Assembly (NCBI RefSeq): GCF_017313765.1
Contig: NZ_JAFLNC010000002.1
Coordinates: 682,001 to 746,000, forward strand
Direction of reading: 5' to 3'
DNA from: Sneathiella sedimenti
GTDB lineage: Bacteria; Pseudomonadota; Alphaproteobacteria; Sneathiellales; Sneathiellaceae
DNA: 64,000 nucleotides
Numbering within the stretch: the stretch's first letter is position 1; the number at the start of each line of letters is the position of its first letter. The notes below the pieces were generated by a model. That model was not told where the DNA came from, did no database searches, and saw only the letters and a list, made by a program, of their open reading frames with translations. Position numbers and translations under genes: made by a program. Positions 1-64,000 of this stretch are shown one piece after another.

Positions 1-759
1 GACCACGCCGAACGCCTTACCAAGCGTGCCCTCGATGATATCAAGGCGGTGCATCAGCCCTTCGCGCTCCGCCACGCCGCCGCCGCGCGGGCCATACAGG
101 CCAACCGCATGCACTTCGTCGAGATAGGTCATGGCGTTGTATTTATCGGCGAGATCGCAGAATTCCTTGATCGGGGAGATGTCGCCATCCATGGAATAGA
201 CCGATTCAAAGGCGATGACCTTCGGCCGCCTCGGGTCAATGGTTTTCAGCTTGTCTTCCAGGTCGCGCACATCGTTATGGCGGAAAATCCGCTTCTCGCA
301 GCCCGAATGGCGCACACCGTCGATCATTGAGGCGTGGTTAAGCTCATCGGACAGGATCACGCAGCCAGGCAGCAGCTTGCCGAGGGTGGAAAGCGTCGCG
401 TCGTTGGAGACAAAGCCGGAGGTGAAGACCAGTGCCGACTCTTTCCCGTGCAGGTCGGCCAGTTCCCGTTCCAGCTCGCAGATCATGCGGGTGTTGCCGG
501 AAATGTTGCGCGTCCCGCCAGCACCGGCGCCGAACTGGTCCGTTGCGTCCTTGATGGCCTTCAGCACATCCGGATGCTGGCCCATGCCGAGATAGTCGTT
601 GGAGCACCAGATGGTGATGTCCTGTGTGGCGCCATCGTCGAGATACCGTGTTGCCCGGGGGAAGTCTCCGGCATGACGGCCAAGCTCGGTGAAGACCCGA
701 TAGCGCTTTTCCTCTTTCAAAGCGGCAATCGCCTGCTCGAACATGCTCTCGTAATCCAT
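1..759 (-). CDS. hemA: 5-aminolevulinate synthase, 3' end cut off by window edge
   Basis: Condenses glycine and succinyl-CoA to 5-aminolevulinate, the first step of tetrapyrrole synthesis by the Shemin (C4) route typical of alphaproteobacteria. The first 253 residues are present. They include the fold-type I PLP-enzyme region with the motif [11 protein letters not shown], a [12 protein letters not shown] stretch, and, at the window edge, GTLGKAFG, whose Lys248 is the PLP-binding lysine in this family. Two ATG codons lie in tandem (762 and 759). The second is preferred because MDY matches the usual family N-terminus and an AAGG ribosome site lies a few bases upstream. About 150 C-terminal residues lie outside the window. 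Identification is secure. Confidence 0.95.
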
Positions 760-913
760 CATCCGCCCTTAAGCTGTGTTTGGTCCATCGACTGATGTGT
801 TCCTAAATACAGTTTCCGACCGATCCGTGACAAGGGACAAAAGGTCGCAACGTCGCCGGGATCGCGCAGTTTTGATGCTCTGTTATCCGCCTGTCCGTGT
901 AAATGCCGCCGTT

Positions 914-1798
914 TTAATGCGCCATAAAGACCGGAATCGGGCAGTTATTCAGAACTTCTTCCGTGACCGCGCCGAAGAACAGGCGGCGCAGGCGGCTGCG
1001 CGTATAGGCGCCCATCACCAGCAGGTCCGCATTGCACTTTCCCGCTTCCGCAAGGATTGATTCGGCCGTCGACTTGCCATTCGATCCCGTAATTTCGCAG
1101 CGGTCCGCATGCACCCCATACATGGTCAGATAGCGCTGTACCGCGAGCGGGTGGATATCCTCATCCAGGTCATCGACGGCGGAAATCAGCATGACTTTCT
1201 CGGCCGTCTGCAAAAAGGGCAGCGAGTAGGAGAGGGCCCGCGCCGATTCCACCGATCCGTTCCAGGCGAAGGCGACCCGCATGCCGACATCCTTTTTAAG
1301 AACCTTGTCCAGCAGCAGGACCGGGCGACCGGTTTCGCGCAGCGCCGTATTGATCAGCAGGGAGTTGTTGATCTGTTCCTCTCCCTCTTGCTTGCAAATG
1401 ACAATCAGGTCGAACAAACGCCCGTAACTATGCAGAGTATCTTCGCTATTTCCCTGTTTCTCGACGAAGCGGGTAGAGGCGCCATCGGCCGTTGGCCGGT
1501 CGGTGATATCATGGATAACCGGGACTCCCATGCGGCCGGACACATCCTTGAACAGTTCCCGGGCGCGATGCCGGCGTTCCTCTCCGTCCTTTTCCGCCAT
1601 CTCGATCACGCTCTCGATCATGGTCGAGGTCATCCCCTCGCCAACGAACGCAGCCGCGGATCGGGGGTCGATCTTGATATGCAGCGCATTGACATGGGCG
1701 CCAAAACGGAGGGCGAGGTTGAAGGCGCTTTCAAGAGCCTTGGCATCGCTGTCGTTCTTTGCGCCGGATACGGGAACCAGAATATTTTTAAAATGCAT
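914..1798 (-). CDS. universal stress protein with two UspA domains
   Basis: A protein of 294 residues made of two tandem Usp domains. The first begins with FKNILVPVSG. The second begins near MRVAFAWNGS and ends with the nucleotide-binding pattern GAYTRSRLRRLFFGAVT followed by PIPVFMAH. Such proteins are cytoplasmic stress-survival factors, often ATP-binding. The precise role here is unknown. The reading frame extends nine codons further upstream, but the internal ATG at 1798 follows a GAGG ribosome site and starts directly at the domain, so it is preferred. It lies on the minus strand downstream of fieF and upstream of hemA, without a clear operon link. Confidence 0.9.
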   Translation of the reverse strand: MHFKNILVPVSGAKNDSDAKALESAFNLALRFGAHVNALHIKIDPRSAAAFVGEGMTSTMIESVIEMAEKDGEERRHRARELFKDVSGRMGVPVIHDITDRPTADGASTRFVEKQGNSEDTLHSYGRLFDLIVICKQEGEEQINNSLLINTALRETGRPVLLLDKVLKKDVGMRVAFAWNGSVESARALSYSLPFLQTAEKVMLISAVDDLDEDIHPLAVQRYLTMYGVHADRCEITGSNGKSTAESILAEAGKCNADLLVMGAYTRSRLRRLFFGAVTEEVLNNCPIPVFMAH

Positions 1799-1889
1799 CG
1801 AATACCTCAGCCTGCGAATATTCACCTAAATGTAACATTAAGACCCTAAATTCTAAAGGGTTTTGTAGATTACACTTGGTAAATGCGGT

Positions 1890-2822
1890 CTAGTCTTCGT
1901 CATTCCGGCTGTTGTCGATATGAAGGGGGTCCTGATGCACAATGGCCTCGGCCTCGGGATATTCCGCCATCAGCCGGGCTTCCACGGCGTCGGAAATGGT
2001 GTGGGCATCCCGCAGACTGATACTGCCGTCCATGTCGATATGCATCTGTATGAATACTTGCTGGCCGGAGCGGCGGGTGCGCAGGTCATGAATACCGAGG
2101 ACGCCCGGCTGCTGCAGGACAATGGTCTTGATATTTTCCCGCTCCTCATCGCCGAGTTCCTCATCCATCAGGTCAGCGAAGGAGGTGCGGATGATTTTCC
2201 ACGCGCTGAAGATCAGGACAAGGGCAATCAGGATGCCGAACATCCCGTCGGCGAAACGCCAATGGAAGACTGTATCCAGGATCAGCGCGAGAATCACCCC
2301 GCCATTGATCAGCACATCGCCGACATAATGCAGCGAGTCGGCGGAAATCGCGACAGAGCGCGTCCTGCTGATCACGTAACGCTGGTATAGGACGAGGCCG
2401 ATTGTCAGCACGATCGAGACCACCATGACGATGATGCCGACATCGCTGGCGTAAACCGGCTTCGGATTGAGCAGCCTTTCCCCGGCCTGAAACAGCAGAA
2501 AAACCGCCGATCCGGTGATGATCGCGGACTGGAAAAGCCCGGCCAATGCCTCGGCCTTGCCATGACCGAAGCGGTGATCTCGGTCGGCGGGCACAAGGGA
2601 CTGGCGCACGGCAAACAGATTGATGGCTGAGGCCGCGAGGTCGAGCATGGAATCGACCAGGGTCGAGAGCATTGCCACGGAATTGGTGGCGAAATAGGCA
2701 AAACTCTTGATCGCGATCAGGATCAGCGCAATGCCCACGGCGGCATAGGTGGCCCGCTTCATCAGCTGACCGTTTACGGCATCATCGTTCTGTGAATGCA
2801 GGAATTCCGGGTCGACAGTCAC
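1890..2822 (-). CDS. fieF: cation diffusion facilitator, FieF/YiiP type
   Basis: An inner-membrane exporter of divalent metals (iron, zinc, cadmium or cobalt in this family) driven by proton antiport. The 310 residues contain about six membrane segments and a cytoplasmic C-terminal domain. The transport-site residues are in place: Asp57 and Asp61 in STLVDSMLD, and His165 and Asp169 in HYVGDVL, the DD-HD pattern of YiiP. The region DRDHRFGHGKAEALA is also typical. The C-terminal domain has QMHIDMDG and a final DPLHID. It lies between pdxH and the stress protein on the same strand. Metal specificity cannot be read with certainty. Confidence 0.92.
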   Translation of the reverse strand: MTVDPEFLHSQNDDAVNGQLMKRATYAAVGIALILIAIKSFAYFATNSVAMLSTLVDSMLDLAASAINLFAVRQSLVPADRDHRFGHGKAEALAGLFQSAIITGSAVFLLFQAGERLLNPKPVYASDVGIIVMVVSIVLTIGLVLYQRYVISRTRSVAISADSLHYVGDVLINGGVILALILDTVFHWRFADGMFGILIALVLIFSAWKIIRTSFADLMDEELGDEERENIKTIVLQQPGVLGIHDLRTRRSGQQVFIQMHIDMDGSISLRDAHTISDAVEARLMAEYPEAEAIVHQDPLHIDNSRNDED

Positions 2823-2873
2823 AGCAATCTAGGTCCTCTGTTATACTATTGGGGCGCGATACGCCTGGTCATC

Positions 2874-3464
2874 TTACGGAAAAAGGATGCTCTCTGTCCA
2901 ACCGCCGGCGCCCTTTTCATAGCGCCGCCGTTCATGCAGGCGGAATGGCCGGTCGCGCCAGAATTCCATCTGCTCGGGTAGGACGCGAAAACCGGACCAG
3001 TAGTCGGGCCGGGGAATCGCCCCGATGGCATATTTTGCGGCATATTTGGCGACTTCCGCCTCCAGCGTAAAACGCCCGTCCATCGGGCGGGACTGCTGGC
3101 TGGCCCAGGCCCCGATCCGGCTGTCACGCGGGCGGCTGTCGAAATAGGCGTCAGCCTCGGCATCCGTGACTTTCTCGACCGTGCCCTGAATGCGAATCTG
3201 GCGGCGTAAACTTTTCCAGTGAAAACATAATCCGGCGCGCGGGTTGGCGAGGAGTTCGCGGCCTTTCTGGCTGCCGAAATTCGTATAAAAGACAAAGCCA
3301 CGCTCGTCCGCGCCCTTGAGCAGCACCATGCGCACCGACGGGTAGCCGTCCGCGTCGGCGGTGGCGAGCGCAATGGCGGTCGGGTCGTTGGGCTCGCTTT
3401 TCTCGGCTTCCGCCATCCAGTCCTGGAATTCCTTCAGGAGATCGGTAAAGTTTTTCACAGTCAT
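2874..3464 (-). CDS. pdxH: pyridoxamine 5'-phosphate oxidase
   Basis: FMN-dependent oxidase that converts pyridoxine or pyridoxamine 5'-phosphate to pyridoxal 5'-phosphate, the last step of vitamin B6 synthesis and salvage. Family signatures include [50 protein letters not shown], and near the C-terminus [13 protein letters not shown]. The chosen start (MTVKNFTD, 196 residues) fits the usual family start. In-frame ATGs upstream at 3509 and 3491 would add 15 or 9 residues with no obvious homologous content. PLP supply suits the nearby hemA enzyme, which uses it, but that link is inference. Confidence 0.93.
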
Positions 3465-3707
3465 TTTCGGATACTCGTTATGTCTTGGCATGCCACTGCT
3501 TTGCCGCATTTCGTTGCCAAACTTAATCGGCTGCGACGGAATTGTCGACCGGCGACGTTTAATTTAAGATAGGCCGTCCCGAAAGCATTTGAAATGATTT
3601 GTGATGGACCTATTGCTATAAATGTCGTTCCGGGCCCTATATAGTAGGAAACGGGAATGGCCTGACATGAATGTCGGGAATGAAATTTTACGATGACAAG
3701 GATTGTA

Positions 3708-4190
3708 ATGATGCGGAAATCAAAACTACTGGTGGTCACGGCGCTGGCCTCAGCGCTCGCTCTGGCGGGCTGTGCGGACGCCCAGAACAACCCTAAAACA
3801 ACCGGTGGCGCCGTAATCGGCGGTATTGGCGGGGCGCTGCTTGGCTCGATGTTCGGCAAGGGCACAGGGCAACTTGTCGCGGTTGGCGTCGGAACGCTTG
3901 CCGGTGCGATGATCGGCAGTGAAGTTGGCAAGACGCTGGACGCGGCGGATCGCGCACAGATTGACCGGGCCGAGAAAAAGGCGACAACGGCGCCGATAGG
4001 CCAGACGATCGCCTGGAACAATCCTCAAAGCGGTAATTCCGGCACGATCACGCCGGTGCGCGACGGCAATCATACCGACGGCCGTTATTGCCGGGAATTC
4101 CAGCAGACGATTGAAGTTGGCGGCAAGCTTGAAAAAGGCTATGGAACAGCCTGCCGGCAGCCCGATGGCTCCTGGCAGATTATGAACTAA
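3708..4190 (+). CDS. glycine-zipper outer-membrane lipoprotein (17 kDa surface antigen family)
   Basis: A predicted lipoprotein of 160 residues. It has a signal peptide with lipobox LALAGC, so Cys is the likely lipidated residue. A glycine-rich double membrane-spanning segment follows (GGAVIGGIGGALLGSMFGKG, then VGVGTLAGAMIGSEVG). The C-terminal domain has paired cysteines (RYCREFQ and GTACRQPDG) and ends in SWQIMN. This layout is that of the rickettsial 17 kDa antigen / RT0821 family, whose function is poorly known but relates to the envelope. ATG at 3708 is chosen because AAGGA lies five bases upstream. The frame also has an ATG at 3693. Confidence 0.85.
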   Translation: MMRKSKLLVVTALASALALAGCADAQNNPKTTGGAVIGGIGGALLGSMFGKGTGQLVAVGVGTLAGAMIGSEVGKTLDAADRAQIDRAEKKATTAPIGQTIAWNNPQSGNSGTITPVRDGNHTDGRYCREFQQTIEVGGKLEKGYGTACRQPDGSWQIMN

Positions 4191-4251
4191 GAGGTGGAAG
4201 GCGGCCTCGGCCTCTCTGGAATGACGGGGGCCGGGCCGGACAACATTTTTA

Positions 4252-5721
4252 ATGGGACGAATTGAGCTATTCACGGTTGCCGTGACGGCGGTGCTGCTTG
4301 TTACCTTGGGGGCAAGCCCGTCCGTCCGGGCGGATTTCAACGATGGTGTCGCGGCCTATGAGGCCGGAGACTATAAAACCGCCTTCAATGAATGGCTGCC
4401 GCTGGCACGGAATAACGATCCGGCGGCCATGCGCAATATCGGCCATATGTACCGGCGCGGTCTCGGCACCGCACAGGATTACACCAAGGCGATGACCTGG
4501 TACAAGCGCGCGGCGACCATCGGGTTCGATCGCGCGCAGGCCAATGTTGCCGGCATGTATCTGGAAGGCGAGGGGGTCGAGCAGGATTACGCGCAGGCCG
4601 CCAACTGGTTTGCCCGCGCGGCGCAGCAGGGGCATGTGATTTCCCAGTATAATCTCGCCCTGTTGCTGGAAAACGGCCTTGGCGTAGAGAAGAACGAGCA
4701 AAGAGCGCTCGGCTGGTATGCTCTGGCCGCCAAGGCGGGGCATCCGGCGTCCCAGAAAAAGGCGGCGGAACTGGCGACGTATCTTCAGAACAAGCCCGAT
4801 GAACCGGAAAAAGAGGGGGCTGGCGGACCCTTGATCAAATCGGCGGATACGGAACCTCCCAAGGCGACCGAGACGGCGACGGCCTCCTCGACGAGCGCCG
4901 CGGACACGCCGCAGACACCGCAGACGCCGCAGGCACCGGACTCCGTGGCCACGAAGGACGAAACACCTGCACCGACAGCGGCAACGGGAACTGCAACCGA
5001 AGCCGCAACCGCAACCGCAACCGCAACTGCGGCATCCTCCTCCCAAGGCGTCCAGAAAAAGGGATTTTATGAGGCCCTCCGGTCTCTCGTCGCGAAACAG
5101 GAGGTAGGGGAGTCGTCCGTTGCGATATCCTCAGAAAGCCAGGGCGGGACACCGCCGGAAAGCCAGGCAGAAACAATCTCATCCACACCGGTGACGGAAG
5201 CGGCATCGGACAGCGTTACGCCGGAAGTGAAACCCACCGCGGTGGAAACCGCCCCGGCACAACCGCCCGCGGCATCAGTTCCTGCGCCAACACCGGCCGT
5301 CAAACCCGAAGTGGCGGCGGTACCGATCAAGCCGGTTGAGATAGCGGCGATCCCCGCACCGGCAGGGGCAACACTGGCACCCGCGCCAAAATCCGCGCCG
5401 TCCGTCCAGGCAAAGCCATCCGGGACCGGCCTCAGCGTCGCGGAAAAGCTGGAAATGGCCGATCTCGCCTATACGCTCGAGCAGTATCAGCAATCCCTCA
5501 GCATCTGGGCGCGGCTCGCGGCAGATGGTAATCCAGAGGCGCAATACCGTCTCGGCAGCCTGTTTAATGCGGGCGTGGCCCTGCCGGTGGACCGGGTCCG
5601 CGCCTATTACTGGTGGGACAAGGCGCGAGCCAACGGTTCCAGCGAGGCCGCCGCGGCCCTTGCCGATCTGGTACCTACCTTGACACATCTCGAAAAAAGA
5701 CAGATTGATCGGGTTAATTAG
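4252..5721 (+). CDS. secreted Sel1-repeat protein with low-complexity linker
   Basis: A 489-residue protein with an N-terminal signal peptide (cleavage probably after SVRA). Several Sel1/TPR-like repeats follow (residues about 28-180, for example AMRNIGHMYRRGLGTAQDY and AQANVAGMYLEGEGVEQDY). Next is a long Ala/Thr/Pro-rich linker (about 180-390), then a second Sel1-like block with AQYRLGSLFNAGVALPVDR. Sel1 repeats mediate protein-protein contacts. This protein is likely periplasmic, but its partner is unknown. The linker contains a short hexanucleotide tandem repeat near 5005. It follows the lipoprotein gene after 61 bases and may be co-transcribed with it. Confidence 0.8.
   Translation: MGRIELFTVAVTAVLLVTLGASPSVRADFNDGVAAYEAGDYKTAFNEWLPLARNNDPAAMRNIGHMYRRGLGTAQDYTKAMTWYKRAATIGFDRAQANVAGMYLEGEGVEQDYAQAANWFARAAQQGHVISQYNLALLLENGLGVEKNEQRALGWYALAAKAGHPASQKKAAELATYLQNKPDEPEKEGAGGPLIKSADTEPPKATETATASSTSAADTPQTPQTPQAPDSVATKDETPAPTAATGTATEAATATATATAASSSQGVQKKGFYEALRSLVAKQEVGESSVAISSESQGGTPPESQAETISSTPVTEAASDSVTPEVKPTAVETAPAQPPAASVPAPTPAVKPEVAAVPIKPVEIAAIPAPAGATLAPAPKSAPSVQAKPSGTGLSVAEKLEMADLAYTLEQYQQSLSIWARLAADGNPEAQYRLGSLFNAGVALPVDRVRAYYWWDKARANGSSEAAAALADLVPTLTHLEKRQIDRVN
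5005..5028 (+). repeat. short GCAACC tandem repeat inside the Sel1 gene
   Basis: Three perfect copies of GCAACC followed by GCAACT. They encode alternating Ala-Thr in the low-complexity linker. Copy change would be in frame, so it would alter linker length without breaking the gene. Confidence 0.7.
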
Positions 5722-5807
5722 TTAAATCCTAAGAGAAAAGTTTTATATACTGGTATCTAAGGGTCTTATTGAATTAAGGGACGTTTTTACGTCCAGCATG
5801 GCAACGG

Positions 5808-6707
5808 ATGAAAAACTTATACAGTATTCTTGGCATCTCAAAAGGCGCGAGCCAGCAGGACATCAAATCCGCCTATCGCAAGCTGGCTAAGAAACATCAC
5901 CCGGACGCAAATCCGGGCGACACGAAGGTGGAGGAGAAATTCAAGGAAATCTCCGCCGCCTATCATATCCTGGGCGATGAGAAACAGCGCGCCCGGTATG
6001 ACCGTGGCGAGATTGACGAGCATGGGCAGGAGAAGATGGGTGGCTTTCGCGGCGGCCACCGTGCCTCCTCCACGGCCGGTTTCGGCGGCGGCGGAGCGGA
6101 GGATATTTTCTCCGAGATATTCGGCAATTTCCGCGGTGGCGGTTTCCGCGGCCGCGTGCCCGAAAAAGGGCGCGACCGGAAATTCGCCATCGAGATCGAC
6201 TTTATGGAAGCGGCCCTCGGTGGCAAGCGGCGCCTGACCATGGGTGACGGCGGCCGGACGCTTGACGTGGCCATTCCTGCCGGGGTGACCGACGGACAGC
6301 AGATCCGCCTGCGCGGGCAGGGAGAGGAAGGGGTTGCCGGCGGTCCCAATGGCGATATCCTGATCAATGTCACGGTGAAACCGCACAGCTTTTTCCGCCG
6401 CGACGGACAGAATGTCCTGATCGAGCTGCCTATCAGTTTGCCTGAGGCGGTGCTGGGCGCGACAGTCAAGGTCCCGACGGTGGATGGCACGGTCAATCTG
6501 AAGGTGCCGCCCGGATCCAACACGGGCACCAAGCTCCGGTTGAAGGGGAAGGGCATCGGGGGTCCGAAAAATGGCGCGCGCGGCGATCAGATGGTCAGCC
6601 TCAAGGTCGTTCTGCCGGACAAGCAGGACGAGGAACTTCAGGACTGGGTGACAAAATGGGCGGAGAAGCATGACTATGATGCCCGCTCCAAGCTGAAGAG
6701 CAAATAG
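5808..6707 (+). CDS. DnaJ-family co-chaperone (CbpA/type II-like)
   Basis: A 299-residue J-domain protein. The J domain spans residues 3-65 with the HPD motif at 31-33, which stimulates Hsp70 ATPase. A Gly/Phe-rich stretch follows (about 75-115, with GFGGGGAEDIFSEIFGNFRGG). Two beta-barrel client-binding domains with the C-terminal DnaJ signature come next (AIPAGVTDGQQIRLRGQG and PPGSNTGTKLRLKGKGIG). The cysteine-rich zinc-finger region of true DnaJ is missing, which makes it CbpA-like. No dnaK or grpE is adjacent. A small perfect hairpin (GGACGT/ACGTCC, 5779-5794) sits in its leader. Its role is unknown. Confidence 0.9.
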   Translation: MKNLYSILGISKGASQQDIKSAYRKLAKKHHPDANPGDTKVEEKFKEISAAYHILGDEKQRARYDRGEIDEHGQEKMGGFRGGHRASSTAGFGGGGAEDIFSEIFGNFRGGGFRGRVPEKGRDRKFAIEIDFMEAALGGKRRLTMGDGGRTLDVAIPAGVTDGQQIRLRGQGEEGVAGGPNGDILINVTVKPHSFFRRDGQNVLIELPISLPEAVLGATVKVPTVDGTVNLKVPPGSNTGTKLRLKGKGIGGPKNGARGDQMVSLKVVLPDKQDEELQDWVTKWAEKHDYDARSKLKSK

Positions 6708-6738
6708 CCGCCATTGTCTGCGCCGGGTCATAAGTCTT

Positions 6739-6766
6739 TTGACTGCCCCCCATAAGCGCGATAAAA
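6739..6766 (+). promoter_or_regulatory. candidate sigma-70 promoter for fabI
   Basis: TTGACT at 6739-6744 matches the -35 consensus in five of six positions. ATAAAA at 6761-6766 is a fair -10 after a 16-base spacer. It lies about 45 bases before the fabI start, so fabI need not depend on dnaJ transcription. Confidence 0.45.
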
Positions 6767-6809
6767 AGATAGTACATTTGGTTTCGTAGACGGTAATGAG
6801 GGGATGCGG

Positions 6810-7619
6810 ATGACGCAGCACAAGGGTTTGATGGCAGGCAAAAAGGGCCTTATCATGGGGGTCGCCAATAACCATTCGCTGGCGTGGGGAATTGCACAGG
6901 CGCTGCATGAACATGGCGCTGAAATCGCGTTTACCTACCAGGGCGAAGCGCTTGGCAAACGGGTTATCCCGCTGGCGGAGAGTGTCGGTTCCGACACGGT
7001 TCTGGAATGCGACGTGACCGACGACGCCAGTATGGACGCCGTATTTGCGGCGCTGAAAGAGAAATGGGGCAAGATCGATTTTTTCGTTCATGCCATCGGT
7101 TTTTCCGACAAGACCCAGCTGCGCGGCAATTTCTCCGATACCACCCGCGACAACTTCAACATGACGATGGAGATCTCCTGTTTTTCCTTCATTGCGCTGG
7201 CCAAGCGCGCGTCGGAACTGATGACCGACGGCGGCAGCATGGTGACGCTGACCTATTACGGGGCGGAGCGGGTCATACCGCATTATAACGTCATGGGCGT
7301 TGCCAAGGCCGGGCTTGAGGCGGCAACCCGCTATCTGGCGGTGGAGATGGGCAAGAAGAATATTCGCGTCAATGCGCTGTCCGCCGGGCCGATCAAGACC
7401 CTTGCCGCCAGCGGGATTGGCGATTTCCGCTATATCCTGAAGTGGAACGAGTATCATTCACCCTTGAAGCGGAATGTCACCATTGACGATGTTGGCGGAT
7501 CGGCGCTCTATCTGCTGAGCGATCTCGGGGCCGGCGTGTCTGGGGAAACCCATCATGTGGATGCCGGGTATCATGTTGTCGGCATGAAGGCGGAAGACGC
7601 GCCCGACATCACTAAGTAA
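6810..7619 (+). CDS. fabI: enoyl-[acyl-carrier-protein] reductase (NADH), FabI type
   Basis: Catalyses the last reductive step of each fatty-acid elongation cycle and is the usual target of triclosan-type inhibitors. It is a short-chain dehydrogenase of 269 residues. The nucleotide-binding start is [16 protein letters not shown]. The catalytic pair fits FabI Tyr-x6-Lys (Tyr159 and Lys166 in YNVMGVAK). [13 protein letters not shown] is the substrate-loop motif. The ATG at 6810 is preferred over 6804 because GAGGGG then has a six-base spacing. It lies upstream of aroC with 25 bases between, so the two are probably co-transcribed. Confidence 0.95.
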
Positions 7620-7644
7620 GCAAGTTTTTCAGGCGGAAGTCCTT

Positions 7645-8718
7645 ATGTCTCACAATAGTTTCGGTCACCTGTTCCGGGTGACGACCTGGGGGGAAAGTCA
7701 TGGCCCGGCGCTTGGCTGCGTGATTGACGGCTGTCCGCCGCTGATCGAGGTCACGTCCGAGGAATTGCAGGTCTGGATGGACCGGCGCAAGCCCGGCCAG
7801 TCGCGCTTCACCACCCAGCGGAAGGAGCCCGACACGGTGAAAATCCTCTCCGGTGTATTTGAGGGGAAGACCACCGGCACGCCGATCAGCCTGATGATCG
7901 AGAATGTCGATCAGCGGTCCAAGGATTACGGGGATATCAAGGACAAGTTCCGCCCCGGCCATGCGGATTTCACCTACCAGACAAAATACGGCATCCGCGA
8001 TTATCGCGGTGGCGGCCGGTCCAGCGCGCGCGAGACGGCGGCGCGCGTCGCGGCGGGCGGCATCGCCCGAAAGGTGCTGGGCGACAATGTCAAGATCAAG
8101 GGGTACTTGACCCAGATCGGCGACAGGGTGATCGACCGTTCCCGCGCGGATTTATCCGAAATTGACAACAATCCCTTCTGGTCGCCGGATCCCGGCATTG
8201 TCGAGGAATGGACGGTCTATCTTGATGCGATCCGCAAAGCCGGCTCCTCCGTTGGTGCGGTGATTGAGGTTGTGGCCTCCGGCGTGCCCGCCGGGCTTGG
8301 CGCGCCGATCTATGGCAAGCTGGATTCCGATCTCGCCATGGCGATGATGACGATAAATGCGGTCAAGGGGGTCGAGATTGGTGACGGGTTCTCTGCCGCG
8401 GCGCTCACCGGCGAGACAAACGCCGACGAGATGCGTGCCGGTAACGAAGGCTTCCCGCGGTTCCTCAGCAATCACGCGGGCGGTATTCTGGGTGGCATTT
8501 CGACGGGGCAGGATATCGTCGTGCGCTTCGCGGTGAAGCCGACCTCCTCTATCCTCAAGCCGCGCGATACCATCGATATTGACGGCAACGAGACGGAAAT
8601 TCAGACCAAGGGCCGCCACGACCCGTGCGTTGGTATTCGCGGTGTGCCCGTTGGGGAAGCCATGATGGCCTGCGTCCTCGCCGATCATCTCTTGCGTCAC
8701 CGCGGCCAGAACGGCTAA
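7645..8718 (+). CDS. aroC: chorismate synthase
   Basis: Converts 5-enolpyruvylshikimate 3-phosphate to chorismate, the branch point for aromatic amino acids and folate. It needs reduced FMN. The 357 residues show the family signatures [19 protein letters not shown] near the N-terminus, [18 protein letters not shown] in the middle and [18 protein letters not shown] near the C-terminus. The length is normal. It follows fabI closely and precedes an unrelated AhpD-like gene. Identification is secure. Confidence 0.97.
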
Positions 8719-8755
8719 ACCCAATATCAACAAGAAAATTTTAAGGAGATATCCC

Positions 8756-9334
8756 ATGTCCCAGCCCAAATATGTCCACGCCCTTGATATCCCGGTTCCG
8801 GCCCGTGAGGAGCTGGAGGAAGGGACGCAGAAATATTTCGCGGTATGCGAGGAGAAGCTCGGCATGGTGCCGAATGTGCTCGCGGCCTACAGCTTCGATA
8901 ACGCGAAGCTCCGCGCCTTTTCGGACATGTATGGGGAGTTGATGCTGGGCGAGTCCGGCCTGACCAAGCTGGAGCGGGAGATGATCGCGGTCGCGGTCTC
9001 CTCGGTCAATCAGTGCTTTTACTGCCTGACTGCCCATGGCGCGGCGGTGCGGGAGCTGTCGGGCGACCCGATCCTCGGGGAGTTGATGGTGATGAACTAT
9101 CGCGCGGCGGAATTGCCCGCGAAACAGCGCGCCATGCTCGATTTCGCCTACAAGCTGACCAAGACGCCGAACGAGATGGAAGAAAGCGACCGGCAGGCGC
9201 TGCGCGATGCCGGCTGGACTGATCGCGATATCTGGGATATCTCGGCAACGGTGTCCTTCTTCAACATGAGCAACCGCATGGCCATGGCCATCGACATGAT
9301 GCCGAACGAGGCCTATCACTCCCAGGCGCGCTAG
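8756..9334 (+). CDS. AhpD/carboxymuconolactone decarboxylase-like peroxidase-related protein
   Basis: A 192-residue protein of the peroxidase-related branch of the AhpD-like superfamily. The redox-active core is NQCFYCLTAHG, a CxxC motif with a following His. It is preceded by LTKLEREMIAVAVSSVNQ, the conserved helix of the family. Members act as small alkylhydroperoxidase-type reductases, but the substrate is usually unknown. A strong AAGGAGATAT ribosome site precedes the ATG. Its stop overlaps by four bases the stop of the convergent LysR gene. Confidence 0.85.
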   Translation: MSQPKYVHALDIPVPAREELEEGTQKYFAVCEEKLGMVPNVLAAYSFDNAKLRAFSDMYGELMLGESGLTKLEREMIAVAVSSVNQCFYCLTAHGAAVRELSGDPILGELMVMNYRAAELPAKQRAMLDFAYKLTKTPNEMEESDRQALRDAGWTDRDIWDISATVSFFNMSNRMAMAIDMMPNEAYHSQAR

Positions 9335-10224
9335 GGCCTGTTTTCGGCGGCGGCCTTCCGGAATAGATCGGCGAGAAGCTTGCCCGCCGGGCCGAGCTTC
9401 TCCGGCGCCGGGATAACGAGGTCAAGCGGCGCCAGTATCTCGAGCTTGTCTTGCGTGTTGAGGCGACAAAGGTCGCCTTTTTCAAGGTCCTCTTTGAACA
9501 TATGCAGGGGCAGCCAGCAAAAGCCGATACCGGAAAGCAGGATGTCCCGCGCCTCGTAAAAGCCGCTGACAGTCCAGCGCTGCTCTGATTTCAGCCAGCC
9601 GATGGTGGTCGGCAGCGGCGCGCGGGTGCGGTCGCTGATAACGATCTGCAGATGCCGGTGCAGCTCGCCGGTCTCAATCGGGGTGCCCCGTGCCACCAGC
9701 GGATGATCCTTCCCGGCGAGGGGGCTGAGCGGTACACCCATCAACGGGGTGCCGACAAAGCCCTGCGGCACGATCGGGCTGATCACGATATCCGCTGCAG
9801 CTTCCTGGATGGCCTCCACCGCGCCGTTGAGGATAACGCTCTCGATCTTGAGCCTTGTGCCCTGGCTTTTTGCATGAAACTGCCTGAGAACAGTGACAAG
9901 CTTATCTTTCGGGTAAATTCCCTCCACCGCGACGGTGAGTTCTGTTTCCCAGCCTTGCCGCGCCGTCTTCACAATCCGTTCAATGTTTTCGGCATCCTCA
10001 ATCAGCTGTTGGGACCGTCGCCGCATCACCTCGCCAATAGGAGTGAGCCGGACCTGCTTGCCCTCAACGGTGACAAGTCTGACGCCGAGCTGGTCCTGCA
10101 GCTTCTGCACCGCATGGTGGAGTGAGGAATGGCTGCGATTCAGCTTCTCCGCTGCCTGGAGATAGCCTCCATGGTCGATGACGGCATTAAATATCTGCCA
10201 TTGGGTAAGTGTCGCGGTTAGCAT
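9331..10224 (-). CDS. LysR-family transcriptional regulator
   Basis: A 297-residue regulator. The N-terminal winged helix-turn-helix (residues about 5-65) includes GGYLQAAEKLNRSHSSLHHAVQKLQ. A type 2 periplasmic-binding-like effector domain follows from about residue 90. LysR proteins usually activate a divergent neighbour and repress themselves. The divergent neighbour is the DoxX gene at 10328. The ATG at 10224 lies inside a perfect palindrome (10224-10240) and has no visible Shine-Dalgarno site. The HTH begins too close to it for a later start. The effector is unknown. Confidence 0.88.
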   Translation of the reverse strand: MLTATLTQWQIFNAVIDHGGYLQAAEKLNRSHSSLHHAVQKLQDQLGVRLVTVEGKQVRLTPIGEVMRRRSQQLIEDAENIERIVKTARQGWETELTVAVEGIYPKDKLVTVLRQFHAKSQGTRLKIESVILNGAVEAIQEAAADIVISPIVPQGFVGTPLMGVPLSPLAGKDHPLVARGTPIETGELHRHLQIVISDRTRAPLPTTIGWLKSEQRWTVSGFYEARDILLSGIGFCWLPLHMFKEDLEKGDLCRLNTQDKLEILAPLDLVIPAPEKLGPAGKLLADLFRKAAAENRP

Positions 10225-10240
10225 GTCTATAATTTAGACA
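10224..10240. promoter_or_regulatory. LysR-type palindromic operator overlapping the regulator's start codon
   Basis: TGTCTA-TAATT-TAGACA is a perfect inverted repeat of six-base arms with a five-base spacer. It contains the LysR-box pattern T-N11-A (10226-10238). It overlaps the first base of the minus-strand lysR gene and lies about 90 bases upstream of the DoxX start. Binding there would plausibly cause autorepression. Confidence 0.6.
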
Positions 10241-10327
10241 ATAAATGCCGAAAATAATCAATTTATATTCTAAGAATCAGACATATATTCCGCACATTAT
10301 TCCTGATTGATGGTGGAGTTGACGACA

Positions 10328-10720
10328 ATGCTAGAGAAACTGAACCCTTTATTCGACCTTGCGGGTCGTATTTTTATTGCGATCCTGTTTGTACCGGCAG
10401 GATTCAGCAAGATCACCGGCTATAGCGGTACGGCCGGCTATATGGAAGCGATGGGCGTCCCAGGCATTTTGCTCCCGCTCGTCATTTTGGTGGAGCTCGG
10501 CGGCGGCCTGGCCATCCTCGCCGGATGGCAGACACGGATCGTTGCCTTCCTGCTCGCGGGATTTTCCGTGGTGTCGGGTCTGCTCTTTCATTTCCAGCCA
10601 GAAGACCAGTTGCAGATGATCATGCTCATGAAGAATATCGCCATCGCGGGCGGCCTGCTGTTCCTCGTCGCCAATGGCGCCGGTGCCCTTAGCCTCGATC
10701 GTCGGTCAAGTCGGGCCTAA
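10328..10720 (+). CDS. DoxX-family membrane protein
   Basis: A small integral membrane protein of about 130 residues with four predicted membrane helices. The conserved N-terminal region is GRIFIAILFVPAGFSKITG, followed by VELGGGLAILAGWQTR, both typical of the DoxX family. Members have been tied to redox or thiosulfate-related functions in some organisms, but the role of this one is open. The ATG at 10328 is preferred since GGTGGAG lies nine bases upstream. Alternative starts occur at 10307 (TTG) and 10310. It is divergent from the LysR gene and likely its target. Confidence 0.82.
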   Translation: MLEKLNPLFDLAGRIFIAILFVPAGFSKITGYSGTAGYMEAMGVPGILLPLVILVELGGGLAILAGWQTRIVAFLLAGFSVVSGLLFHFQPEDQLQMIMLMKNIAIAGGLLFLVANGAGALSLDRRSSRA

Positions 10721-10722
10721 GG

Positions 10723-11487
10723 CTAGTCATATCGGGGGCTGCGCCATCCTGCTGCGAGCGCTTCAAGCTCGGAGCAGAACCAGCGCTCCCCCTTTTTCTC
10801 GTTAATCTGCGTCGCGTTGTACCAGCGACTGCCGGGCAAGTGATAGATCCGGCCGCTGTCGCTGATATTTCCTTTTATATTGCAGCTGTTGCCGTCATGC
10901 ACGGCGACACGCTGGTCCTGTCGCCAGACCCAGGGCATCCGGAAATTTCCCTGCCAGAGCCCGGCCTTGGCAGCTTTCGCCGCATTTTCCTCGGACAGGT
11001 AGCGCTCGCTGTAGCGGCGAAAGGCGACCGCCCAGCCCGACCGGACCATTTCGCCATTGATATCGCGATCCCCGATATAGCAGGTGGCGAGAAGGCGGCC
11101 GTATTTGTCTCTTTCGCTGCCATCGCAGCGCAGCGTGTTTTTCCCGACGAGGCTTTTTAGGTAAGCGCCGGACTGCGTGCCGCAGGCATAGCTTTCCGTG
11201 TGATCGTCAAAACATGTTTGATCCGACTCCGGCGCGTCAATGCCGTTCAGGCGGATTTTCTCGCCGTTCAGGCGGATCGTATCGCCATCAACCACATGGG
11301 CGAGGCCGCTGACCCCGCCGGGGAGCGATGCGGCTTTTTCATAAGACGTCATGTCGGGTGTCAGACCGAGGGTTGTTCCCGCGATCAGGCTGAACACGCC
11401 GACCAATGCAAAGGACACAAGGTTTCCTTTCCGCCGGTTGCCGCGTCGCCAGGGCGAGCGGGGCTTTATTTTGGGAATGACGGCCAA
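10723..11487 (-). CDS. membrane-anchored thermonuclease-like (SNase) protein
   Basis: A 254-residue protein with a basic N-terminus and one membrane segment (residues about 23-41). A staphylococcal-nuclease-fold domain follows. The catalytic positions are conserved: VVDGDTI, Arg79, Asp84 and Glu87 in RLNGIDAPES, and Arg131 in YGRLLA. A C-terminal extension follows with Cys pairs and a motif YHLPGSRWYNAT like that of Excalibur-type domains. It is probably an envelope-anchored, calcium-dependent nuclease. The biological role is unknown. It is convergent with the DoxX gene, with two bases between them. Confidence 0.83.
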   Translation of the reverse strand: MAVIPKIKPRSPWRRGNRRKGNLVSFALVGVFSLIAGTTLGLTPDMTSYEKAASLPGGVSGLAHVVDGDTIRLNGEKIRLNGIDAPESDQTCFDDHTESYACGTQSGAYLKSLVGKNTLRCDGSERDKYGRLLATCYIGDRDINGEMVRSGWAVAFRRYSERYLSEENAAKAAKAGLWQGNFRMPWVWRQDQRVAVHDGNSCNIKGNISDSGRIYHLPGSRWYNATQINEKKGERWFCSELEALAAGWRSPRYD

Positions 11488-11581
11488 GCCGGGCTCCTTG
11501 TGAACGGAAATCCTGTATTCCGCTCAATTCTGGAGCGTAAGAATTAAGAAAAGGTAATCGGAAGTGGTGTTTTGCCGCAGA

Positions 11582-12544
11582 TCAGCGTGTTTTCGACGCC
11601 GCCTCGGTCAGGATAGTGATATCGGCGCCCTTTTTATGAGCATTTTCCGAGATATGCCGGCGCCAGGCGCGGGCCCCGGGGCGGCCCTGGAACAGGCCGA
11701 GCATATGCCGCGTGATCGAGTTGAGCGGCACACCCGCCGCCATTTCCCGCGTCACATAGGGGATCATCTGCTCGATTACCTCGCGCCGCTCCGGGCTTTC
11801 ATCGTCGACGCCATAGTATCGCCGGTCGATCTCGGCCAGGAAATAGGGGTTCTGGTATGCCTCGCGCCCGATCATCACGCCATCCACCTGCTCAAGATGC
11901 GTGTCAATTTCCTCATGGCTTGAAATCCCGCCATTGATGATGATCTCCAGCTCCGGCAATTCCTGCTTCAGGCGGTAGACGCGCTCATAATCGAGCGGCG
12001 GGATAGTACGGTTCTCCTTCGGGCTGAGACCGGTGAGCCAGGCTTTCCGCGCATGGATAATAAAGGTCGAGACGCCCGTCTCCGCCACTCGCTCGATAAA
12101 GCTTTTGAAGTAATCATAGCTGTCGAGATCGTCGATGCCGATGCGCGTCTTCACCGTGACGGGGAGGGAGGTCGCCGCCTGCATCGCCGTGACACAGGCC
12201 GCCACCGTTTCCGGCTCCCCCATCAGGCACGCGCCGAAGCGGCCGTTCTGCACCCGGTCGGACGGGCAGCCGACATTGAGATTAACTTCCCCATAGCCGT
12301 AGTCTTCGGCGATTTTCGCGCAGCGGGCGAGGGCGTCCGGCTCACTCCCGCCGAGCTGGAGCGCAAGCGGCTGCTCCGCCGGATCGAACCGCAGGAACCG
12401 GTCCGCATCCCCATGGATGATCGCCCCCGTTGTCACCATCTCCGTATAGAGAAGGGCGCGGCTAGAAATGAGGCGCAGGAAATACCGGTCATGCCGGTCC
12501 GTCCAGTCCATCATCGGGGCTATTGAGATACGTCTGTTCACCAT
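11582..12544 (-). CDS. dusA: tRNA-dihydrouridine synthase A
   Basis: FMN enzyme that reduces uridine to dihydrouridine at positions 20/20a of tRNA. The 320 residues start with the family motif RISIAPMMDWTDRHDRYFLR. They carry the catalytic cysteine in NVGCPSDRVQNGRFGACLM and FMN-binding segments including INGGISS. The reading frame continues 67 codons upstream, but that extension resembles nothing and DusA proteins normally begin at MxRR. I therefore chose 12544, although no strong ribosome site precedes it. Confidence 0.92.
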   Translation of the reverse strand: MVNRRISIAPMMDWTDRHDRYFLRLISSRALLYTEMVTTGAIIHGDADRFLRFDPAEQPLALQLGGSEPDALARCAKIAEDYGYGEVNLNVGCPSDRVQNGRFGACLMGEPETVAACVTAMQAATSLPVTVKTRIGIDDLDSYDYFKSFIERVAETGVSTFIIHARKAWLTGLSPKENRTIPPLDYERVYRLKQELPELEIIINGGISSHEEIDTHLEQVDGVMIGREAYQNPYFLAEIDRRYYGVDDESPERREVIEQMIPYVTREMAAGVPLNSITRHMLGLFQGRPGARAWRRHISENAHKKGADITILTEAASKTR

Positions 12545-12790
12545 GGATTCGTGCGGTCTTAATTTGTTGAATTGTTTAACATATAGGAAGCGATCTAGGG
12601 GCTTCCACCTTATATCTGCCACGCTTTTAACCGATCTTTGGTAAAACGGGAAGGTTTTCATAGGGTCGCGACCGATATGACGATGGGGCTTATATTCAAA
12701 GTTTCGATTGTTCTCCGTCTCAATGGGCTTGCCGCCGGGATGCAATCGGCGCTAGACTTATAAAAAAACACAATAAGGGGAGAGAATAAG

Positions 12791-13681
12791 ATGGGACAAA
12801 CCCTTCAATCCGCTACCGGCTTCAGTGTTGAACCTCTGGACAAGTCCTTTGGCGCTCTGGTGCGGGAGATTGATCTTCGGGATCTGGACAGCGCGACCTT
12901 CGACGATCTGTATCAGGCCTGGCTGACCTACGGCCTCCTTATTTTCCCGGGACAAAACCTCACCAAGCGCGAGCAGGTCACCTTTGCCCGTCGGTTCGGC
13001 GATCTAGTGGAAGAACTGAAGGCGGTGGAGATCAGCAACGTCAAGCCGGACGGCAGCCTGCGGGATGCGCCCGGTGATGACATGATGAAGATCATCCGCG
13101 GCAATATGCACTGGCACCAGGACAGCACCTATATGCCGGTACAGGCGAAAGGTGCCGTGTTCAGCGCCCATGTCGTGCCCAAGCGTCAGGGCGATACCGC
13201 CTTCGCCGATATGCGTGATGCCTATGATGCGCTGGATGACGCGACGAAGGCACAGATCAATTCCCTCTCGGCCTATCATTCCCTTGAATACAGTCAGCGG
13301 GCTGTGGGCGAGGAGACGAAAAAGGAAGACAGCGAATATTTCGGCTATGGCATGAATGTTGCCGACGTGCCGCTTCGCCCGCTGGTCAAGACGCACCCCG
13401 AAACGGGGCGCAAGGCGCTGGCCGTCGGGCGTCATGCCTATGGTATTCCGGGCCTGTCAGAAGCGGACTCGGAGGAGCTGATCGCGCGGCTTAACAATTT
13501 TGCCGTGGCCGACGAACGGCGGATCTATCAGCATCGCTGGACGGCGGGGGATGTTGTTCTGTGGGATAACCGCTGCCTGATGCACAAGGCCTGTGCCTGG
13601 GACTTTTCGGAACCGCGCATCATGTTGCATTCCCGCATTGCCGGCGACCCGGCAAGTGAACAGGCGCTCGCGGCACAATAA
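12791..13681 (+). CDS. TauD/TfdA-family 2-oxoglutarate-dependent dioxygenase
   Basis: A 296-residue non-heme iron oxygenase. The iron-binding triad is visible: His109 and Asp111 in HWHQDSTYMP and a distal His265 in NRCLMHKA. Arg276 (SEPRIM) is the expected 2-oxoglutarate-binding arginine. It resembles the TfdA (2,4-D dioxygenase-like) branch more than taurine dioxygenase, but the substrate cannot be told. No taurine or sulfonate transporter is adjacent. The start follows AAGGGGAGAG. A strong terminator follows the gene. Confidence 0.88.
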   Translation: MGQTLQSATGFSVEPLDKSFGALVREIDLRDLDSATFDDLYQAWLTYGLLIFPGQNLTKREQVTFARRFGDLVEELKAVEISNVKPDGSLRDAPGDDMMKIIRGNMHWHQDSTYMPVQAKGAVFSAHVVPKRQGDTAFADMRDAYDALDDATKAQINSLSAYHSLEYSQRAVGEETKKEDSEYFGYGMNVADVPLRPLVKTHPETGRKALAVGRHAYGIPGLSEADSEELIARLNNFAVADERRIYQHRWTAGDVVLWDNRCLMHKACAWDFSEPRIMLHSRIAGDPASEQALAAQ

Positions 13682-13691
13682 CGCCGCCGCA

Positions 13692-13723
13692 CCTGCCCGG
13701 CGGTGATGCCGGGCAGGCTTTTT
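13692..13723 (+). terminator. rho-independent terminator after the TauD-like gene
   Basis: CCTGCCCGG pairs with CCGGGCAGG around an eight-base loop, followed by CTTTTT. It ends plus-strand transcription just before the convergent cytochrome gene. Confidence 0.9.
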
Positions 13724-13737
13724 CCAGGGGCCGCCTG

Positions 13738-14589
13738 TTATTCCGGGCTGGGTTTTGGCTCCAGCTGCCGGAGATAGGCGATCAGCGCGGACATGTCCTC
13801 ATCGGAGATATTGGCGTAGTAATAGACGCCCATCGGTGGCAGCAGGCGTGAGCCGTCGGGCCGGACGCCGGTGCGTATAACCTTTTCTAGGTCGGCGTCG
13901 TTGTAGTGGGCGATGCCATCCTCATGCGGCGTGATGTTGGCGGAAATTGACACGCCCCAGGGTCCGGGGAAGGACATGCCCCCGACGCCAAGCTGGTGTT
14001 CGATATCCGGTTTCCCGTTGACCAGCGGGCTGTGGCATTCGATGCAGTGTCCGGCCGGTCCGGCGAGATAGGCGCCATAGGCGACGATGTCATCGCGCGG
14101 CACATCCGGCACCTGGGTGACCGGCGGCCCGTAGGAAGGCGGCAGCGGAATTTCGTAGGTCGATTTCTCGACGACGTTCTTCACGGGCTTCACCTGCCGG
14201 AGATAGGCGACGATCGCCGTGACGTCGGTGTCGGACATATTGCGGTAAAGCTCAATCGGCATGGGCGGGCCTATAATCGTGCCATTCGGGCGCTTGCCCT
14301 CACGAATGGCGGCGATGATCTGCTCATCCGTCCAGTTACCGATCCCGGTTTCCTTGTCCTGGGTAATGTTGGGCGCGAAGGCCTTGAAGAAACCCGGCTC
14401 GTCGACAAGGAACTGGCCGGCCAGTTCCATGCCCGCTGCCGGGCCGGTCGGCGTTTGCGGTGTATGACAGTTGCCACAGGCAACGATACTGTTCATCAAG
14501 TAGGTGCCCCGCTCCAGCGGGGTCTCGGCAGACACTGCCTGGGACTGCACGGTGGCAGCCAGGGCAAAGGCAATAACCAGCTTTTTCAT
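13738..14589 (-). CDS. periplasmic diheme c-type cytochrome
   Basis: A 283-residue exported protein with a signal peptide (AATVQSQAVSA) and two class-I cytochrome c domains. The heme-binding motifs are CGNCH (about residue 38) and CIECH (about residue 177). Each domain has a later methionine ligand candidate (MPIELYRNMSD and MGVYYYANISDEDM). Both domains end with the helix AIVAYLRQ or ALIAYLRQ. Such proteins shuttle electrons in dehydrogenase or oxidase chains. No partner dehydrogenase is adjacent. A FixK/FNR-type box lies about 180 bases upstream in the divergent intergenic region. Confidence 0.9.
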   Translation of the reverse strand: MKKLVIAFALAATVQSQAVSAETPLERGTYLMNSIVACGNCHTPQTPTGPAAGMELAGQFLVDEPGFFKAFAPNITQDKETGIGNWTDEQIIAAIREGKRPNGTIIGPPMPIELYRNMSDTDVTAIVAYLRQVKPVKNVVEKSTYEIPLPPSYGPPVTQVPDVPRDDIVAYGAYLAGPAGHCIECHSPLVNGKPDIEHQLGVGGMSFPGPWGVSISANITPHEDGIAHYNDADLEKVIRTGVRPDGSRLLPPMGVYYYANISDEDMSALIAYLRQLEPKPSPE

Positions 14590-14769
14590 GTGCGTATCCT
14601 GAAAAGGAGAATTAACGTATCTTTCCTAACTTTTTTAGCCCCGAATCCGCAGATTCTCGCGCGAAGTATCTTAGAGAATTTGAATATATGCAATGGGATT
14701 CATACGGATGCCGATGTGAAAACCGTCACATTTCTAATTTTTTTCTGACGTAATTGACGCGCCACACTG

Positions 14770-14783
14770 TTGACCTAAATCAA
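14770..14783. promoter_or_regulatory. FixK/FNR-type box
   Basis: TTGACCTAAATCAA matches TTGAY-N4-RTCAA exactly. It lies between the divergent cytochrome c and phasin genes. For the phasin direction, a -10-like TTATGG at 14805-14810 puts the box centre near -41, as in class II activated promoters. Confidence 0.72.
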
Positions 14784-14846
14784 AGATAGTCTCTGCGTAA
14801 CCGGTTATGGTTAACGAATGGAAATGCAAATCTAGGGAGGCGGCAA

Positions 14847-15188
14847 ATGACGGAAAAAACAGTTTCATCAGGAAATGGCGGTGACCTGCAGGCGTTAGGG
14901 GTTCCTTTCAATGTTGAGGCCATGGCCGGGATGAACCAGAAATTCTACAAGATGATGATGTCCTGCAATGACGAGTTGATGACTTTCGGCCGCACCCGGC
15001 TGAAAGAGGATTTGGACATGCCGCAGAAGCTCGCCGAGTGTAAATCCCCGCAGGAAATGGTGAGTATCTGCCTCGGCTTTTACCAGACCGCGTTCAAGCA
15101 ATATGCGGACGAGGCGACCCATATCGCCAAGATCTGCACCGAAATGACCGCGGAAGCGCCGGAGTTGTCCAAGCTTCCCGGCGATTGA
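14847..15188 (+). CDS. phasin-like small protein
   Basis: A 113-residue, largely helical protein with a phasin-type pattern. A conserved region FGRTRLKEDLDMPQKLAECKSPQEM is followed by FYQTAFKQYADEATHIAKICTEM. Phasins coat polyhydroxyalkanoate granules, but many alphaproteobacterial relatives have no proven granule role. No PHA synthase is in the window. GGGAGG lies eight bases upstream of the ATG. The FixK/FNR-like box 64 bases upstream suggests oxygen-dependent expression. Confidence 0.75.
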   Translation: MTEKTVSSGNGGDLQALGVPFNVEAMAGMNQKFYKMMMSCNDELMTFGRTRLKEDLDMPQKLAECKSPQEMVSICLGFYQTAFKQYADEATHIAKICTEMTAEAPELSKLPGD

Positions 15189-15276
15189 GGCGTGCTCCGG
15201 GTTGAGGCGGCGAACGGCGCTGGATTTCTAGCGACGCAAAAACTGTGCTATCATAATCTGGAAGGGAATACAGACT

Positions 15277-15729
15277 ATGCCCTTTGGTAAGAACAGGGAA
15301 TGGATCCTGCTCGCCGATAAGGCGCACGCGCGGATATATGCGCGCGAGGGGATCAACGGCCGCTTGACGCAGGTCCTGGACAAGGCGCATCCAGCCGCCC
15401 AGGGCAAGCAGGGAGAAGCAGGCGCGGCGCGGCCCGGACGCGGACAGAAATCGACACAATCCGCGCGCTATGCCTACGAGGATCACGCGGATTTTTCCGA
15501 ACAGGAAAGCGCGGTGTTTCTGCGCTCTATCACCGACAAGGTGAACGACGCCGTAACGCGCGACATCCTGGATAGACTCATTCTGGTGGCCTTGCCCAAG
15601 ACCATGGCCCGCCTCAAATCGGGCATGTCCGAGGAGGCACTGGCCAAAATTGCGGCGGAATGGCCCAAGAATCTGATCGGTGTTGCTGAAATCAGCCTCG
15701 CCGATCGGTTAACTGCGTTTAAAGAATAG
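15277..15729 (+). CDS. Host_attach-family protein
   Basis: A 150-residue protein resembling the family annotated as 'required for attachment to host cells'. Visible features are WILLADKAHARIYAREG at the N-terminus, a Gly/Ala/Arg-rich middle, and a C-terminal portion LDRLILVALPKTMARLKSGM. The domain resembles release-factor-like or stress-related folds. The family name comes from plant-associated bacteria, and host attachment is not shown for most members. GGAAGGGA precedes the ATG. It lies in a short plus-strand run between the phasin and a small lipoprotein. Confidence 0.78.
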   Translation: MPFGKNREWILLADKAHARIYAREGINGRLTQVLDKAHPAAQGKQGEAGAARPGRGQKSTQSARYAYEDHADFSEQESAVFLRSITDKVNDAVTRDILDRLILVALPKTMARLKSGMSEEALAKIAAEWPKNLIGVAEISLADRLTAFKE

Positions 15730-15744
15730 AAAAGGAGTGAGATG

Positions 15745-16074
15745 ATGAAAAAACATATGACATCCCTATCCGATTTTCCATTACGTGCCGCCCTGGTCGG
15801 CGGTCTGTGTCTTGGGCTCGCAGCCTGTGCATCGCCATCGATGGAATCCGAGAGCATGGCCATCGAAGCCGCCAAGATGGATGCGGCGCAGGCCAAGGCT
15901 GATGCGGCCAAGTCCCTGGCGATCATGGAAGAGCTGAAAGCCATGAATGCGCAGACCATGCAGGCAAGCAATGAGGCCGCCGCCGCGGCAAGATCTGCAA
16001 AGGAATCGGCGGACCGCGCCGCCCGGATTGCGGCGGAGCTCGAGGCCATGCACGCTAAGCATCTGCGCAAGTAA
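15745..16074 (+). CDS. small Ala-rich coiled-coil lipoprotein
   Basis: About 109 residues. A signal peptide ends in the lipobox LAACAS. A continuous helical, alanine-rich stretch follows with heptad character (AAKMDAAQAKADAAKS, then AAAAARSAKESADRAARIAAE), ending in lysine. The overall design resembles Lpp/Braun-type or OprI-like lipoproteins, with a C-terminal Lys that could be linked to peptidoglycan, but this is inference. The next gene encodes an L,D-transpeptidase, the enzyme class that makes such links. Tandem ATGs occur at 15742 and 15745. AAGGAG fits the second better. Confidence 0.75.
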   Translation: MKKHMTSLSDFPLRAALVGGLCLGLAACASPSMESESMAIEAAKMDAAQAKADAAKSLAIMEELKAMNAQTMQASNEAAAAARSAKESADRAARIAAELEAMHAKHLRK

Positions 16075-16100
16075 TCGCCCGCGATATTACTTGGCGATTA
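16072..16100. terminator. weak bidirectional hairpin between convergent genes
   Basis: TAATCGCC and GGCGATTA form an eight-base stem that overlaps both stop codons. No U-run follows, so termination strength is doubtful. Confidence 0.35.
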
Positions 16101-17073
16101 TCTCAGGCACACCACGCCTTTCCTGGATGATGCGGTCAAAGGCGGCCCAGTCAATCCGGGAGAGGCCGTGCGCTTCGGCCTTGACAACAGCGGCGCGCTG
16201 TATCCCGGCAAGATCGACGGGGACCGGATCAAAGGTGCCTGTCATCTCGATCTGATCGGCCTGCGCGCCGGCCGGATGCGCCTCTAGATAAACCGCTGTC
16301 CCGTCCCAGCCGACCTTGATCGGCTCGTCAATCAAGGTGACGGGCATATCGATCCTGGCAATGTCGAACACCTCCTTGATATCCGTGTCATACAGGCGGA
16401 CGCAGCCACTGCTGACCCGGCGACCAACGCCGGCAGGCTTGTTGGTGCCGTGAATAACATAGCCATCCCAGCCGATGCGCACCGCGTATTTGCCCAGTGG
16501 ATTGCCGGGACCGGGCGGTACCGCGGCGGGGAGGGACGGATCAAGGTCGCGCATCGTCTTGGTCGGGCGCCAGGTGGGGTTCTCGCGCAGCTCTGTCACC
16601 GTCAGTTTGCCGACGGGCGTGCGGCGCCCGTCACGGCCGATGCCGACGGGCCAGGAGCGGATATCCTCCGCCGTCTTTCCCCTGTAGTAGAGGCGCATGT
16701 CGCCAATATTGACGGTAAAGCCGGGTTTCAGGCCGCTTGGCAGGATATGCCGTGTCGGGATCCGTAATTCCTCGCCGGGCTTGACCGCCCAGGGATCAGC
16801 CGCCGGATTGGCGGCGCGAAGCTCGACATAGCCGACACCGGTAGCCTCCGCGATATGGATAAGGATTTCCGTTTCGCGGGCGGTATAGGTTTTCTCCGTC
16901 CCGATCAGGTCTGTCGCCGCCGCACCCGTGGCGCCCAGCACCGCTAGGAAGACACCGAGCGACCCGGCGGCAAGCGCGTTCCTGATCCGTTTCAACTGGT
17001 CCTGTTTCACGCGGGGGCTACACCTTTCGTCCTTCCACTGGCGGGCCATAGTGTCGGCTGGCCGAATGGGCAT
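16087..17073 (-). CDS. L,D-transpeptidase (YkuD) with LysM-like domain
   Basis: A 328-residue exported enzyme for peptidoglycan cross-linking or lipoprotein attachment. After an N-terminal signal segment (about residues 30-52), a LysM-like region follows (YTARETEILIHIAEATG, then WAVKPGEELRIPT). The YkuD catalytic domain contains HGTNKPAG and the active-site motif SSGCVRLYD with the catalytic cysteine. The C-terminal 80 residues are not recognised. No ribosome site is clear at 17073 or at the in-frame ATG at 17049, so the start is uncertain. It is convergent with the coiled-coil lipoprotein, a possible substrate. Confidence 0.88.
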   Translation of the reverse strand: MPIRPADTMARQWKDERCSPRVKQDQLKRIRNALAAGSLGVFLAVLGATGAAATDLIGTEKTYTARETEILIHIAEATGVGYVELRAANPAADPWAVKPGEELRIPTRHILPSGLKPGFTVNIGDMRLYYRGKTAEDIRSWPVGIGRDGRRTPVGKLTVTELRENPTWRPTKTMRDLDPSLPAAVPPGPGNPLGKYAVRIGWDGYVIHGTNKPAGVGRRVSSGCVRLYDTDIKEVFDIARIDMPVTLIDEPIKVGWDGTAVYLEAHPAGAQADQIEMTGTFDPVPVDLAGIQRAAVVKAEAHGLSRIDWAAFDRIIQERRGVPEIIAK

Positions 17074-17215
17074 AGAGTGAAATCATCTATCAAGAATAAG
17101 CAGTTCCGGGCCTTTTTCAACAGGAGCTCAATGTTTGCTTTGCCCCGCTATGCAACTTCCTGTAAAAGAGCGCAATCAGGAACAGACCCAAAAGTTTGAG
17201 GAAGCAGCCGCCAAG

Positions 17216-18907
17216 ATGACCCGTCACCTTATTACCTCCGCCTTACCCTATATCAATGGTGTCAAGCATTTGGGGAACCTGATCGGCTCGATGTTGCCCT
17301 CGGACCTCTATGCCCGGTACCTGCGCGCGCGCGGTGAAGAGGTGCTGTTTATCTGCGCCACCGATGAACATGGCACCCCCGCCGAGCTCGCTGCCCGCGA
17401 AAAAGGGCAGGATGTTGCGGAATTCTGCGCGGAGCAGCATAAAGTACAGGCCGATCTCGGCGCCGCCTTCGATCTTTCCTTTGATTATTTCGGCCGCTCT
17501 TCCTCGCCGCAGAACAAGGAACTGACCCAACATTTCGGCAAGAAGCTGCTCGAGAACGGCTTTATCGACGAGCGGATCACCCGCCAGGTCTATTCCATCG
17601 ATGATGACCGCTTCCTGCCGGACCGCTATGTCGAGGGAACCTGTCCCCATTGCGGTTACGACAAGGCGCGCGGCGACCAGTGTGAGAGCTGCACCCGGCT
17701 CCTCGATCCGACAGACCTGCTGGAGCCTCGCTCGGCTGTGTCGGGCAGCACCAATCTTGAAATCCGCGAGAGCAAGCATCTGTTCCTGCTGCAATCTAAG
17801 CTTGCCGATGAAATTCGCGTCTGGGTCAACCGGCACCAGGACTGGCCAGTGCTGGTGTCCTCCATTGCGCTGAAATGGCTGGATGAGGGACTGCATGACC
17901 GCGGCATTACCCGCGACCTGAAATGGGGCGTACCGGTCGACCGGCCGGGGCTGGAGGACAAAGTCTATTATGTCTGGTTCGATGCGCCGATCGAATATAT
18001 CGCGGCGACCAAGGAATGGGCCGATGAGGACCCGGAGAACCGCGACTGGAAAAGCTGGTGGTATGAGGCCGACGATGTGCGCTATGTGCAGGTGATGGCG
18101 AAGGATAATGTGCCGTTCCATACGGTGACTTTTCCCGGCACCATTCTCGGCAGCCGCGAACCCTGGAAGATGGTCGATTATATCAAGGGATTCAACTGGT
18201 TAAACTATTATGGCGGGAAATTCTCGACGAGCCAGAAGCGCGGCATTTTCATGTCCGACGCGGTCGAGTTACTGCCGTCCGACTATTGGCGTTATTACCT
18301 GCTCGCGAATGCGCCGGAAACCTCCGACGCCAGCTTCACCTGGGACGGATTTTCCGGCACGGTTAACAAGGACCTGGCCGATATTCTTGGCAATTTTGTC
18401 AACCGGACGCTGAAGTTCTGTTCCTCCAAGTTCGGGGACCAGCTGCCCGAGGGCGGCGAGGCGGGCGAGGCCGAGGCGGCGCTTGCCAGGGCGCTGACAG
18501 AACGGCTGGAAGCTTACAACACCCATATGGGGGACTTGCAGATCCGCAAGGCGATGCAGGAACTGCGCGCGATCTGGGCACTCGGCAACGAGTACCTGAC
18601 CGAGGCAGCCCCCTGGACGGCCTTCAAGACCGATCCGGAGGCGGCGGCGCAGTCCTTGCGCATCGCCGTCAACCTGATTCGTATCTTCGCCGTGCTGAGT
18701 GCGCCGGTGATCCCGAATGCCGCGCAGAAAATGGCCGCCTGCCTGGGTCTCACGCTGAACTCGACCGACTGGATCGAGGGGGATATGTTGACGGAGCTGC
18801 AAACATTGAAACCCGGCCATGGTTTTGACATCCCGGACGTTCTGTTCCGCAAGATCTCCGATGAAGAGGTCGCGGGCTGGGAAGAGCGTTTCGGCGGGGA
18901 ATCGTAA
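17216..18907 (+). CDS. metG: methionyl-tRNA synthetase
   Basis: Charges tRNA-Met. The 563 residues show the class I signature as HLGNLIGSM (HIGH-like) and the KMSKS loop as [10 protein letters not shown] four-cysteine zinc knuckle lies in [17 protein letters not shown]. The frame runs 27 codons further upstream from 17135, but enzymes of this family start at [15 protein letters not shown]-like sequence, so 17216 is chosen. GAGGA lies 13 bases upstream. It has no obvious C-terminal tRNA-binding (Arc1-like) domain, which is common in such shorter forms. Confidence 0.95.
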
Positions 18908-18925
18908 GGATTCGGGCGGGTTCCA

Positions 18926-18948
18926 CACCGTTTTTTGCGGTGAATTTT
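18926..18948 (+). terminator. weak hairpin terminator after metG
   Basis: CACCG pairs with CGGTG around a seven-base T-rich loop, followed by AATTTT. The stem is short, so this is a tentative call. Confidence 0.35.
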
Positions 18949-19031
18949 ACCGAAGTTAACTTTAATTCTTAACGCGGCTTTAAGGCCTTATCGCTACTCT
19001 TATGCTTATTTTGCAGAAGGATCGTTTAGCG

Positions 19032-19649
19032 ATGACGTTAGGCAAGCTACTAAAACGCAAGATCCTGAACGCGTTTGCTCAGGATACCCTTGGCGCGACG
19101 GCGGTTGAACTGGCGATGATCGCGCCTGTGCTGATTCTGCTGTTGGTCGGTATCATCGAGCTCAGCATGGCGATGTTCATCAATACGGTGGTGGAAGGCA
19201 GCCTCAAGGATGCGTCCCGCCTTGGCCTGACCGGGCAGATTCAGGACGGGTCCAGCAACACCCAAGCCCTTGTTGATATGCTAAATGAAGCCTCCCTCGG
19301 GCTGTTGGGCCTGACAACCGGTGATGTGACAACGCTGGTCTATGAGAACTTCTCCTATGTGGGGCAGGGCGAGGAATTTACCGATCTCGATGGGGATGGA
19401 GCCTGGACTCCTGGCCCTTATACCCATTCAGACGGCACCGTCTATCCGGATGGCGAGCCCTGGGTCGAAGTGAACGGCAACGGTGTCTATGACGAGGATT
19501 TCGGCGTCGCCGGGCTAGGCGCGCAAGGGGATATCGTGCTCTACACCGTCGAATATAACTGGAACTTCCTGAGCGGTCAGGTCATCCCGATCCTGGATGG
19601 TATTTTACCCATGCGGGCATCCATCGTGGTGCGGAACGAGCCGTATTAA
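19032..19649 (+). CDS. tadE: TadE-like pseudopilin with Ca-loop-like motifs
   Basis: A 205-residue pseudopilin. The N-terminal TadE-type segment is DTLGATAVELAMIAPVLIL, with the type IVb prepilin pattern G-x-x-x-V-E and a membrane helix. The outer domain has two acidic Gly/Asn loops: DLDGDGAWT at residues 118-126 and EVNGNGVYDED at 146-156. Both resemble EF-hand or dockerin calcium loops. TadE and TadF pseudopilins are processed by the prepilin peptidase and help pilus assembly. The ATG at 19032 follows AAGGA. The upstream in-frame ATG at 19002 is less likely. It begins the Tad locus. Confidence 0.85.
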   Translation: MTLGKLLKRKILNAFAQDTLGATAVELAMIAPVLILLLVGIIELSMAMFINTVVEGSLKDASRLGLTGQIQDGSSNTQALVDMLNEASLGLLGLTTGDVTTLVYENFSYVGQGEEFTDLDGDGAWTPGPYTHSDGTVYPDGEPWVEVNGNGVYDEDFGVAGLGAQGDIVLYTVEYNWNFLSGQVIPILDGILPMRASIVVRNEPY

Positions 19650-19678
19650 TGCGCTGTTACCTTTAATTGGGGTTTATA

Positions 19679-20308
19679 ATGAAGCGTTTGTTTAAATCTA
19701 CCGGCAACCGGATACTAGGCCATATCGGCGGGTTCATCCGTAACCATCGTGGCGTTGCCATGGCGGAGTTTGCCCTGATGCTGCCCGTGCTGATGCTGCT
19801 CACCGCCGGCAGTTTTGAGGTTGCGCGCTACGCGCTGATGACCCAGAAGCTGGACCGGATCGCGGCCACCCTCTCGGACCTGATCGCTCGGTCCAATATC
19901 GAGAATATCACCGAGACCGAAATCTCCAACATTATCGATTCCGCCCTCTTTATGGCGCAGCCCTTTGATATTTCGGGCAATAACATGATTATCCTGACCT
20001 CGGTGCAGGGTCGGGCCGGACAGGCCCCCGAAATACTCAGCCAGCGGATTTCAGGCTCGGTTACCAGTGCCAGCAGCATCATCGGCGACACCATCGGCGG
20101 TGACGCAACGCTTCCCGCCGCCTTTCCCGATGCCGGTTCCGGTGAGACACTGGCGGATGGGGAGACCCTGATCATTGCGGAAGTTTATTACGACTATGAT
20201 CCCTACCTGACGGGCGATATCGGCTTCTTCGGGGATATGCTGCTGCGGGCGCATGCCTATTTCCGACCGCGCTTTACCGATACGATTACCTTTCCGGCGG
20301 CTCCCTAG
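19679..20308 (+). CDS. second TadE/TadF-like pseudopilin
   Basis: A 209-residue protein with the TadE-type N-terminus NHRGVAMAEFALMLPVLMLL, giving prepilin-like processing before the hydrophobic helix with Glu at the usual position. The outer region is Ile/Ser/Gly-rich with DDYDP-like acidic patches near YYDYDPYLTGDIG and ends in PRFTDTITFP. It probably corresponds to TadF and partners the previous gene, from which it is separated by 29 bases. The ATG at 19679 follows a GGGG stretch. An in-frame TTG at 19667 is unlikely. A strong terminator follows. Confidence 0.8.
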   Translation: MKRLFKSTGNRILGHIGGFIRNHRGVAMAEFALMLPVLMLLTAGSFEVARYALMTQKLDRIAATLSDLIARSNIENITETEISNIIDSALFMAQPFDISGNNMIILTSVQGRAGQAPEILSQRISGSVTSASSIIGDTIGGDATLPAAFPDAGSGETLADGETLIIAEVYYDYDPYLTGDIGFFGDMLLRAHAYFRPRFTDTITFPAAP

Positions 20309-20353
20309 TGAGCGATTAGCCGGCGGACAACACGTCGGCAAGACCCTTAGCAG

Positions 20354-20386
20354 AAAGGCCACCCCGTTACCGGGGTGGCCTTTATT
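20354..20386 (+). terminator. rho-independent terminator after the TadE pair
   Basis: A 13-base perfect stem, AAAGGCCACCCCG with CGGGGTGGCCTTT, loop TTAC, followed by ATT. It ends the two-gene tadE unit. Confidence 0.92.
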
Positions 20387-20591
20387 CTGTGTCGACGTGT
20401 AAGCAGTCGCTTGAAGAGCCTGGTATCCCGACGTAATCAGTGACGCAGCCCCCCGGTTCCCACACCTATGTACAGTCTTTCTATTTACAGAGAGCCGATA
20501 CCGGTTGAGGAGCATAAGGCCAGGCGGGCCGGGTTGGGATGTGGACGGAAACCAGACCGGGAAGGGAGAGTATCCTCCTCCTCCATGCGCC

Positions 20592-20622
20592 AAAAAAAGA
20601 GCGGTGGCCGAAACCACCGCTC
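20592..20622 (-). terminator. rho-independent terminator after tadG
   Basis: Read on the minus strand, GAGCGGTGG pairs with CCACCGCTC around a six-base loop and is followed by seven T residues. It ends transcription of the vWA-domain gene. Confidence 0.92.
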
Positions 20623-20646
20623 CCGATGTTGTTTGAAAGAACCGGC

Positions 20647-22290
20647 TTATTTCGAAATACGCAGGTTGCTGAGTTCTTCACCGATGGTGTTGAAATTGTC
20701 CGCAAGCTCGGCCGCGGAGGTGGCGACAAATGCATGCTTGGGCGATGTTGCGCAGCTTCTCATCATGCTTGAGTTCCCATCAACGAGGAGCACGGTATAG
20801 ATGATGATCCCTGCGTTCTTCATGGCCGTACAGGTTGCCAGAACCTTGTCATCGACGATGTCGGGATAGCTTGAATAGCCACTGCCGCTGAGGGCGCTTT
20901 GATCAAGAAAGCCCCGATAATCATACTTATTTGACGTCGGGGTCGTGTCGAATAGTTCCGCCCTCGCGTACGCATGATAAATATCATAGGCGCTGCTATT
21001 TGTGCCCAGCGTATTGAGACCGTCTGTCATCAGGACAACGACCTTATCCATATACTGTTCGCCGTAATTAAGGGGCAGGGCCGTGTATCCGGTCGGCAGG
21101 TTGAGTGTTGACGATCCATACCACAGGTTGTTCCAGTTCGGCGAAATCGCGCGCCAGCCCCAGACCATGCCCAGGTTTACGGCCGTGCCGCCATTCGCAT
21201 CCATGGAGTCAATATGCGATTTGATCGTGCTCTTTTCAGCCGTCAGCGGCAGGACCTTGCTCTCTGGGCAATATTTATTGGGGCCACGACTGGAATTCAC
21301 AGAGTAATAGTTCCCACTACTTGAACTATATCTCTTCCAGTCATTATTAGTCTCGCTATCACCGCCGCTATTATCTCCGTGGAAATCATTATCTGAATCC
21401 CGGAAATAGTCGTTCCAGAAATAGGGAACAAAGTCGTCATTTGGCGGATCGTCAGACACATCGACCGTCCCTCCGAGGAGGTGGTCCCGCATCTCGACGC
21501 ATCCTTCCCATCCATAGACCGTGTCATTGACGCCGTCTCCGGTAACATCGCGGCCGAGGGCCGTATTTGATGAGTCGGCGGTAAAAATACTCGTCGAGTT
21601 GTTGGTCAGGTTGGTTTTGTAGGTGTTTTTAAGCCAGTCAATATTCTGCGGCCCGACATTGACGGCCATTGTATAGGGAACGATTCCGACCCAGAGTTTA
21701 TCCCGCGTCTCCTCATTTCCGTACAGAATATCCACAAGGTTTTTGGCAGCGGATTTCAACTCTGCCATCCGCGTACTTCCGCTAAGGCTTGAGTCCATGG
21801 ATCCGGTGTTATCCAGAACCAGGACGAGCTCCATCCCGCGGTTGTCGCGCTTGATTTCGGTCACGGCACCCACCGCGAGGGAGGGCTGGCCCAGGACATT
21901 CATAAAGGTCGTGCCCATGTCCGCGCGGACATTAAGCGCGATATTCTCGCGTGTCGAATCCCAGGTAACCGTCGTTGCGTTCATTGTAATCGGGGAGGTG
22001 CCCATAAATCCGGAGGGGAAATTGGCATCAAAATATTTCTGCGCATCGGCATATATTTCCGCATCCGTGGGCGCAAAGATATTTCGCCCCACTGCCAGTC
22101 CGGCCGCGTCCAGCGCGGTGGAAAGCTTGGATTTCAGGACATAGGCGCGGCCCAGATCAATGGACAGACCGATTGCCCCGAAGATGGGGATCGCCAGAAA
22201 TGCAATGATTACGGCGGACACGCCCTGGTTGTTGTTTGTAAACCGTGCGATGATCCGGCATAGCGAACCGAAAGAATACTTCTTGTTCAT
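20647..22290 (-). CDS. tadG: TadG-like pilus assembly protein with von Willebrand A domain
   Basis: About 547 residues. The N-terminal Tad/TadG region has a membrane helix (GVSAVIIAFLAIPIFGAIGL), then a helical segment (LSTALDAAGLAVGRNI). A vWA domain starts near residue 154. Its metal-ion site motif is VLDNTGSMDSS, with Asp160, Thr162 and Ser164, and a later VVLMTDGLNT. An unusual insertion rich in Asp, Asn, Ser and Tyr lies at about 280-340. The protein is probably anchored in the inner membrane with the vWA domain outside, making adhesion or assembly contacts. It is transcribed opposite to the rest of the locus. The upstream in-frame ATG at 22305 is an alternative start. Confidence 0.87.
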   Translation of the reverse strand: MNKKYSFGSLCRIIARFTNNNQGVSAVIIAFLAIPIFGAIGLSIDLGRAYVLKSKLSTALDAAGLAVGRNIFAPTDAEIYADAQKYFDANFPSGFMGTSPITMNATTVTWDSTRENIALNVRADMGTTFMNVLGQPSLAVGAVTEIKRDNRGMELVLVLDNTGSMDSSLSGSTRMAELKSAAKNLVDILYGNEETRDKLWVGIVPYTMAVNVGPQNIDWLKNTYKTNLTNNSTSIFTADSSNTALGRDVTGDGVNDTVYGWEGCVEMRDHLLGGTVDVSDDPPNDDFVPYFWNDYFRDSDNDFHGDNSGGDSETNNDWKRYSSSSGNYYSVNSSRGPNKYCPESKVLPLTAEKSTIKSHIDSMDANGGTAVNLGMVWGWRAISPNWNNLWYGSSTLNLPTGYTALPLNYGEQYMDKVVVLMTDGLNTLGTNSSAYDIYHAYARAELFDTTPTSNKYDYRGFLDQSALSGSGYSSYPDIVDDKVLATCTAMKNAGIIIYTVLLVDGNSSMMRSCATSPKHAFVATSAAELADNFNTIGEELSNLRISK

Positions 22291-22786
22291 GCTGACACCA
22301 TGCAATCAAAATAAATTTTTCTGACTAACAGCATCAGGCAAATATTTTAAGAATTCCTTAATATCAAGAAGGGATTTCCGCTAATTTGTATTAATTATAT
22401 AAATATAACACCCTTATACATTGTTATGTGAAATATAGTTGAGAAAAAGAAATAAATTTAATAATTAAATATAAATAAAATAAAATAAACGATTAGGTAA
22501 ATTTCGTAAGTATTTCTTTAATAAAATTTTATCAATTATTCGCTATGTTCGATACCAATAAATTCCATTCTTTTAACTATTGATTAATGAATTACCGTTT
22601 AAATTGCACACAAGGCGCGAGGCAAGACGAACTTGGGAAGCGCTTTAACTTTAAGGGGCTTTTCAGGTTGCGGGTTCAACGCGGGCTAAAAAGTCTAGAC
22701 ACCAAAGGGTCTTAAAAACCTGGCGGGACTAAAACCAAGTTTTGTTAAGTGTCAGGACGAAGTTCCTGAATTTTAGGAGACTCAAA
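22291..22786. promoter_or_regulatory. AT-rich divergent control region between tadG and flp
   Basis: Roughly 500 bases without a gene. The part from about 22306 to 22600 is strikingly AT-rich, with long A/T runs such as near 22440-22500, against a GC-rich genome. It must carry the promoters for tadG (leftward) and the flp pilin unit (rightward). A small stem (TCAGGA 22752-22757 with TCCTGA 22764-22769) lies just before the flp ribosome site. I could not define -35/-10 elements with confidence. Confidence 0.6.
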
Positions 22787-23017
22787 ATGATTAAAGTAAT
22801 CCGTTCTTTTGTAACAGACGAGTCTGGTGCTACGGCTATTGAATATGGTCTGATCGCTGCTCTCGTCGCTCTGGTTGGTGTTGTTGCCTTTACCGCTCTC
22901 GGTGATACGATTGTTGGTGCATTCGACGATATCGCAGAAGCTCTGTGTACTGGTACAGGTGGTACCTATACTGCATCTACGACAGGTGCAAATGCTACAG
23001 CCGGTTCATGCAGCTAA
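22787..23017 (+). CDS. flp: Flp/Fap-type type IVb pilin, first copy
   Basis: The major subunit of Tad pili, 76 residues. The conserved Flp core is DESGATAIEYGLIAALVA. Cleavage by the prepilin peptidase is expected after Gly14, with Glu19-Tyr20 forming the Flp motif. The C-terminal tail is unusually long and Thr/Gly-rich, with two cysteines (54 and 75) that could form a disulfide loop. ATG at 22787 has a good AGGAG seven bases upstream. The longer frame from 22742 is not the start. The codons are A/T-richer than in the second copy, suggesting different history or expression level. Confidence 0.95.
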   Translation: MIKVIRSFVTDESGATAIEYGLIAALVALVGVVAFTALGDTIVGAFDDIAEALCTGTGGTYTASTTGANATAGSCS

Positions 23018-23033
23018 TATAGCTATTCGGGTC

Positions 23034-23056
23034 GGGGCGCCTGGTTTCGGCGCCCC
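23034..23056 (+). terminator. intercistronic hairpin between the two pilin genes
   Basis: GGGGCGCC and GGCGCCCC form an eight-base stem with a seven-base loop, followed by CTCTCTC rather than a T run. It may attenuate transcription or protect the 3' end of the first pilin mRNA. Confidence 0.5.
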
Positions 23057-23127
23057 CTCTCTCCTGGCCTTTAGGGGCTGGGCCATATTACCACGTAATA
23101 TATCGATGTAATGATCCGGAGGTTGGT

Positions 23128-23343
23128 ATGGTTCACGTAGCAGATTTCCTCAACGACGAATCCGGTGCCACCGCCATCGAATACGGCCTGATCGCCGCCC
23201 TCGTATCCATTGCAGCCGTGGTTGCCTTCGGGTCGACCGGTGAAACGATCCTTGAAGCCTTCTCTGGCATCACCGAAGATTTCTGTGTTGCGATCGGTGG
23301 AAACTTCACCCTGTCCAATGACGGTCTCGACAGCTGTTCCTGA
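23128..23343 (+). CDS. Flp-type pilin, second copy
   Basis: A 71-residue paralogue of the first pilin. The core DESGATAIEYGLIAALVS is nearly the same, with processing expected after Gly13 and the Glu-Tyr pair at 18-19. The tail differs (DFCVAIGGNF, then SNDGLDSCS) but again has two cysteines (53 and 70). GGAGG lies six bases upstream of the ATG. Codon use is more GC-rich than in the first copy. It may be a minor or alternate pilin. A terminator follows, so the two pilin genes form a unit separate from cpaB onward. Confidence 0.93.
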   Translation: MVHVADFLNDESGATAIEYGLIAALVSIAAVVAFGSTGETILEAFSGITEDFCVAIGGNFTLSNDGLDSCS

Positions 23344-23389
23344 CCCGGCTTGGCTTTCCCCACTTCTCCCAACCGCTGCTTATGCGGTC

Positions 23390-23413
23390 AGACGCCAGGT
23401 CGGCGTCTTTTAT
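23390..23413 (+). terminator. rho-independent terminator after the pilin genes
   Basis: AGACGCC pairs with GGCGTCT around a five-base loop, followed by TTTAT. It separates abundant pilin mRNA from the assembly genes. Confidence 0.85.
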
Positions 23414-23585
23414 CCAAATCCAGCCAATTTTATACAGTTTTTACGCTCAATTTCGGCAGTTTCTTGCGGTTTATTTACGCCGGAATACCGCGAAATTTAC
23501 CCCATAATTCGTCCCAAATTTAACCGGAAATTAATGTCTTTCAGTTTAGGGTTGGCGATATTTGAAACCTTATGGAATTAACACC

Positions 23586-24479
23586 ATGGCGCGAAAATTA
23601 ATATTGATCGTATTTGCATTGCTCATTACCGGATCAACAGTATGGTTTGTGCGCAATTGGGCTGGACAGCAAGCACCGGCCACTGAAACGGCTCAGGTTG
23701 TGACGCAACAGCCCGTTCAACAGAAAATCAGAATTCTCGTGGCGGCAACCGACCTTCCCGCCGGCACCCTGGTTCAGGAACAGCATCTGAAATGGCAGGC
23801 CTGGCCTGAAGATGATGATATAGAGGATATCTATGTCGTTGAAGAAGTACGGCCCCTGGAAGATTTCATCGGCACGGTCGTGCGTCAGGGCGTTGCAGCT
23901 GGCGAACCAATTACCGATTCCCGTATGGTCAAACCTGGACAGAGCGGATTTCTCGCTGCGGTCCTCAATCCCGGAAAACGCGCCGTTTCCATTGCCGTCG
24001 ATATGACATCAGGTATTGCCGGATTTGTATTTCCCGGTGACCGGGTCGATGTCATCCTGACTCACTCCATCGTCAAGGAGTCGGAAGTAGAGGGTGAGAC
24101 GAGCGGCCGCCGCGCCAGTGAAACCATCCTGACCGACGTTCGGATCGTGGCCATGGACCAATCAACAAACGACCAGAACCAGGAGGCAGCGCTTCGCCGT
24201 GTTGCCACGCTGGAAGTTACTCCGAAGGGTGCGGAAATTATCGCCGTTGCCAAGGAGCTGGGCAGCCTGACCCTGTCTCTTCGCGCTCTCGCGCGCGTTG
24301 AGGATGAAGCAAGAAGCAAGGATGGCCAGGTGGCGTTCAAGGCCGAACGCGGCCGGGGACATACCTGGGATAGCGAAGCAAGCCGCCTGATTACCGGTGG
24401 ATCCCCGCGGATGGGTATTCCGACAACAGTCATCAATGTCGTACGCGCTGGCGATGCCAAGCAGAAGTTGTTCGACTAA
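23586..24479 (+). CDS. cpaB: Flp pilus assembly protein CpaB/RcpC
   Basis: About 297 residues with an N-terminal membrane segment (LILIVFALLITGSTVWFV). An SAF-type domain follows (VLVAATDLPAGT-like: RILVAATDLPAGTLVQEQHL). The conserved core is GKRAVSIAVDMTSGIAGFVFPGDRVDVILTHS. CpaB is a periplasmic protein thought to help gate or stabilise the secretin. ATG at 23586 is chosen. A TTG at 23562 would extend it by eight residues. It begins the run cpaB-cpaC-cpaD-cpaE-cpaF-tadB-tadC with small gaps or overlaps. No cpaA-type peptidase gene lies between the pilins and cpaB. Confidence 0.93.
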   Translation: MARKLILIVFALLITGSTVWFVRNWAGQQAPATETAQVVTQQPVQQKIRILVAATDLPAGTLVQEQHLKWQAWPEDDDIEDIYVVEEVRPLEDFIGTVVRQGVAAGEPITDSRMVKPGQSGFLAAVLNPGKRAVSIAVDMTSGIAGFVFPGDRVDVILTHSIVKESEVEGETSGRRASETILTDVRIVAMDQSTNDQNQEAALRRVATLEVTPKGAEIIAVAKELGSLTLSLRALARVEDEARSKDGQVAFKAERGRGHTWDSEASRLITGGSPRMGIPTTVINVVRAGDAKQKLFD

Positions 24480-24491
24480 GGAGTAGTTTCG

Positions 24492-25910
24492 ATGCTGACC
24501 AGACTATTACAACCGTTGGCCGCCCTTGGGCTGGGACTGATGTTGACCGTCGGCGCTCCGACAAATATTCACGCGGCGCAGGTCATAAACGCCAAGGGTG
24601 ACATTCTCGCCCTGACCCTGAATTCGGGTAAGCTTGTTCAGCTGGATCAGCCGGCAACCTCCGTCTTTGTTGGAAATCCGGAACTTGCCGATGTGCAGGT
24701 CCAGTCACCGACAATCATCTATGTTTTTGGGAAAGGGACGGGCAGTACGAACCTGTTTGCCCTCGACGCCAAGGGCCGGGTTCTGCTGAACTCCCCGATC
24801 TCCATCACCCATGATGTGACCTCCCTGAATGACGCCCTGCAGGATATCAGCCCCAATGGCGGCCTGATGGCGCGTTCCACCCCCACCGGCATTATGCTGA
24901 CCGGACGGGTGAAATCTGCGGCGCAGGCCGAGGATGCCCGTCGGATGGCGGAACTTTATCTCGGTGGCGGAACAGTCTTCAACCGGATCGAGGTGGCCGG
25001 CGCGATGCAGGTTAACCTGCGTGTCCGTATCGCCGAGGTATCCCGCTCCGTCACCAAGCAATTCGGCGTGAACTGGGAAGTCTTTGGCCGTATCGGCGAT
25101 GCCTTTCTCGGTTTCGCTACTCCGGTCGATATCGTCGGATCCGGCGCAACCGGGATTACCCGGCTCGGTACCGGAACGAACTTTGTTTCGGGCTATGCCG
25201 ACAAGAATGTTGATATCCTGAATGTGATTGACGCGCTGGATGAGGAGGGTTTGCTCACCATTCTGGCGGAACCAAACCTGACGGCCCTGTCCGGTGAAAC
25301 GGCGCAATTCCTGGCTGGTGGTGAATTCCCCATTCCTGTTCCGCAGGAAGACGGCGCGATTACCGTTCAGTACAAGCCCTTTGGTGTTTCTCTTGAATTC
25401 AAGCCGACAATTGTTGATGACAACCTGATCAATCTGCAGGTCAGGCCGGAAGTCAGCCAGCTGTCGTCACAGTCCGCCATTAACGTCGGCGGTTCCTTTA
25501 TTCAGTCGCTATTGACCCGTCGCGCCGAGACCACCGTGGAACTGGCAAGCGGGCAAAGTTTTGCCATTGGCGGGCTGCTGAGCAGTGACGGGGACAATAA
25601 TATCTCCAAAACGCCGTTCCTTGGCGACATCCCGATTTTGGGTGCCCTGTTCCGGTCGTCTTCTTTCCAGCGGAACGAGACGGAGCTGCTGATTATCGTG
25701 ACGCCGTATCTTGTCAAGCCTAGCAATTCGCGGATTGCGGAGCCGACAGACGGTTACATTCCGCCGAATGACAAGGATCTCTATGTCGGTGCGCAGAATT
25801 TCCGTCCGACGCTGGGCGAAAATGCACCGGAGAAGGACGGGCGGGACACTGCCGCAACGGCGCCGAATGATGTCAAGCTTGCTGGCCCTGCTGGCTTTAT
25901 CCTGGAGTAG
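24492..25910 (+). CDS. cpaC: outer-membrane secretin CpaC/RcpA
   Basis: A 472-residue secretin that forms the outer-membrane channel of the Tad system. A signal peptide (AAQVINA) leads to BON/pilus-secretin N-domains (KLVQLDQPATSVFVGNPELADVQV). The secretin core follows with VNLRVRIAEVSRSVTKQFGVNWE, a conserved EPNLTALSGETAQFLAGGEFPIPV, and a C-terminal part with FLGDIPILGALFRS and ELLIIVTPYLV. The length is typical. GGAGTAG lies before the ATG, 12 bases after cpaB. It works with the CpaD lipoprotein as pilotin-like partner. Confidence 0.96.
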   Translation: MLTRLLQPLAALGLGLMLTVGAPTNIHAAQVINAKGDILALTLNSGKLVQLDQPATSVFVGNPELADVQVQSPTIIYVFGKGTGSTNLFALDAKGRVLLNSPISITHDVTSLNDALQDISPNGGLMARSTPTGIMLTGRVKSAAQAEDARRMAELYLGGGTVFNRIEVAGAMQVNLRVRIAEVSRSVTKQFGVNWEVFGRIGDAFLGFATPVDIVGSGATGITRLGTGTNFVSGYADKNVDILNVIDALDEEGLLTILAEPNLTALSGETAQFLAGGEFPIPVPQEDGAITVQYKPFGVSLEFKPTIVDDNLINLQVRPEVSQLSSQSAINVGGSFIQSLLTRRAETTVELASGQSFAIGGLLSSDGDNNISKTPFLGDIPILGALFRSSSFQRNETELLIIVTPYLVKPSNSRIAEPTDGYIPPNDKDLYVGAQNFRPTLGENAPEKDGRDTAATAPNDVKLAGPAGFILE

Positions 25911-25915
25911 ATCTG

Positions 25916-26593
25916 ATGCAACAGAACTTGTTTAAGAAATCCGCGACGCTGGCCAGCCTGGTCGGGATGCTTCTATTGACCGCATCCTGCACATCCCCGG
26001 AAGGCTTGATGGGCGCTTATGATCGAACCGCGACACCGGAAAAGGCGACGCTGGACAAGAAAATCTCGGTCAGTGAGCTAACGCCAACCATTATTGTTGA
26101 TTTCGAAGCTGGCCGCGCCCGCCTTCCTGATATGGAAAAGGGTAAGCTGCTTGGCTTTATCGAGGCTCAGGAGATCGAGTTCGGCGAAACGGTCGAGGTC
26201 GAGTTTCCCAGCATTCAGGGCAATAGCGGGCTGAGCGAGCAACGATTCGCTGAGGTCGCAGAGTTCCTGCAGGACCGGGGCTTTTCCGTTGCACCACGCG
26301 CAACGAAGGAGAGCGGGACTGATTCGCTGCGGGTCTATTTCGTGAAATATATCGCTACGGTCGATCCGAACTGCCAGAAGGGCTGGTACAAGCCAAAAGG
26401 GATCGGATACGAAAATCTGCCGCTTCCCTATATGGGCTGTGCGAATGCCGATGCATTGGCAGGCATGATTGCCAATCCGCGCGATCTGGTCGATCCGGCG
26501 AATGAGAGTGCCGCCATTGGCGAGCGGGCGGCAAAGGCAATTGAAAATTACCGGGCCGGAGCGGCCAGTTCCGCCGGCGCTTCCGGGCAATAA
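25916..26593 (+). CDS. cpaD: Tad lipoprotein CpaD
   Basis: A 225-residue lipoprotein with a signal peptide and lipobox LLTASCTS. The CpaD-type domain ends with the conserved block YMGCANADALAGMIANPRDL. CpaD binds the secretin complex at the outer membrane. A strongly acidic region (FDAGRAR-like: DFEAGRARLPDME) precedes it. It starts five bases after cpaC, with GGAG in the cpaC tail as ribosome site. It is in the usual cpaBCDEF order, which supports the name despite low sequence conservation in this family. Confidence 0.9.
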   Translation: MQQNLFKKSATLASLVGMLLLTASCTSPEGLMGAYDRTATPEKATLDKKISVSELTPTIIVDFEAGRARLPDMEKGKLLGFIEAQEIEFGETVEVEFPSIQGNSGLSEQRFAEVAEFLQDRGFSVAPRATKESGTDSLRVYFVKYIATVDPNCQKGWYKPKGIGYENLPLPYMGCANADALAGMIANPRDLVDPANESAAIGERAAKAIENYRAGAASSAGASGQ

Positions 26594-26607
26594 GGGAGTC
26601 AGAGGAC

Positions 26608-27846
26608 ATGGCGAAATCTTCATCTTTAAGCACGCTTTTCGGCAACGCGGTCTGCGAAGATTATATGGGCTTTCTTGACGATGAAAAATCGCTGGAGGTC
26701 AGCCGCGAGGTCTGTACGGCGCTTGATTATTCGTTGGATTCAACCCTCGACGGCGGCATCACGGCGGCGTTGAGCCGGATTGAGCCGGGGCATTCCCCCA
26801 AAGTCGTGCTGGCCGACATCACCCAGAGCATCGACCCCGACAGTGACATCACGCGGCTTATCCGGAAAATGGGTCCGGAGAACACGCTGATCGTATTGGG
26901 TGCCTCGAACGATGTCAGCGAGTTTCGCAAAATGATTGCGCTTGGCGCCAAAGACTATTTGGTCAAGCCGTTGACAGCGGAGGTCCTGAAAGATGCGATT
27001 GAAAATGTCGGTCGCCAGTCCCAGGCACTCTCTGCTGCCCAAAGTGGCAAGTTGACCGTTGTTGTCGGCGTACGCGGTGGGGTCGGTGCGACGACCATTG
27101 CCACGAACCTCGCCTGGATCATGGCCAATGAGGAAAAGCTGCCGACGGCGCTGATGGACATGGACCTGCATTTCGGCACGACGACCCTGTCTCTTGATAT
27201 TGAAACGGGGGGTGGCTTCCGCGAGGCCCTCGAAAATCCGCACCGGCTCGACAAGCTGTTTCTGGATAGTGCGATTGTCAAGGATGGCGACCGTCTCGCA
27301 GTTCTTGGTACCGAAGAGCCGATTGATGAACTTGTTGATATGAATGAAGAATCGATCGACGCGCTGATCGGCGAGATCAGCCAGGACTATAACCAGGTTG
27401 TCGTCGATCTGCCGCGCCATCTCTTGCCGACGCAGGGGGCTCTTCTGGCCTCTGCCGATACGGTCATTCTCGTGTCCGATCAGTCGCTTGCTGGTATCCG
27501 CGATATCAACCGGATCACCCAGGCCATGACGACGCTGCAGACCAAGGGACGTATCCTTAAGGTGGTTAGCCGTGTCGGGTCTGATCGTTCAGCGCAGGTA
27601 TCCAAAGCGGATTTCGAACGCGGCCTGAACGAGTCGGTCGACTATGTGGTTCCGGAGGATTCCAAAACCCTGACCATCTGTGCCAACGCCGGTAAGGCGA
27701 TTGACGAGGTAGCGATCAAATCTCCCATCGCAAAGGTCTTGCAGGATCTGGCGGCGGATGTATCCGGATATGAAAAGCCGAAGAAGAAGGGACTGTTCAC
27801 ACTGGTTCCCGGCGGCAAGAAAAAGAAAGAAGTGGGTCCTAAGTAG
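26608..27846 (+). CDS. cpaE: CpaE/TadZ, polar-localising ParA/MinD-like ATPase
   Basis: A 412-residue protein. The N-terminal receiver-like domain (about 1-135) is followed by a ParA/MinD ATPase domain. Its P-loop is GVRGGVGATTIATN at about 153, a deviant Walker A in which the usual final GKT is GAT. This fits TadZ, which often lacks canonical ATPase residues. Other landmarks are MDMDLHFGTT and a Lys-rich end. TadZ places the secretion machine at the cell pole in related bacteria. The reading frame stop overlaps the cpaF start by one base, and GAGG precedes the ATG. Confidence 0.94.
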   Translation: MAKSSSLSTLFGNAVCEDYMGFLDDEKSLEVSREVCTALDYSLDSTLDGGITAALSRIEPGHSPKVVLADITQSIDPDSDITRLIRKMGPENTLIVLGASNDVSEFRKMIALGAKDYLVKPLTAEVLKDAIENVGRQSQALSAAQSGKLTVVVGVRGGVGATTIATNLAWIMANEEKLPTALMDMDLHFGTTTLSLDIETGGGFREALENPHRLDKLFLDSAIVKDGDRLAVLGTEEPIDELVDMNEESIDALIGEISQDYNQVVVDLPRHLLPTQGALLASADTVILVSDQSLAGIRDINRITQAMTTLQTKGRILKVVSRVGSDRSAQVSKADFERGLNESVDYVVPEDSKTLTICANAGKAIDEVAIKSPIAKVLQDLAADVSGYEKPKKKGLFTLVPGGKKKKEVGPK

Positions 27847-29750
27847 TGAGTTTATGGCGTTCATCTTCATCGGTTAAGAAAGGCAAGGCCGCTCCGGTAG
27901 CTCCGAGCGCGGCCGGCCCGCAGGTGACCGGTCTTCTGGCGAAATTGTCACCGGAGATCGCAGAAAAACTGCTGCCCGAAATTGATGCAAACGAAAACCG
28001 CTCTACCGTTGCGCAGTTGGTGAAGGCTTATCTTCGCGACGCCATGAAACGGGAAAAGGTGGATCTGAACGTCCTGGAACAGCGCACCCTCGTTAATGAC
28101 CTTACGCAGTCGCTGTGGAAGGAACTCGAGAAGAAAAAACAATCCCGGCCGGTTAAGGCAAGCCCTGAGCCGTCGGCTCCCGAAACCAGCGACGCTGTCG
28201 TTCCTGACGTCAAGGACGATCAGGACAGCACCGTCTATACGCAAATCATCGAAGAAGGGGTAACCGTCTTTGGCGTTGACCCGGAATCGCCGGTCGAGAT
28301 CAAGACCGAGTTTGAGCGACCGCAGGAGATTAACGATCCGGCACCGGGATTGGAAGCTGAAGACGATGAGGTAATCGAGCCTGTCGTACCGCTTGCCAAA
28401 ACCTTGGTTGAGGAAGATGAACCGGATCACAATGACAAGTCCGCAACCCTCTTCAATCTAGATATGACGCCGGAGACCACGGGCACCAAGATGAACAAGC
28501 ATCTTGAGACCGTGAAGCTCGTGGTGCAGCCGCTCCTGATGGAGCGCATCGATATCAGTGCTGCCGTCACCATGGACCGGCTCGACCTTGCGCGCGATAT
28601 TTCCGATATCATCACCGATATCCTGATCGAGGAACGCATCCAGCTCAACCAGCGTGAACAGCGTGAACTGGCCGAAAGCCTCATGCATGACATGCTTGGG
28701 CTGGGTCCGCTGGAGCCGCTGCTGGCCGATGAGTCGATTACGGATATCATGGTCAACGGCCCCAAGCAGGTCTATGTGGAACAGAAAGGCAAGCTGGTAC
28801 TGTCGGACTGCCAGTTCCGCGATAACGCCCATGTGTTGCAGGTCGCCGGCCGGATCGTCAGCCATGTCGGCCGCCGGGTCGATGAATCGAACCCGCTTGT
28901 GGATGCGCGTCTCGCCGACGGTAGCCGTGTAAATATCATCATTCCGCCGCTTGCCATTGACGGTCCGTCGATCTCGATTCGTAAGTTTGCCAAGCAGAAA
29001 ATTACCCTCGACGTGATGGAGCGGACGCAGAACCTGTCGTCGGCCATGGCGACGGTGCTTAGGGTTGCCGGCCGGTCGCGGCTGAACATCCTGATTTCAG
29101 GCGGTACCGGTTCCGGTAAGACGACCATGCTGAACGCGATTTCCCAGCTGATCGACCCGGGTGAGCGTATCGTCACCATTGAGGACGCGGCCGAGCTGCA
29201 GTTGCAGCAGCCGCATGTCGTGCGTCTGGAAACCCGATCCGCCAACCTTGAAGGCGGCGGCGAGATTTCAATGCGGGAATTGTTGAAGAACTCCCTGCGT
29301 ATGCGTCCCGATCGCATCATCCTTGGTGAAATTCGTGGCAGTGAGGCGATTGACATGCTTCAGGCCATGAACACGGGCCATGACGGATCACTGTCGACAA
29401 TTCACGCCAACCGCCCGCGTGAGGCTTTGACCCGGCTTGAAAACATGGTCGGGATGTCGAGCGTCAACCTGCCGGCAAAAGCCGTGCGTACCCAGATCGC
29501 TTCTGCGATTGACCTGATCGTCCAGATCAGCCGCATGCGCGACGGTGTCCGGCGCGTGACCTATATTTCCGAAGTCGTCGGCATGGAAGAAGACGTTATC
29601 ACCATGCAGGACCTCTTCTGGTACGAATTCCACAGTGAAGACAAGGGCGGCCGACTGCTCGGTGAGTTTAAGTCAACCGGACTGCGGCCGCATTTTGCGC
29701 CGCGCGCGGCTTATTTTGGCTTGGAGAAGATGCTTTTAGGAGCCATGTGA
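27846..29750 (+). CDS. cpaF: Tad secretion ATPase CpaF/TadA
   Basis: A 634-residue hexameric ATPase that powers pilus extension (and, in Tad systems, possibly retraction). The P-loop GGTGSGKT lies at about 419-426. The secretion ATPase signature includes MRPDRIILGEIRGSEAIDMLQAMNTGHDGSLSTIHANRPREAL. The first 200 residues form a variable region with an acidic linker (EAEDDEVIEPVVPL), longer than in many CpaF proteins. Start is GTG, overlapping the cpaE stop. The next gene starts at the cpaF stop codon (TGATG). Confidence 0.97.
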   Translation: MSLWRSSSSVKKGKAAPVAPSAAGPQVTGLLAKLSPEIAEKLLPEIDANENRSTVAQLVKAYLRDAMKREKVDLNVLEQRTLVNDLTQSLWKELEKKKQSRPVKASPEPSAPETSDAVVPDVKDDQDSTVYTQIIEEGVTVFGVDPESPVEIKTEFERPQEINDPAPGLEAEDDEVIEPVVPLAKTLVEEDEPDHNDKSATLFNLDMTPETTGTKMNKHLETVKLVVQPLLMERIDISAAVTMDRLDLARDISDIITDILIEERIQLNQREQRELAESLMHDMLGLGPLEPLLADESITDIMVNGPKQVYVEQKGKLVLSDCQFRDNAHVLQVAGRIVSHVGRRVDESNPLVDARLADGSRVNIIIPPLAIDGPSISIRKFAKQKITLDVMERTQNLSSAMATVLRVAGRSRLNILISGGTGSGKTTMLNAISQLIDPGERIVTIEDAAELQLQQPHVVRLETRSANLEGGGEISMRELLKNSLRMRPDRIILGEIRGSEAIDMLQAMNTGHDGSLSTIHANRPREALTRLENMVGMSSVNLPAKAVRTQIASAIDLIVQISRMRDGVRRVTYISEVVGMEEDVITMQDLFWYEFHSEDKGGRLLGEFKSTGLRPHFAPRAAYFGLEKMLLGAM

Positions 29751-30757
29751 TGATCGATTCTGCCGGATCTGGAGACCTACTAACCATGATGCTCGTCGTA
29801 GGGGGCGCAACGCTCCTTATATCCCTGCTGTTGGCATTTGCCTTCGCCGGGGGAGACAGCCATTCACGGGAAGCCAGGCGTCGCCTGACAGAGATCAGCC
29901 AGGGTCATAAACCGGTGGGCAAAACAAAGGCGCGCAGTTCGGCGCGGCGGACCCAGGATACCAGTGGCATCAAGCTTTTCGACAGCATGATCCGAACTCT
30001 CGTTCCCAACCCGGACCTGTTGAAAATACGGCTAGAGAAAACCGGGTTAAATATTCCGATCTCCAGATATGCGACCGTGACCGGCATCTTGATTCTGACG
30101 ATCATACTCGCCGGGCATTATCTCTATGACATGTCGATGTTCCTGGCGATACCGGTGGGTCTGGCGGCGGGCCTGTTTCTGCCGCACGCCACGGTCGGCT
30201 ATCTCGGCAAGCGGCGGGTCAACAAGTTCATGAAAACATTTCCCGAAGCGATCGAGCTGCTGTGTCGCGGTCTGCGCGCCGGTCTGCCGATCAGCGAGGC
30301 GATTGTTACCGTCGGCAATGATGCGCCTGATCCGGTGGGCAAGGAATTCCGGGGTGTTGCCAATGCCATGCGGGTGGGGCAGAGCCTTGAAAGCGGGCTC
30401 TGGGATGTTTCCCGTCGTATCGACCTGCCGGACTTCAAATTCCTGATTATCGCCATATCCATTCAGCGCGAAACGGGCGGTAACCTTGCCGAAACACTCG
30501 GCGGGCTTGCCAATACCCTGCGCAAACGGCGTCAGATCAAGCTCAAAATCAAGGCGATGTCGTCGGAGGCGCGGGCCAGCGCCTGGATTATCGGCTCCTT
30601 GCCCTTCATCATGTTCGGTCTGCTGTGGCTGGCAAATGAAGGCTATGTCGGGACGCTGCTGACTGATCCGCGCGGCATGTATTTGATCGGCGCGGGGCTC
30701 GGCATGATTGGCTCGGGCGTCGGCGTGATGGCCAAGATGGTCCGCTTCGAGATTTAG
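29750..30757 (+). CDS. tadB: inner-membrane platform protein TadB
   Basis: A 335-residue GspF/T2SF-type platform protein. Membrane segments lie near residues 12-32, 106-140 and two at the C-terminus (SAWIIGSLPFIMFGLLWLA and the last 25 residues). The T2SF domain includes FPEAIELLCRGLRAGLPISEAI and GGNLAETLGGLANTLRKRRQIK. TadB with TadC forms the inner-membrane base driven by CpaF. ATG at 29750 overlaps the cpaF stop, with AGGAG eight bases upstream. Order and size match other Tad loci. Confidence 0.95.
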   Translation: MIDSAGSGDLLTMMLVVGGATLLISLLLAFAFAGGDSHSREARRRLTEISQGHKPVGKTKARSSARRTQDTSGIKLFDSMIRTLVPNPDLLKIRLEKTGLNIPISRYATVTGILILTIILAGHYLYDMSMFLAIPVGLAAGLFLPHATVGYLGKRRVNKFMKTFPEAIELLCRGLRAGLPISEAIVTVGNDAPDPVGKEFRGVANAMRVGQSLESGLWDVSRRIDLPDFKFLIIAISIQRETGGNLAETLGGLANTLRKRRQIKLKIKAMSSEARASAWIIGSLPFIMFGLLWLANEGYVGTLLTDPRGMYLIGAGLGMIGSGVGVMAKMVRFEI

Positions 30758-30766
30758 GAGAGAGAC

Positions 30767-31750
30767 ATGGTCGATATCGTCACGCTACTTCCCGATTGGT
30801 TACGCGACGAAAATATGCTGGCGCTGATTGCGGGCGTTGCCTCTTTCGCGGTTGTCATGATGATGTGGAATGCCTTCCTCGTGAAGGACGCATTGCCGGG
30901 CCGGATCAAGAATCTTGAAAAACGGCGGACCAAGCTGAAGAGCGATATCGTCAACGAGACGAAGCAGCGCAGCAAGCTGATCGTGCGCGAGAACATGATG
31001 CATCGCGTGGTGAAGAAGCTGCAGCTGATGCGCGGCGAGCGCGCGAAGGTGATGGCGGCCAAGCTGGCAAAGGGTGGCTGGCGATCGAAAGACGCCCTGG
31101 TGGCCTATCTGTTTGCCAAGATTACGCTGCCGATTCTGTTTGCTGTCCTGACAGCCGCCTATCTTCTTGGCACGGATATTGTGGACTGGTCAGTCCCTGT
31201 ACGTCTACTGGCGGCCGGCTTCGCCGGCTTTGTCGGCTATTTGCTGCCCGATACCCTGGTGAAAAACAAGGTTGCCAAACGGTATCAGGCGATCCGGAAA
31301 TCGCTGCCGGACGCGCTCGATCTCCTGGTCATCTGTACGGAGGCGGGGCTCAATCTTGACAGCGGGCTGGACCGGGTTTGCCGTGAAATCGCCAACTCCG
31401 CGCCGGAACTGTCCGATGAACTCGGCCTGACCTCCATTGAAATCGGGTTCTTGCCCGATCGCAAGCTGGCGCTTGCCAATCTGGCGGCGCGCGTTGATTT
31501 CCAGGCCATGAATACGCTGGTCAATACGCTGATCCAGACGGAAAAATACGGAACGCCGCTGGCGGTTGCCCTTCGGGTGCTGGCCGCGGAAATGCGGGAC
31601 GAACGCCTGATGAAGGCGGAGGAGAAGGCGGCGCGGTTGCCCGCCATCATGACTGTCCCGATGATTGTCTTCATCCTGCCGGCGCTGTTTATCGTTCTGA
31701 TCGGCCCCGCGGTCCTGAAGGCCATCGATGCATTCGCCGGACCGGGCTGA
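30767..31750 (+). CDS. tadC: inner-membrane platform protein TadC
   Basis: A 327-residue TadC protein, the second T2SF-domain platform component. Landmarks are the N-terminal membrane segment, a basic cytoplasmic stretch (RRTKLKSDIVNETKQRSKL), IRKSLPDALDLLVICTEAGLNLDSGL as the T2SF core, and a C-terminal pair of membrane helices (MTVPMIVFILPALFIVLIGPAVL). It follows tadB after nine bases. It closes the cpaB-tadC run and is followed by a strong terminator. Confidence 0.95.
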   Translation: MVDIVTLLPDWLRDENMLALIAGVASFAVVMMMWNAFLVKDALPGRIKNLEKRRTKLKSDIVNETKQRSKLIVRENMMHRVVKKLQLMRGERAKVMAAKLAKGGWRSKDALVAYLFAKITLPILFAVLTAAYLLGTDIVDWSVPVRLLAAGFAGFVGYLLPDTLVKNKVAKRYQAIRKSLPDALDLLVICTEAGLNLDSGLDRVCREIANSAPELSDELGLTSIEIGFLPDRKLALANLAARVDFQAMNTLVNTLIQTEKYGTPLAVALRVLAAEMRDERLMKAEEKAARLPAIMTVPMIVFILPALFIVLIGPAVLKAIDAFAGPG

Positions 31751-31797
31751 CCCCTTTATGCGCTAAACGGGCTCTGGCCCTTTCGACGATATCATTC

Positions 31798-31836
31798 CCG
31801 GCGCCTGAGGATAATCCAGGCGCCGGTTTTATTTTG
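31798..31836 (+). terminator. rho-independent terminator after tadC
   Basis: CCGGCGCCTG pairs perfectly with CAGGCGCCGG around a nine-base loop, followed by TTTTATTTT. Confidence 0.94.
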
Positions 31837-32049
31837 CGCAGAGAACCGCGCCATATCTTGTCGTCGCCCGAGAGACAACTTCCTCGGCCCCGTAACGCCC
31901 AATATGGGGCAGGGGAAATTCCTCAAGTTTTAGGGGTGAGGTTTGCCGCACCGTGAAGAGGTGTGGGGGAGCTAACTAAGCCAGCGTTCCACCAGCTACG
32001 TCCGCCCTTCCAAGTCCAGAGGTATAGCGTCACGGTAGGGGAGCGGCAT

Positions 32050-32079
32050 AAAAAAACGGGCCGGTGATAAACCGGCCCG
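32050..32079 (-). terminator. rho-independent terminator after the TadD-SPOR gene
   Basis: On the minus strand CGGGCCGGT pairs with ACCGGCCCG around a five-base loop and is followed by a run of T residues. Confidence 0.94.
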
Positions 32080-32105
32080 CATATGCTGTCGTTTAACGGT
32101 GCCTG

Positions 32106-34067
32106 CTAGAGGGCGCCGTTGAAGTTTTCCTCAAACTCGGCAGTCAGGCTCGGTTCAAACGGTTTCTTCTGCTTGTTATCGTCGCCGCTATCCACCATGC
32201 GCTGGTTCGGTGCGAGGGAGGGTGTGCCGTCTTTCTTGACCGGTTCCTTGGATTTCGGCGTCATCGGGATGAAGCATTCGAAATTGCGATCGCGCAGGCT
32301 GCCGCAGAGCTGCATCATCCGGATCTTGTCGGAGAAGCCGCCAATTTTCAGGCGATAGAACAGGCCACCCTTATCCTCGCCGAGATCAATCTCCTGGATG
32401 ACAGGGTCGATTTCGCCAAGCAGGTCGACATTCTGGGTCTGCACGATTGACCAGCCTTTTTCCGCGTCCTTCTTTTCCTTGTAGGAGCCGATTTGCAGGA
32501 AGTAGCTGCCGCCATCAGGCTTGTAGGCGTTTACGCTTCCATTGACAGGCATATCACCGGGTGTCAGGCCAACCTTTTCTACGGTCGGGGCAGTTTCTAC
32601 CGGAACCTCCGCCACAACGGGGGCAGATTTGGGTGATACAGGCGCTGCTTTCTTGTCCAGCGTCCATTCGCGGGCTGGGGCCGGGGCCTCTACCTTCGCG
32701 GTGGTCACTGGTTTCTCGGCCGGTACGCTTTCCTTCTTCACGAAGGTCACAGGTTTTTCAGCGGGGGCCTTGGTATCTTTTGCGTCCACATCCTTCTTCG
32801 CGACGGTGACAGCTTTATCCTGTGCCGGTGCCGGGTCTTTCTTCACGAAAGTGACAGGCTTTTCCGCAGGAGCGTCAACCTCTGCGGCGGCAACCGCAAC
32901 CGGCTTTTCATCCGGCATTGGCGTTGTTTTCTTGGCGACAACAACAGGGGCCACATCCTTCACCACCGGTGATTTTGCTTTTGGCGTCTCGGATTTCGCC
33001 ATCATCATAGGCGGAGTCGCCGGAACGAGGCTTTTCGGCTCTGTCCGGGACGGTGCGGATTTCTTGCGGGCACTGGCATTCGTGCTCAGCTCTTCCTTGT
33101 CAAGCCGGGCCACGAGTACATCCGGGTTTTCCGGCAGGCGCGGCGTGGCGGATTTCGCCCGTTCATCGGCGACCACTTCATCCTTGGAGGCTTTCATCAG
33201 CTTGATCTGGTCATCCAGCGTGGCGACCTGTTCGTCTGTTTTGCTGTTCAGCGCCTCGAAATAAAGCGCATTGTTGCGGGCGTCCTTCTCCGAGAGATCC
33301 ATACGGGAATATTTCATCGCCTCGCCGGATTTCCCGGCCAGGCCATAGGCGAGTGCCAGGGTCTGGCGATGCTGCGCGGTGGCGTGCGGATTTTCGGTGA
33401 CAACCTTCAAGATCGCGATTGCCTGTTCGGTCTTGCCGGACAGGGCAAGGGAGAGAGCAAGATTACTCTTGTGGTTGAGGTTATCGGGGTCTGCCTTGAT
33501 GGCGCGTTGATAATAGCTCTGTGCCTTTTCATGATCGCCCGCCTTGTCGAGCGCGATAGCGAGGCCACCGAGGGACTTGCCGTCATTGCTGTCGATCTCA
33601 AGCGCATTCATAAAGGACTGGGAGGCGAGATAGGGCTTTTCAATCTGCAACTGGCTATAGCCGATGCCGTGATGGGCCGCGAGATTGTTCGCATCGAAGG
33701 CGAGAACGCGCTGGTAGATGGAGACGGCCTCTTGCGCCCGGCCGGTTTTGCGCAGGATTTCCCCAATTGCAAGATAGGGTTCGGGGTCGGTTGGGCGCTG
33801 GTTGGCGGCCGTGGCGTAAATCCCGAGCGCTGTCGTGGAATCATTCTTCTGCCAGGCGCGCTGGGCGACCCGCATCATTGATTCATAGGTCATGCCCTTC
33901 GATGAACTTGCATCGCTGGAGGCGGTCGTGGCGATCACGGGCCGGGCATCGGCCGGATCGGCAGAAGCAGATTGATCCGAGATCGTGTTACAACCCGCAG
34001 CAACCAGGCCGGTCGTAGCGAGAAGAACAATCCGGAGACGGGCGGCAAATCGTGTATTTTGCGGCAC
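32106..34067 (-). CDS. TadD-like TPR lipoprotein with C-terminal SPOR domain
   Basis: A 653-residue predicted lipoprotein. The signal peptide ends at VAAGCN. TPR repeats span about residues 60-250 (for example PEPYLAIGEILRKTGRAQEA and AAHHGIGYSQLQIEKPYLAS), as in TadD. A long Lys/Pro/Val-rich linker follows at about 310-500, with the phrase AEKPVTFVKK repeated. At about 520-595 lies a SPOR-like domain (YFLQIGSYKEKKDAEKGW, then GLFYRLKIGGF). SPOR domains bind peptidoglycan stripped of stem peptides. TadD is usually about 250 residues and lacks this module. It is convergent with tadC and closes the locus. Confidence 0.85.
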   Translation of the reverse strand: MPQNTRFAARLRIVLLATTGLVAAGCNTISDQSASADPADARPVIATTASSDASSSKGMTYESMMRVAQRAWQKNDSTTALGIYATAANQRPTDPEPYLAIGEILRKTGRAQEAVSIYQRVLAFDANNLAAHHGIGYSQLQIEKPYLASQSFMNALEIDSNDGKSLGGLAIALDKAGDHEKAQSYYQRAIKADPDNLNHKSNLALSLALSGKTEQAIAILKVVTENPHATAQHRQTLALAYGLAGKSGEAMKYSRMDLSEKDARNNALYFEALNSKTDEQVATLDDQIKLMKASKDEVVADERAKSATPRLPENPDVLVARLDKEELSTNASARKKSAPSRTEPKSLVPATPPMMMAKSETPKAKSPVVKDVAPVVVAKKTTPMPDEKPVAVAAAEVDAPAEKPVTFVKKDPAPAQDKAVTVAKKDVDAKDTKAPAEKPVTFVKKESVPAEKPVTTAKVEAPAPAREWTLDKKAAPVSPKSAPVVAEVPVETAPTVEKVGLTPGDMPVNGSVNAYKPDGGSYFLQIGSYKEKKDAEKGWSIVQTQNVDLLGEIDPVIQEIDLGEDKGGLFYRLKIGGFSDKIRMMQLCGSLRDRNFECFIPMTPKSKEPVKKDGTPSLAPNQRMVDSGDDNKQKKPFEPSLTAEFEENFNGAL

Positions 34068-34226
34068 AGCTAGGCCTCTCTTTAAATAGAAAAACTAATC
34101 AATGCTACATCCTAGGGGCATCTTCCTTAAAAACGGTTAATGGTTAGGAAAAATTGTCGTCAAATTGATTAAGAACCGCAATTAATCAAATTTTGCTAAT
34201 TTTCCCGGTATTTAGACTTAAAGAGC

Positions 34227-34583
34227 CTATAGCCGCCGCCGTTTGATGGGCTCGGCTTGCGCCGCCGGCTCGCGGTTTCGGCTTACCTCCACCGGTTGCT
34301 GGCCGGTGACGCTGACGGGATGACGGTAGGCGGGGGCTGAATTAACAGCCGGCGGCCGCGACGGATCAACAAAGCGGTGAAACATCCCGGAGCGGATCTG
34401 GTCCGGCAGGACATCAAACAAGGCGACCGTGTTGTCGAGGCCGATCCCGTTAACGAAATTGGCGATGGCGATGGTGAGCAGGCCGGTGCGTACCGTGCTA
34501 GCGTCTATGCCCTGCTGGTTGCAGCGGGCCAAGGCGTCCGAAAATTCCTTTGCGACGATATTATTCATGTTTTCCCTGTTCAT
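34227..34583 (-). CDS. uncharacterised small protein
   Basis: I do not recognise a family. The 118 residues divide into a helical N-terminal part (MNNIVAKEFSDALARCNQQG, then LLTIAIANFVNGIGLDNTVALFDVLP) and a Pro/Arg-rich, probably disordered tail ending in KRRRL. No signal peptide or membrane segment is clear. The start at 34583 has CAGGAG with a seven-base spacing. The open frame runs much further upstream, but that part overlaps the sirtuin gene and looks non-coding. It lies divergent from the sirtuin gene and near the Tad locus. Confidence 0.65.
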   Translation of the reverse strand: MNRENMNNIVAKEFSDALARCNQQGIDASTVRTGLLTIAIANFVNGIGLDNTVALFDVLPDQIRSGMFHRFVDPSRPPAVNSAPAYRHPVSVTGQQPVEVSRNREPAAQAEPIKRRRL

Positions 34584-34779
34584 GCTGAGCTCCTGGATAC
34601 GGGCATTGCGTGCAAGCGATGCCGTTTGACATGTACAGATAACGACCGGCGCGGCCATTTGTGACGAAGGATGTATAAATTTTCTGGAAATTAGGCTGTT
34701 ATCTGCTTTATCCGTATAATGGGGGCAAAGAACGCCCTTCCAATGGAACGGATGGGGCGCGGTGCACAAGGAGAGTGGA

Positions 34780-35526
34780 ATGCCAGCGGAACTTGAGGCC
34801 TTTGCCGAGTTGATAGAGAACAGCCGGTCAATCGTCATTTTTACCGGGGCGGGGATCAGCACCGAGTCCGGTATCCCTGATTTTCGCAGCCCCGGCGGGC
34901 TCTGGGAGAAGAACCGGCCGATCGAATTTTCCGAGTTCCTGCAGTCGGAGGAAGCCCGGCGCGAAAGCTGGCGTCGCAAGTTCGCCATGGAACCCGTCTT
35001 GTCGAAAGCCAAGCCAAATAAAGGGCATATGGCAATTTCCTCACTTTATGAGAGAGGTAAAATTGGTGCCGTCATTACGCAGAATATCGATGGCCTGCAT
35101 CAGGCCTCCGGTATTCGCGACGAGGATGTGATTGAGGTGCATGGCAATACGACCTATGCGAAGTGTCTCGATTGCGGCACGCGGATGGAACACACCCAGG
35201 TGCAGGAGATATTCTCAAACGATGAAACGCTGCCGTCGTGCGGGGATTGTGGCGGGATCGTCAAGACGGCGACCATATCCTTCGGCCAGGCGATGCCGGT
35301 GGAGGAAATGCGCCGGGCTTCCGCTGCGGCCATGACCTGCGATTTGATGCTTGCCATCGGCTCGTCCCTCGTGGTCTATCCGGCGGCGGATATACCGCTG
35401 ATGGCGAAGCAGGGCGGCGCGCAGCTGGTGATCCTCAATCGCGAGCCGACACCGCTCGATGATTATGCGGATCTGGTACTCAACCGTGAAATAGGAGAAA
35501 CGCTCGCCGCTGTCACAAAACGGTAA
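34780..35526 (+). CDS. cobB: NAD-dependent protein deacylase, sirtuin (CobB/Sir2) family
   Basis: Removes acyl groups from lysines using NAD. The 248 residues contain the sirtuin motifs FTGAGISTESGIPDFRSPGGLW at the N-terminus, ITQNIDGLHQASG, and catalytic His in VIEVHGNT. A four-cysteine zinc site lies in KCLDCGTR and PSCGDCGG. GSSLVVYPA is the later NAD-binding motif. The ATG at 34780 follows AAGGAG. A GTG at 34762 would add six residues. It precedes phoR by 68 bases, but a shared operon is not evident. Confidence 0.94.
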   Translation: MPAELEAFAELIENSRSIVIFTGAGISTESGIPDFRSPGGLWEKNRPIEFSEFLQSEEARRESWRRKFAMEPVLSKAKPNKGHMAISSLYERGKIGAVITQNIDGLHQASGIRDEDVIEVHGNTTYAKCLDCGTRMEHTQVQEIFSNDETLPSCGDCGGIVKTATISFGQAMPVEEMRRASAAAMTCDLMLAIGSSLVVYPAADIPLMAKQGGAQLVILNREPTPLDDYADLVLNREIGETLAAVTKR

Positions 35527-35594
35527 GACTACGCTTTCATAACACATAGTCGCTTCTGTCCCTATTGCCGGTTCGGCCGTAACGAGAATATAGA

Positions 35595-36971
35595 ATGTCT
35601 AATAGTAACAATTACTTATGGAAAATGTTGGTGTTTGTCGTCGCCATGGCCGCGCCGGTTTCCGTTGTCACATTCTTTTTATATTCGGGGGAAGGCTTCG
35701 CCTTTGAAGACTATTGGATGATTTTGGCAGCGGCGATCCTGCCGGCCCTTATTCTCTATGCCCGGCTGGTGCGCGAGATGCAGGCGGTGGCCTTCAGGAT
35801 GGAACGCGCGGCAATCATGTCCCCGCTGGAAGGGGATGACCCCACGGGCCTGCGGACCGGCCTGTTGCCGCTGGATAACCTGCTGCTGACCATGCAGCAG
35901 TACCGCCGGGTGCTGCAACATATGCTGCGGGAGGCGCAATCGCGCCAGGATGAGGCAGCGTTGCTGTTCGACATGCTGCCCGATCCGGTGCTGGTGCTGG
36001 GGAACCGGCGGCGTATCCGGCGTTCCAACGCGGCGGCAAACAGATTTTTTAACGTGCCGGAAATGGAGGGCGACCTCACCCGGTTCCTGCGCCATCCGGC
36101 CTTGCTGAAAGCGGTTGATGCCGCCTATGCGGGGAGCGATTCCGGCACCCGCATAGAATTCACCATTTCCGATGTCGTACCGCGCCATGTCGCCGCCTAT
36201 ATCGTTAATCTTAAAGGGGAAAGCAGCGAGGGGCACCGACTGATCCTGACCCTGCATGACCTGACCGAATCGCGGCGGATGCAGCAGATGCGGGTGGATT
36301 TTGTCGCCAACGCCAGCCATGAACTCAGGACTCCGCTGGCGATCCTGATCGGCGCTCTTGAAACGCTCATGGGGCCGGCCCGCAATGACCTGGAGGCGCA
36401 TCAACGGTTCTTTACCATGATGCAGGCGCAATCACTCCGGATGTCCCAGCTGATAGATGATCTTCTGTCCCTGTCGCAGATCGAGATCAACGAACACAGC
36501 CGTCCGTCCGACCGGGTTGATCTTGGTCAGGTCCTGCAAGGCGTCATCAACCTGCTGACGGCGAAATCGAGCGAGCTGGGCAAGTCCATTGCCTTGCAAA
36601 TGCCTGAAGACAAAGTGTTCGTCACCGGCGATTTCGACCAGCTCACGCAGATTTTCACTAATCTTATCGATAACGCCCTGAAATACAGCCGTGAGGAAAG
36701 CGAAATCCGCGTCGAGATTGCGGTTGCCGCGCGGGAAGCCCGGGCGACGGTCATCGATGAAGGGGAGGGGATACCCGAGGAGCATCTTGCCCGCCTGACC
36801 GAGCGGTTCTACCGGGTCGACAGTGATCGCAGCCGCAAACTCGGCGGCACAGGGCTCGGCCTCGCGATCGTTAAGCATATCGTGAGTCGCCATCGTGGGC
36901 ATCTTGAGATCGATTCCGTGGTCGGTAAAGGCTCGAAATTCTCTGTCCGGCTCCCGCTTTCAGGCTCATAA
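35595..36971 (+). CDS. phoR: phosphate regulon sensor histidine kinase
   Basis: A 458-residue membrane sensor kinase. Two N-terminal membrane helices (about 10-30 and 41-58) are followed by a PAS-like region (LLFDMLPDPVLVLGNRRRI). The HisKA domain has ANASHELRTPLAIL with phospho-acceptor His242. The ATPase domain contains FTNLIDNALKYS (N box), VIDEGEGIPEEHL and GTGLGLAIVKHIV. It partners PhoB and is controlled by PstSCAB-PhoU. Its gene lies before the PHO box, so it is probably transcribed separately from pstS. Confidence 0.95.
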   Translation: MSNSNNYLWKMLVFVVAMAAPVSVVTFFLYSGEGFAFEDYWMILAAAILPALILYARLVREMQAVAFRMERAAIMSPLEGDDPTGLRTGLLPLDNLLLTMQQYRRVLQHMLREAQSRQDEAALLFDMLPDPVLVLGNRRRIRRSNAAANRFFNVPEMEGDLTRFLRHPALLKAVDAAYAGSDSGTRIEFTISDVVPRHVAAYIVNLKGESSEGHRLILTLHDLTESRRMQQMRVDFVANASHELRTPLAILIGALETLMGPARNDLEAHQRFFTMMQAQSLRMSQLIDDLLSLSQIEINEHSRPSDRVDLGQVLQGVINLLTAKSSELGKSIALQMPEDKVFVTGDFDQLTQIFTNLIDNALKYSREESEIRVEIAVAAREARATVIDEGEGIPEEHLARLTERFYRVDSDRSRKLGGTGLGLAIVKHIVSRHRGHLEIDSVVGKGSKFSVRLPLSGS

Positions 36972-36996
36972 GGCCCGGAAATCAAGGGTTTGGGCG

Positions 36997-37036
36997 CTGT
37001 AACATTACTGTCATGAAAATGTAGTATTTCTGTCGC
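36997..37036 (+). promoter_or_regulatory. PHO box (PhoB binding site) before pstS
   Basis: CTGTAAC-ATTA-CTGTCAT (36997-37014) is two direct half-sites at 11-base pitch, as in the PhoB consensus. CTGTCGC at 37030-37036 adds a half-site exactly two turns further. A -10-like TATTTC lies at 37025-37030, ten bases after the box, as in E. coli pstS. Confidence 0.85.
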
Positions 37037-37103
37037 TGAGGCGGCGCATTGTCCCGTCCAACGACAGATAATGCTGTCGTATGCAATTAACGGAGAATGA
37101 AAC

Positions 37104-38144
37104 GTGCTAAACAAAACTTTCGGTCTGGCAATCGCCGCAACGGTCGCCACTGTTGCCCTTTCCGGGCAGGCTATGGCTCGCGATCAGATCAGGATCGTCG
37201 GCTCTTCGACTGTTTTCCCATTTTCAACTGCAGTCGCCGAAGCGTTCGGCAGCAACGGCAACTTCAAAACACCGGTCGTTGAAAGCACCGGCTCCGGCGG
37301 GGGCTTGAAGCTTTTCTGCTCGGGCGTTGACCTCAGCACACCGGACATCACGAATGCGTCGCGCCGGATCAAGGCCTCAGAAGTTGAAACCTGTGCCAAA
37401 AACGGCGTTGCCGATATCACCGAAGTCAAGATTGGTTATGACGGGATCGTTCTCGCCAACTCCAAGGCGGTTGCCCCTCTGAACCTGACCAAGAAGCAGA
37501 TTTTCGCCGCTCTTGCCAAACAGGTTCCGATCGACGGCAAACTGGTCGATAACCCGTACAAGACATGGAAAGACGTTGATCCGTCCCTTCCTGACACGAA
37601 AATTGAGGTTCTCGGCCCGCCCCCGACCAGCGGAACGCGTGACGCGTTCGTTGAACTGGCCATGGAAGGCGGCGCAAAAGAATATGACTTGCTGAAAGAC
37701 CTGAGCAAATCAGACAAGAAAGCCTTCAAGGCTGCGGCTCATTCCGTTCGTGAAGACGGCGCCTACATTGAAACCGGCGAAAACGACAACCTGATCGTCC
37801 AGAAGCTCGAAGCTAACGCGGACGCTGTTGGTATCTTCGGTTTCAGCTTCCTCGACCAGAACTCCGACAAGCTGCAGGGCAGCATGGTGGGTGGTGTTGA
37901 GCCGACCTTCGAGAATATCGCAGATGGCCAGTATGGCATTTCCCGCTCGCTCTACTTCTATGTGAAGGACGCGCATGTCAGTAAAGTTCCGGGCATCAAG
38001 GAATTCATTGCTGAATTCACGAGCGAAAAAGCCTTTGGTGAATTCGGTTACCTGACCGAGAAGGGCCTGATCCCGCTTACCGACGCAGAACGCGAAAAGG
38101 TTCGCGCAGACGCTCTTGATCTGGCACCGCTGAAATTGATGTAA
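37104..38144 (+). CDS. pstS: phosphate ABC transporter substrate-binding protein
   Basis: A 346-residue periplasmic phosphate-binding protein with a signal peptide ending GQAMA. The binding region includes IRIVGSSTVFPFSTAVAEAF and, later, PTSGTRDAFVELAM. This is the extended form of about 340 residues seen in alphaproteobacteria. Start is GTG at 37104, after CGGAG. It is the first gene under the PHO box. A terminator lies right after it, so pstS probably makes more mRNA than the downstream permease genes. Confidence 0.96.
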   Translation: MLNKTFGLAIAATVATVALSGQAMARDQIRIVGSSTVFPFSTAVAEAFGSNGNFKTPVVESTGSGGGLKLFCSGVDLSTPDITNASRRIKASEVETCAKNGVADITEVKIGYDGIVLANSKAVAPLNLTKKQIFAALAKQVPIDGKLVDNPYKTWKDVDPSLPDTKIEVLGPPPTSGTRDAFVELAMEGGAKEYDLLKDLSKSDKKAFKAAAHSVREDGAYIETGENDNLIVQKLEANADAVGIFGFSFLDQNSDKLQGSMVGGVEPTFENIADGQYGISRSLYFYVKDAHVSKVPGIKEFIAEFTSEKAFGEFGYLTEKGLIPLTDAEREKVRADALDLAPLKLM

Positions 38145-38154
38145 TCCTGACTTT

Positions 38155-38188
38155 AAAGGGCGGGGAGCGCGAGTGACCCGCCCTTTTT
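38155..38188 (+). terminator. rho-independent terminator/attenuator between pstS and pstC
   Basis: AAAGGGCGGG pairs with CCCGCCCTTT (loop 38165-38176), followed by TTGC. It can explain higher expression of the binding protein than of the permease. Confidence 0.88.
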
Positions 38189-38228
38189 GCTTTCCTGAGT
38201 CCTTATTTCCTAATAAAAAGAAACCGAT

Positions 38229-39470
38229 ATGAGCTTTTATCCTCTTTTAATCGTTCTTTTGCTGATGTCCGCGGTTGGATATTGGTTCGGCTCGAAAAAG
38301 GCGCTCAACACAGTTCGCAAATCTACAAATTTTATTACACCCCGCCCGCATCAGTTTGGCCTGTATGTGGTTATTTGGGCCCTTGTGCCGCCCGTCATTC
38401 TCAGCGCGATATGGGGAATGCTTCAGGTGGCGCCCCTCCAGATAGAGGCGGGCACCCTGAGACAGATTGACCAGGTCGTCTTTCCGGTCCTTCTGTTGCT
38501 GGCCACCGGGGCAGGGCTCTATTTCGCCATTTTAAGAATTAATCCGGACCTCCGGGTGCGCAGGACGATCGAAGGCCTCGTCTATGTTATCCTGATCCTG
38601 GCCTCGATCATCTCTATCCTGACAACCGTCGGCATTGTCCTGTCGCTCCTGTTCGAGACGATCCAGTTTTTCGGCAAGGTGCCGATGAGCGAGTTTTTCT
38701 TCGGCCTGAACTGGAGTCCGCAGACCGCCCTTCGCGCTGATCAGGTTGGATCAAGCGGGGCCTTCGGGTCGGTACCGCTGTTCACCGGGACGTTGCTCAT
38801 CACCTTTATTGCCATGTGCGTGGCGGTCCCTCTCGGCCTGCTCAGCGCGGTCTACATGACCGAATATGCGTCCAGCAAGTTTCGCGCCGTCGTCAAGCCG
38901 CTGCTGGAAATTCTCGCGGGTATTCCGACGGTGGTCTATGGCTTCTTCGCCGCCCTGACGGTTGGTGTCTTCTTCCGCGATCTCGGGGATTCTCTCGGGA
39001 TTGATGTCGTTTCCGAAAGCGCGCTTGCTGCCGGTGTGGTCATGGGAATGATGATCATCCCCTTCGTTTCCTCCCTGAGTGACGACATCATCATGGCGGT
39101 GCCGCAAAGTTTGCGCGACGGGTCCTATGGCCTCGGCGCGACGAAGTCGGAAACGATCCGAAAAGTAATCCTGCCTGCCGCCCTGCCGGGAATTGTTGGC
39201 GCTGTGCTGCTGGCCGTCAGCCGCGCGATCGGGGAAACCATGATCGTGGTGATGGCCGCGGGCTTTGCCGCCAACCTGACCGCCAACCCGTTGCAAGCGG
39301 TCACGACGGTAACGGTGCAGATTGTCGGCCTGCTGGTAGGCGACCAGGAATTCGACAGCGCCAAGACACTGGCCGCCTTTGCGCTGGCCCTGGTGCTGTT
39401 CATTGTCACCTTATGTCTGAACGTCATCGCCTTGATGGTGGTTCGCAAATATCGGGAAGAATATGACTGA
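38229..39470 (+). CDS. pstC: phosphate ABC transporter permease PstC
   Basis: A 413-residue membrane protein. The first half has an extra membrane-rich N-terminal region (MSFYPLLIVLLLMSAVGYWF and following), typical of the alphaproteobacterial form. The BPD permease domain is in the second half, with the EAA-like loop SYGLGATKSETIRKVILPAALPGI. It pairs with PstA. The ATG follows AAAAAGAAACCG-like sequence with weak ribosome pairing. Its end overlaps the pstA start by eight bases, so the two are translationally coupled. Confidence 0.95.
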   Translation: MSFYPLLIVLLLMSAVGYWFGSKKALNTVRKSTNFITPRPHQFGLYVVIWALVPPVILSAIWGMLQVAPLQIEAGTLRQIDQVVFPVLLLLATGAGLYFAILRINPDLRVRRTIEGLVYVILILASIISILTTVGIVLSLLFETIQFFGKVPMSEFFFGLNWSPQTALRADQVGSSGAFGSVPLFTGTLLITFIAMCVAVPLGLLSAVYMTEYASSKFRAVVKPLLEILAGIPTVVYGFFAALTVGVFFRDLGDSLGIDVVSESALAAGVVMGMMIIPFVSSLSDDIIMAVPQSLRDGSYGLGATKSETIRKVILPAALPGIVGAVLLAVSRAIGETMIVVMAAGFAANLTANPLQAVTTVTVQIVGLLVGDQEFDSAKTLAAFALALVLFIVTLCLNVIALMVVRKYREEYD

Positions 39471-40770
39471 TCAAGCGCAAAAAGCTGTCGGCAACGGCTG
39501 GCAATCAGAGAAGTACATCAAGAATCTGGCGAAGCGTAAGCGGTCAGAGCGCCGGTTCCGGCTGACAGGCCTGCTGGCGATCCTGACAGCTCTGACCCTG
39601 CTGGCGATCCTGCTGTTCAGTATTGTCAGCAAAGGCTACAGCGCCTTCGTGCAGACAACGATCACGCTGGATATTACCTTCACGGAATCGGTTATCGATC
39701 CGAACGGGAAAATGGACCCGGCGGAACTTCGCACGGCCAATTACGCGAAGCTTGTGCAGGATGCCCTGCGCGAGAAATTTCCTGACGTGAAGGGGCGCCG
39801 TGACCTCCGCAAGCTATTCAGCCTCGTCAGCAATGACGCGGATAGCGCCCTTCGTGAAATGGTGGAGAATGATCCAGACCTGATCGGCAAGACCGTCTCG
39901 GTGGACCTGATTGCGGGCGATGACGTGGACATGCTCAATAAGGGCTATATTGATCGGGACGCGGTGGAGGATGACCGCCGGGTGAAGGACCAGGAACTGG
40001 TCTGGCTGGATAAGCTGGAAGCGGACGGTGATATCAAGATGCGGTTTAACTCCGGCTTCTTCACCAATGGCGATAGTCGCGAACCGGAAAAGGCGGGTAT
40101 TGCCGGTGCCATGGTTGGATCCTTTTACACAATCATCGTGACAATGTTGATATCCTTTCCCATCGGTGTAATGACCGCGATTTACCTGGAGGAGTTTGCG
40201 ACAAAGAACAAGCTCACCGACCTGATCGAGGTGAACATCAATAATCTGGCAGCGGTTCCGTCTATCGTGTTCGGCCTTCTCGGTCTGGCGATCTTCCTGA
40301 ATTTCGCACATCTGCCGAGATCCGCCCCGGTTGTCGGCGGGCTGACACTCGCCCTGATGACCTTGCCGACGATTATCATCGCAGCCCGCGCGGCAATTCG
40401 CGCCGTACCGGACAGCATTCGCCAGGCCGCGCTTGGCCTCGGCGCCTCGAAGCAGCAGGCGGCATTCCACCATATCCTGCCGCTGTCCATGCCGGGTATC
40501 CTGACGGGCACGATTATCGGCCTGTCGCAGGCGCTTGGCGAAACGGCGCCGCTCCTGATGATCGGTATGGTCGCTTTCATCGCCGATATCCCCGGCGGGT
40601 TCACCGATCCGGCAACGGTAATGCCGGTGCAGATTTTCCTCTGGGCGGATAGCCCGGAGCGGGCCTTTGTCGAAAAAACATCCGGTGCAATTATGGTATT
40701 GCTCGGGTTCCTCATCATTTTGAACGCATTTGCAGTCGTCCTTCGCAAGAAGTTCGAACGTCGTTGGTAG
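39463..40770 (+). CDS. pstA: phosphate ABC transporter permease PstA, long form
   Basis: A 435-residue permease. After the first membrane helix (about 38-60), a soluble insert of about 150 residues (about 62-210) precedes the permease domain. The insert includes PDVKGRRDLRKLFSLVSND and VSVDLIAGDDVDMLNKG. E. coli PstA lacks it. This N-terminal extension (DUF3333-like) is known from alphaproteobacterial PstA proteins. The permease domain has the EAA loop QAALGLGASKQQAAFHHILPLSMPGI. It ends six bases before pstB. Confidence 0.95.
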   Translation: MTDQAQKAVGNGWQSEKYIKNLAKRKRSERRFRLTGLLAILTALTLLAILLFSIVSKGYSAFVQTTITLDITFTESVIDPNGKMDPAELRTANYAKLVQDALREKFPDVKGRRDLRKLFSLVSNDADSALREMVENDPDLIGKTVSVDLIAGDDVDMLNKGYIDRDAVEDDRRVKDQELVWLDKLEADGDIKMRFNSGFFTNGDSREPEKAGIAGAMVGSFYTIIVTMLISFPIGVMTAIYLEEFATKNKLTDLIEVNINNLAAVPSIVFGLLGLAIFLNFAHLPRSAPVVGGLTLALMTLPTIIIAARAAIRAVPDSIRQAALGLGASKQQAAFHHILPLSMPGILTGTIIGLSQALGETAPLLMIGMVAFIADIPGGFTDPATVMPVQIFLWADSPERAFVEKTSGAIMVLLGFLIILNAFAVVLRKKFERRW

Positions 40771-40776
40771 AAGGAA

Positions 40777-41589
40777 ATGAACGTGCCGATCCAAGCAGAA
40801 GAAAATGTTGAAAACCGGTCCAATGCGGAGCATGGCGTTATTATCTCCACCCGGGATGTCAATGTGTATTACGGCGACAATCACGCCCTTCATGGGGTGT
40901 CGCTGGACATCAACAAGCACCAGGTGACCTCCCTGATCGGTCCGTCCGGTTGCGGCAAGTCGACCTATTTACGCTGCCTGAACCGGATGAACGATACGGT
41001 GGACAGTTGCCGGGTCACCGGGGAAATCCTGCTCGATGGTGTGGATATCTACGGGCCGTCAGTGGACGAGGTCCTGTTGCGGGCGCGCGTCGGCATGGTG
41101 TTCCAGAAGCCGAACCCGTTCCCCAAGTCGATCTATGACAATGTCGCCTATGGTCCGCGGATTCACGGCCTTGCCGACAATAAGGATGATCTCGATGAGA
41201 TCGTCCTGACCAGTCTTGAAAAAGCGGGCCTGATCAAGGAAGTACAGGATCGCCTGCATTCCTCGGGCACGGGCCTTTCGGGTGGACAGCAGCAGCGGCT
41301 CTGTATTGCCCGGGCGCTGGCCGTGCGGCCGGATATTATCCTAATGGACGAGCCATGTTCGGCCCTCGACCCGATTGCCACCGCAAAGGTTGAGGAACTG
41401 ATTGATGAGCTCAAGGAAAACTATACCATCATTATCGTGACCCATTCGATGCAGCAGGCGGCGCGTATTTCCCAGCGGACGGCGTTTTTCCATCTTGGGG
41501 AAATCGTTGAAACAGGGGATACTGAGAAATTGTTTACCAGCCCCACCGATAAACGGACGCAGGGCTATATCACCGGCCGGTTCGGTTGA
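40777..41589 (+). CDS. pstB: phosphate ABC transporter ATP-binding protein
   Basis: The ATPase of the Pst uptake system, 270 residues. Walker A is GPSGCGKST, the ABC signature [15 protein letters not shown], and Walker [15 protein letters not shown], followed by the switch His in VTHSMQQAA. The [16 protein letters not shown] start matches PstB. It is in order pstC-pstA-pstB-phoU. GAAGGAAATG places the ribosome site right before the ATG. Confidence 0.98.
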
Positions 41590-41619
41590 TCACACAGTCA
41601 GGAACAGGAGAATTTCAAC

Positions 41620-42336
41620 ATGAGTAGCGGTCATATCGTTAAGTCATTTGATGAAGAGCTTGAAGAGGTGCGGAACACCATCGTTGAGATGGGCGGGCTT
41701 GCCGAATCCCAGCTTGAAGCTGCCGTCCGCTCCCTGACCGAGCGGAACACAGAACTCGCCCTCAAGACGATTGAGGCGGACAAGGCCGTCGATGAGTTGG
41801 AGCTTTCGGTCGATAACATGTCGATCCGGCTGCTGGCGCTCAGAAACCCGGTGGCAGACGATTTACGGCTGGTTATTTCGGCCCTGAAAATCGCCTCCCT
41901 GCTGGAGCGGGTTGCCGATTACGCGGCGAATATCTCGAAAAGGGTGATTGCGCTTAACCTTGCGCCGTCTCTCGCGCCGATCTCCTCCATTCCGCGCATG
42001 GGCGAGATGGTGCGGCGGATGATCGATGACACGCTGAAGGCCTACACCAACGGAGATTCCGACCTGGCCTTTGATGTCTGGAAGCGCGACCAGGAGGTAG
42101 ATCAGCTTTACAACAGCATGTTCCGCGAACTGCTGACCTTTATGATGGAGGATCCGCGCAGCATCACCAGCTGTACGCATCTGATCTTCATGGCGAAGAA
42201 TATCGAGCGGATCGGCGATCATATGACGAATATCGCCGAGATCATCATCTACCAGGTCACCGGTGAATTGCCGAAGGATCCCCGCCCGAAAGGGGACAAG
42301 ACCAGCGTCACCATGATTGAGAACGAAAAACCCTGA
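41620..42336 (+). CDS. phoU: phosphate transport system regulator PhoU
   Basis: A 238-residue helical protein made of two PhoU repeats. Visible features are SFDEELEEVRNTIVEMGGLAESQLEAA at the start, KIASLLERVADYAANISKRV, and HLIFMAKNIERIGDHMTNIAE. PhoU links PstSCAB to PhoR and dampens the Pho response when phosphate is ample. It binds metal clusters through E/DxxxD motifs. AGGAG lies nearby upstream. It is 17 bases before phoB. Confidence 0.97.
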   Translation: MSSGHIVKSFDEELEEVRNTIVEMGGLAESQLEAAVRSLTERNTELALKTIEADKAVDELELSVDNMSIRLLALRNPVADDLRLVISALKIASLLERVADYAANISKRVIALNLAPSLAPISSIPRMGEMVRRMIDDTLKAYTNGDSDLAFDVWKRDQEVDQLYNSMFRELLTFMMEDPRSITSCTHLIFMAKNIERIGDHMTNIAEIIIYQVTGELPKDPRPKGDKTSVTMIENEKP

Positions 42337-42352
42337 AGTGATTGTATATTAA

Positions 42353-43033
42353 ATGAAGATATTAGTTGTTGAAGACGAGCCGGCAATGGTCGAGCTCTTG
42401 CGGTACAATCTCGAGAGCGAGGGATTTCAGGTGGCGTCCGCCCATGACGGGGAGGAAGCCATGCTGGCGATTGAGGAAGAACAGCCCGATATGCTGCTGC
42501 TCGACTGGATGCTGCCCAAGGTGTCCGGTATCGAGATTTGCCGCCGCCTGCGCCGCGACCAGAAATACAGCAACCTGCCGGTTATCATGATCACCGCGCG
42601 CGGTGAGGAAGCGGATCGGGTGAGGGGCCTCGATGTCGGGGCGGATGACTATGTCTCAAAACCCTTTTCTCCGGCGGAACTTATGGCACGTATTCGCGCG
42701 GTTCTCCGCCGCCGTAATCCCGACGTGGGCAGCGAACAGTTGAACGTCGCCGACGTGGTTGTCGATCTGGTCGCCTATAAGGTCAAGCGGGGCGCGCGTG
42801 AGCTGCGTCTCGGGCCAACGGAATTCAAGCTGCTTCGCTACTTCATGGAGCGGGCCGGACGTGTCCTGACCCGTGAGCAGCTGCTGGACGGTGTCTGGGG
42901 GCAGAATGTCTATGTCGAGGACCGGACTGTCGATGTGCATATCCGGCGCCTGCGCAAGGCCCTCAATGAAAACGGCGAGCCCGACCTGATCCGGACCGTG
43001 CGCGCCGTGGGCTACTGCTTCGAGAAAGCATAA
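42353..43033 (+). CDS. phoB: phosphate regulon response regulator PhoB
   Basis: A 226-residue OmpR-family regulator. The receiver domain has the acidic pocket VVEDEPAM, phospho-acceptor Asp51 in LLLDWMLPK, and Lys in VSKPF. The winged-helix domain binds PHO boxes (TEFKLLRYFMERAGRVLTREQLLDGVWG, then VDVHIRRLRKAL). It is the last gene of the phoR-pstSCAB-phoU-phoB set, which is typical of alphaproteobacteria. The PHO box before pstS makes an autoactivating loop likely. Confidence 0.98.
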   Translation: MKILVVEDEPAMVELLRYNLESEGFQVASAHDGEEAMLAIEEEQPDMLLLDWMLPKVSGIEICRRLRRDQKYSNLPVIMITARGEEADRVRGLDVGADDYVSKPFSPAELMARIRAVLRRRNPDVGSEQLNVADVVVDLVAYKVKRGARELRLGPTEFKLLRYFMERAGRVLTREQLLDGVWGQNVYVEDRTVDVHIRRLRKALNENGEPDLIRTVRAVGYCFEKA

Positions 43034-43066
43034 AAAAAGCCGCCCGTGCGATGCCGGGCGGCTTTT
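43032..43066. terminator. bidirectional terminator between phoB and mlaC
   Basis: GCCGCCCG pairs with CGGGCGGC around an eight-base loop. A-runs on the left and T-runs on the right allow it to stop transcription from both sides. Confidence 0.9.
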
Positions 43067-43083
43067 CTGATTACCTGAATATT

Positions 43084-43716
43084 TTACTTGTTTGACGCGG
43101 TCTTGATCTGCTCTTTGAGCTTGTTGATCAGGCCCTCGACCCCGACGCCAGGCTGGCTGACAACCGAGGCGAACTCGGACCGGTGCGTCTGCGCCATGCT
43201 GATACCTTCAATGATCACATCGACGATCTTGGCGCCCTGATCGGTGCTGCGTACGCGCCAGTCAAGCTTGATGGGCGGGCCGTTGGGCCGGGTGATCAGG
43301 GAATGAACCAGGGATTCCTTGTCATTGAGCGACGTCGCGTCCTTGATCTCGAGATTTTCACCGGAGTAGGAGCCGATTTTGTCGGCGTAGCTGGTGACCA
43401 TGTAGTCGCGGAAGACTTTCAGGAACTCGCTTTGCTCGGTTTCTGACGCCTCGCGCCAGTACTGGCCGAGAACAAACCGGCCGATCCGGTTCATGTCAAA
43501 ACTAGAATCCAGGAACTTTTCGAAGCGATCCTGCTTCTGTTCATCGCTCAGCGACGTGTCCGCCAGCGTCGCAACAGCCTCGTCGCCAATATTCTTGACC
43601 ATAGCGAGGGCAGCCTGCTCTTTCGTTTCCGCGGCATAGGCAACCGGTTGGAAAAGCACGGCCAATGCCGCAGTGGCTACCAGCATTCCCTGGAAGAATT
43701 TTCTTTTAGTCAACAT
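43084..43716 (-). CDS. mlaC: MlaC/Ttg2D-type phospholipid-binding protein
   Basis: A 210-residue periplasmic protein with a signal peptide (PVAYA). The MlaC fold is indicated by FEKFLDSSFDMNRIGRFVLGQYWREASETEQSEF and later DWRVRSTDQGAKIVDVIIEGISMAQTHRSEF. MlaC carries phospholipids between the MlaA outer-membrane complex and the MlaFEDB inner-membrane transporter, keeping the outer membrane asymmetric. ATG at 43716 is chosen. A TTG at 43731 is in frame. It follows mlaA on the minus strand. The mlaFEDB genes are not here. Confidence 0.92.
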   Translation of the reverse strand: MLTKRKFFQGMLVATAALAVLFQPVAYAAETKEQAALAMVKNIGDEAVATLADTSLSDEQKQDRFEKFLDSSFDMNRIGRFVLGQYWREASETEQSEFLKVFRDYMVTSYADKIGSYSGENLEIKDATSLNDKESLVHSLITRPNGPPIKLDWRVRSTDQGAKIVDVIIEGISMAQTHRSEFASVVSQPGVGVEGLINKLKEQIKTASNK

Positions 43717-43787
43717 TTTACATACCCCCAACGGGATTCATTTCTTCAACGGAAAATAAAATTGTGTAAGAAAAAATCTCGTTGCAA

Positions 43788-44585
43788 TTAATTTTTCTTA
43801 ACCGGGTTGTCATCATCGTCGAATGACATATCCGGCAATTGTGTCGAATTGCTGGCACCGTTAAGAATCATGTTGTTTCGATTCTGTCGGTACAGACTTC
43901 TGATCGCCGCATAGAAATCGATGGAGTTTTTCTCGATTTCATCAAGGGCTTCAATCGCGCGGGACCTTTGGTCGATCCCGTTTACTGCCCAGCGAACAGC
44001 GCCGGCATGCTCAATGCCGTTTTCTTTTGCCGCGTAATTGACAGGGTCAAGATAGTAATCGGCAATTCCGCCAACGGCGGCACGCGTTGTTCTCGGTCCG
44101 AGGACGGGAATAACGAGATAGGGACCTTCCTGAATGCCCCATTTGGCAAAGGTCTGACCCATATCTTCTGAAGGGGTGTTCAGCTTGGCCACGTCAAACA
44201 GGCCGCCAACGCCCAGGAACGTATTGGTAAAGAACGCGCCCATATTATCGCCGGCACCGTTCAGGTCACCCTGCAGGACATTATTGATCAGGTAGATCGG
44301 CTGCGACAGGTTGGTCAGGAAATTGGTTACGCTGTCGCGCACAGCCTCAGGCAAAACACCTCGGTACATTTCCGCCACCGGTTTGAGGAACAGCGCATCA
44401 AGGGCGTAGTTCACATCAAAGAAATAGCGGTTCATGGGTTCCAGGGGATCATAAACCTCGTCATACATCACAGCAACGGCTTTGCCATCCTTCTGCTGTG
44501 GTGACGCACAGCCACTGACTGCAACAAGAAGGGCAATCGCCGTTAAACCGGCTGTTAAGGAGGATGATTTTGAACGCAAACCCAT
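43788..44585 (-). CDS. mlaA: MlaA/VacJ outer-membrane lipoprotein
   Basis: A 265-residue lipoprotein with lipobox AVSGCA. The conserved VacJ core includes YDPLEPMNRYFFDVNYALD, NFLTNLSQPIYLINNVLQGD, TFLGVGGLFDVA and WGIQEGPYLVIPVLGPRTTR. MlaA extracts misplaced phospholipids from the outer leaflet and hands them to MlaC. The chosen ATG at 44585 follows GGAAAAG. An upstream in-frame ATG at 44630 would precede the signal peptide by 15 residues. It heads the mlaA-mlaC unit and has an acidic C-terminus. Confidence 0.94.
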   Translation of the reverse strand: MGLRSKSSSLTAGLTAIALLVAVSGCASPQQKDGKAVAVMYDEVYDPLEPMNRYFFDVNYALDALFLKPVAEMYRGVLPEAVRDSVTNFLTNLSQPIYLINNVLQGDLNGAGDNMGAFFTNTFLGVGGLFDVAKLNTPSEDMGQTFAKWGIQEGPYLVIPVLGPRTTRAAVGGIADYYLDPVNYAAKENGIEHAGAVRWAVNGIDQRSRAIEALDEIEKNSIDFYAAIRSLYRQNRNNMILNGASNSTQLPDMSFDDDDNPVKKN

Positions 44586-44901
44586 TTTTATCTTTTCCAA
44601 CTCAGTACCTGTGATCCGGAAGTGAGGCATAATCTATCCGGTAAGAGTTACCAAAGTCTTTAACCTTTTTAGTTAACTCTGTTTAACTGCATTTCACAAT
44701 AAAACAATAGTCCTAGACGAAGACAACCTCCGACGTTGTAACTATCATATGGCTAAATCCAACGCGAGTCGCTGCTTTTTCAGGTTAACAGAATACTTTT
44801 ATGGTGTGGCGAAAAAGTCGCGGATAGGGTTATAATTTTCCTGTACAAAGATATAAGGATATGTTTATATCATTTAAATTAATGATTTTATTGAGGTTGA
44901 T
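44586..44901. other. 316-base divergent intergenic region between mlaA and sahR
   Basis: AT-rich region that carries the promoters of both divergent units. The sahR side has a perfect TATAAT and a palindrome. No further gene or recognised riboswitch was found. In particular I did not see a SAM-II pattern. Confidence 0.5.
44831..44871 (+). promoter_or_regulatory. candidate -10 and SahR-type operator before sahR-metF-metH
   Basis: A perfect TATAAT lies at 44831-44836, with only a poor -35 upstream. GATAATA-like arms follow: GATATAA (44850-44856) and TTATATC (44865-44871) form a perfect seven-base inverted repeat with an eight-base spacer. It lies just after the expected start of transcription, a good place for a repressor of the ArsR family. 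Confidence 0.55.
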
Positions 44902-45861
44902 GTGGAAAATCTGCTCCAGGGATTACGGGCCGCCGGGGAAGAGACCCGGCTCAGGTTGCTGGTTCTCTGTGGCCATTCTGAACTGACTGTCAGTGAACTG
45001 ACACAGATTCTCGGTCAGAGCCAGCCCCGTGTTTCCCGTCACCTGAAACTTCTCTGTGAAGCAGGCCTGCTCGACCGATATCAGGAGGGGAGCTGGGTTT
45101 TCTACCGGCTGTCGGCGAAGAACAATGCCTCTCTGCTGGCCCGAACGCTGGTTGATCTGGTGCCCGAGGCTGACCCCATCGTATCGCGTGATCTGGACAG
45201 GCTCGAATCCGTCAAGAAGGCGCGGATCATGGCCTCAGAGGAGTATTTCCGTGAAAATGCCGCCCGCTGGCGGGAAATTCGGTCGCTGCATGTACCGGAA
45301 GAGGCCGTAGAGGAGGCGTTGCTGGACCTTACCAAGGGGCACAAGATTTCTGATTTTCTCGATATCGGCACTGGCACCGGCCGGATGCTGGAGCTGTTCG
45401 GCCCCAAGGTCACCCATGCCATCGGCGTTGATACCAGCCGGGAAATGCTGTCCTTTGCCCGCACGGCAATTGAGGATGCAGGGCTCAGGAATTGCCAGGT
45501 ACGCCTTGCGGATATGTATAACCTGCCGTTTACCAACCAGTCCCAGGACGCCATCGTGATCCATCAGGTGCTGCATTATGCGGAGGATCCCGCCGTCGCC
45601 ATCCGGGAGGCCGCCCGTCTTCTGCGCAGCGGCGGCATCCTGGCCATTGTTGATTTTGCGCCCCATACGCTCGACAGCCTGCGTACAGAGCATGCCCATC
45701 GCCATATGGGGTTTGACGAGGACAGCATCCGGGCGAACTGCATCGAGGCCGGCCTTGAACCGAAAGACTTCACGGTGCTCAAGGGTGACCCTCTTACCGT
45801 TAATATCTGGACGGCCGTTCCGGCCGCCATCGCGCAATCCAAAGGAGCCGTCGCGTTATGA
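44902..45861 (+). CDS. sahR: SahR-type ArsR-family regulator with SAM-dependent methyltransferase-like domain
   Basis: A 319-residue fusion. Residues about 10-85 form an ArsR winged helix (VSELTQILGQSQPRVSRHLKLLCEAGLL). Residues about 145-265 form a class I methyltransferase fold with DIGTGTGRMLELFG at 154-167. This is the architecture of SahR, which senses S-adenosylhomocysteine and controls methionine-cycle genes in proteobacteria (established knowledge). Its position directly before metF and metH supports that. Start is GTG with TTGAGG upstream. Its stop overlaps the metF start (ATGA). Catalytic activity of the second domain is not implied. Confidence 0.87.
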   Translation: MENLLQGLRAAGEETRLRLLVLCGHSELTVSELTQILGQSQPRVSRHLKLLCEAGLLDRYQEGSWVFYRLSAKNNASLLARTLVDLVPEADPIVSRDLDRLESVKKARIMASEEYFRENAARWREIRSLHVPEEAVEEALLDLTKGHKISDFLDIGTGTGRMLELFGPKVTHAIGVDTSREMLSFARTAIEDAGLRNCQVRLADMYNLPFTNQSQDAIVIHQVLHYAEDPAVAIREAARLLRSGGILAIVDFAPHTLDSLRTEHAHRHMGFDEDSIRANCIEAGLEPKDFTVLKGDPLTVNIWTAVPAAIAQSKGAVAL

Positions 45862-46787
45862 TTATGTCAGGAATACCGGAACGGGATAATATTTCCGGCG
45901 GTGTGTTGGGTGCGCAGGCGCGCAATCGCGTTGATGTGTCGTTTGAATTCTTCCCGCCAACATCGGACGCCCTCGCGGAAAAACACTGGCAGGCATTAAC
46001 CCGGCTTGCGCCGCTGAACCCGAAGTTCGTCTCAGTAACATATGGGGCTGGCGGCTCAACGCGGGAGCGGACCCATTCACTTGTCAGCCGTATCCGCCAG
46101 GAGACAGCGTTGGAACCGGCAGCACATCTGACCTGTGTTGGTGCGACCCGCGATGAGCTTGAGGAAGTTGCCGAGCAATATTGGTCGAGCGGTATACGAC
46201 ATCTGGTCGCCTTGCGCGGTGATCCGCCAGAGGGCTATGACAGCTTCAAGCCGCATCCGGGCGGGTTCGCGGGCTCGGTCGAGCTGATCGAGTTCCTGCG
46301 GAAAAAGCATGATTTCGAAATTTCCGTCGGCTGCTACCCGGAAATTCATCCCGATGCAAAGTCCAGCCTTGCCGATATCGACTATCTCAAGCGCAAGATG
46401 GACGCGGGCGCAACGCGGGCGATCACACAGTTCTTCTTCGATCCGGAAGTATATCTCCGGTTTGTGGATCGTGCCCGCGCGCATGGCATCACCATACCGA
46501 TCGTGCCGGGTATCCTTCCGGTTACGAGCTATTCAAAAATCCGTCAGTTCAGCAAACAGTGCGGCACCCAGGTGCCTGCCTGGCTGACCCATCTGTTCGA
46601 GGATCTGGATGAGGACCCGGCGACGCGCAATCTGGTTGCCGCGATGGTCGCGTCCGAGCAGTGCCTGCAACTCCAGAGGGCCGGCGTTACGGATTTTCAT
46701 TTTTATACGTTGAACCGGGCAGACCTGGTCTATTCTGTCTGTCATACACTTGGGCTGCGGCCTGAACAAAGTTCTGTAACTGTCTAA
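45858..46787 (+). CDS. metF: 5,10-methylenetetrahydrofolate reductase
   Basis: FAD enzyme that makes 5-methyltetrahydrofolate, the methyl donor for methionine synthase. The 309 residues contain [61 protein letters not shown] and [19 protein letters not shown], all family signatures. Four bases overlap the sahR end, so translation is coupled. It precedes metH by 31 bases. Confidence 0.97.
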
Positions 46788-46818
46788 ATTAATTAATTTA
46801 TTGAATAAAGGTCATTCC

Positions 46819-49800
46819 ATGCAGAAGTCACCGGCATTTGCTGAACTCGAGGCTATTCTGGACAAGAGGATCATGGTTCTTGATGGCGCCATGGGCACGA
46901 TGATCCAGGGATTTCGCCTGACGGAGGAGGATTACCGGGGAACATTATATGCAAATGTCAGTAATGACCTCAAAGGCAACAATGACCTTCTGACCCTGAC
47001 CAAGCCGGATGTGATTGAGAAGATTCACGATGATTTCCTTGCTGCGGGATCAGATATCCTGGAGACCAATACCTTCAATTCCACCTCGATCGCGCAGGCG
47101 GATTACAAGCTTGAAAAGGCGGTCTATGAGCTGAACAAGCAGGGGGCGGCACTCGCCCGCAAGGTGGCAGACCGCTGGACGGAGAAGACGCCGGACAAGC
47201 CGCGGTTTGTGGCGGGTGTTCTTGGGCCGACCAACCGGACGGCATCGATCTCGCCAGACGTGAATGATCCGGGCTATCGCAATGTTTCCTTTGATGAATT
47301 GGTCGAGGCCTATGATGAGGCGCTGCGCGGGCTGATCGATGGCGGGGCGCAGATCATCCTGATCGAGACCGTGTTTGACAGTCTTAACTGCAAGGCCGCC
47401 ATTTATGCGGTGCTCAGCTATTTCGAGGAAACCGGCGTTCGTCACCCCGTTATGGTTTCCGGCACCATCACCGATGCGTCGGGGCGGACCCTCTCGGGCC
47501 AGACGGCGGAAGCATTCTGGGCTTCCATGTCGCATGTGCAACCAATCAGTATCGGGTTCAATTGTGCTTTGGGTGCCAAGGACTTGCGGCCTCATGTTCA
47601 ATCAGTCTCGCATGTCGCGACGGCGCGGGTCAGCGTCCATCCGAACGCCGGGCTTCCCAATGAGCTGGGCGACTATGACGATACCCCGGCCTATATGGCC
47701 GAACAATTGGGCGAGTTTGCGAAGAGCGGCCTTGTGAACATCGTTGGCGGGTGCTGCGGGACGCGTCCTGAACATATTGCGGCGATAACCGAGGCGGTTG
47801 CCGGTGTTGCGCCGCGCAAGATCCCCGAACTGGAGCCTGTCTGCCGCCTGAGCGGGCTGGAACCGCTTTATCTGGACGATGTGGCCGGCTTTATCAATGT
47901 CGGCGAACGGACGAATGTCGCCGGTTCCGCCAAGTTCAAGAAGCTGGTGATGGAGGGGGACTATGACACCGCCCTCGATATTGCGCGGGAACAGGTGATT
48001 AACGGGGCGCAGATTGTCGATGTGAACATGGATGACGCCATGCTGGACGCCAAATCCGCCATGACGACCTTCCTCAACCTCATCGCTTCGGAGCCGGATA
48101 TCAGCCGGGTGCCGATCATGATCGACAGCTCCAAATGGGAGGTGTTGCAGGCCGGGCTGAAAACTGTGCAGGGCAAGGGTGTTGTCAACTCCATCAGCCT
48201 GAAGGAGGGCGAGGAGGAGTTTATCGCCCATGCCCGGGAAATCCGCCGGTTTGGCGCGGCGGCCGTGGTCATGGCCTTTGATGAGGACGGGCAGGCGGAC
48301 AGCAAGGAACGGATGATCGAGATCTGCACACGGTCGTATAAGATTTTGACGGAAGTCGTTGATTTTCCTCCCGAAGATATCATTTTCGACCCCAACATCT
48401 TTCCCATTGCGACGGGTATTGATGAGCATCGCAATTTCTCCCGCGACTATATTGAGGCGACGCGCGAGCTGAAGGCCACGCTGCCCTATATCCAGATTAG
48501 CGGCGGCGTCAGTAACATGTCCTTCTCGCTCCGGGGCAACAACCCCATGCGCGAGGCGATGCATTCGGTCTTCCTCTATCACGCGATCCAGGCGGGCATG
48601 GATATGGGCATCGTGAACGCGGGCCAGCTCGCCGTCTATTCCGATATCCCGGAAGACCTGCGCGACAGGATCGAGGATGTGGTTTTCAACAAGCGCGACG
48701 ACGCGACGGAACGCCTGCTTGAGGTGGCGGAACAGGCCATCGGCCAGAAGCGGAGCAATGTCGTTGATTTAACCTGGCGCGAAGGGACGGTCGGTGAACG
48801 GCTCACCCATGCGCTGGTGAAGGGAATCTCCGATTATATCATCGAGGATACGGAAGAGGCCCGCCTTCAGTTCCCTCGGCCCATCCAGGTGATCGAGGGG
48901 CCGTTGATGGATGGCATGAATGTGGTTGGCGACCTGTTCGGATCGGGCAAGATGTTCCTGCCGCAGGTGGTGAAAAGTGCGCGCGTCATGAAGCAGGCGG
49001 TGGCGCATCTTCTGCCCTTTATCGAGGCGGAGAAGGACAAGAGCGGGGAATCCCAGACCAAGGGCAAGGTCCTGATGGCGACGGTCAAGGGCGATGTGCA
49101 TGACATTGGCAAGAACATCGTTGGCGTCGTCCTGCAATGTAACAATTTCGAGGTGATCGACCTCGGCGTGATGGTGCCTTACCCGAAAATTCTCGAGACG
49201 GCGATTGCTGAAAAGGTCGATATCATTGGTCTTTCCGGGCTGATCACGCCGTCGCTTGAGGAAATGGCGACAGTCGCTGCGGAAATGCAGCGTCAGGGAT
49301 TCCAGTTGCCGCTGCTGATCGGCGGGGCGACCACCTCGAAGGTGCATACGGCCCTCAAGATCGCGCCGCAATATGACGGGACGACAATCTATGTGACGGA
49401 CGCGTCCCGCGCCGTCGGCATCGCCACCAAGCTGACCAGCAACGAGAATAACCAGGAGCTGCGCGACAGCATCAAGATCGAGTATGAACAGGTGCGGGAG
49501 AATTACCTGAAAAAATCCCGCCCCGATCAGCAATTCACGCTGGAGGAAGCACGCGCAAATGCCGTGCCGATCGACTGGTCAGAGTATCAGCCGCCGGTAC
49601 CGCCCTTTCCGGGCCTGAATGAGTTTCAGAACATCAACCTGGCGCGCTTGCGGGAGTATATCGACTGGTCGCCCTTCTTCCGGACGTGGGAGCTTGCGGG
49701 GCATTTCCCGAAAATCCTGAAGGATGAGGTTGTGGGTGAAACCGCGACCGAGCTTTATAACGATGCGACGGCCATGCTGGACAAGATCATCGAAGAGAAA

Positions 49801-50526
49801 TGGCTGACCGCGAAGGCAGTTGTGGGGCTGTTCCCGGCGGCACGGGACGGGGATGACGTGATCGTCTATACGGATGACAGTCGGACTGAGGAAAAACATC
49901 GCTTCCACTTCCTGCGGCAACAGATGATGCGGAAAAACGGGCGCGCCAACCACAGCCTCGCGGATTATATCGCGCCGGTGGACAGCGGCCTGAAGGACTA
50001 TATCGGTGCCTTTGCCGTGACGGCGGGTCTCGGTATTGAAGCAAAGCTTGAGGAATTCAAGCGAACCCATGATGATTACAGCAGTATTATGCTGAAAGCA
50101 CTCGCGGATCGACTGGCCGAGGCCATGGCTGAATATATCCATCAGCAGACGCGCAAGGAGCTCTGGGCCTATGCCCGTGACGAGCAACTCAGCAATGAGG
50201 ACCTGATCCGCGAAAGCTATCAGGGCATACGCCCGGCGCCCGGTTATCCGGCCTGCCCGGAACATTCGGAAAAACGCGGGCTGTTCGATCTGCTGGAGGC
50301 GGAAAAGCGGGTCGGTATCGAGCTTACCGAGAGTTTCGCCATGATGCCGGCATCGTCGGTATCGGGACTGTATTTCTCCCATCCGGATGCCCGTTATTTC
50401 GGGATCGGCAATGTCGGTCGCGATCAGGTGGAGGATTACGCCAAGCGCAAGGATATTTCCCCTGACGCGGCGGAGCGGCTGCTCGCCTCTAACCTCGCCT
50501 ATGAGCGGGTTCGCCGGGCGAGCTAA
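46819..50526 (+). CDS. metH: cobalamin-dependent methionine synthase
   Basis: A full-length enzyme of 1235 residues. Module 1 binds homocysteine and zinc ([11 protein letters not shown] near 247 and GGCCGTRP near 311). Module 2 is the pterin-binding barrel ([18 protein letters not shown], then [10 protein letters not shown]). Module 3 binds B12, with the DVHDIGKN motif (DxHxxG) near 758. Module 4 is the SAM-dependent activation domain, ending in [22 protein letters not shown]. Only one polypeptide is needed here, unlike the split forms of some rhizobia. ATG at 46819 follows AAAGG. A TTG at 46801 is in frame. It implies cobalamin supply or synthesis. Confidence 0.97.
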
Positions 50527-50611
50527 GCGCCCCAAGCAGATGACGCAAAGTTGATTTTCCGGTGATCGGCGCCGCGGCGATAATGCGGTCGGTCACAGAC
50601 GGAGGGATTTT

Positions 50612-51067
50612 ATGCGTGGATTTATCGCCGCGATCACACTGTTGCTTGCTCTCACAGGAGCAGGGACGGCCGTTGCCTTTGAGGAAGTGAACAAGAGCTA
50701 TCTCGGCGGGCTTGCCGTCGATGGCCATGACAGCACGGCCTATTTCACGAAATCGGGCCCCGCAGAAGGGGAGGATGAGTACAGCGTCGACTACAAGGGC
50801 GCAACCTGGCGCTTTGTCGACGCCAAAAGCCGCGATCTTTTCGCCGCCGATCCGGAAAGCTATGCCCCGCAGTATGGCGGCTATTGCTCCAACCAGATGA
50901 GCCTTGGCAATTTATCGGACGTTGACCCCGGCGTCTGGCTGATCTTTGACGGCAAGCTCTATCTCTTCGGGCATGATGCGGGCCGCATCCGCTGGCAGAA
51001 CACGGGCATTGCCGAGCGGATCAAGGACGCAGATCAAAACTGGCAGAAATATCTCGCCAGCAAATAA
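50612..51067 (+). CDS. exported YHS-domain protein
   Basis: A 151-residue protein with a signal peptide (LTGAGTAVA). A YHS-type domain follows: LAVDGHDSTAYFTKSGPAEG, then YKGATWRFVDAKSRDLFAADPESYAPQYGGYCSNQMS. YHS domains are associated with metal or heavy-metal contexts, but function is not established. The protein is probably periplasmic. GGAGG lies before the ATG. It ends directly at the convergent hydantoinase gene. It follows metH, but no functional link is evident. Confidence 0.85.
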   Translation: MRGFIAAITLLLALTGAGTAVAFEEVNKSYLGGLAVDGHDSTAYFTKSGPAEGEDEYSVDYKGATWRFVDAKSRDLFAADPESYAPQYGGYCSNQMSLGNLSDVDPGVWLIFDGKLYLFGHDAGRIRWQNTGIAERIKDADQNWQKYLASK

Positions 51068-54000
51068 CTACTTCCCGTAACCACCCCCGCTTGGCGTCTG
51101 GATAACGAAGATATCGTTCGCCGCCATCTCGGTCTTGTCGCGGCCCTCAAGATACTCGATTTCACCGTTCGTGCGGATCACCCATTGCTTGCCGACCTCG
51201 CCATCCGCCCCGCCCTTGAGGCCAAAGGGCGGCACAACGCGGTGACTGGAGAGAAGCGCCGCCGACATCGGTTCATGAAAGCGGATCTTGCGTAACGTCC
51301 CGTCGCCGCCCTTATGCGTGCCCTTGCCGCCGGAATTCTTGCTAATCTCAAAGCTTTCGAGCGTCACCGGGAAGCGCCATTCCAGCACCTCCGGGTCGGT
51401 CAGGCGGGAATTTGTCATATGGGTATGAACGGCACTGGTGCCGTCGAAATCAGGACCCGCGCCGGAGCCGCCGCAGATCGTCTCGTAATACTGGTAGGTC
51501 GCGTTGCCGAAGGTAAAGTTATTCATGGTGCCCTGCGCCGCCGCCATCACACCCAGAGCGCCGAACAGGCAGTCGGTGATGCATTGCGATGTCTCGACAT
51601 TGCCCGCCACAACAGCCGCCGGATATTCCGGTGACAGCATGGAGCGTTCCGGCACGATAATCTCCAGCGGTTTCAGGCAGCCGGCGTTCAGGGGAATGTC
51701 ACTCTCAACCAGACAGCGGAACACATAAAGCACCGCCGCCGTGGTGACCGCTCTCGGCGCATTGTAATTGGTTGGATGCTGGCCGCTGGTCCCGGTGAAG
51801 TCGATACGGGCTGTGCGCGCCTCCTTATTGATTGAGATTTTGACCTTGATCTCATAGCCGTCATCGAGGGCATAGCTGAAGGAACCGTCTTTCAGCACAT
51901 CGAGCACGCGGCGCACGGATTCTTCCGCGTTATCCTGCACATGGCCCATATAGGCATGAACAACCTCAAGGCCGAAGTGATCGACCATCCGGCGCAGTTC
52001 CTGAATGCCTTTTTCACAAGCCGCGATCTGCGCCTTCAAATCGGCCATATTCTGGTCCGTATTGCGGGACGGATATTTGCCGGATTTCAGGATATCGACA
52101 ATCTCGTCTTCCAGCAGCTTGCCACCATCGACCAGCAGGACATTGTCAAGAATGACGCCTTCCTCCTCCACCGTGCGGCTGTCGGGGGGCATGGAGCCGG
52201 GCGTTGTGCCGCCGATATCCGCGTGATGGCCGCGACTCGCGACGTAGAAGAGAACGTCCTTGCCCGCCAGATCGAACACCGGCGTGATCACAGTAACATC
52301 GGGCAGATGCGTGCCGCCGTTATAGGGGGCGTTCAGGACAAAGACATCGCCCGCCTTCATCGTTGCTTTATGCTTGGTGATCACGGCCTTGATGCTTTCG
52401 GACATGGAGCCGAGATGCACCGGCATATGCGGCGCGTTGGCGATCAGGTCACCATTGAGGTCAAACACCGCACAGGAGAAATCAAGCCGTTCCTTGATAT
52501 TCACCGAATAGGCGGTTTTCTCCAGCACCGTGCCCATCTGTTCCGCAACATTCATGAAAAGATTGTTGAAAATCTCCAGCATGACCGGATCGACTTCCGT
52601 GCCGATCGCCATTTCACGTTTAAGCTCCTCTGTCCGGGTCAGGACCAGATCGCCGCGATCCGTCATTTCCGCCTGCCAGCCGGGCTCGATCACATTTGTG
52701 CCGGTCTTTTCAACAATAACGGCCGGTCCGTCTATCTTTGCACGGACGGGCAGTTTATCGCGATCGTAGTAAGGGCATTTCTGCCAGCCATCGCCGATAT
52801 AGATTTCCTGCCGGGCGAGGGGAGTGGGCTTGGTATCGCCGCCTGCGTGGCGGAGGTCGCCGATCTTGTCGCCGATGCCGACGACCTCAACCGCGGCAGC
52901 TTCCACAATCATCGCTTTTCCCGGCGTGGTAAAGCCGAAGCGCTGGCGATGGGCCGCCTCGAACGCTTTGGTTACCCCCTCGAGCGGGCCATCATCGACA
53001 ACCATGGAGGTATCGGAGCCCTGATACTTGACATGGAGTTTGCGCTCGACCCGGATACGGGCGTCACTGACCCCTTGCGCGCGCATTTCCGCCAGCCCTT
53101 CGCTGGCGAGATCTTCGAGGGTTGCAGCGATATCGGCAAGAGCGGCGTCCGCCAGCGTCACCTCCATCGCCTTCTCCTTTAATACGCGAAGGTCGGCGAG
53201 CCCCATCCCGAAGGCGGAAAGAACGCCGGCGTAAGGATGCAGCAAAATTTTCTTCATGCCGAGACTGTCGGCGACCAGGCAGGCATGCTGTCCACCGGCA
53301 CCCCCGAAAGAGGTCAGCACATATTCAGAGACATCATAGCCGCGCTGGACGGAGATTTTCTTGATGGCGTTGGCCATATTCTCCACCGCGATGAAGAGAA
53401 AGCCGCGCGCAACTTCTTCCGGGCTGCGGTTGTCGCCGGTGGCGGCATTGATCTTCGCGGCAAGGGCCTCAAATTTTTCGCGGACCGTCCCGACGTCCAG
53501 CGGTTCGTCGGCATTGGGGCCAAAGACCTTGGGAAAGAAGTCCGGCGCGAGCTTGCCGAGCATGACATTGCAGTCGGTGACCGTCAGCGGTCCGCCCTTG
53601 CGGTAGCAGGCGGGGCCGGGATTGGCGCCCGCGCTGTCCGGGCCGACCTTGTACCTTGCCCCATCGAAATGCAGGATCGAGCCGCCGCCTGCCGCCACGG
53701 TGTGGATCAGCATCATGGGCGCGCGCATGCGCACACCGGCGACCTCGGTCTCGAAGGTGCGTTCATACTCCCCACCATAGTGGGAGACATCAGTCGACGT
53801 GCCGCCCATATCAAAGCCGATGACTTTCTCGAAACCGGCCATGGCGCTGGTCTGGACCATGCCGACGACGCCGCCCGCCGGACCGGAAAGAATGGCGTCC
53901 TTTCCTTGAAAGAAATGCGCATCTGTCAGGCCGCCGTTCGATTGCATGAACATCAGCCGCGTATCGCCGAGCTCGGACGCGACCCGGTCGACATAGCGGC

Positions 54001-54682
54001 GCAGGATAGGGGAGAGATAGGCATCGACCACGGTGGTGTCGCCCCGGCTGACCAGCTTCATCAGGGGGCTGGTCTCATGACTGGTGGAGACCTGCGTGTA
54101 GCCGATCTCTTTCGCGATTTTCGCGACGGCTTTCTCATGATCGGGATAGCGATAACCATGCATGAAGACAATGGCACAGGCGCGCAGGCCCGTATCATAG
54201 GCGGCCTGCAGCCTGGCGCGGGCCTCTTCCGTATCGAGAGGGCGGATCATCTCGCCGGTGGCGCCGACACGCTCCCTTACCTCGATCACGTGACTATAAA
54301 GCATCTCGGGTAGTTGAATGTTCAGGTCAAACAACCTTGGTCGCGTCTGGTACCCGATACGGAGGCTATCGCGGAACCCCTCCGTCGTGACAAAGACGAG
54401 AGGTTCGCCCTTGCGTTCCAGCAGCGCGTTGGTGGCGACCGTCGTGCCCATCTTGACCGCATCGATCTGGGAGGCCGGAATATCATCTTTTTTGTTGAGG
54501 CCGAGCAGGTCGCGAATGCCCTGCAGCGCCGCGTCCTCATACTGCTCCGGATTTTCGCTGAGGAGCTTATGGGTGACGATTTCGCCATCGGGCTTGCGCG
54601 CAACAAGGTCGGTAAAGGTGCCACCACGGTCAACCCAGATCTGCCATTCCTTCGTCGCCGCGTCATCCATTTTATTCGTCAT
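51068..54682 (-). CDS. 5-oxoprolinase/hydantoinase, fused HyuA-HyuB type
   Basis: A 1204-residue protein that fuses an N-terminal hydantoinase A/oxoprolinase domain with a hydantoinase B domain. The N-terminal part has the ATP-binding start WQIWVDRGGTFTDLVARKPDG and VIGFDMGGTSTDVSHYGG. The B domain contains FSCAVFDLNGDLIANAPHMPVHLGSM and ends in FVIQTPSGGGYGK. Family members hydrolyse 5-oxoproline to glutamate with ATP or open hydantoins. OplaH-like fusion proteins of this size usually act on 5-oxoproline, but that is inference. ATG at 54682 is preferred over 54799, which would precede the domain by 39 residues. Confidence 0.9.
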   Translation of the reverse strand: MTNKMDDAATKEWQIWVDRGGTFTDLVARKPDGEIVTHKLLSENPEQYEDAALQGIRDLLGLNKKDDIPASQIDAVKMGTTVATNALLERKGEPLVFVTTEGFRDSLRIGYQTRPRLFDLNIQLPEMLYSHVIEVRERVGATGEMIRPLDTEEARARLQAAYDTGLRACAIVFMHGYRYPDHEKAVAKIAKEIGYTQVSTSHETSPLMKLVSRGDTTVVDAYLSPILRRYVDRVASELGDTRLMFMQSNGGLTDAHFFQGKDAILSGPAGGVVGMVQTSAMAGFEKVIGFDMGGTSTDVSHYGGEYERTFETEVAGVRMRAPMMLIHTVAAGGGSILHFDGARYKVGPDSAGANPGPACYRKGGPLTVTDCNVMLGKLAPDFFPKVFGPNADEPLDVGTVREKFEALAAKINAATGDNRSPEEVARGFLFIAVENMANAIKKISVQRGYDVSEYVLTSFGGAGGQHACLVADSLGMKKILLHPYAGVLSAFGMGLADLRVLKEKAMEVTLADAALADIAATLEDLASEGLAEMRAQGVSDARIRVERKLHVKYQGSDTSMVVDDGPLEGVTKAFEAAHRQRFGFTTPGKAMIVEAAAVEVVGIGDKIGDLRHAGGDTKPTPLARQEIYIGDGWQKCPYYDRDKLPVRAKIDGPAVIVEKTGTNVIEPGWQAEMTDRGDLVLTRTEELKREMAIGTEVDPVMLEIFNNLFMNVAEQMGTVLEKTAYSVNIKERLDFSCAVFDLNGDLIANAPHMPVHLGSMSESIKAVITKHKATMKAGDVFVLNAPYNGGTHLPDVTVITPVFDLAGKDVLFYVASRGHHADIGGTTPGSMPPDSRTVEEEGVILDNVLLVDGGKLLEDEIVDILKSGKYPSRNTDQNMADLKAQIAACEKGIQELRRMVDHFGLEVVHAYMGHVQDNAEESVRRVLDVLKDGSFSYALDDGYEIKVKISINKEARTARIDFTGTSGQHPTNYNAPRAVTTAAVLYVFRCLVESDIPLNAGCLKPLEIIVPERSMLSPEYPAAVVAGNVETSQCITDCLFGALGVMAAAQGTMNNFTFGNATYQYYETICGGSGAGPDFDGTSAVHTHMTNSRLTDPEVLEWRFPVTLESFEISKNSGGKGTHKGGDGTLRKIRFHEPMSAALLSSHRVVPPFGLKGGADGEVGKQWVIRTNGEIEYLEGRDKTEMAANDIFVIQTPSGGGYGK

Positions 54683-54854
54683 AGTTTCTCTCAACCGAAG
54701 CCATATAGATCCCGTGCGCGCCACCGGACACCTCAAATGCTTATCATCAGGCACTGGCGCAGGTAAAGCCGTATTGGTGAAAGATTTCACCGCTTTCACG
54801 GAATCGCAATGCCGGACGTTTCTGAGGCAGGAGAAATTCAGGAAAGCGGCTCAA

Positions 54855-56435
54855 ATGACGGTAGATGAAACTTTTGAAAATTACGTTCCCCTGTCCCAGT
54901 CGCCGGTCTGGGACCTGCTGCGAAGCTACTATGACATACTTGGTGTCGACGCCTGGGCGCCGGGCAGGGTGCCGGACTATGTGACGACGAACCCGTTTAT
55001 CGCGCGCGCCTATGCCAAGGTCATTCGCGGCTTTCTGGAGGATTTCGGTCAGGGCCGCAGCGACCGCGCCCGGCGGGAGCCGCATTACATCGTCGAGCTT
55101 GGGGCCGGACCGGGGCGCTTTTCCCATGGTTTCCTGCGGCATTTTTTCTCGCCCGAGGAACAGGCTGCCAACTGCAGGCAACATATCGTCTATGTGATGA
55201 CGGATGTTTGCGAGGCCAATATCGAGTTCTGGCGGCAGCATCCGCAGTTAAAACCCTTTGTCGATCAGGGGGTTCTGGATTTCGCCTATTTCGATGTTCT
55301 GAAAGATGACCCGATCCGCCTGTTGATCTCCGGGAGAAAGATCACGCCGGGGGGCCTGTCAAACCCGCTCGCGGTGATTGCGAATTATGTGATCGACAGC
55401 CTGCCGCATGATTTTTACACCGTCCGGGATAACCAGCTATTCGAGCGGCGGGTCTGTCACCGGATCGAAACGGACAGCGATGACATTGCGGAAATCGTCC
55501 GCGCCACCCGGTTTGACTATCACGAACAGCCGACAACGGCAGATATATACGAGCATGAGGACTGGAACAGACTTCTCGAAAAATACCGGAAAATGACGGG
55601 GGAGCTGCATATCTCCCTTCCTGTCGGCGGGTTCCGGATGATTGACCGGCTGCAACAGCTGACGACGGGTCCGATGTTCTTGCTGTCGGGTGATTTCGGG
55701 GTCTCTGACCTTCTCGCCCTTTCCGAGTTGCCGCCACGAAAGGTGCCAACAAACGGCACCTTCAATCTGCATGTCAATTATCATGCGATTTCACAATATG
55801 TAGATCGTAAGAAAGGGCAGTATTTAACGCCGGGTCATGCAAAATCATCGCTGGAAATGGCGGGGGTACTGATGAACCGGGGGCGGAGAAAGGCCCGGCA
55901 TCTGACGTATCAATTCGACACACATATCCGTGACTTCGGACCGGACGAGTATTTCATGCTGAAGAAAATCGCCGAGGAGAATTTTGCCGGTCTCAGCCTG
56001 CCGCAATGCCTCGCCCTGTTGCGGATGAGTTATGGTGACATCAAGATGTTCCGTGGTTGCGCCGAGACTCTCAGGAAGACCCTGCCCATGGCGGGGGCGC
56101 TTCAGAAACAGTCGGTTGTTGAAGCGTTGAAGAAGGTTGATGAGGCGCATTTCAGAGGTGGCTCCGCCCTTGATCCCGCGATCCCGATTATCCTGCTGAT
56201 GCTGGAGGCCGGCGATGTGGAGGGGGCGCTTGACGTCGTTGACCGCAACCGGCAGTTTCTTGAGGCGACGACGGAAGGAACGCTTCTCGCTGCCGAGATT
56301 CTTTGGCTGGCCGGCCGGGCGGGTGACGCGCGCGATCCGTTGAAAAACCTGCTACGGCGGGAGCCGGGCCATCGTGAGGCGCAAGTCCTGCTAGACCGCA
56401 TTGCCGATAACGCGGAAGCATCCGGCACGGCATAG
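54855..56435 (+). CDS. SAM-dependent methyltransferase-like protein with helical C-terminal region
   Basis: A 526-residue protein. The N-terminal domain resembles class I methyltransferases of the DUF185/MidA type (YIVELGAGPGRFSHGFLRHF as SAM loop, then YVMTDVCEANIEFW, then IANYVIDSLPHDFYTVRDN). A middle region (GPMFLLSGDFGVSDLLAL) fits the same group. From about residue 400 the protein has TPR-like helical repeats (AIPIILLMLEAGDVEGALDVV, then AAEILWLAGRAGDARDPLKNLLR). The substrate is unknown. ATG at 54855 is chosen because AGGAAAG lies upstream. The open frame extends to 54318 only as shadow of the hydantoinase gene. Confidence 0.75.
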   Translation: MTVDETFENYVPLSQSPVWDLLRSYYDILGVDAWAPGRVPDYVTTNPFIARAYAKVIRGFLEDFGQGRSDRARREPHYIVELGAGPGRFSHGFLRHFFSPEEQAANCRQHIVYVMTDVCEANIEFWRQHPQLKPFVDQGVLDFAYFDVLKDDPIRLLISGRKITPGGLSNPLAVIANYVIDSLPHDFYTVRDNQLFERRVCHRIETDSDDIAEIVRATRFDYHEQPTTADIYEHEDWNRLLEKYRKMTGELHISLPVGGFRMIDRLQQLTTGPMFLLSGDFGVSDLLALSELPPRKVPTNGTFNLHVNYHAISQYVDRKKGQYLTPGHAKSSLEMAGVLMNRGRRKARHLTYQFDTHIRDFGPDEYFMLKKIAEENFAGLSLPQCLALLRMSYGDIKMFRGCAETLRKTLPMAGALQKQSVVEALKKVDEAHFRGGSALDPAIPIILLMLEAGDVEGALDVVDRNRQFLEATTEGTLLAAEILWLAGRAGDARDPLKNLLRREPGHREAQVLLDRIADNAEASGTA

Positions 56436-56549
56436 TTATCCGGATACATGGCCCTGAACAGTTTAAAAAGTAAGAAAATTTAAACTCTATGCCGTTAATG
56501 ATATGCTATTCCTAGTGCATTAATTTTAAACGACATTGAGACAGGACCC

Positions 56550-57419
56550 ATGGCGCATAAAGGCATTATTCTCGCGGGCGGAACAGGCAGCCGGCTTCAT
56601 CCCTTGACTTTGGGTGTCAGCAAACAGCTGATGCCGATCTACGACAAGCCGATGATCTATTACCCGCTGACAACCCTGATGCTGGCGGATATCCGGGATA
56701 TCCTGATCATTACGACGCCGGAAGAACAGGCCGTATTCCAGCGCGTCTTGCAGGATGGTTCGCGCTGGGGGTTGAATATTACCTACGCGGCGCAGCCGTC
56801 GCCGGACGGGCTGGCCCAGGCCTTCATCATCGGGGCCGATCATATCGGTGACGACCACTCCGCCCTGATTCTCGGGGATAATATTTTTTACGCCAACCGC
56901 TTTAGCCTGTTGCTACAGAATGCCAAGGCGCGGGAAAACGGCGCCACCATTTTCGGCTATCACGTCTCGGACCCTACGGCCTATGGTGTCGCGGAATTTG
57001 ACGAGACCGGTAAAGTCATCGGGGTCGAGGAGAAACCGAAAAAGCCGAAATCGAATTTCGCCATTACCGGCCTCTATTTCTACGACAATCAGGTCATAGA
57101 CTTTGCCAAGCATTTGAAACCAAGTGCCCGCGGGGAGTTGGAAATCACTGATCTCAACCGTCTCTATCTCGATCAGGGGGAGCTCAATATGGAGTTTCTC
57201 GGCCGGGGTAGCGCCTGGCTCGATACCGGCACTCATGACAACCTGCTGGAAGCCTCCCATTTCGTGCAGACGATCGAGAAACGGCAGGGCCTGAAAATCG
57301 CCTGCCCCGAGGAAATCGCCTATCAGAAGAAATTCATCACGGCGGATGAGCTTGCAGCCCTCGCCGAACCGCTTCGCAAGAGCGGTTACGGCGAGTATCT
57401 GCTGGACCTGTTGAAATAA
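56550..57419 (+). CDS. rfbA: glucose-1-phosphate thymidylyltransferase
   Basis: Makes dTDP-glucose from glucose-1-phosphate and dTTP, the first step of dTDP-rhamnose synthesis. The 289 residues begin with the nucleotidyltransferase motif [23 protein letters not shown]. Further landmarks are [30 protein letters not shown] and [19 protein letters not shown]. It is alone: rfbB, rfbC and rfbD are not adjacent. AGGA precedes the ATG. It is convergent with cysNC, with only three bases between stops. Confidence 0.96.
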
Positions 57420-57422
57420 CGG

Positions 57423-59321
57423 CTAGATAAAGCCACGCATTTCAAGGGTTGCGATGACCTGATCGGCGGCGTCTTCCGGGCTCGTCCGGGCGCCGTCGAT
57501 AATAATTTCCGCATTTTCCGGCCGTTCATAATCGGACGAGATACCGGTGAAATTCTTGATTTCGCCGGCCCGCGCCTTCTTGTAGAGGCCCTTGATATCG
57601 CGCGCCTCGCATATCTCGAGCGGAGTATCGACAAAGACTTCCAGGAATTCATCCTCCTCCAGCAGACCGCGCGCCATCTGCCGCTCGCTCCGGAAGGGGG
57701 AGATGAAGGAAACAAGTGTAATCAGCCCCGCATCGACCATCAGTTTTGCCGTCTCGCCGACGCGGCGGATATTCTCCACCCGGTCCGCATCGGTAAAGCC
57801 GAGATCCTTGTTCAGCCCGTGTCGCACGTTATCGCCATCCAGCAGGTAAGTATGCTTGTTCAGGGCATGCAACTTTTTCTCGACCAGGTTGGCGATCGTC
57901 GATTTGCCGGAACCGGAAAGGCCGGTAAACCAGAGGACAGAGGCTTTCTGTCCCTTCTGCTCGGCGCGCGCCTCCTTATGGATATCCACGGACTGCCAAT
58001 GAATATTTTCCGCCCGGCGCAACGCGAAATCGATCATGCCGGCGGCGACGGTCGCATTGCTAAACCGGTCGATCAGGATAAAGGAGCCCGTCGCCGGTAT
58101 CTCCGCATAGGGATCGAAGGAAATCGCCTTGTCGAGAGACAGGTTGCAGACGGCGATATCATTGAGCTCCAGCTTCTTGGACGCCATATGCTCCATGGTA
58201 TTGACATTGACCGTGTATTTCAGGTCGCTGATTCGCGCCGCCGTCGTTCCGGTGCCGAGTTTCAATAGATAGGTTCGGCTTGGCAGCATGGGCTCGCTGC
58301 TCATCCAGACGATCTTCGCCTCGAACTGGTCGGCGGTTGACGGCCGATCCTTCGTCGCGCAAAGGATATCGCCGCGGCTGATGTCGATCTCGTCCTCAAG
58401 GGTGAGGGTGACGGCCTGTCCGGCGATGGCCTCGTCTAGATCGCCATCGAAGGTGACGATGCGCGCGACCCGGCTGCTCCGACCTGACGCGGGCTCGACG
58501 ATTTCATCCCCGACACGGATCGTGCCGCTGGCGATGGTGCCCGAAAAGCCCCGGAAATCAAGGTTCGGCCGGTTGACCCACTGCACGGGCATCCGGAACG
58601 GGCGGGAGAGATCCTCCGCGCCAATCTCGACATTCTCAAGATAGCTAAGCACGCTGGCCCCGTCGTACCAGGGCATGGCCTCGCTCGCGCCGATCATGTT
58701 ATCGCCTTTCAAGGCAGAGACGGGGATCGGGGTGATTTCTTCGAAATCGAGTTGTTCTGCGAATGTGAGATAGCCGCTGCGGATTTTCTCGAACACCGCC
58801 TCGTCATATCCCACAAGGTCCATCTTGTTGATCGCCAGCACGACTTTCTTGATGCCGAGCAGGTTAACCAGATAGCTGTGCCGCATGGTCTGGATCAGGA
58901 CGCCCTTGCGCGCATCGATCAGGATGACGGCGAGGTCGGCGGAGGAGGCGCCGGTGACCATGTTGCGGGTATATTGCTCATGCCCCGGGGTGTCGGCGAC
59001 GATGAATTTCCGCTTGTCGGTGGCAAAGAAACGATAGGCGACATCGATGGTGATGCCCTGTTCGCGCTCGGCCTGCAAGCCGTCAAGAAGGAGGGCGTAG
59101 TCAATGTCGCCATTCTGCGTGCCGACGCGCTTGCTCTCGGCGGTCAACGTGGCGAGCTGATCCTCGAACAACAGTTTCGAATCCCACAGCAGGCGGCCGA
59201 TAAAGGTGCTCTTGCCGTCATCCACGCTGCCGCAGGTGATAAAACGGAGGAGGTTCTTCTGTTCCTGTGTCTTGAGATAGGCGTCGATTTCCACGGTCGT
59301 CGCTTCGGTTCTCTGGTCCAT
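57423..59321 (-). CDS. cysNC: bifunctional sulfate adenylyltransferase subunit 1 / APS kinase
   Basis: A 632-residue fusion. The N-terminal CysN GTPase has the P-loop GSVDDGKS (31-38), [12 protein letters not shown] and NKMDL. It regulates ATP sulfurylase. The C-terminal CysC domain has the APS-kinase P-loop [18 protein letters not shown] at about 467 and [20 protein letters not shown]. Together with CysD it converts sulfate to APS and then PAPS. Its ATG overlaps the cysD stop by one base, so the two are coupled. PAPS may feed cysteine synthesis or sulfation. No reductase is in the window. Confidence 0.96.
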
Positions 59322-60229
59322 CAGAAATATCCTTCCTGCTTCTTCTTCTCCATCGACCCGGCCTGGTCCTTGTCGATCAGCCGACCCTGCCGCTCGGATG
59401 TGCGGGCGACGAGCATTTCCTGGATAATCTCGGGCAGCGTGGACGCCGTCGACTCGATGGCGCCGGTCAGGGGGTAACAGCCGAGAGTGCGGAAGCGGAC
59501 CGATTTCATCATCGGCGTCTCCCCTTCGCTAAGCGGCATGCGGTCGTCATCGACCATGATCAGCATCCCCTCGCGCTCCACCACCGGCCGTTCGGCGGCG
59601 AAATAGAGCGGCACGATGGGAATATCCTCCATATAGATATATTGCCAGATATCGAGCTCGGTCCAGTTGGAGAGAGGGAAGGCGCGGATGCTTTCGCCTT
59701 TCCGGACCCGACCGTTATAAACATTCCAGAGTTCCGGCCGCTGGTTTTTAGGGTCCCAGCGATGGGACTCGTTGCGGAAGGAGAAGACCCGCTCTTTCGC
59801 GCGGCTTGCTTCCTCATCGCGGCGGGCCCCGCCAAAGGCCGCATCGAACTTGTACTGGTCGAGCGCCTGTTTCAGGGCCTCTGTTTTCATCACATCGGTA
59901 TGCAGAGCCGAGCCATGGGTGAAGGGGCCGATCCCCTGTTTGACGCCTTCCGGGTTGGTATGCACCAGCAGTTCAAGCCCGTAATCCTTCACGATGGTAT
60001 CGCGGAAATGGATCATCTCGCGGAATTTCCAGGTCGTATCCACATGCAGAAGCGGGAAGGGGACAGGAGAGGGATAGAAGGCTTTCCGCGCGAGATGCAG
60101 CAGTACCGCCGAATCCTTGCCGATGGAATAGAGCATGACAGGTTTCTCGAATTCCGCGACCACCTCGCGAAAGATGTGAATGCTTTCGGCTTCCAGCTGG
60201 CGTAGATGGGTCAAACGCGATGTGCTCAT
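59321..60229 (-). CDS. cysD: sulfate adenylyltransferase subunit 2
   Basis: The catalytic ATP sulfurylase subunit, 302 residues. Signatures include the PP-loop [50 protein letters not shown] and [17 protein letters not shown] at 60229 gives the usual family start ([17 protein letters not shown]). Seventeen further codons upstream are open but unlikely. It is the first gene of the cysD-cysNC unit. Its upstream region is AT-rich. Confidence 0.96.
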
Positions 60230-60540
60230 AATGTCTGTCTCTGCTTCCTGTAACGGGCGCCGATGCGCCGCTTCGCGCAAGGGCTTACATAATATCGAGA
60301 GTTGTCACAAGAAGAAACAACCCTATTTAACTGTATTAAAATGTGAAATATATCATTTTGCATAAAAATACCGTTTAAATGCCAACATAGGGTGTCTTTC
60401 CTGATGTTACAATAGGTGAAAATGTCATTGCCGAGGTATCGTCAAAACCGTCTGGAGAGAAAATACGCAATGGAAATCAATTGAATGCGGCGCCTTTGCG
60501 CTTTATTGTCTGAGGCGCAATTGATTGATGAAAGTAGCGT
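60230..60540. promoter_or_regulatory. 311-base divergent intergenic region between cysD and the pqi genes
   Basis: AT-rich on the cysD side. On the pqi side is a leader with an imperfect hairpin (see 60470-60526). I could not assign -35/-10 boxes for either direction with confidence. No additional gene was found. Confidence 0.45.
60470..60526 (+). promoter_or_regulatory. leader hairpin with a four-codon mini-ORF before pqiA
   Basis: AATCAATT (60475-60482) and AATTGATT (60519-60526) form an outer stem, and GCGCCT (60490-60495) with AGGCGC (60513-60518) an inner stem. ATGGAAATCAATTGA (60470-60484) encodes Met-Glu-Ile-Asn-stop after a good GGAGAG site and covers the left outer arm. Confidence 0.4.
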
Positions 60541-61173
60541 ATGGAGATTGATAAGGATTTCACCTATACCGAGTCCCTGATTGCCTGTCCGGAATGCGAC
60601 CTTATTCATTCGGTCCCGTCGATCAGGGAGGGGGAACAGGGTCGGTGTGTTCGCTGCGGCGCGCTGCTTTTTGTCCGCCATAAAAACAGCCTCGACCGGT
60701 CGCTGGCCTTTGCGCTTACCGGACTGATGTTTTTCATTCTCGCAAATATTTTCCCCTTGCTGACATTCGAAATGGAAGGGCAGTCAGAGTCGAACCGGCT
60801 GATTGACGGCGCCATCGCCTTCTGGAATGCCGGCTATTGGGAACTCGGGATTGTTGTCTTTATTTCCAGCGTGGTTGCGCCGCTCGCGGTGCTGCTGGTG
60901 TTGATCACCTTGTTGCTGCCCATGCAGTTTGGCCGGTCTCCTTTCAGCCCGCAATTCCAGATCCGCCTGCTCACTCATCTGAAACCCTGGGCGATGTCGG
61001 AGATATTCATTCTCGGTATTATCGTTGCCTTCGTGAAATTGCAGGATTTTGCCGATGTCAGCGTCGGGCTGTCGCTGTTTGCCTTCGTCCTGATGGTGGC
61101 GGCGACGGTAATGGCCTATCTCACCCTTGATGAGGATGCGCTCTGGTCCCGGCTGAAGGAGATCCGCGCATGA
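60541..61173 (+). CDS. pqiA: PqiA-type membrane protein, first half
   Basis: A 210-residue integral membrane protein corresponding to the first half of E. coli PqiA. A four-cysteine zinc-ribbon lies at CPECDLIH and CVRCGALL. Four membrane helices follow (LAFALTGLMFFILANIFPLL and three more), with KPWAMSEIFILGIIVAFVKL as the typical central motif. In E. coli both halves form one protein of about 417 residues. Here the second half is a separate gene with a four-base ATGA overlap. It works with PqiB and PqiC in intermembrane lipid transport. Confidence 0.9.
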   Translation: MEIDKDFTYTESLIACPECDLIHSVPSIREGEQGRCVRCGALLFVRHKNSLDRSLAFALTGLMFFILANIFPLLTFEMEGQSESNRLIDGAIAFWNAGYWELGIVVFISSVVAPLAVLLVLITLLLPMQFGRSPFSPQFQIRLLTHLKPWAMSEIFILGIIVAFVKLQDFADVSVGLSLFAFVLMVAATVMAYLTLDEDALWSRLKEIRA

Positions 61174-61805
61174 CCGCCCCAGTCACGGCAAAGTCAATCG
61201 GCGCCATTTCCTGCCATGTCTGCGGGCTGTTGGTGTCCAGCCGACTCACGACCACGCATAATGCCCGTTGCCCCAGATGCGATGCGCGCCTTCATAGCCG
61301 CAAGGTCAACAGCCTGAGCCGGACATGGGCCTTACTGATCGCCGCGGGTATTCTGTATGTACCGGCCAATGTCTATCCGGTGCTGACGCTGATCTCCTTC
61401 GGGCGGTCGACGACGAATACAATTATGGGCGGTGTGATAGAGCTGGCGCATTCTGGCCAGATGGTGATTGCAATCATTGTCTTCGTTGCCAGTGTCTTTG
61501 TGCCGATCTTCAAAATTGCCGCTTTACTTTTTCTGGTAGTTTCGGTGCAATTGCGCCTTAAAGTACAACGACGGAAGCGGGCAGTGCTCTATCGCTTTAC
61601 GGAATTTATCGGCCGCTGGTCCATGATCGATATCTTCATGATATCGATCCTGATAGGACTGGTGAAGCTGCAGGCGCTGGCAACGGTGACGGCGGGACCG
61701 GGCGCCATTGCCTTTGCCGCCGTGGTGATTATTACGATGTTCGCGGCCATGACCTTTGATCCGCGTTTGATTTGGGATGACGAAGGGGACGACTATGACG
61801 GATGA
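61170..61805 (+). CDS. pqiA2: PqiA-type membrane protein, second half
   Basis: A 211-residue paralogue and neighbour of the first half. The zinc-ribbon is CHVCGLLV with CPRCDARL. The membrane domain includes LLIAAGILYVPANVYPVLTL and GRWSMIDIFMISILIGLVKL, parallel to the KPWAMSEIF motif of the first half. It ends in an acidic tail. Split PqiA genes are possible descendants of the fused form or the reverse. The start overlaps the first half, and pqiB starts inside its last codons, so all are coupled. The symbol is a label for this second half. Confidence 0.88.
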   Translation: MTAPVTAKSIGAISCHVCGLLVSSRLTTTHNARCPRCDARLHSRKVNSLSRTWALLIAAGILYVPANVYPVLTLISFGRSTTNTIMGGVIELAHSGQMVIAIIVFVASVFVPIFKIAALLFLVVSVQLRLKVQRRKRAVLYRFTEFIGRWSMIDIFMISILIGLVKLQALATVTAGPGAIAFAAVVIITMFAAMTFDPRLIWDDEGDDYDG

Positions 61806-63504
61806 TAGCGGGCAGAAACTGCCGGAGGCGAAGGTACGCCGCGGCTATGCGAGCCTGATGAGCATCTGGATCGTTCCGGCAATTGCGCTTGCGGTTGCCG
61901 GCTATCTAATTTTTCAGGCGCTGTCGGACAGAGGCTCGGAAATCTCCATCATATTCGACAACGCGGAAGGCATGGTGCCGGGCAAGACCCAGCTGAAGTA
62001 CAAGGACGTGAATATCGGAACCCTGAGCCGCATTGACATTCTCGACGATGAGGAGGGGGTGTCGATGGTGATCGATGTGACACGGGAAGCCGATAAATAT
62101 CTGACGGATACGGCCCGATTCTGGGTTGTGTCGCCCGCGATCGGCTTTCAGGGCATCACCGGCCTGCAAACCCTTCTGTCCGGTTCCTTTATCGAGATCG
62201 ATCCGGGGAAGGGCGGCGAACGGAAAACCAAGTTTACGGGCCTTCGGACGGCGCCCGTCATTACCTCCACCGACAAGGGCACGGAGTATATCCTTTCCAC
62301 CGAGAAGCTGAGCAATATCAATCGCGGTACCCCGATCATTTACAAGGGGCTACAGGTCGGCAGCGTGCTCGGCTATCGCCTAGCCGACGACCGGAAGGCC
62401 ATAGATGTTTATGCCTTTGTACAGGAGCCCTACGATGATCTGGTGCTTGAAGGGACAAATTTCTGGAATGCCGGCGGCATCAATGTCTCCGTCTCAACCT
62501 CCGGAATTGAACTCGGGGCAAATTCGCTGCAGTCTCTCGTTGCGGGGGCAATTGAATTCGGCACACGCCATATTTACGAGAGCACGTTCAAGGCGGAATC
62601 ACGCCATAGGTTCAAGCTGTATGACAATGAACAGGCAAAGGACGATGCCCGCTTTACGGAGAAGGTTGTCTATGTCCTCTATTTCGACGGCTCCGTCAGT
62701 GGTCTCACAGTAGGTGGCAGTGTCGAGTTCAAGGGGATCAAGGTCGGCAGCGTGCGCGATATCAGCTTGGAAATCGACGAAGCGAACCAGAAATACTACA
62801 TTCCCGTCCTGATCGAGATTGAGCCGCAACGCATAAAGCTGACGGATGACGGCAAGAAAATCCGGTCGGTTGTGGAGAGGCGGGAATTGCGTCAGAAAAT
62901 CATCAAGGACCTGATCCAGCGCGGACTGAAGGCGAAGCTTAAAAACGCCAATTTCCTGACCGGGCAACTGATTGTCGATCTCGATCTCGTGCCGGACAAG
63001 CCCGCCGTCTATGTCTCCACCAGCGATCGCTATCCGGAAATTCCGACGGTCCCGGCGGATTTAGAGGAAATTACTTCATCCGTTGCGCAGTTGATGGCGA
63101 AGCTCGACAAGCTGCCCATTGAGCGGCTTGGCAAGAGTGTGATCGGCACGATGGAGGGGCTGGATAAATTCATAAATTCCGGCGAGTTGCAGACTACCAT
63201 CGCGGAGTATCGCAAGCTGGCGGTCTCTATCCGTGTGGTGGCGGAGAATATCGACACCAAGACCCTGCCGAATATTGGCAAGACCATCGACGGCGTCCGT
63301 GAGGCCATCCAGAAAATTGACGCAACTCTGGTGTCGGCCGAGACAATGTTCACTTCTGTCAACGGCCTGATTGCCGATGGCTCGCCCTTCAAATATGATC
63401 TGATGAATATGTTGCAGGAACTGGCGGCGGCCAGCCGGGCCGTCCGCAGCCTCGCCGATTTCCTGGAACGGAACCCGAGTTCCCTGATCAGTGGAAAGAG
63501 ATAA
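61795..63504 (+). CDS. pqiB: PqiB, three-MCE-domain intermembrane lipid transport protein
   Basis: A 569-residue periplasmic-spanning protein with one N-terminal membrane helix (SIWIVPAIALAVAGYLIF). Three MCE domains follow: the first starts near EISIIFDNAEGMVPGKTQLKYKDVNIG, the second near LSNINRGTPIIYKGLQVG, the third near YVLYFDGSVSGLTVGGSVEFKGIKVG. A helical C-terminal region forms the needle, with PFKYDLMNMLQELAAASRAVRSLADFLERNP at the end, typical of PqiB. ATG at 61795 follows AAGGGG and overlaps pqiA2 by 11 bases. An in-frame ATG at 61777 is less likely. Confidence 0.95.
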   Translation: MTDDSGQKLPEAKVRRGYASLMSIWIVPAIALAVAGYLIFQALSDRGSEISIIFDNAEGMVPGKTQLKYKDVNIGTLSRIDILDDEEGVSMVIDVTREADKYLTDTARFWVVSPAIGFQGITGLQTLLSGSFIEIDPGKGGERKTKFTGLRTAPVITSTDKGTEYILSTEKLSNINRGTPIIYKGLQVGSVLGYRLADDRKAIDVYAFVQEPYDDLVLEGTNFWNAGGINVSVSTSGIELGANSLQSLVAGAIEFGTRHIYESTFKAESRHRFKLYDNEQAKDDARFTEKVVYVLYFDGSVSGLTVGGSVEFKGIKVGSVRDISLEIDEANQKYYIPVLIEIEPQRIKLTDDGKKIRSVVERRELRQKIIKDLIQRGLKAKLKNANFLTGQLIVDLDLVPDKPAVYVSTSDRYPEIPTVPADLEEITSSVAQLMAKLDKLPIERLGKSVIGTMEGLDKFINSGELQTTIAEYRKLAVSIRVVAENIDTKTLPNIGKTIDGVREAIQKIDATLVSAETMFTSVNGLIADGSPFKYDLMNMLQELAAASRAVRSLADFLERNPSSLISGKR

Positions 63505-63508
63505 GTCA

Positions 63509-64000
63509 ATGTCCCTATTTCATCTGCGCCCGTTGGGGCGGTACCTCGTTATCCTCCTGCTGATCGCCCTGCCGGTTGCGGCCTGCGGCGGCCTGCCGGG
63601 ATCGGCGCCGACCAATTTCTACATTTTGCAGACCACCTCGGAACTGAAGACGGAGGGGACGCCCGTGCAACTGGCTGACGGGGCGACAGTCGGCATCGGG
63701 CCGGTGCAGATACCGGGCTATGCGGACCGGCCGCAGATTGTGACGTTCGGCAGCGGGTCCGCGATCAATGTCTCCGACTTCGATCACTGGGCGGAACCTT
63801 TGAGTGACGCCATCAAGCGGGTGCTGACCAGCAATGTCGCTAATCTGGTCGGGGCGGAGAGCGTCTTCTCCTATCCGGCGGATTTCCGCCCCGATAAACA
63901 ATCGCTTCAGGTCGCCGTCAATGTCATAGATATCACCGAAACCGGAACGGGCGTCGCGCGGCTTTCGGTGCGTTGGCATGTGAAGGCGCTTTATGACAAC
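63509..64000 (+). CDS. pqiC: PqiC-type outer-membrane lipoprotein, 3' end cut off by window edge
   Basis: The first 164 residues are visible. A signal peptide ends with lipobox VAACGG. The ABC-type_transport-auxiliary/PqiC domain (DUF330) follows, with NFYILQTT, VGIGPVQIPGYADRPQIV and HWAEPLSDAIKRVLTSNV. PqiC caps the PqiB needle at the outer membrane. It starts four bases after pqiB and its reading frame stays open to the right edge. Confidence 0.9.
   Translation, partial: MSLFHLRPLGRYLVILLLIALPVAACGGLPGSAPTNFYILQTTSELKTEGTPVQLADGATVGIGPVQIPGYADRPQIVTFGSGSAINVSDFDHWAEPLSDAIKRVLTSNVANLVGAESVFSYPADFRPDKQSLQVAVNVIDITETGTGVARLSVRWHVKALYDN

Follow-up and report, generated by a model that had tools for sequence, protein, structure and literature searches.

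The gene described here lies at positions 32106-34067 (minus strand) of a 64-kb window, by which we mean the whole stretch of 64,000 nucleotides of Sneathiella sedimenti DNA that was analysed. It forms one uninterrupted frame from a GTG, preceded by a purine-rich, ribosome-binding-like stretch, to a stop codon, and encodes a lipoprotein of 653 aa, conserved in 22 genomes of marine Sneathiella, that we call TadD-SPOR. The protein opens with a lipoprotein signal peptide and lipobox (residues 1-26; 33990..34067, minus strand) reading LVAAGC (LVAAGC-N), in which Cys26, the probable site of lipidation, is invariant in 20/20 aligned proteins. There follows a horseshoe of six TPRs (residues 61-275; 33243..33887, minus strand) that matches many Pfam TPR models (best E 4.8e-14), is predicted by AlphaFold2 mostly at pLDDT >90, and ends in a signature typical of TadD proteins. 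The model continues with ~200 disordered residues and then a small alpha/beta C-terminal domain: a linker of ~210 aa rich in Lys, Pro, Ala, Val, Glu and Thr (residues 306-517; 32517..33152, minus strand; pLDDT mostly <50), with these six residues making up 73% of the sequence over about residues 276-517, and a SPOR domain (residues 519-600; 32268..32513, minus strand) identified by Pfam, fold and alignment, with Q525, S528, Y529 and R572 at glycan-contact positions. The initial annotation had read lipobox, TPRs, linker and SPOR domain in a single frame, and the open frame, the Pfam matches and the invariant Cys26 bear this out.

It had also singled out a repeat, AEKPVTFVKK, in the linker. This sequence is present exactly twice, at residues 401-410 (32838..32867, minus strand) and 436-445 (32733..32762, minus strand), but is confined to the linker of S. 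sedimenti. Since relatives lack it and the linker drifts, we rejected a functional meaning for the repeat and regard it as a feature of the linker. Upstream on the same strand, a gene for a 118-aa protein (34227-34583), with only a sub-threshold Pfam match (Kgd4-YMR31), adjoins the TadD-SPOR gene across Sneathiella and a sister genus (G024).

The SPOR assignment, for which a profile search had been proposed, is supported by three approaches. The domain matches PF05036 with an E of 2.1e-6 and 28.4 bits, above the cut-off of 21, and fold and profile comparisons agree. As a fold search with the whole model was filled by TPR folds, the SPOR domain was predicted alone (pLDDT 89.5) and searched alone. 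Its best match is the SPOR domain of Pseudomonas aeruginosa RlpA (6i05; Z 9.6, 2.2 A over 75 residues), with the RlpA SPOR-denuded-glycan complex scoring Z 9.4 (RlpA matches span 2.2-2.5 A over 75-76 residues) and the SPOR domains of CwlC, DedD and DamX also found, lower than RlpA. A profile built from Sneathiella-type SPOR segments finds CwlC (2.2e-5) and FtsN (6.8e-4) in the PDB by sequence. We further find that Q525 and R572 are invariant in 20/20 aligned proteins and align, in the profile alignment, with FtsN Q251 and R285, hence with RlpA Q270 and R309; the FtsN residues matter for septal localisation and the RlpA residues touch the glycan (PMC6895207). SPOR domains contact NAM/NAG through the conserved Gln and basic residue and select denuded glycan, in which septa are enriched; the proteins carrying them mostly act in division (PMC6895207).

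Rates of evolution differ between the parts of the protein. In the pairs nearest S. sedimenti, dN/dS is 0.04-0.05 for the TPR part, 0.05-0.06 for SPOR, 0.18-0.20 for the linker and 0.18-0.39 for the tail; overall, it is 0.04-0.05 for the TPR part in most comparisons, about 0.05-0.14 for SPOR where measurable, and 0.18-0.36 for the linker. Purifying selection is thus equally strong on SPOR and on the TPR part, and the linker and tail are relaxed. Slow evolution together with the invariant Gln525 and Arg572 indicates that the SPOR domain is most likely functional, not a remnant. FtsN, DedD, DamX, RlpA and RgsS likewise combine a disordered linker with a SPOR domain that has a conserved Gln and a basic residue, but they join these to a division or lytic-enzyme module, whereas TadD-SPOR has a TPR module of the secretin-lipoprotein kind. 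RlpA is a lipoprotein too.

The gene is convergent with tadC, the last gene of a tad operon on the opposite strand (cpaB-C-D-E-F-tadB-tadC; 23562-31750). The operon comprises cpaB/rcpC (23562..24479; PF16976), with a true start perhaps slightly downstream, the secretin gene cpaC (24492..25910; PF00263, PF13629), cpaD (25916..26593; PF09476), cpaE/tadZ (26608..27846), the ATPase gene cpaF/tadA (27846..29750; PF00437), tadB/cpaG (29747..30757; PF00482) and tadC/cpaH (30767..31750; PF00482 and synteny), all on the plus strand. The same locus, which we call tad locus 1, also holds genes for two Flp pilins (22787..23017 and 23128..23343, plus strand; both PF04964), a TadE-family gene (19002..19649, plus strand; PF07811), a second TadE/F-like gene recognized by its sequence and by homologues in other tad loci (19667..20308, plus strand), and a TadG-like gene with a VWA domain (20647..22305, minus strand; PF13400). 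Among 386 alphaproteobacterial genomes, Sneathiella excluded, 46 of 78 TadD-like TPR matches face tadC convergently at no more than 2.2 kb from its 3' end, and another 5 of the 78 are close to that end but share the strand of tadC. By position and sequence, then, we identify TadD-SPOR as the tadD of the complete tad locus 1, at a slot common in Alphaproteobacteria.

The family assignment draws on features other than overall fold. The TPR model resembles the pilotin-type fold of PilW (2vq2; Z 20.7, 213 residues aligned at 3.3 A), but TPR folds of many unrelated proteins reach equal scores, and the TPR fold by itself is unspecific for TadD. Beyond the generic TPR pattern there is the C-terminal signature RQxLALxYGLAG...RxDL...N..Y, common to TadD-SPOR and TPR proteins of tad loci; aligned with further TadD-like TPR proteins, which mostly come from tad loci, the TPR part is 30-43% identical, with invariant S, R, A, G and N. 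The protein falls below the NCBIfam cut-offs for PilW/PilF (TIGR02521; 42 vs 154 bits), PrsT (TIGR02917; 57/312), MamA (NF040959; 65/200) and Tgl (NF033762; 24/225), and no LysM, a mark of FimV/HubP, is among the Pfam matches listed for it. With the signature, the slot at the tad locus and the significant SPOR match, the earlier description of a TadD-like lipoprotein fused to SPOR stands.

A candidate partner is encoded in the same locus. The P. aeruginosa pilotin TadD binds in its groove the very end of the secretin RcpA (L414, S415 and D416; PMC10499894). The CpaC secretin ends in GPAGFI[LM]E in Sneathiella (GPAGFILE in S. sedimenti), and across distant tad loci the tip is mostly GF-x-x-[ED] behind divergent tails, as expected of a short C-terminal ligand. 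The tip thus resembles the RcpA tail bound by P. aeruginosa TadD, and by this analogy we propose it as the ligand of the TPR groove. Judged by spacing, the invariant R106 is the likely counterpart of groove Arg79 (P. aeruginosa numbering); at groove position Asn/Asp139, where the Asn is reported to be conserved among TadD proteins, most Sneathiella copies apparently have Gly, in a region where the alignment is uncertain. Designed TPR proteins crowd the PDB lists, and P. aeruginosa TadD itself (8odn_B) appears as a weak match (4.6e-4) from a Caballeronia TadD query. The P. aeruginosa TadD-RcpA pair and TadD-SPOR share a tad outer-membrane TPR lipoprotein with a PilF/PilW-like fold and a secretin tip of the same kind, and differ in that TadD-SPOR has 653 vs about 255 residues, a long disordered linker and SPOR domain, and a gene convergent to tadC. 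TadD-SPOR thereby breaks a usual, non-essential TadD trait, that of being a short TPR-only protein.

TadD-SPOR is present in 22/22 Sneathiella genomes that have tad locus 1, with the SPOR end of one of the 22 copies missing at a contig end. Presence in all 22 and the low dN/dS of SPOR argue that the TPR-linker-SPOR architecture did not arise by chance. The gene demonstrably adjoins tadC in 18 of the 22 genomes, and in 3 of the other 4, whose assemblies are fragmented, it and tadC fall on separate short contigs. In the remaining one (G015; L045, L124), a good assembly, tad locus 1 is on another large contig and the TadD-SPOR gene still adjoins a sirtuin gene. The sister genus G024 has tandem lipoproteins at the tadD slot, one TPR-SPOR and one TPR-SPOR-SPOR (L041 9185-11023 and 11025-12329, minus strand).

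In other alphaproteobacterial families, a SPOR domain occurs at the convergent tadD slot in G120 (43 bits) and G083 (58.7 bits), as well as in G207 and G295, both found by the Sneathiella-type SPOR profile and the latter below the Pfam cut-off. It seems degenerate in G346, G064 and G273, where the key Gln is replaced by Asp or Glu, G273 still being above the Pfam cut-off. TPR-SPOR relatives of TadD away from tad were found in two other alphaproteobacterial families (five genomes; L091, L092, L094, L095, L100), all five of which have tad elsewhere. Every Sneathiella genome with tad locus 1 thus has the fusion and every other fusion-carrying genome found has a tad system; among the genomes checked, the fusion was never seen without tad. 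Many alphaproteobacterial TadD proteins at the slot have no SPOR domain, and in tad loci on plasmids of Azospirillum, Skermanella, Pseudosulfitobacter and Caballeronia TadD is an ordinary TPR protein (about 268-302 aa in the four opened). With so many TadD proteins in this position either lacking SPOR or carrying degenerate copies, the tail is not required for Tad generally. On a tree of the TPR domains the SPOR label is patchy, with at least 4 changes by parsimony, and a single origin is compatible; the tail may have been gained or lost repeatedly in Alphaproteobacteria, or may have arisen once.

An ordinary TadD of 273 aa is encoded in the same genome, 108 kb away, within a second, different tad locus. 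The initial annotation had named a separate normal tadD, coupled with no co-occurrence of the fusion with tad loci, as evidence against its interpretation; such a gene does exist, but it is part of tad locus 2, and TadD-SPOR co-occurs with tad locus 1. The second locus (L040 104-10900) pairs its canonical TadD with a secretin ending in GPAGYIY.

The promoters of tad locus 1 carry candidate CtrA sites. The CtrA consensus, TTAA-N7-TTAA, occurs 4 times in the 64-kb window vs 0.22 expected, each time in a tad promoter: that of tadE (18969..18983, plus strand), tadG (22347..22361, unstranded), flp (22573..22587, plus strand) and cpaB (23520..23534, plus strand). In 11 further Sneathiella species, CtrA-type sites are again found at these promoters; tad locus 2 has none. 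No strict TTAA-N7-TTAA lies upstream of the TadD-SPOR gene, where a strongly conserved element, TTAACNGTTTTTAAGGA (34124..34140, minus strand; 57-73 bp upstream of the GTG), contains TTAA-N6-TTAA as a candidate CtrA-type site, present in this promoter in 16/18. CtrA uses N6 spacing at Caulobacter pilA and ctrA P2 (PMC11264516). These are matches of sequence, but they suggest that the pilus system of tad locus 1 may be cell-cycle controlled. Beyond the tad locus, a divergent gene pair is surrounded by further TTAA-N6-TTAA/TTAA-N8-TTAA sequences, at 43788-43801, 44543-44558 and 44673-44686.

We propose that TadD-SPOR is a TadD-family (pilotin-type) lipoprotein that would anchor the outer-membrane pore of the Tad system, or position it, on septal or polar wall processed by amidases, and we give this reading an even chance of being right. 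In this scheme the lipidated N-terminus would be embedded in the outer membrane's inner leaflet, and the TPR horseshoe would bind the CpaC C-terminal tip (GFILE-COOH). The ~210-residue linker would span to the wall, where the SPOR domain would bind glycan that amidases have freed of stem peptides, at the septum or the newborn pole. Wall derived from division would then be the place where the Tad secretin is assembled or retained, and TadD-SPOR may have a role in pilus placement. It is plausible, as initially suggested, that the protein could tie the biogenesis of Tad to wall at the septum or a young pole, because the glycan-contact residues are kept, CtrA-type sites are found at locus 1 and not at locus 2, and type IVa pili provide a precedent, being placed by peptidoglycan recognition through PilQ AMIN and FimV LysM (PMC5285504). 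In FimV/HubP and the PilQ AMIN domain, as proposed for TadD-SPOR, a peptidoglycan-binding module places a pilus secretin at division-derived poles; the comparison is of how the systems work only, as they use LysM or AMIN where TadD-SPOR uses SPOR, and FimV is an inner-membrane protein with cytoplasmic TPRs. A stronger version is possible, though we think it probably goes too far: a pilotin-type lipoprotein would read amidase-processed glycan of the septum, and the Tad pore would be built at newborn poles and nowhere else, its site and time both being set by what division leaves behind in wall chemistry, along a route repeatedly gained or lost in Alphaproteobacteria.

The sequence evidence does not separate a TadD-SPOR that holds the secretin from one with an accessory or post-assembly role, and the latter is a serious rival. 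CpaD, whose gene is present in tad locus 1, would support the secretin, and TadD-SPOR would not serve as a pilotin here but act once machines are assembled, for example by holding them at the pole, ending piliation or tethering the outer membrane to the wall at division. The C. crescentus TadD orthologue, CpaO, is not needed for pili and is expressed later than the other outer-membrane Tad genes, with CpaD proposed there as secretin partner and wall anchor (PMC13170226). CpaO belongs, like TadD-SPOR, to an alphaproteobacterial tad/cpa system, its pilus programme being CtrA-controlled, and the TadD-SPOR gene is served by a separate promoter whose site spacing differs; CpaO differs, however, in being dispensable and in having no SPOR domain reported. 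Conservation of both the TadD signature and the CpaC tip speaks against such a late role, as does the absence of the fusion from tad-less genomes among those checked, and we consider it somewhat unlikely.

Positional evidence bears on another possibility, that TadD-SPOR is a divisome lipoprotein beside tad by chance, with the cell-division machinery rather than CpaC as its partner. SPOR proteins do mostly work in division (PMC6895207), the G015 gene is kept beside the sirtuin gene with the tad operon on another contig, and two other families have TPR-SPOR relatives away from tad; G015 and all the genomes with such off-locus relatives nevertheless keep a tad system. The sequence is that of the TadD family, and adjacency to tadC in 18/22 Sneathiella copies, with 3 of the 4 others in fragmented assemblies, makes a chance neighbour unlikely. 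The long flexible linker would also suit a generic tether, in which SPOR anchors the secretin to peptidoglycan so that it withstands pulling, without favouring septum or pole, and secretins of other systems are wall-anchored, for example by GspB/OutB of the T2SS (PMC9239104). That SPOR selects septum-enriched denuded glycan (PMC6895207), and that the ligand residues are kept here, make an unbiased tether very unlikely. A functionless, vestigial SPOR tail, for which the degenerate copies in other families might be cited, is scarcely credible given a dN/dS of about 0.05 in near pairs, the invariance of Q525 and R572, and the duplicated SPOR domain of the sister genus.

TadD pilotins and SPOR proteins are both known; a TadD-type lipoprotein with a SPOR tail is new in that we found no description of it in the literature searched, an absence that is no proof. 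On the question of how Tad machines cross the wall and come to sit at the poles, a 2025 structural study of the P. aeruginosa Tad alignment complex notes that neither a peptidoglycan hydrolase nor a lytic transglycosylase has been reported for Tad pili (PMC12307814). Under the anchoring model that we favour, TadD-SPOR is a concrete and genetically separable candidate for coupling pore placement to division, and the question is testable in cultured Sneathiella. It would also help to account for a TadD that one alphaproteobacterium can do without and others have elaborated.
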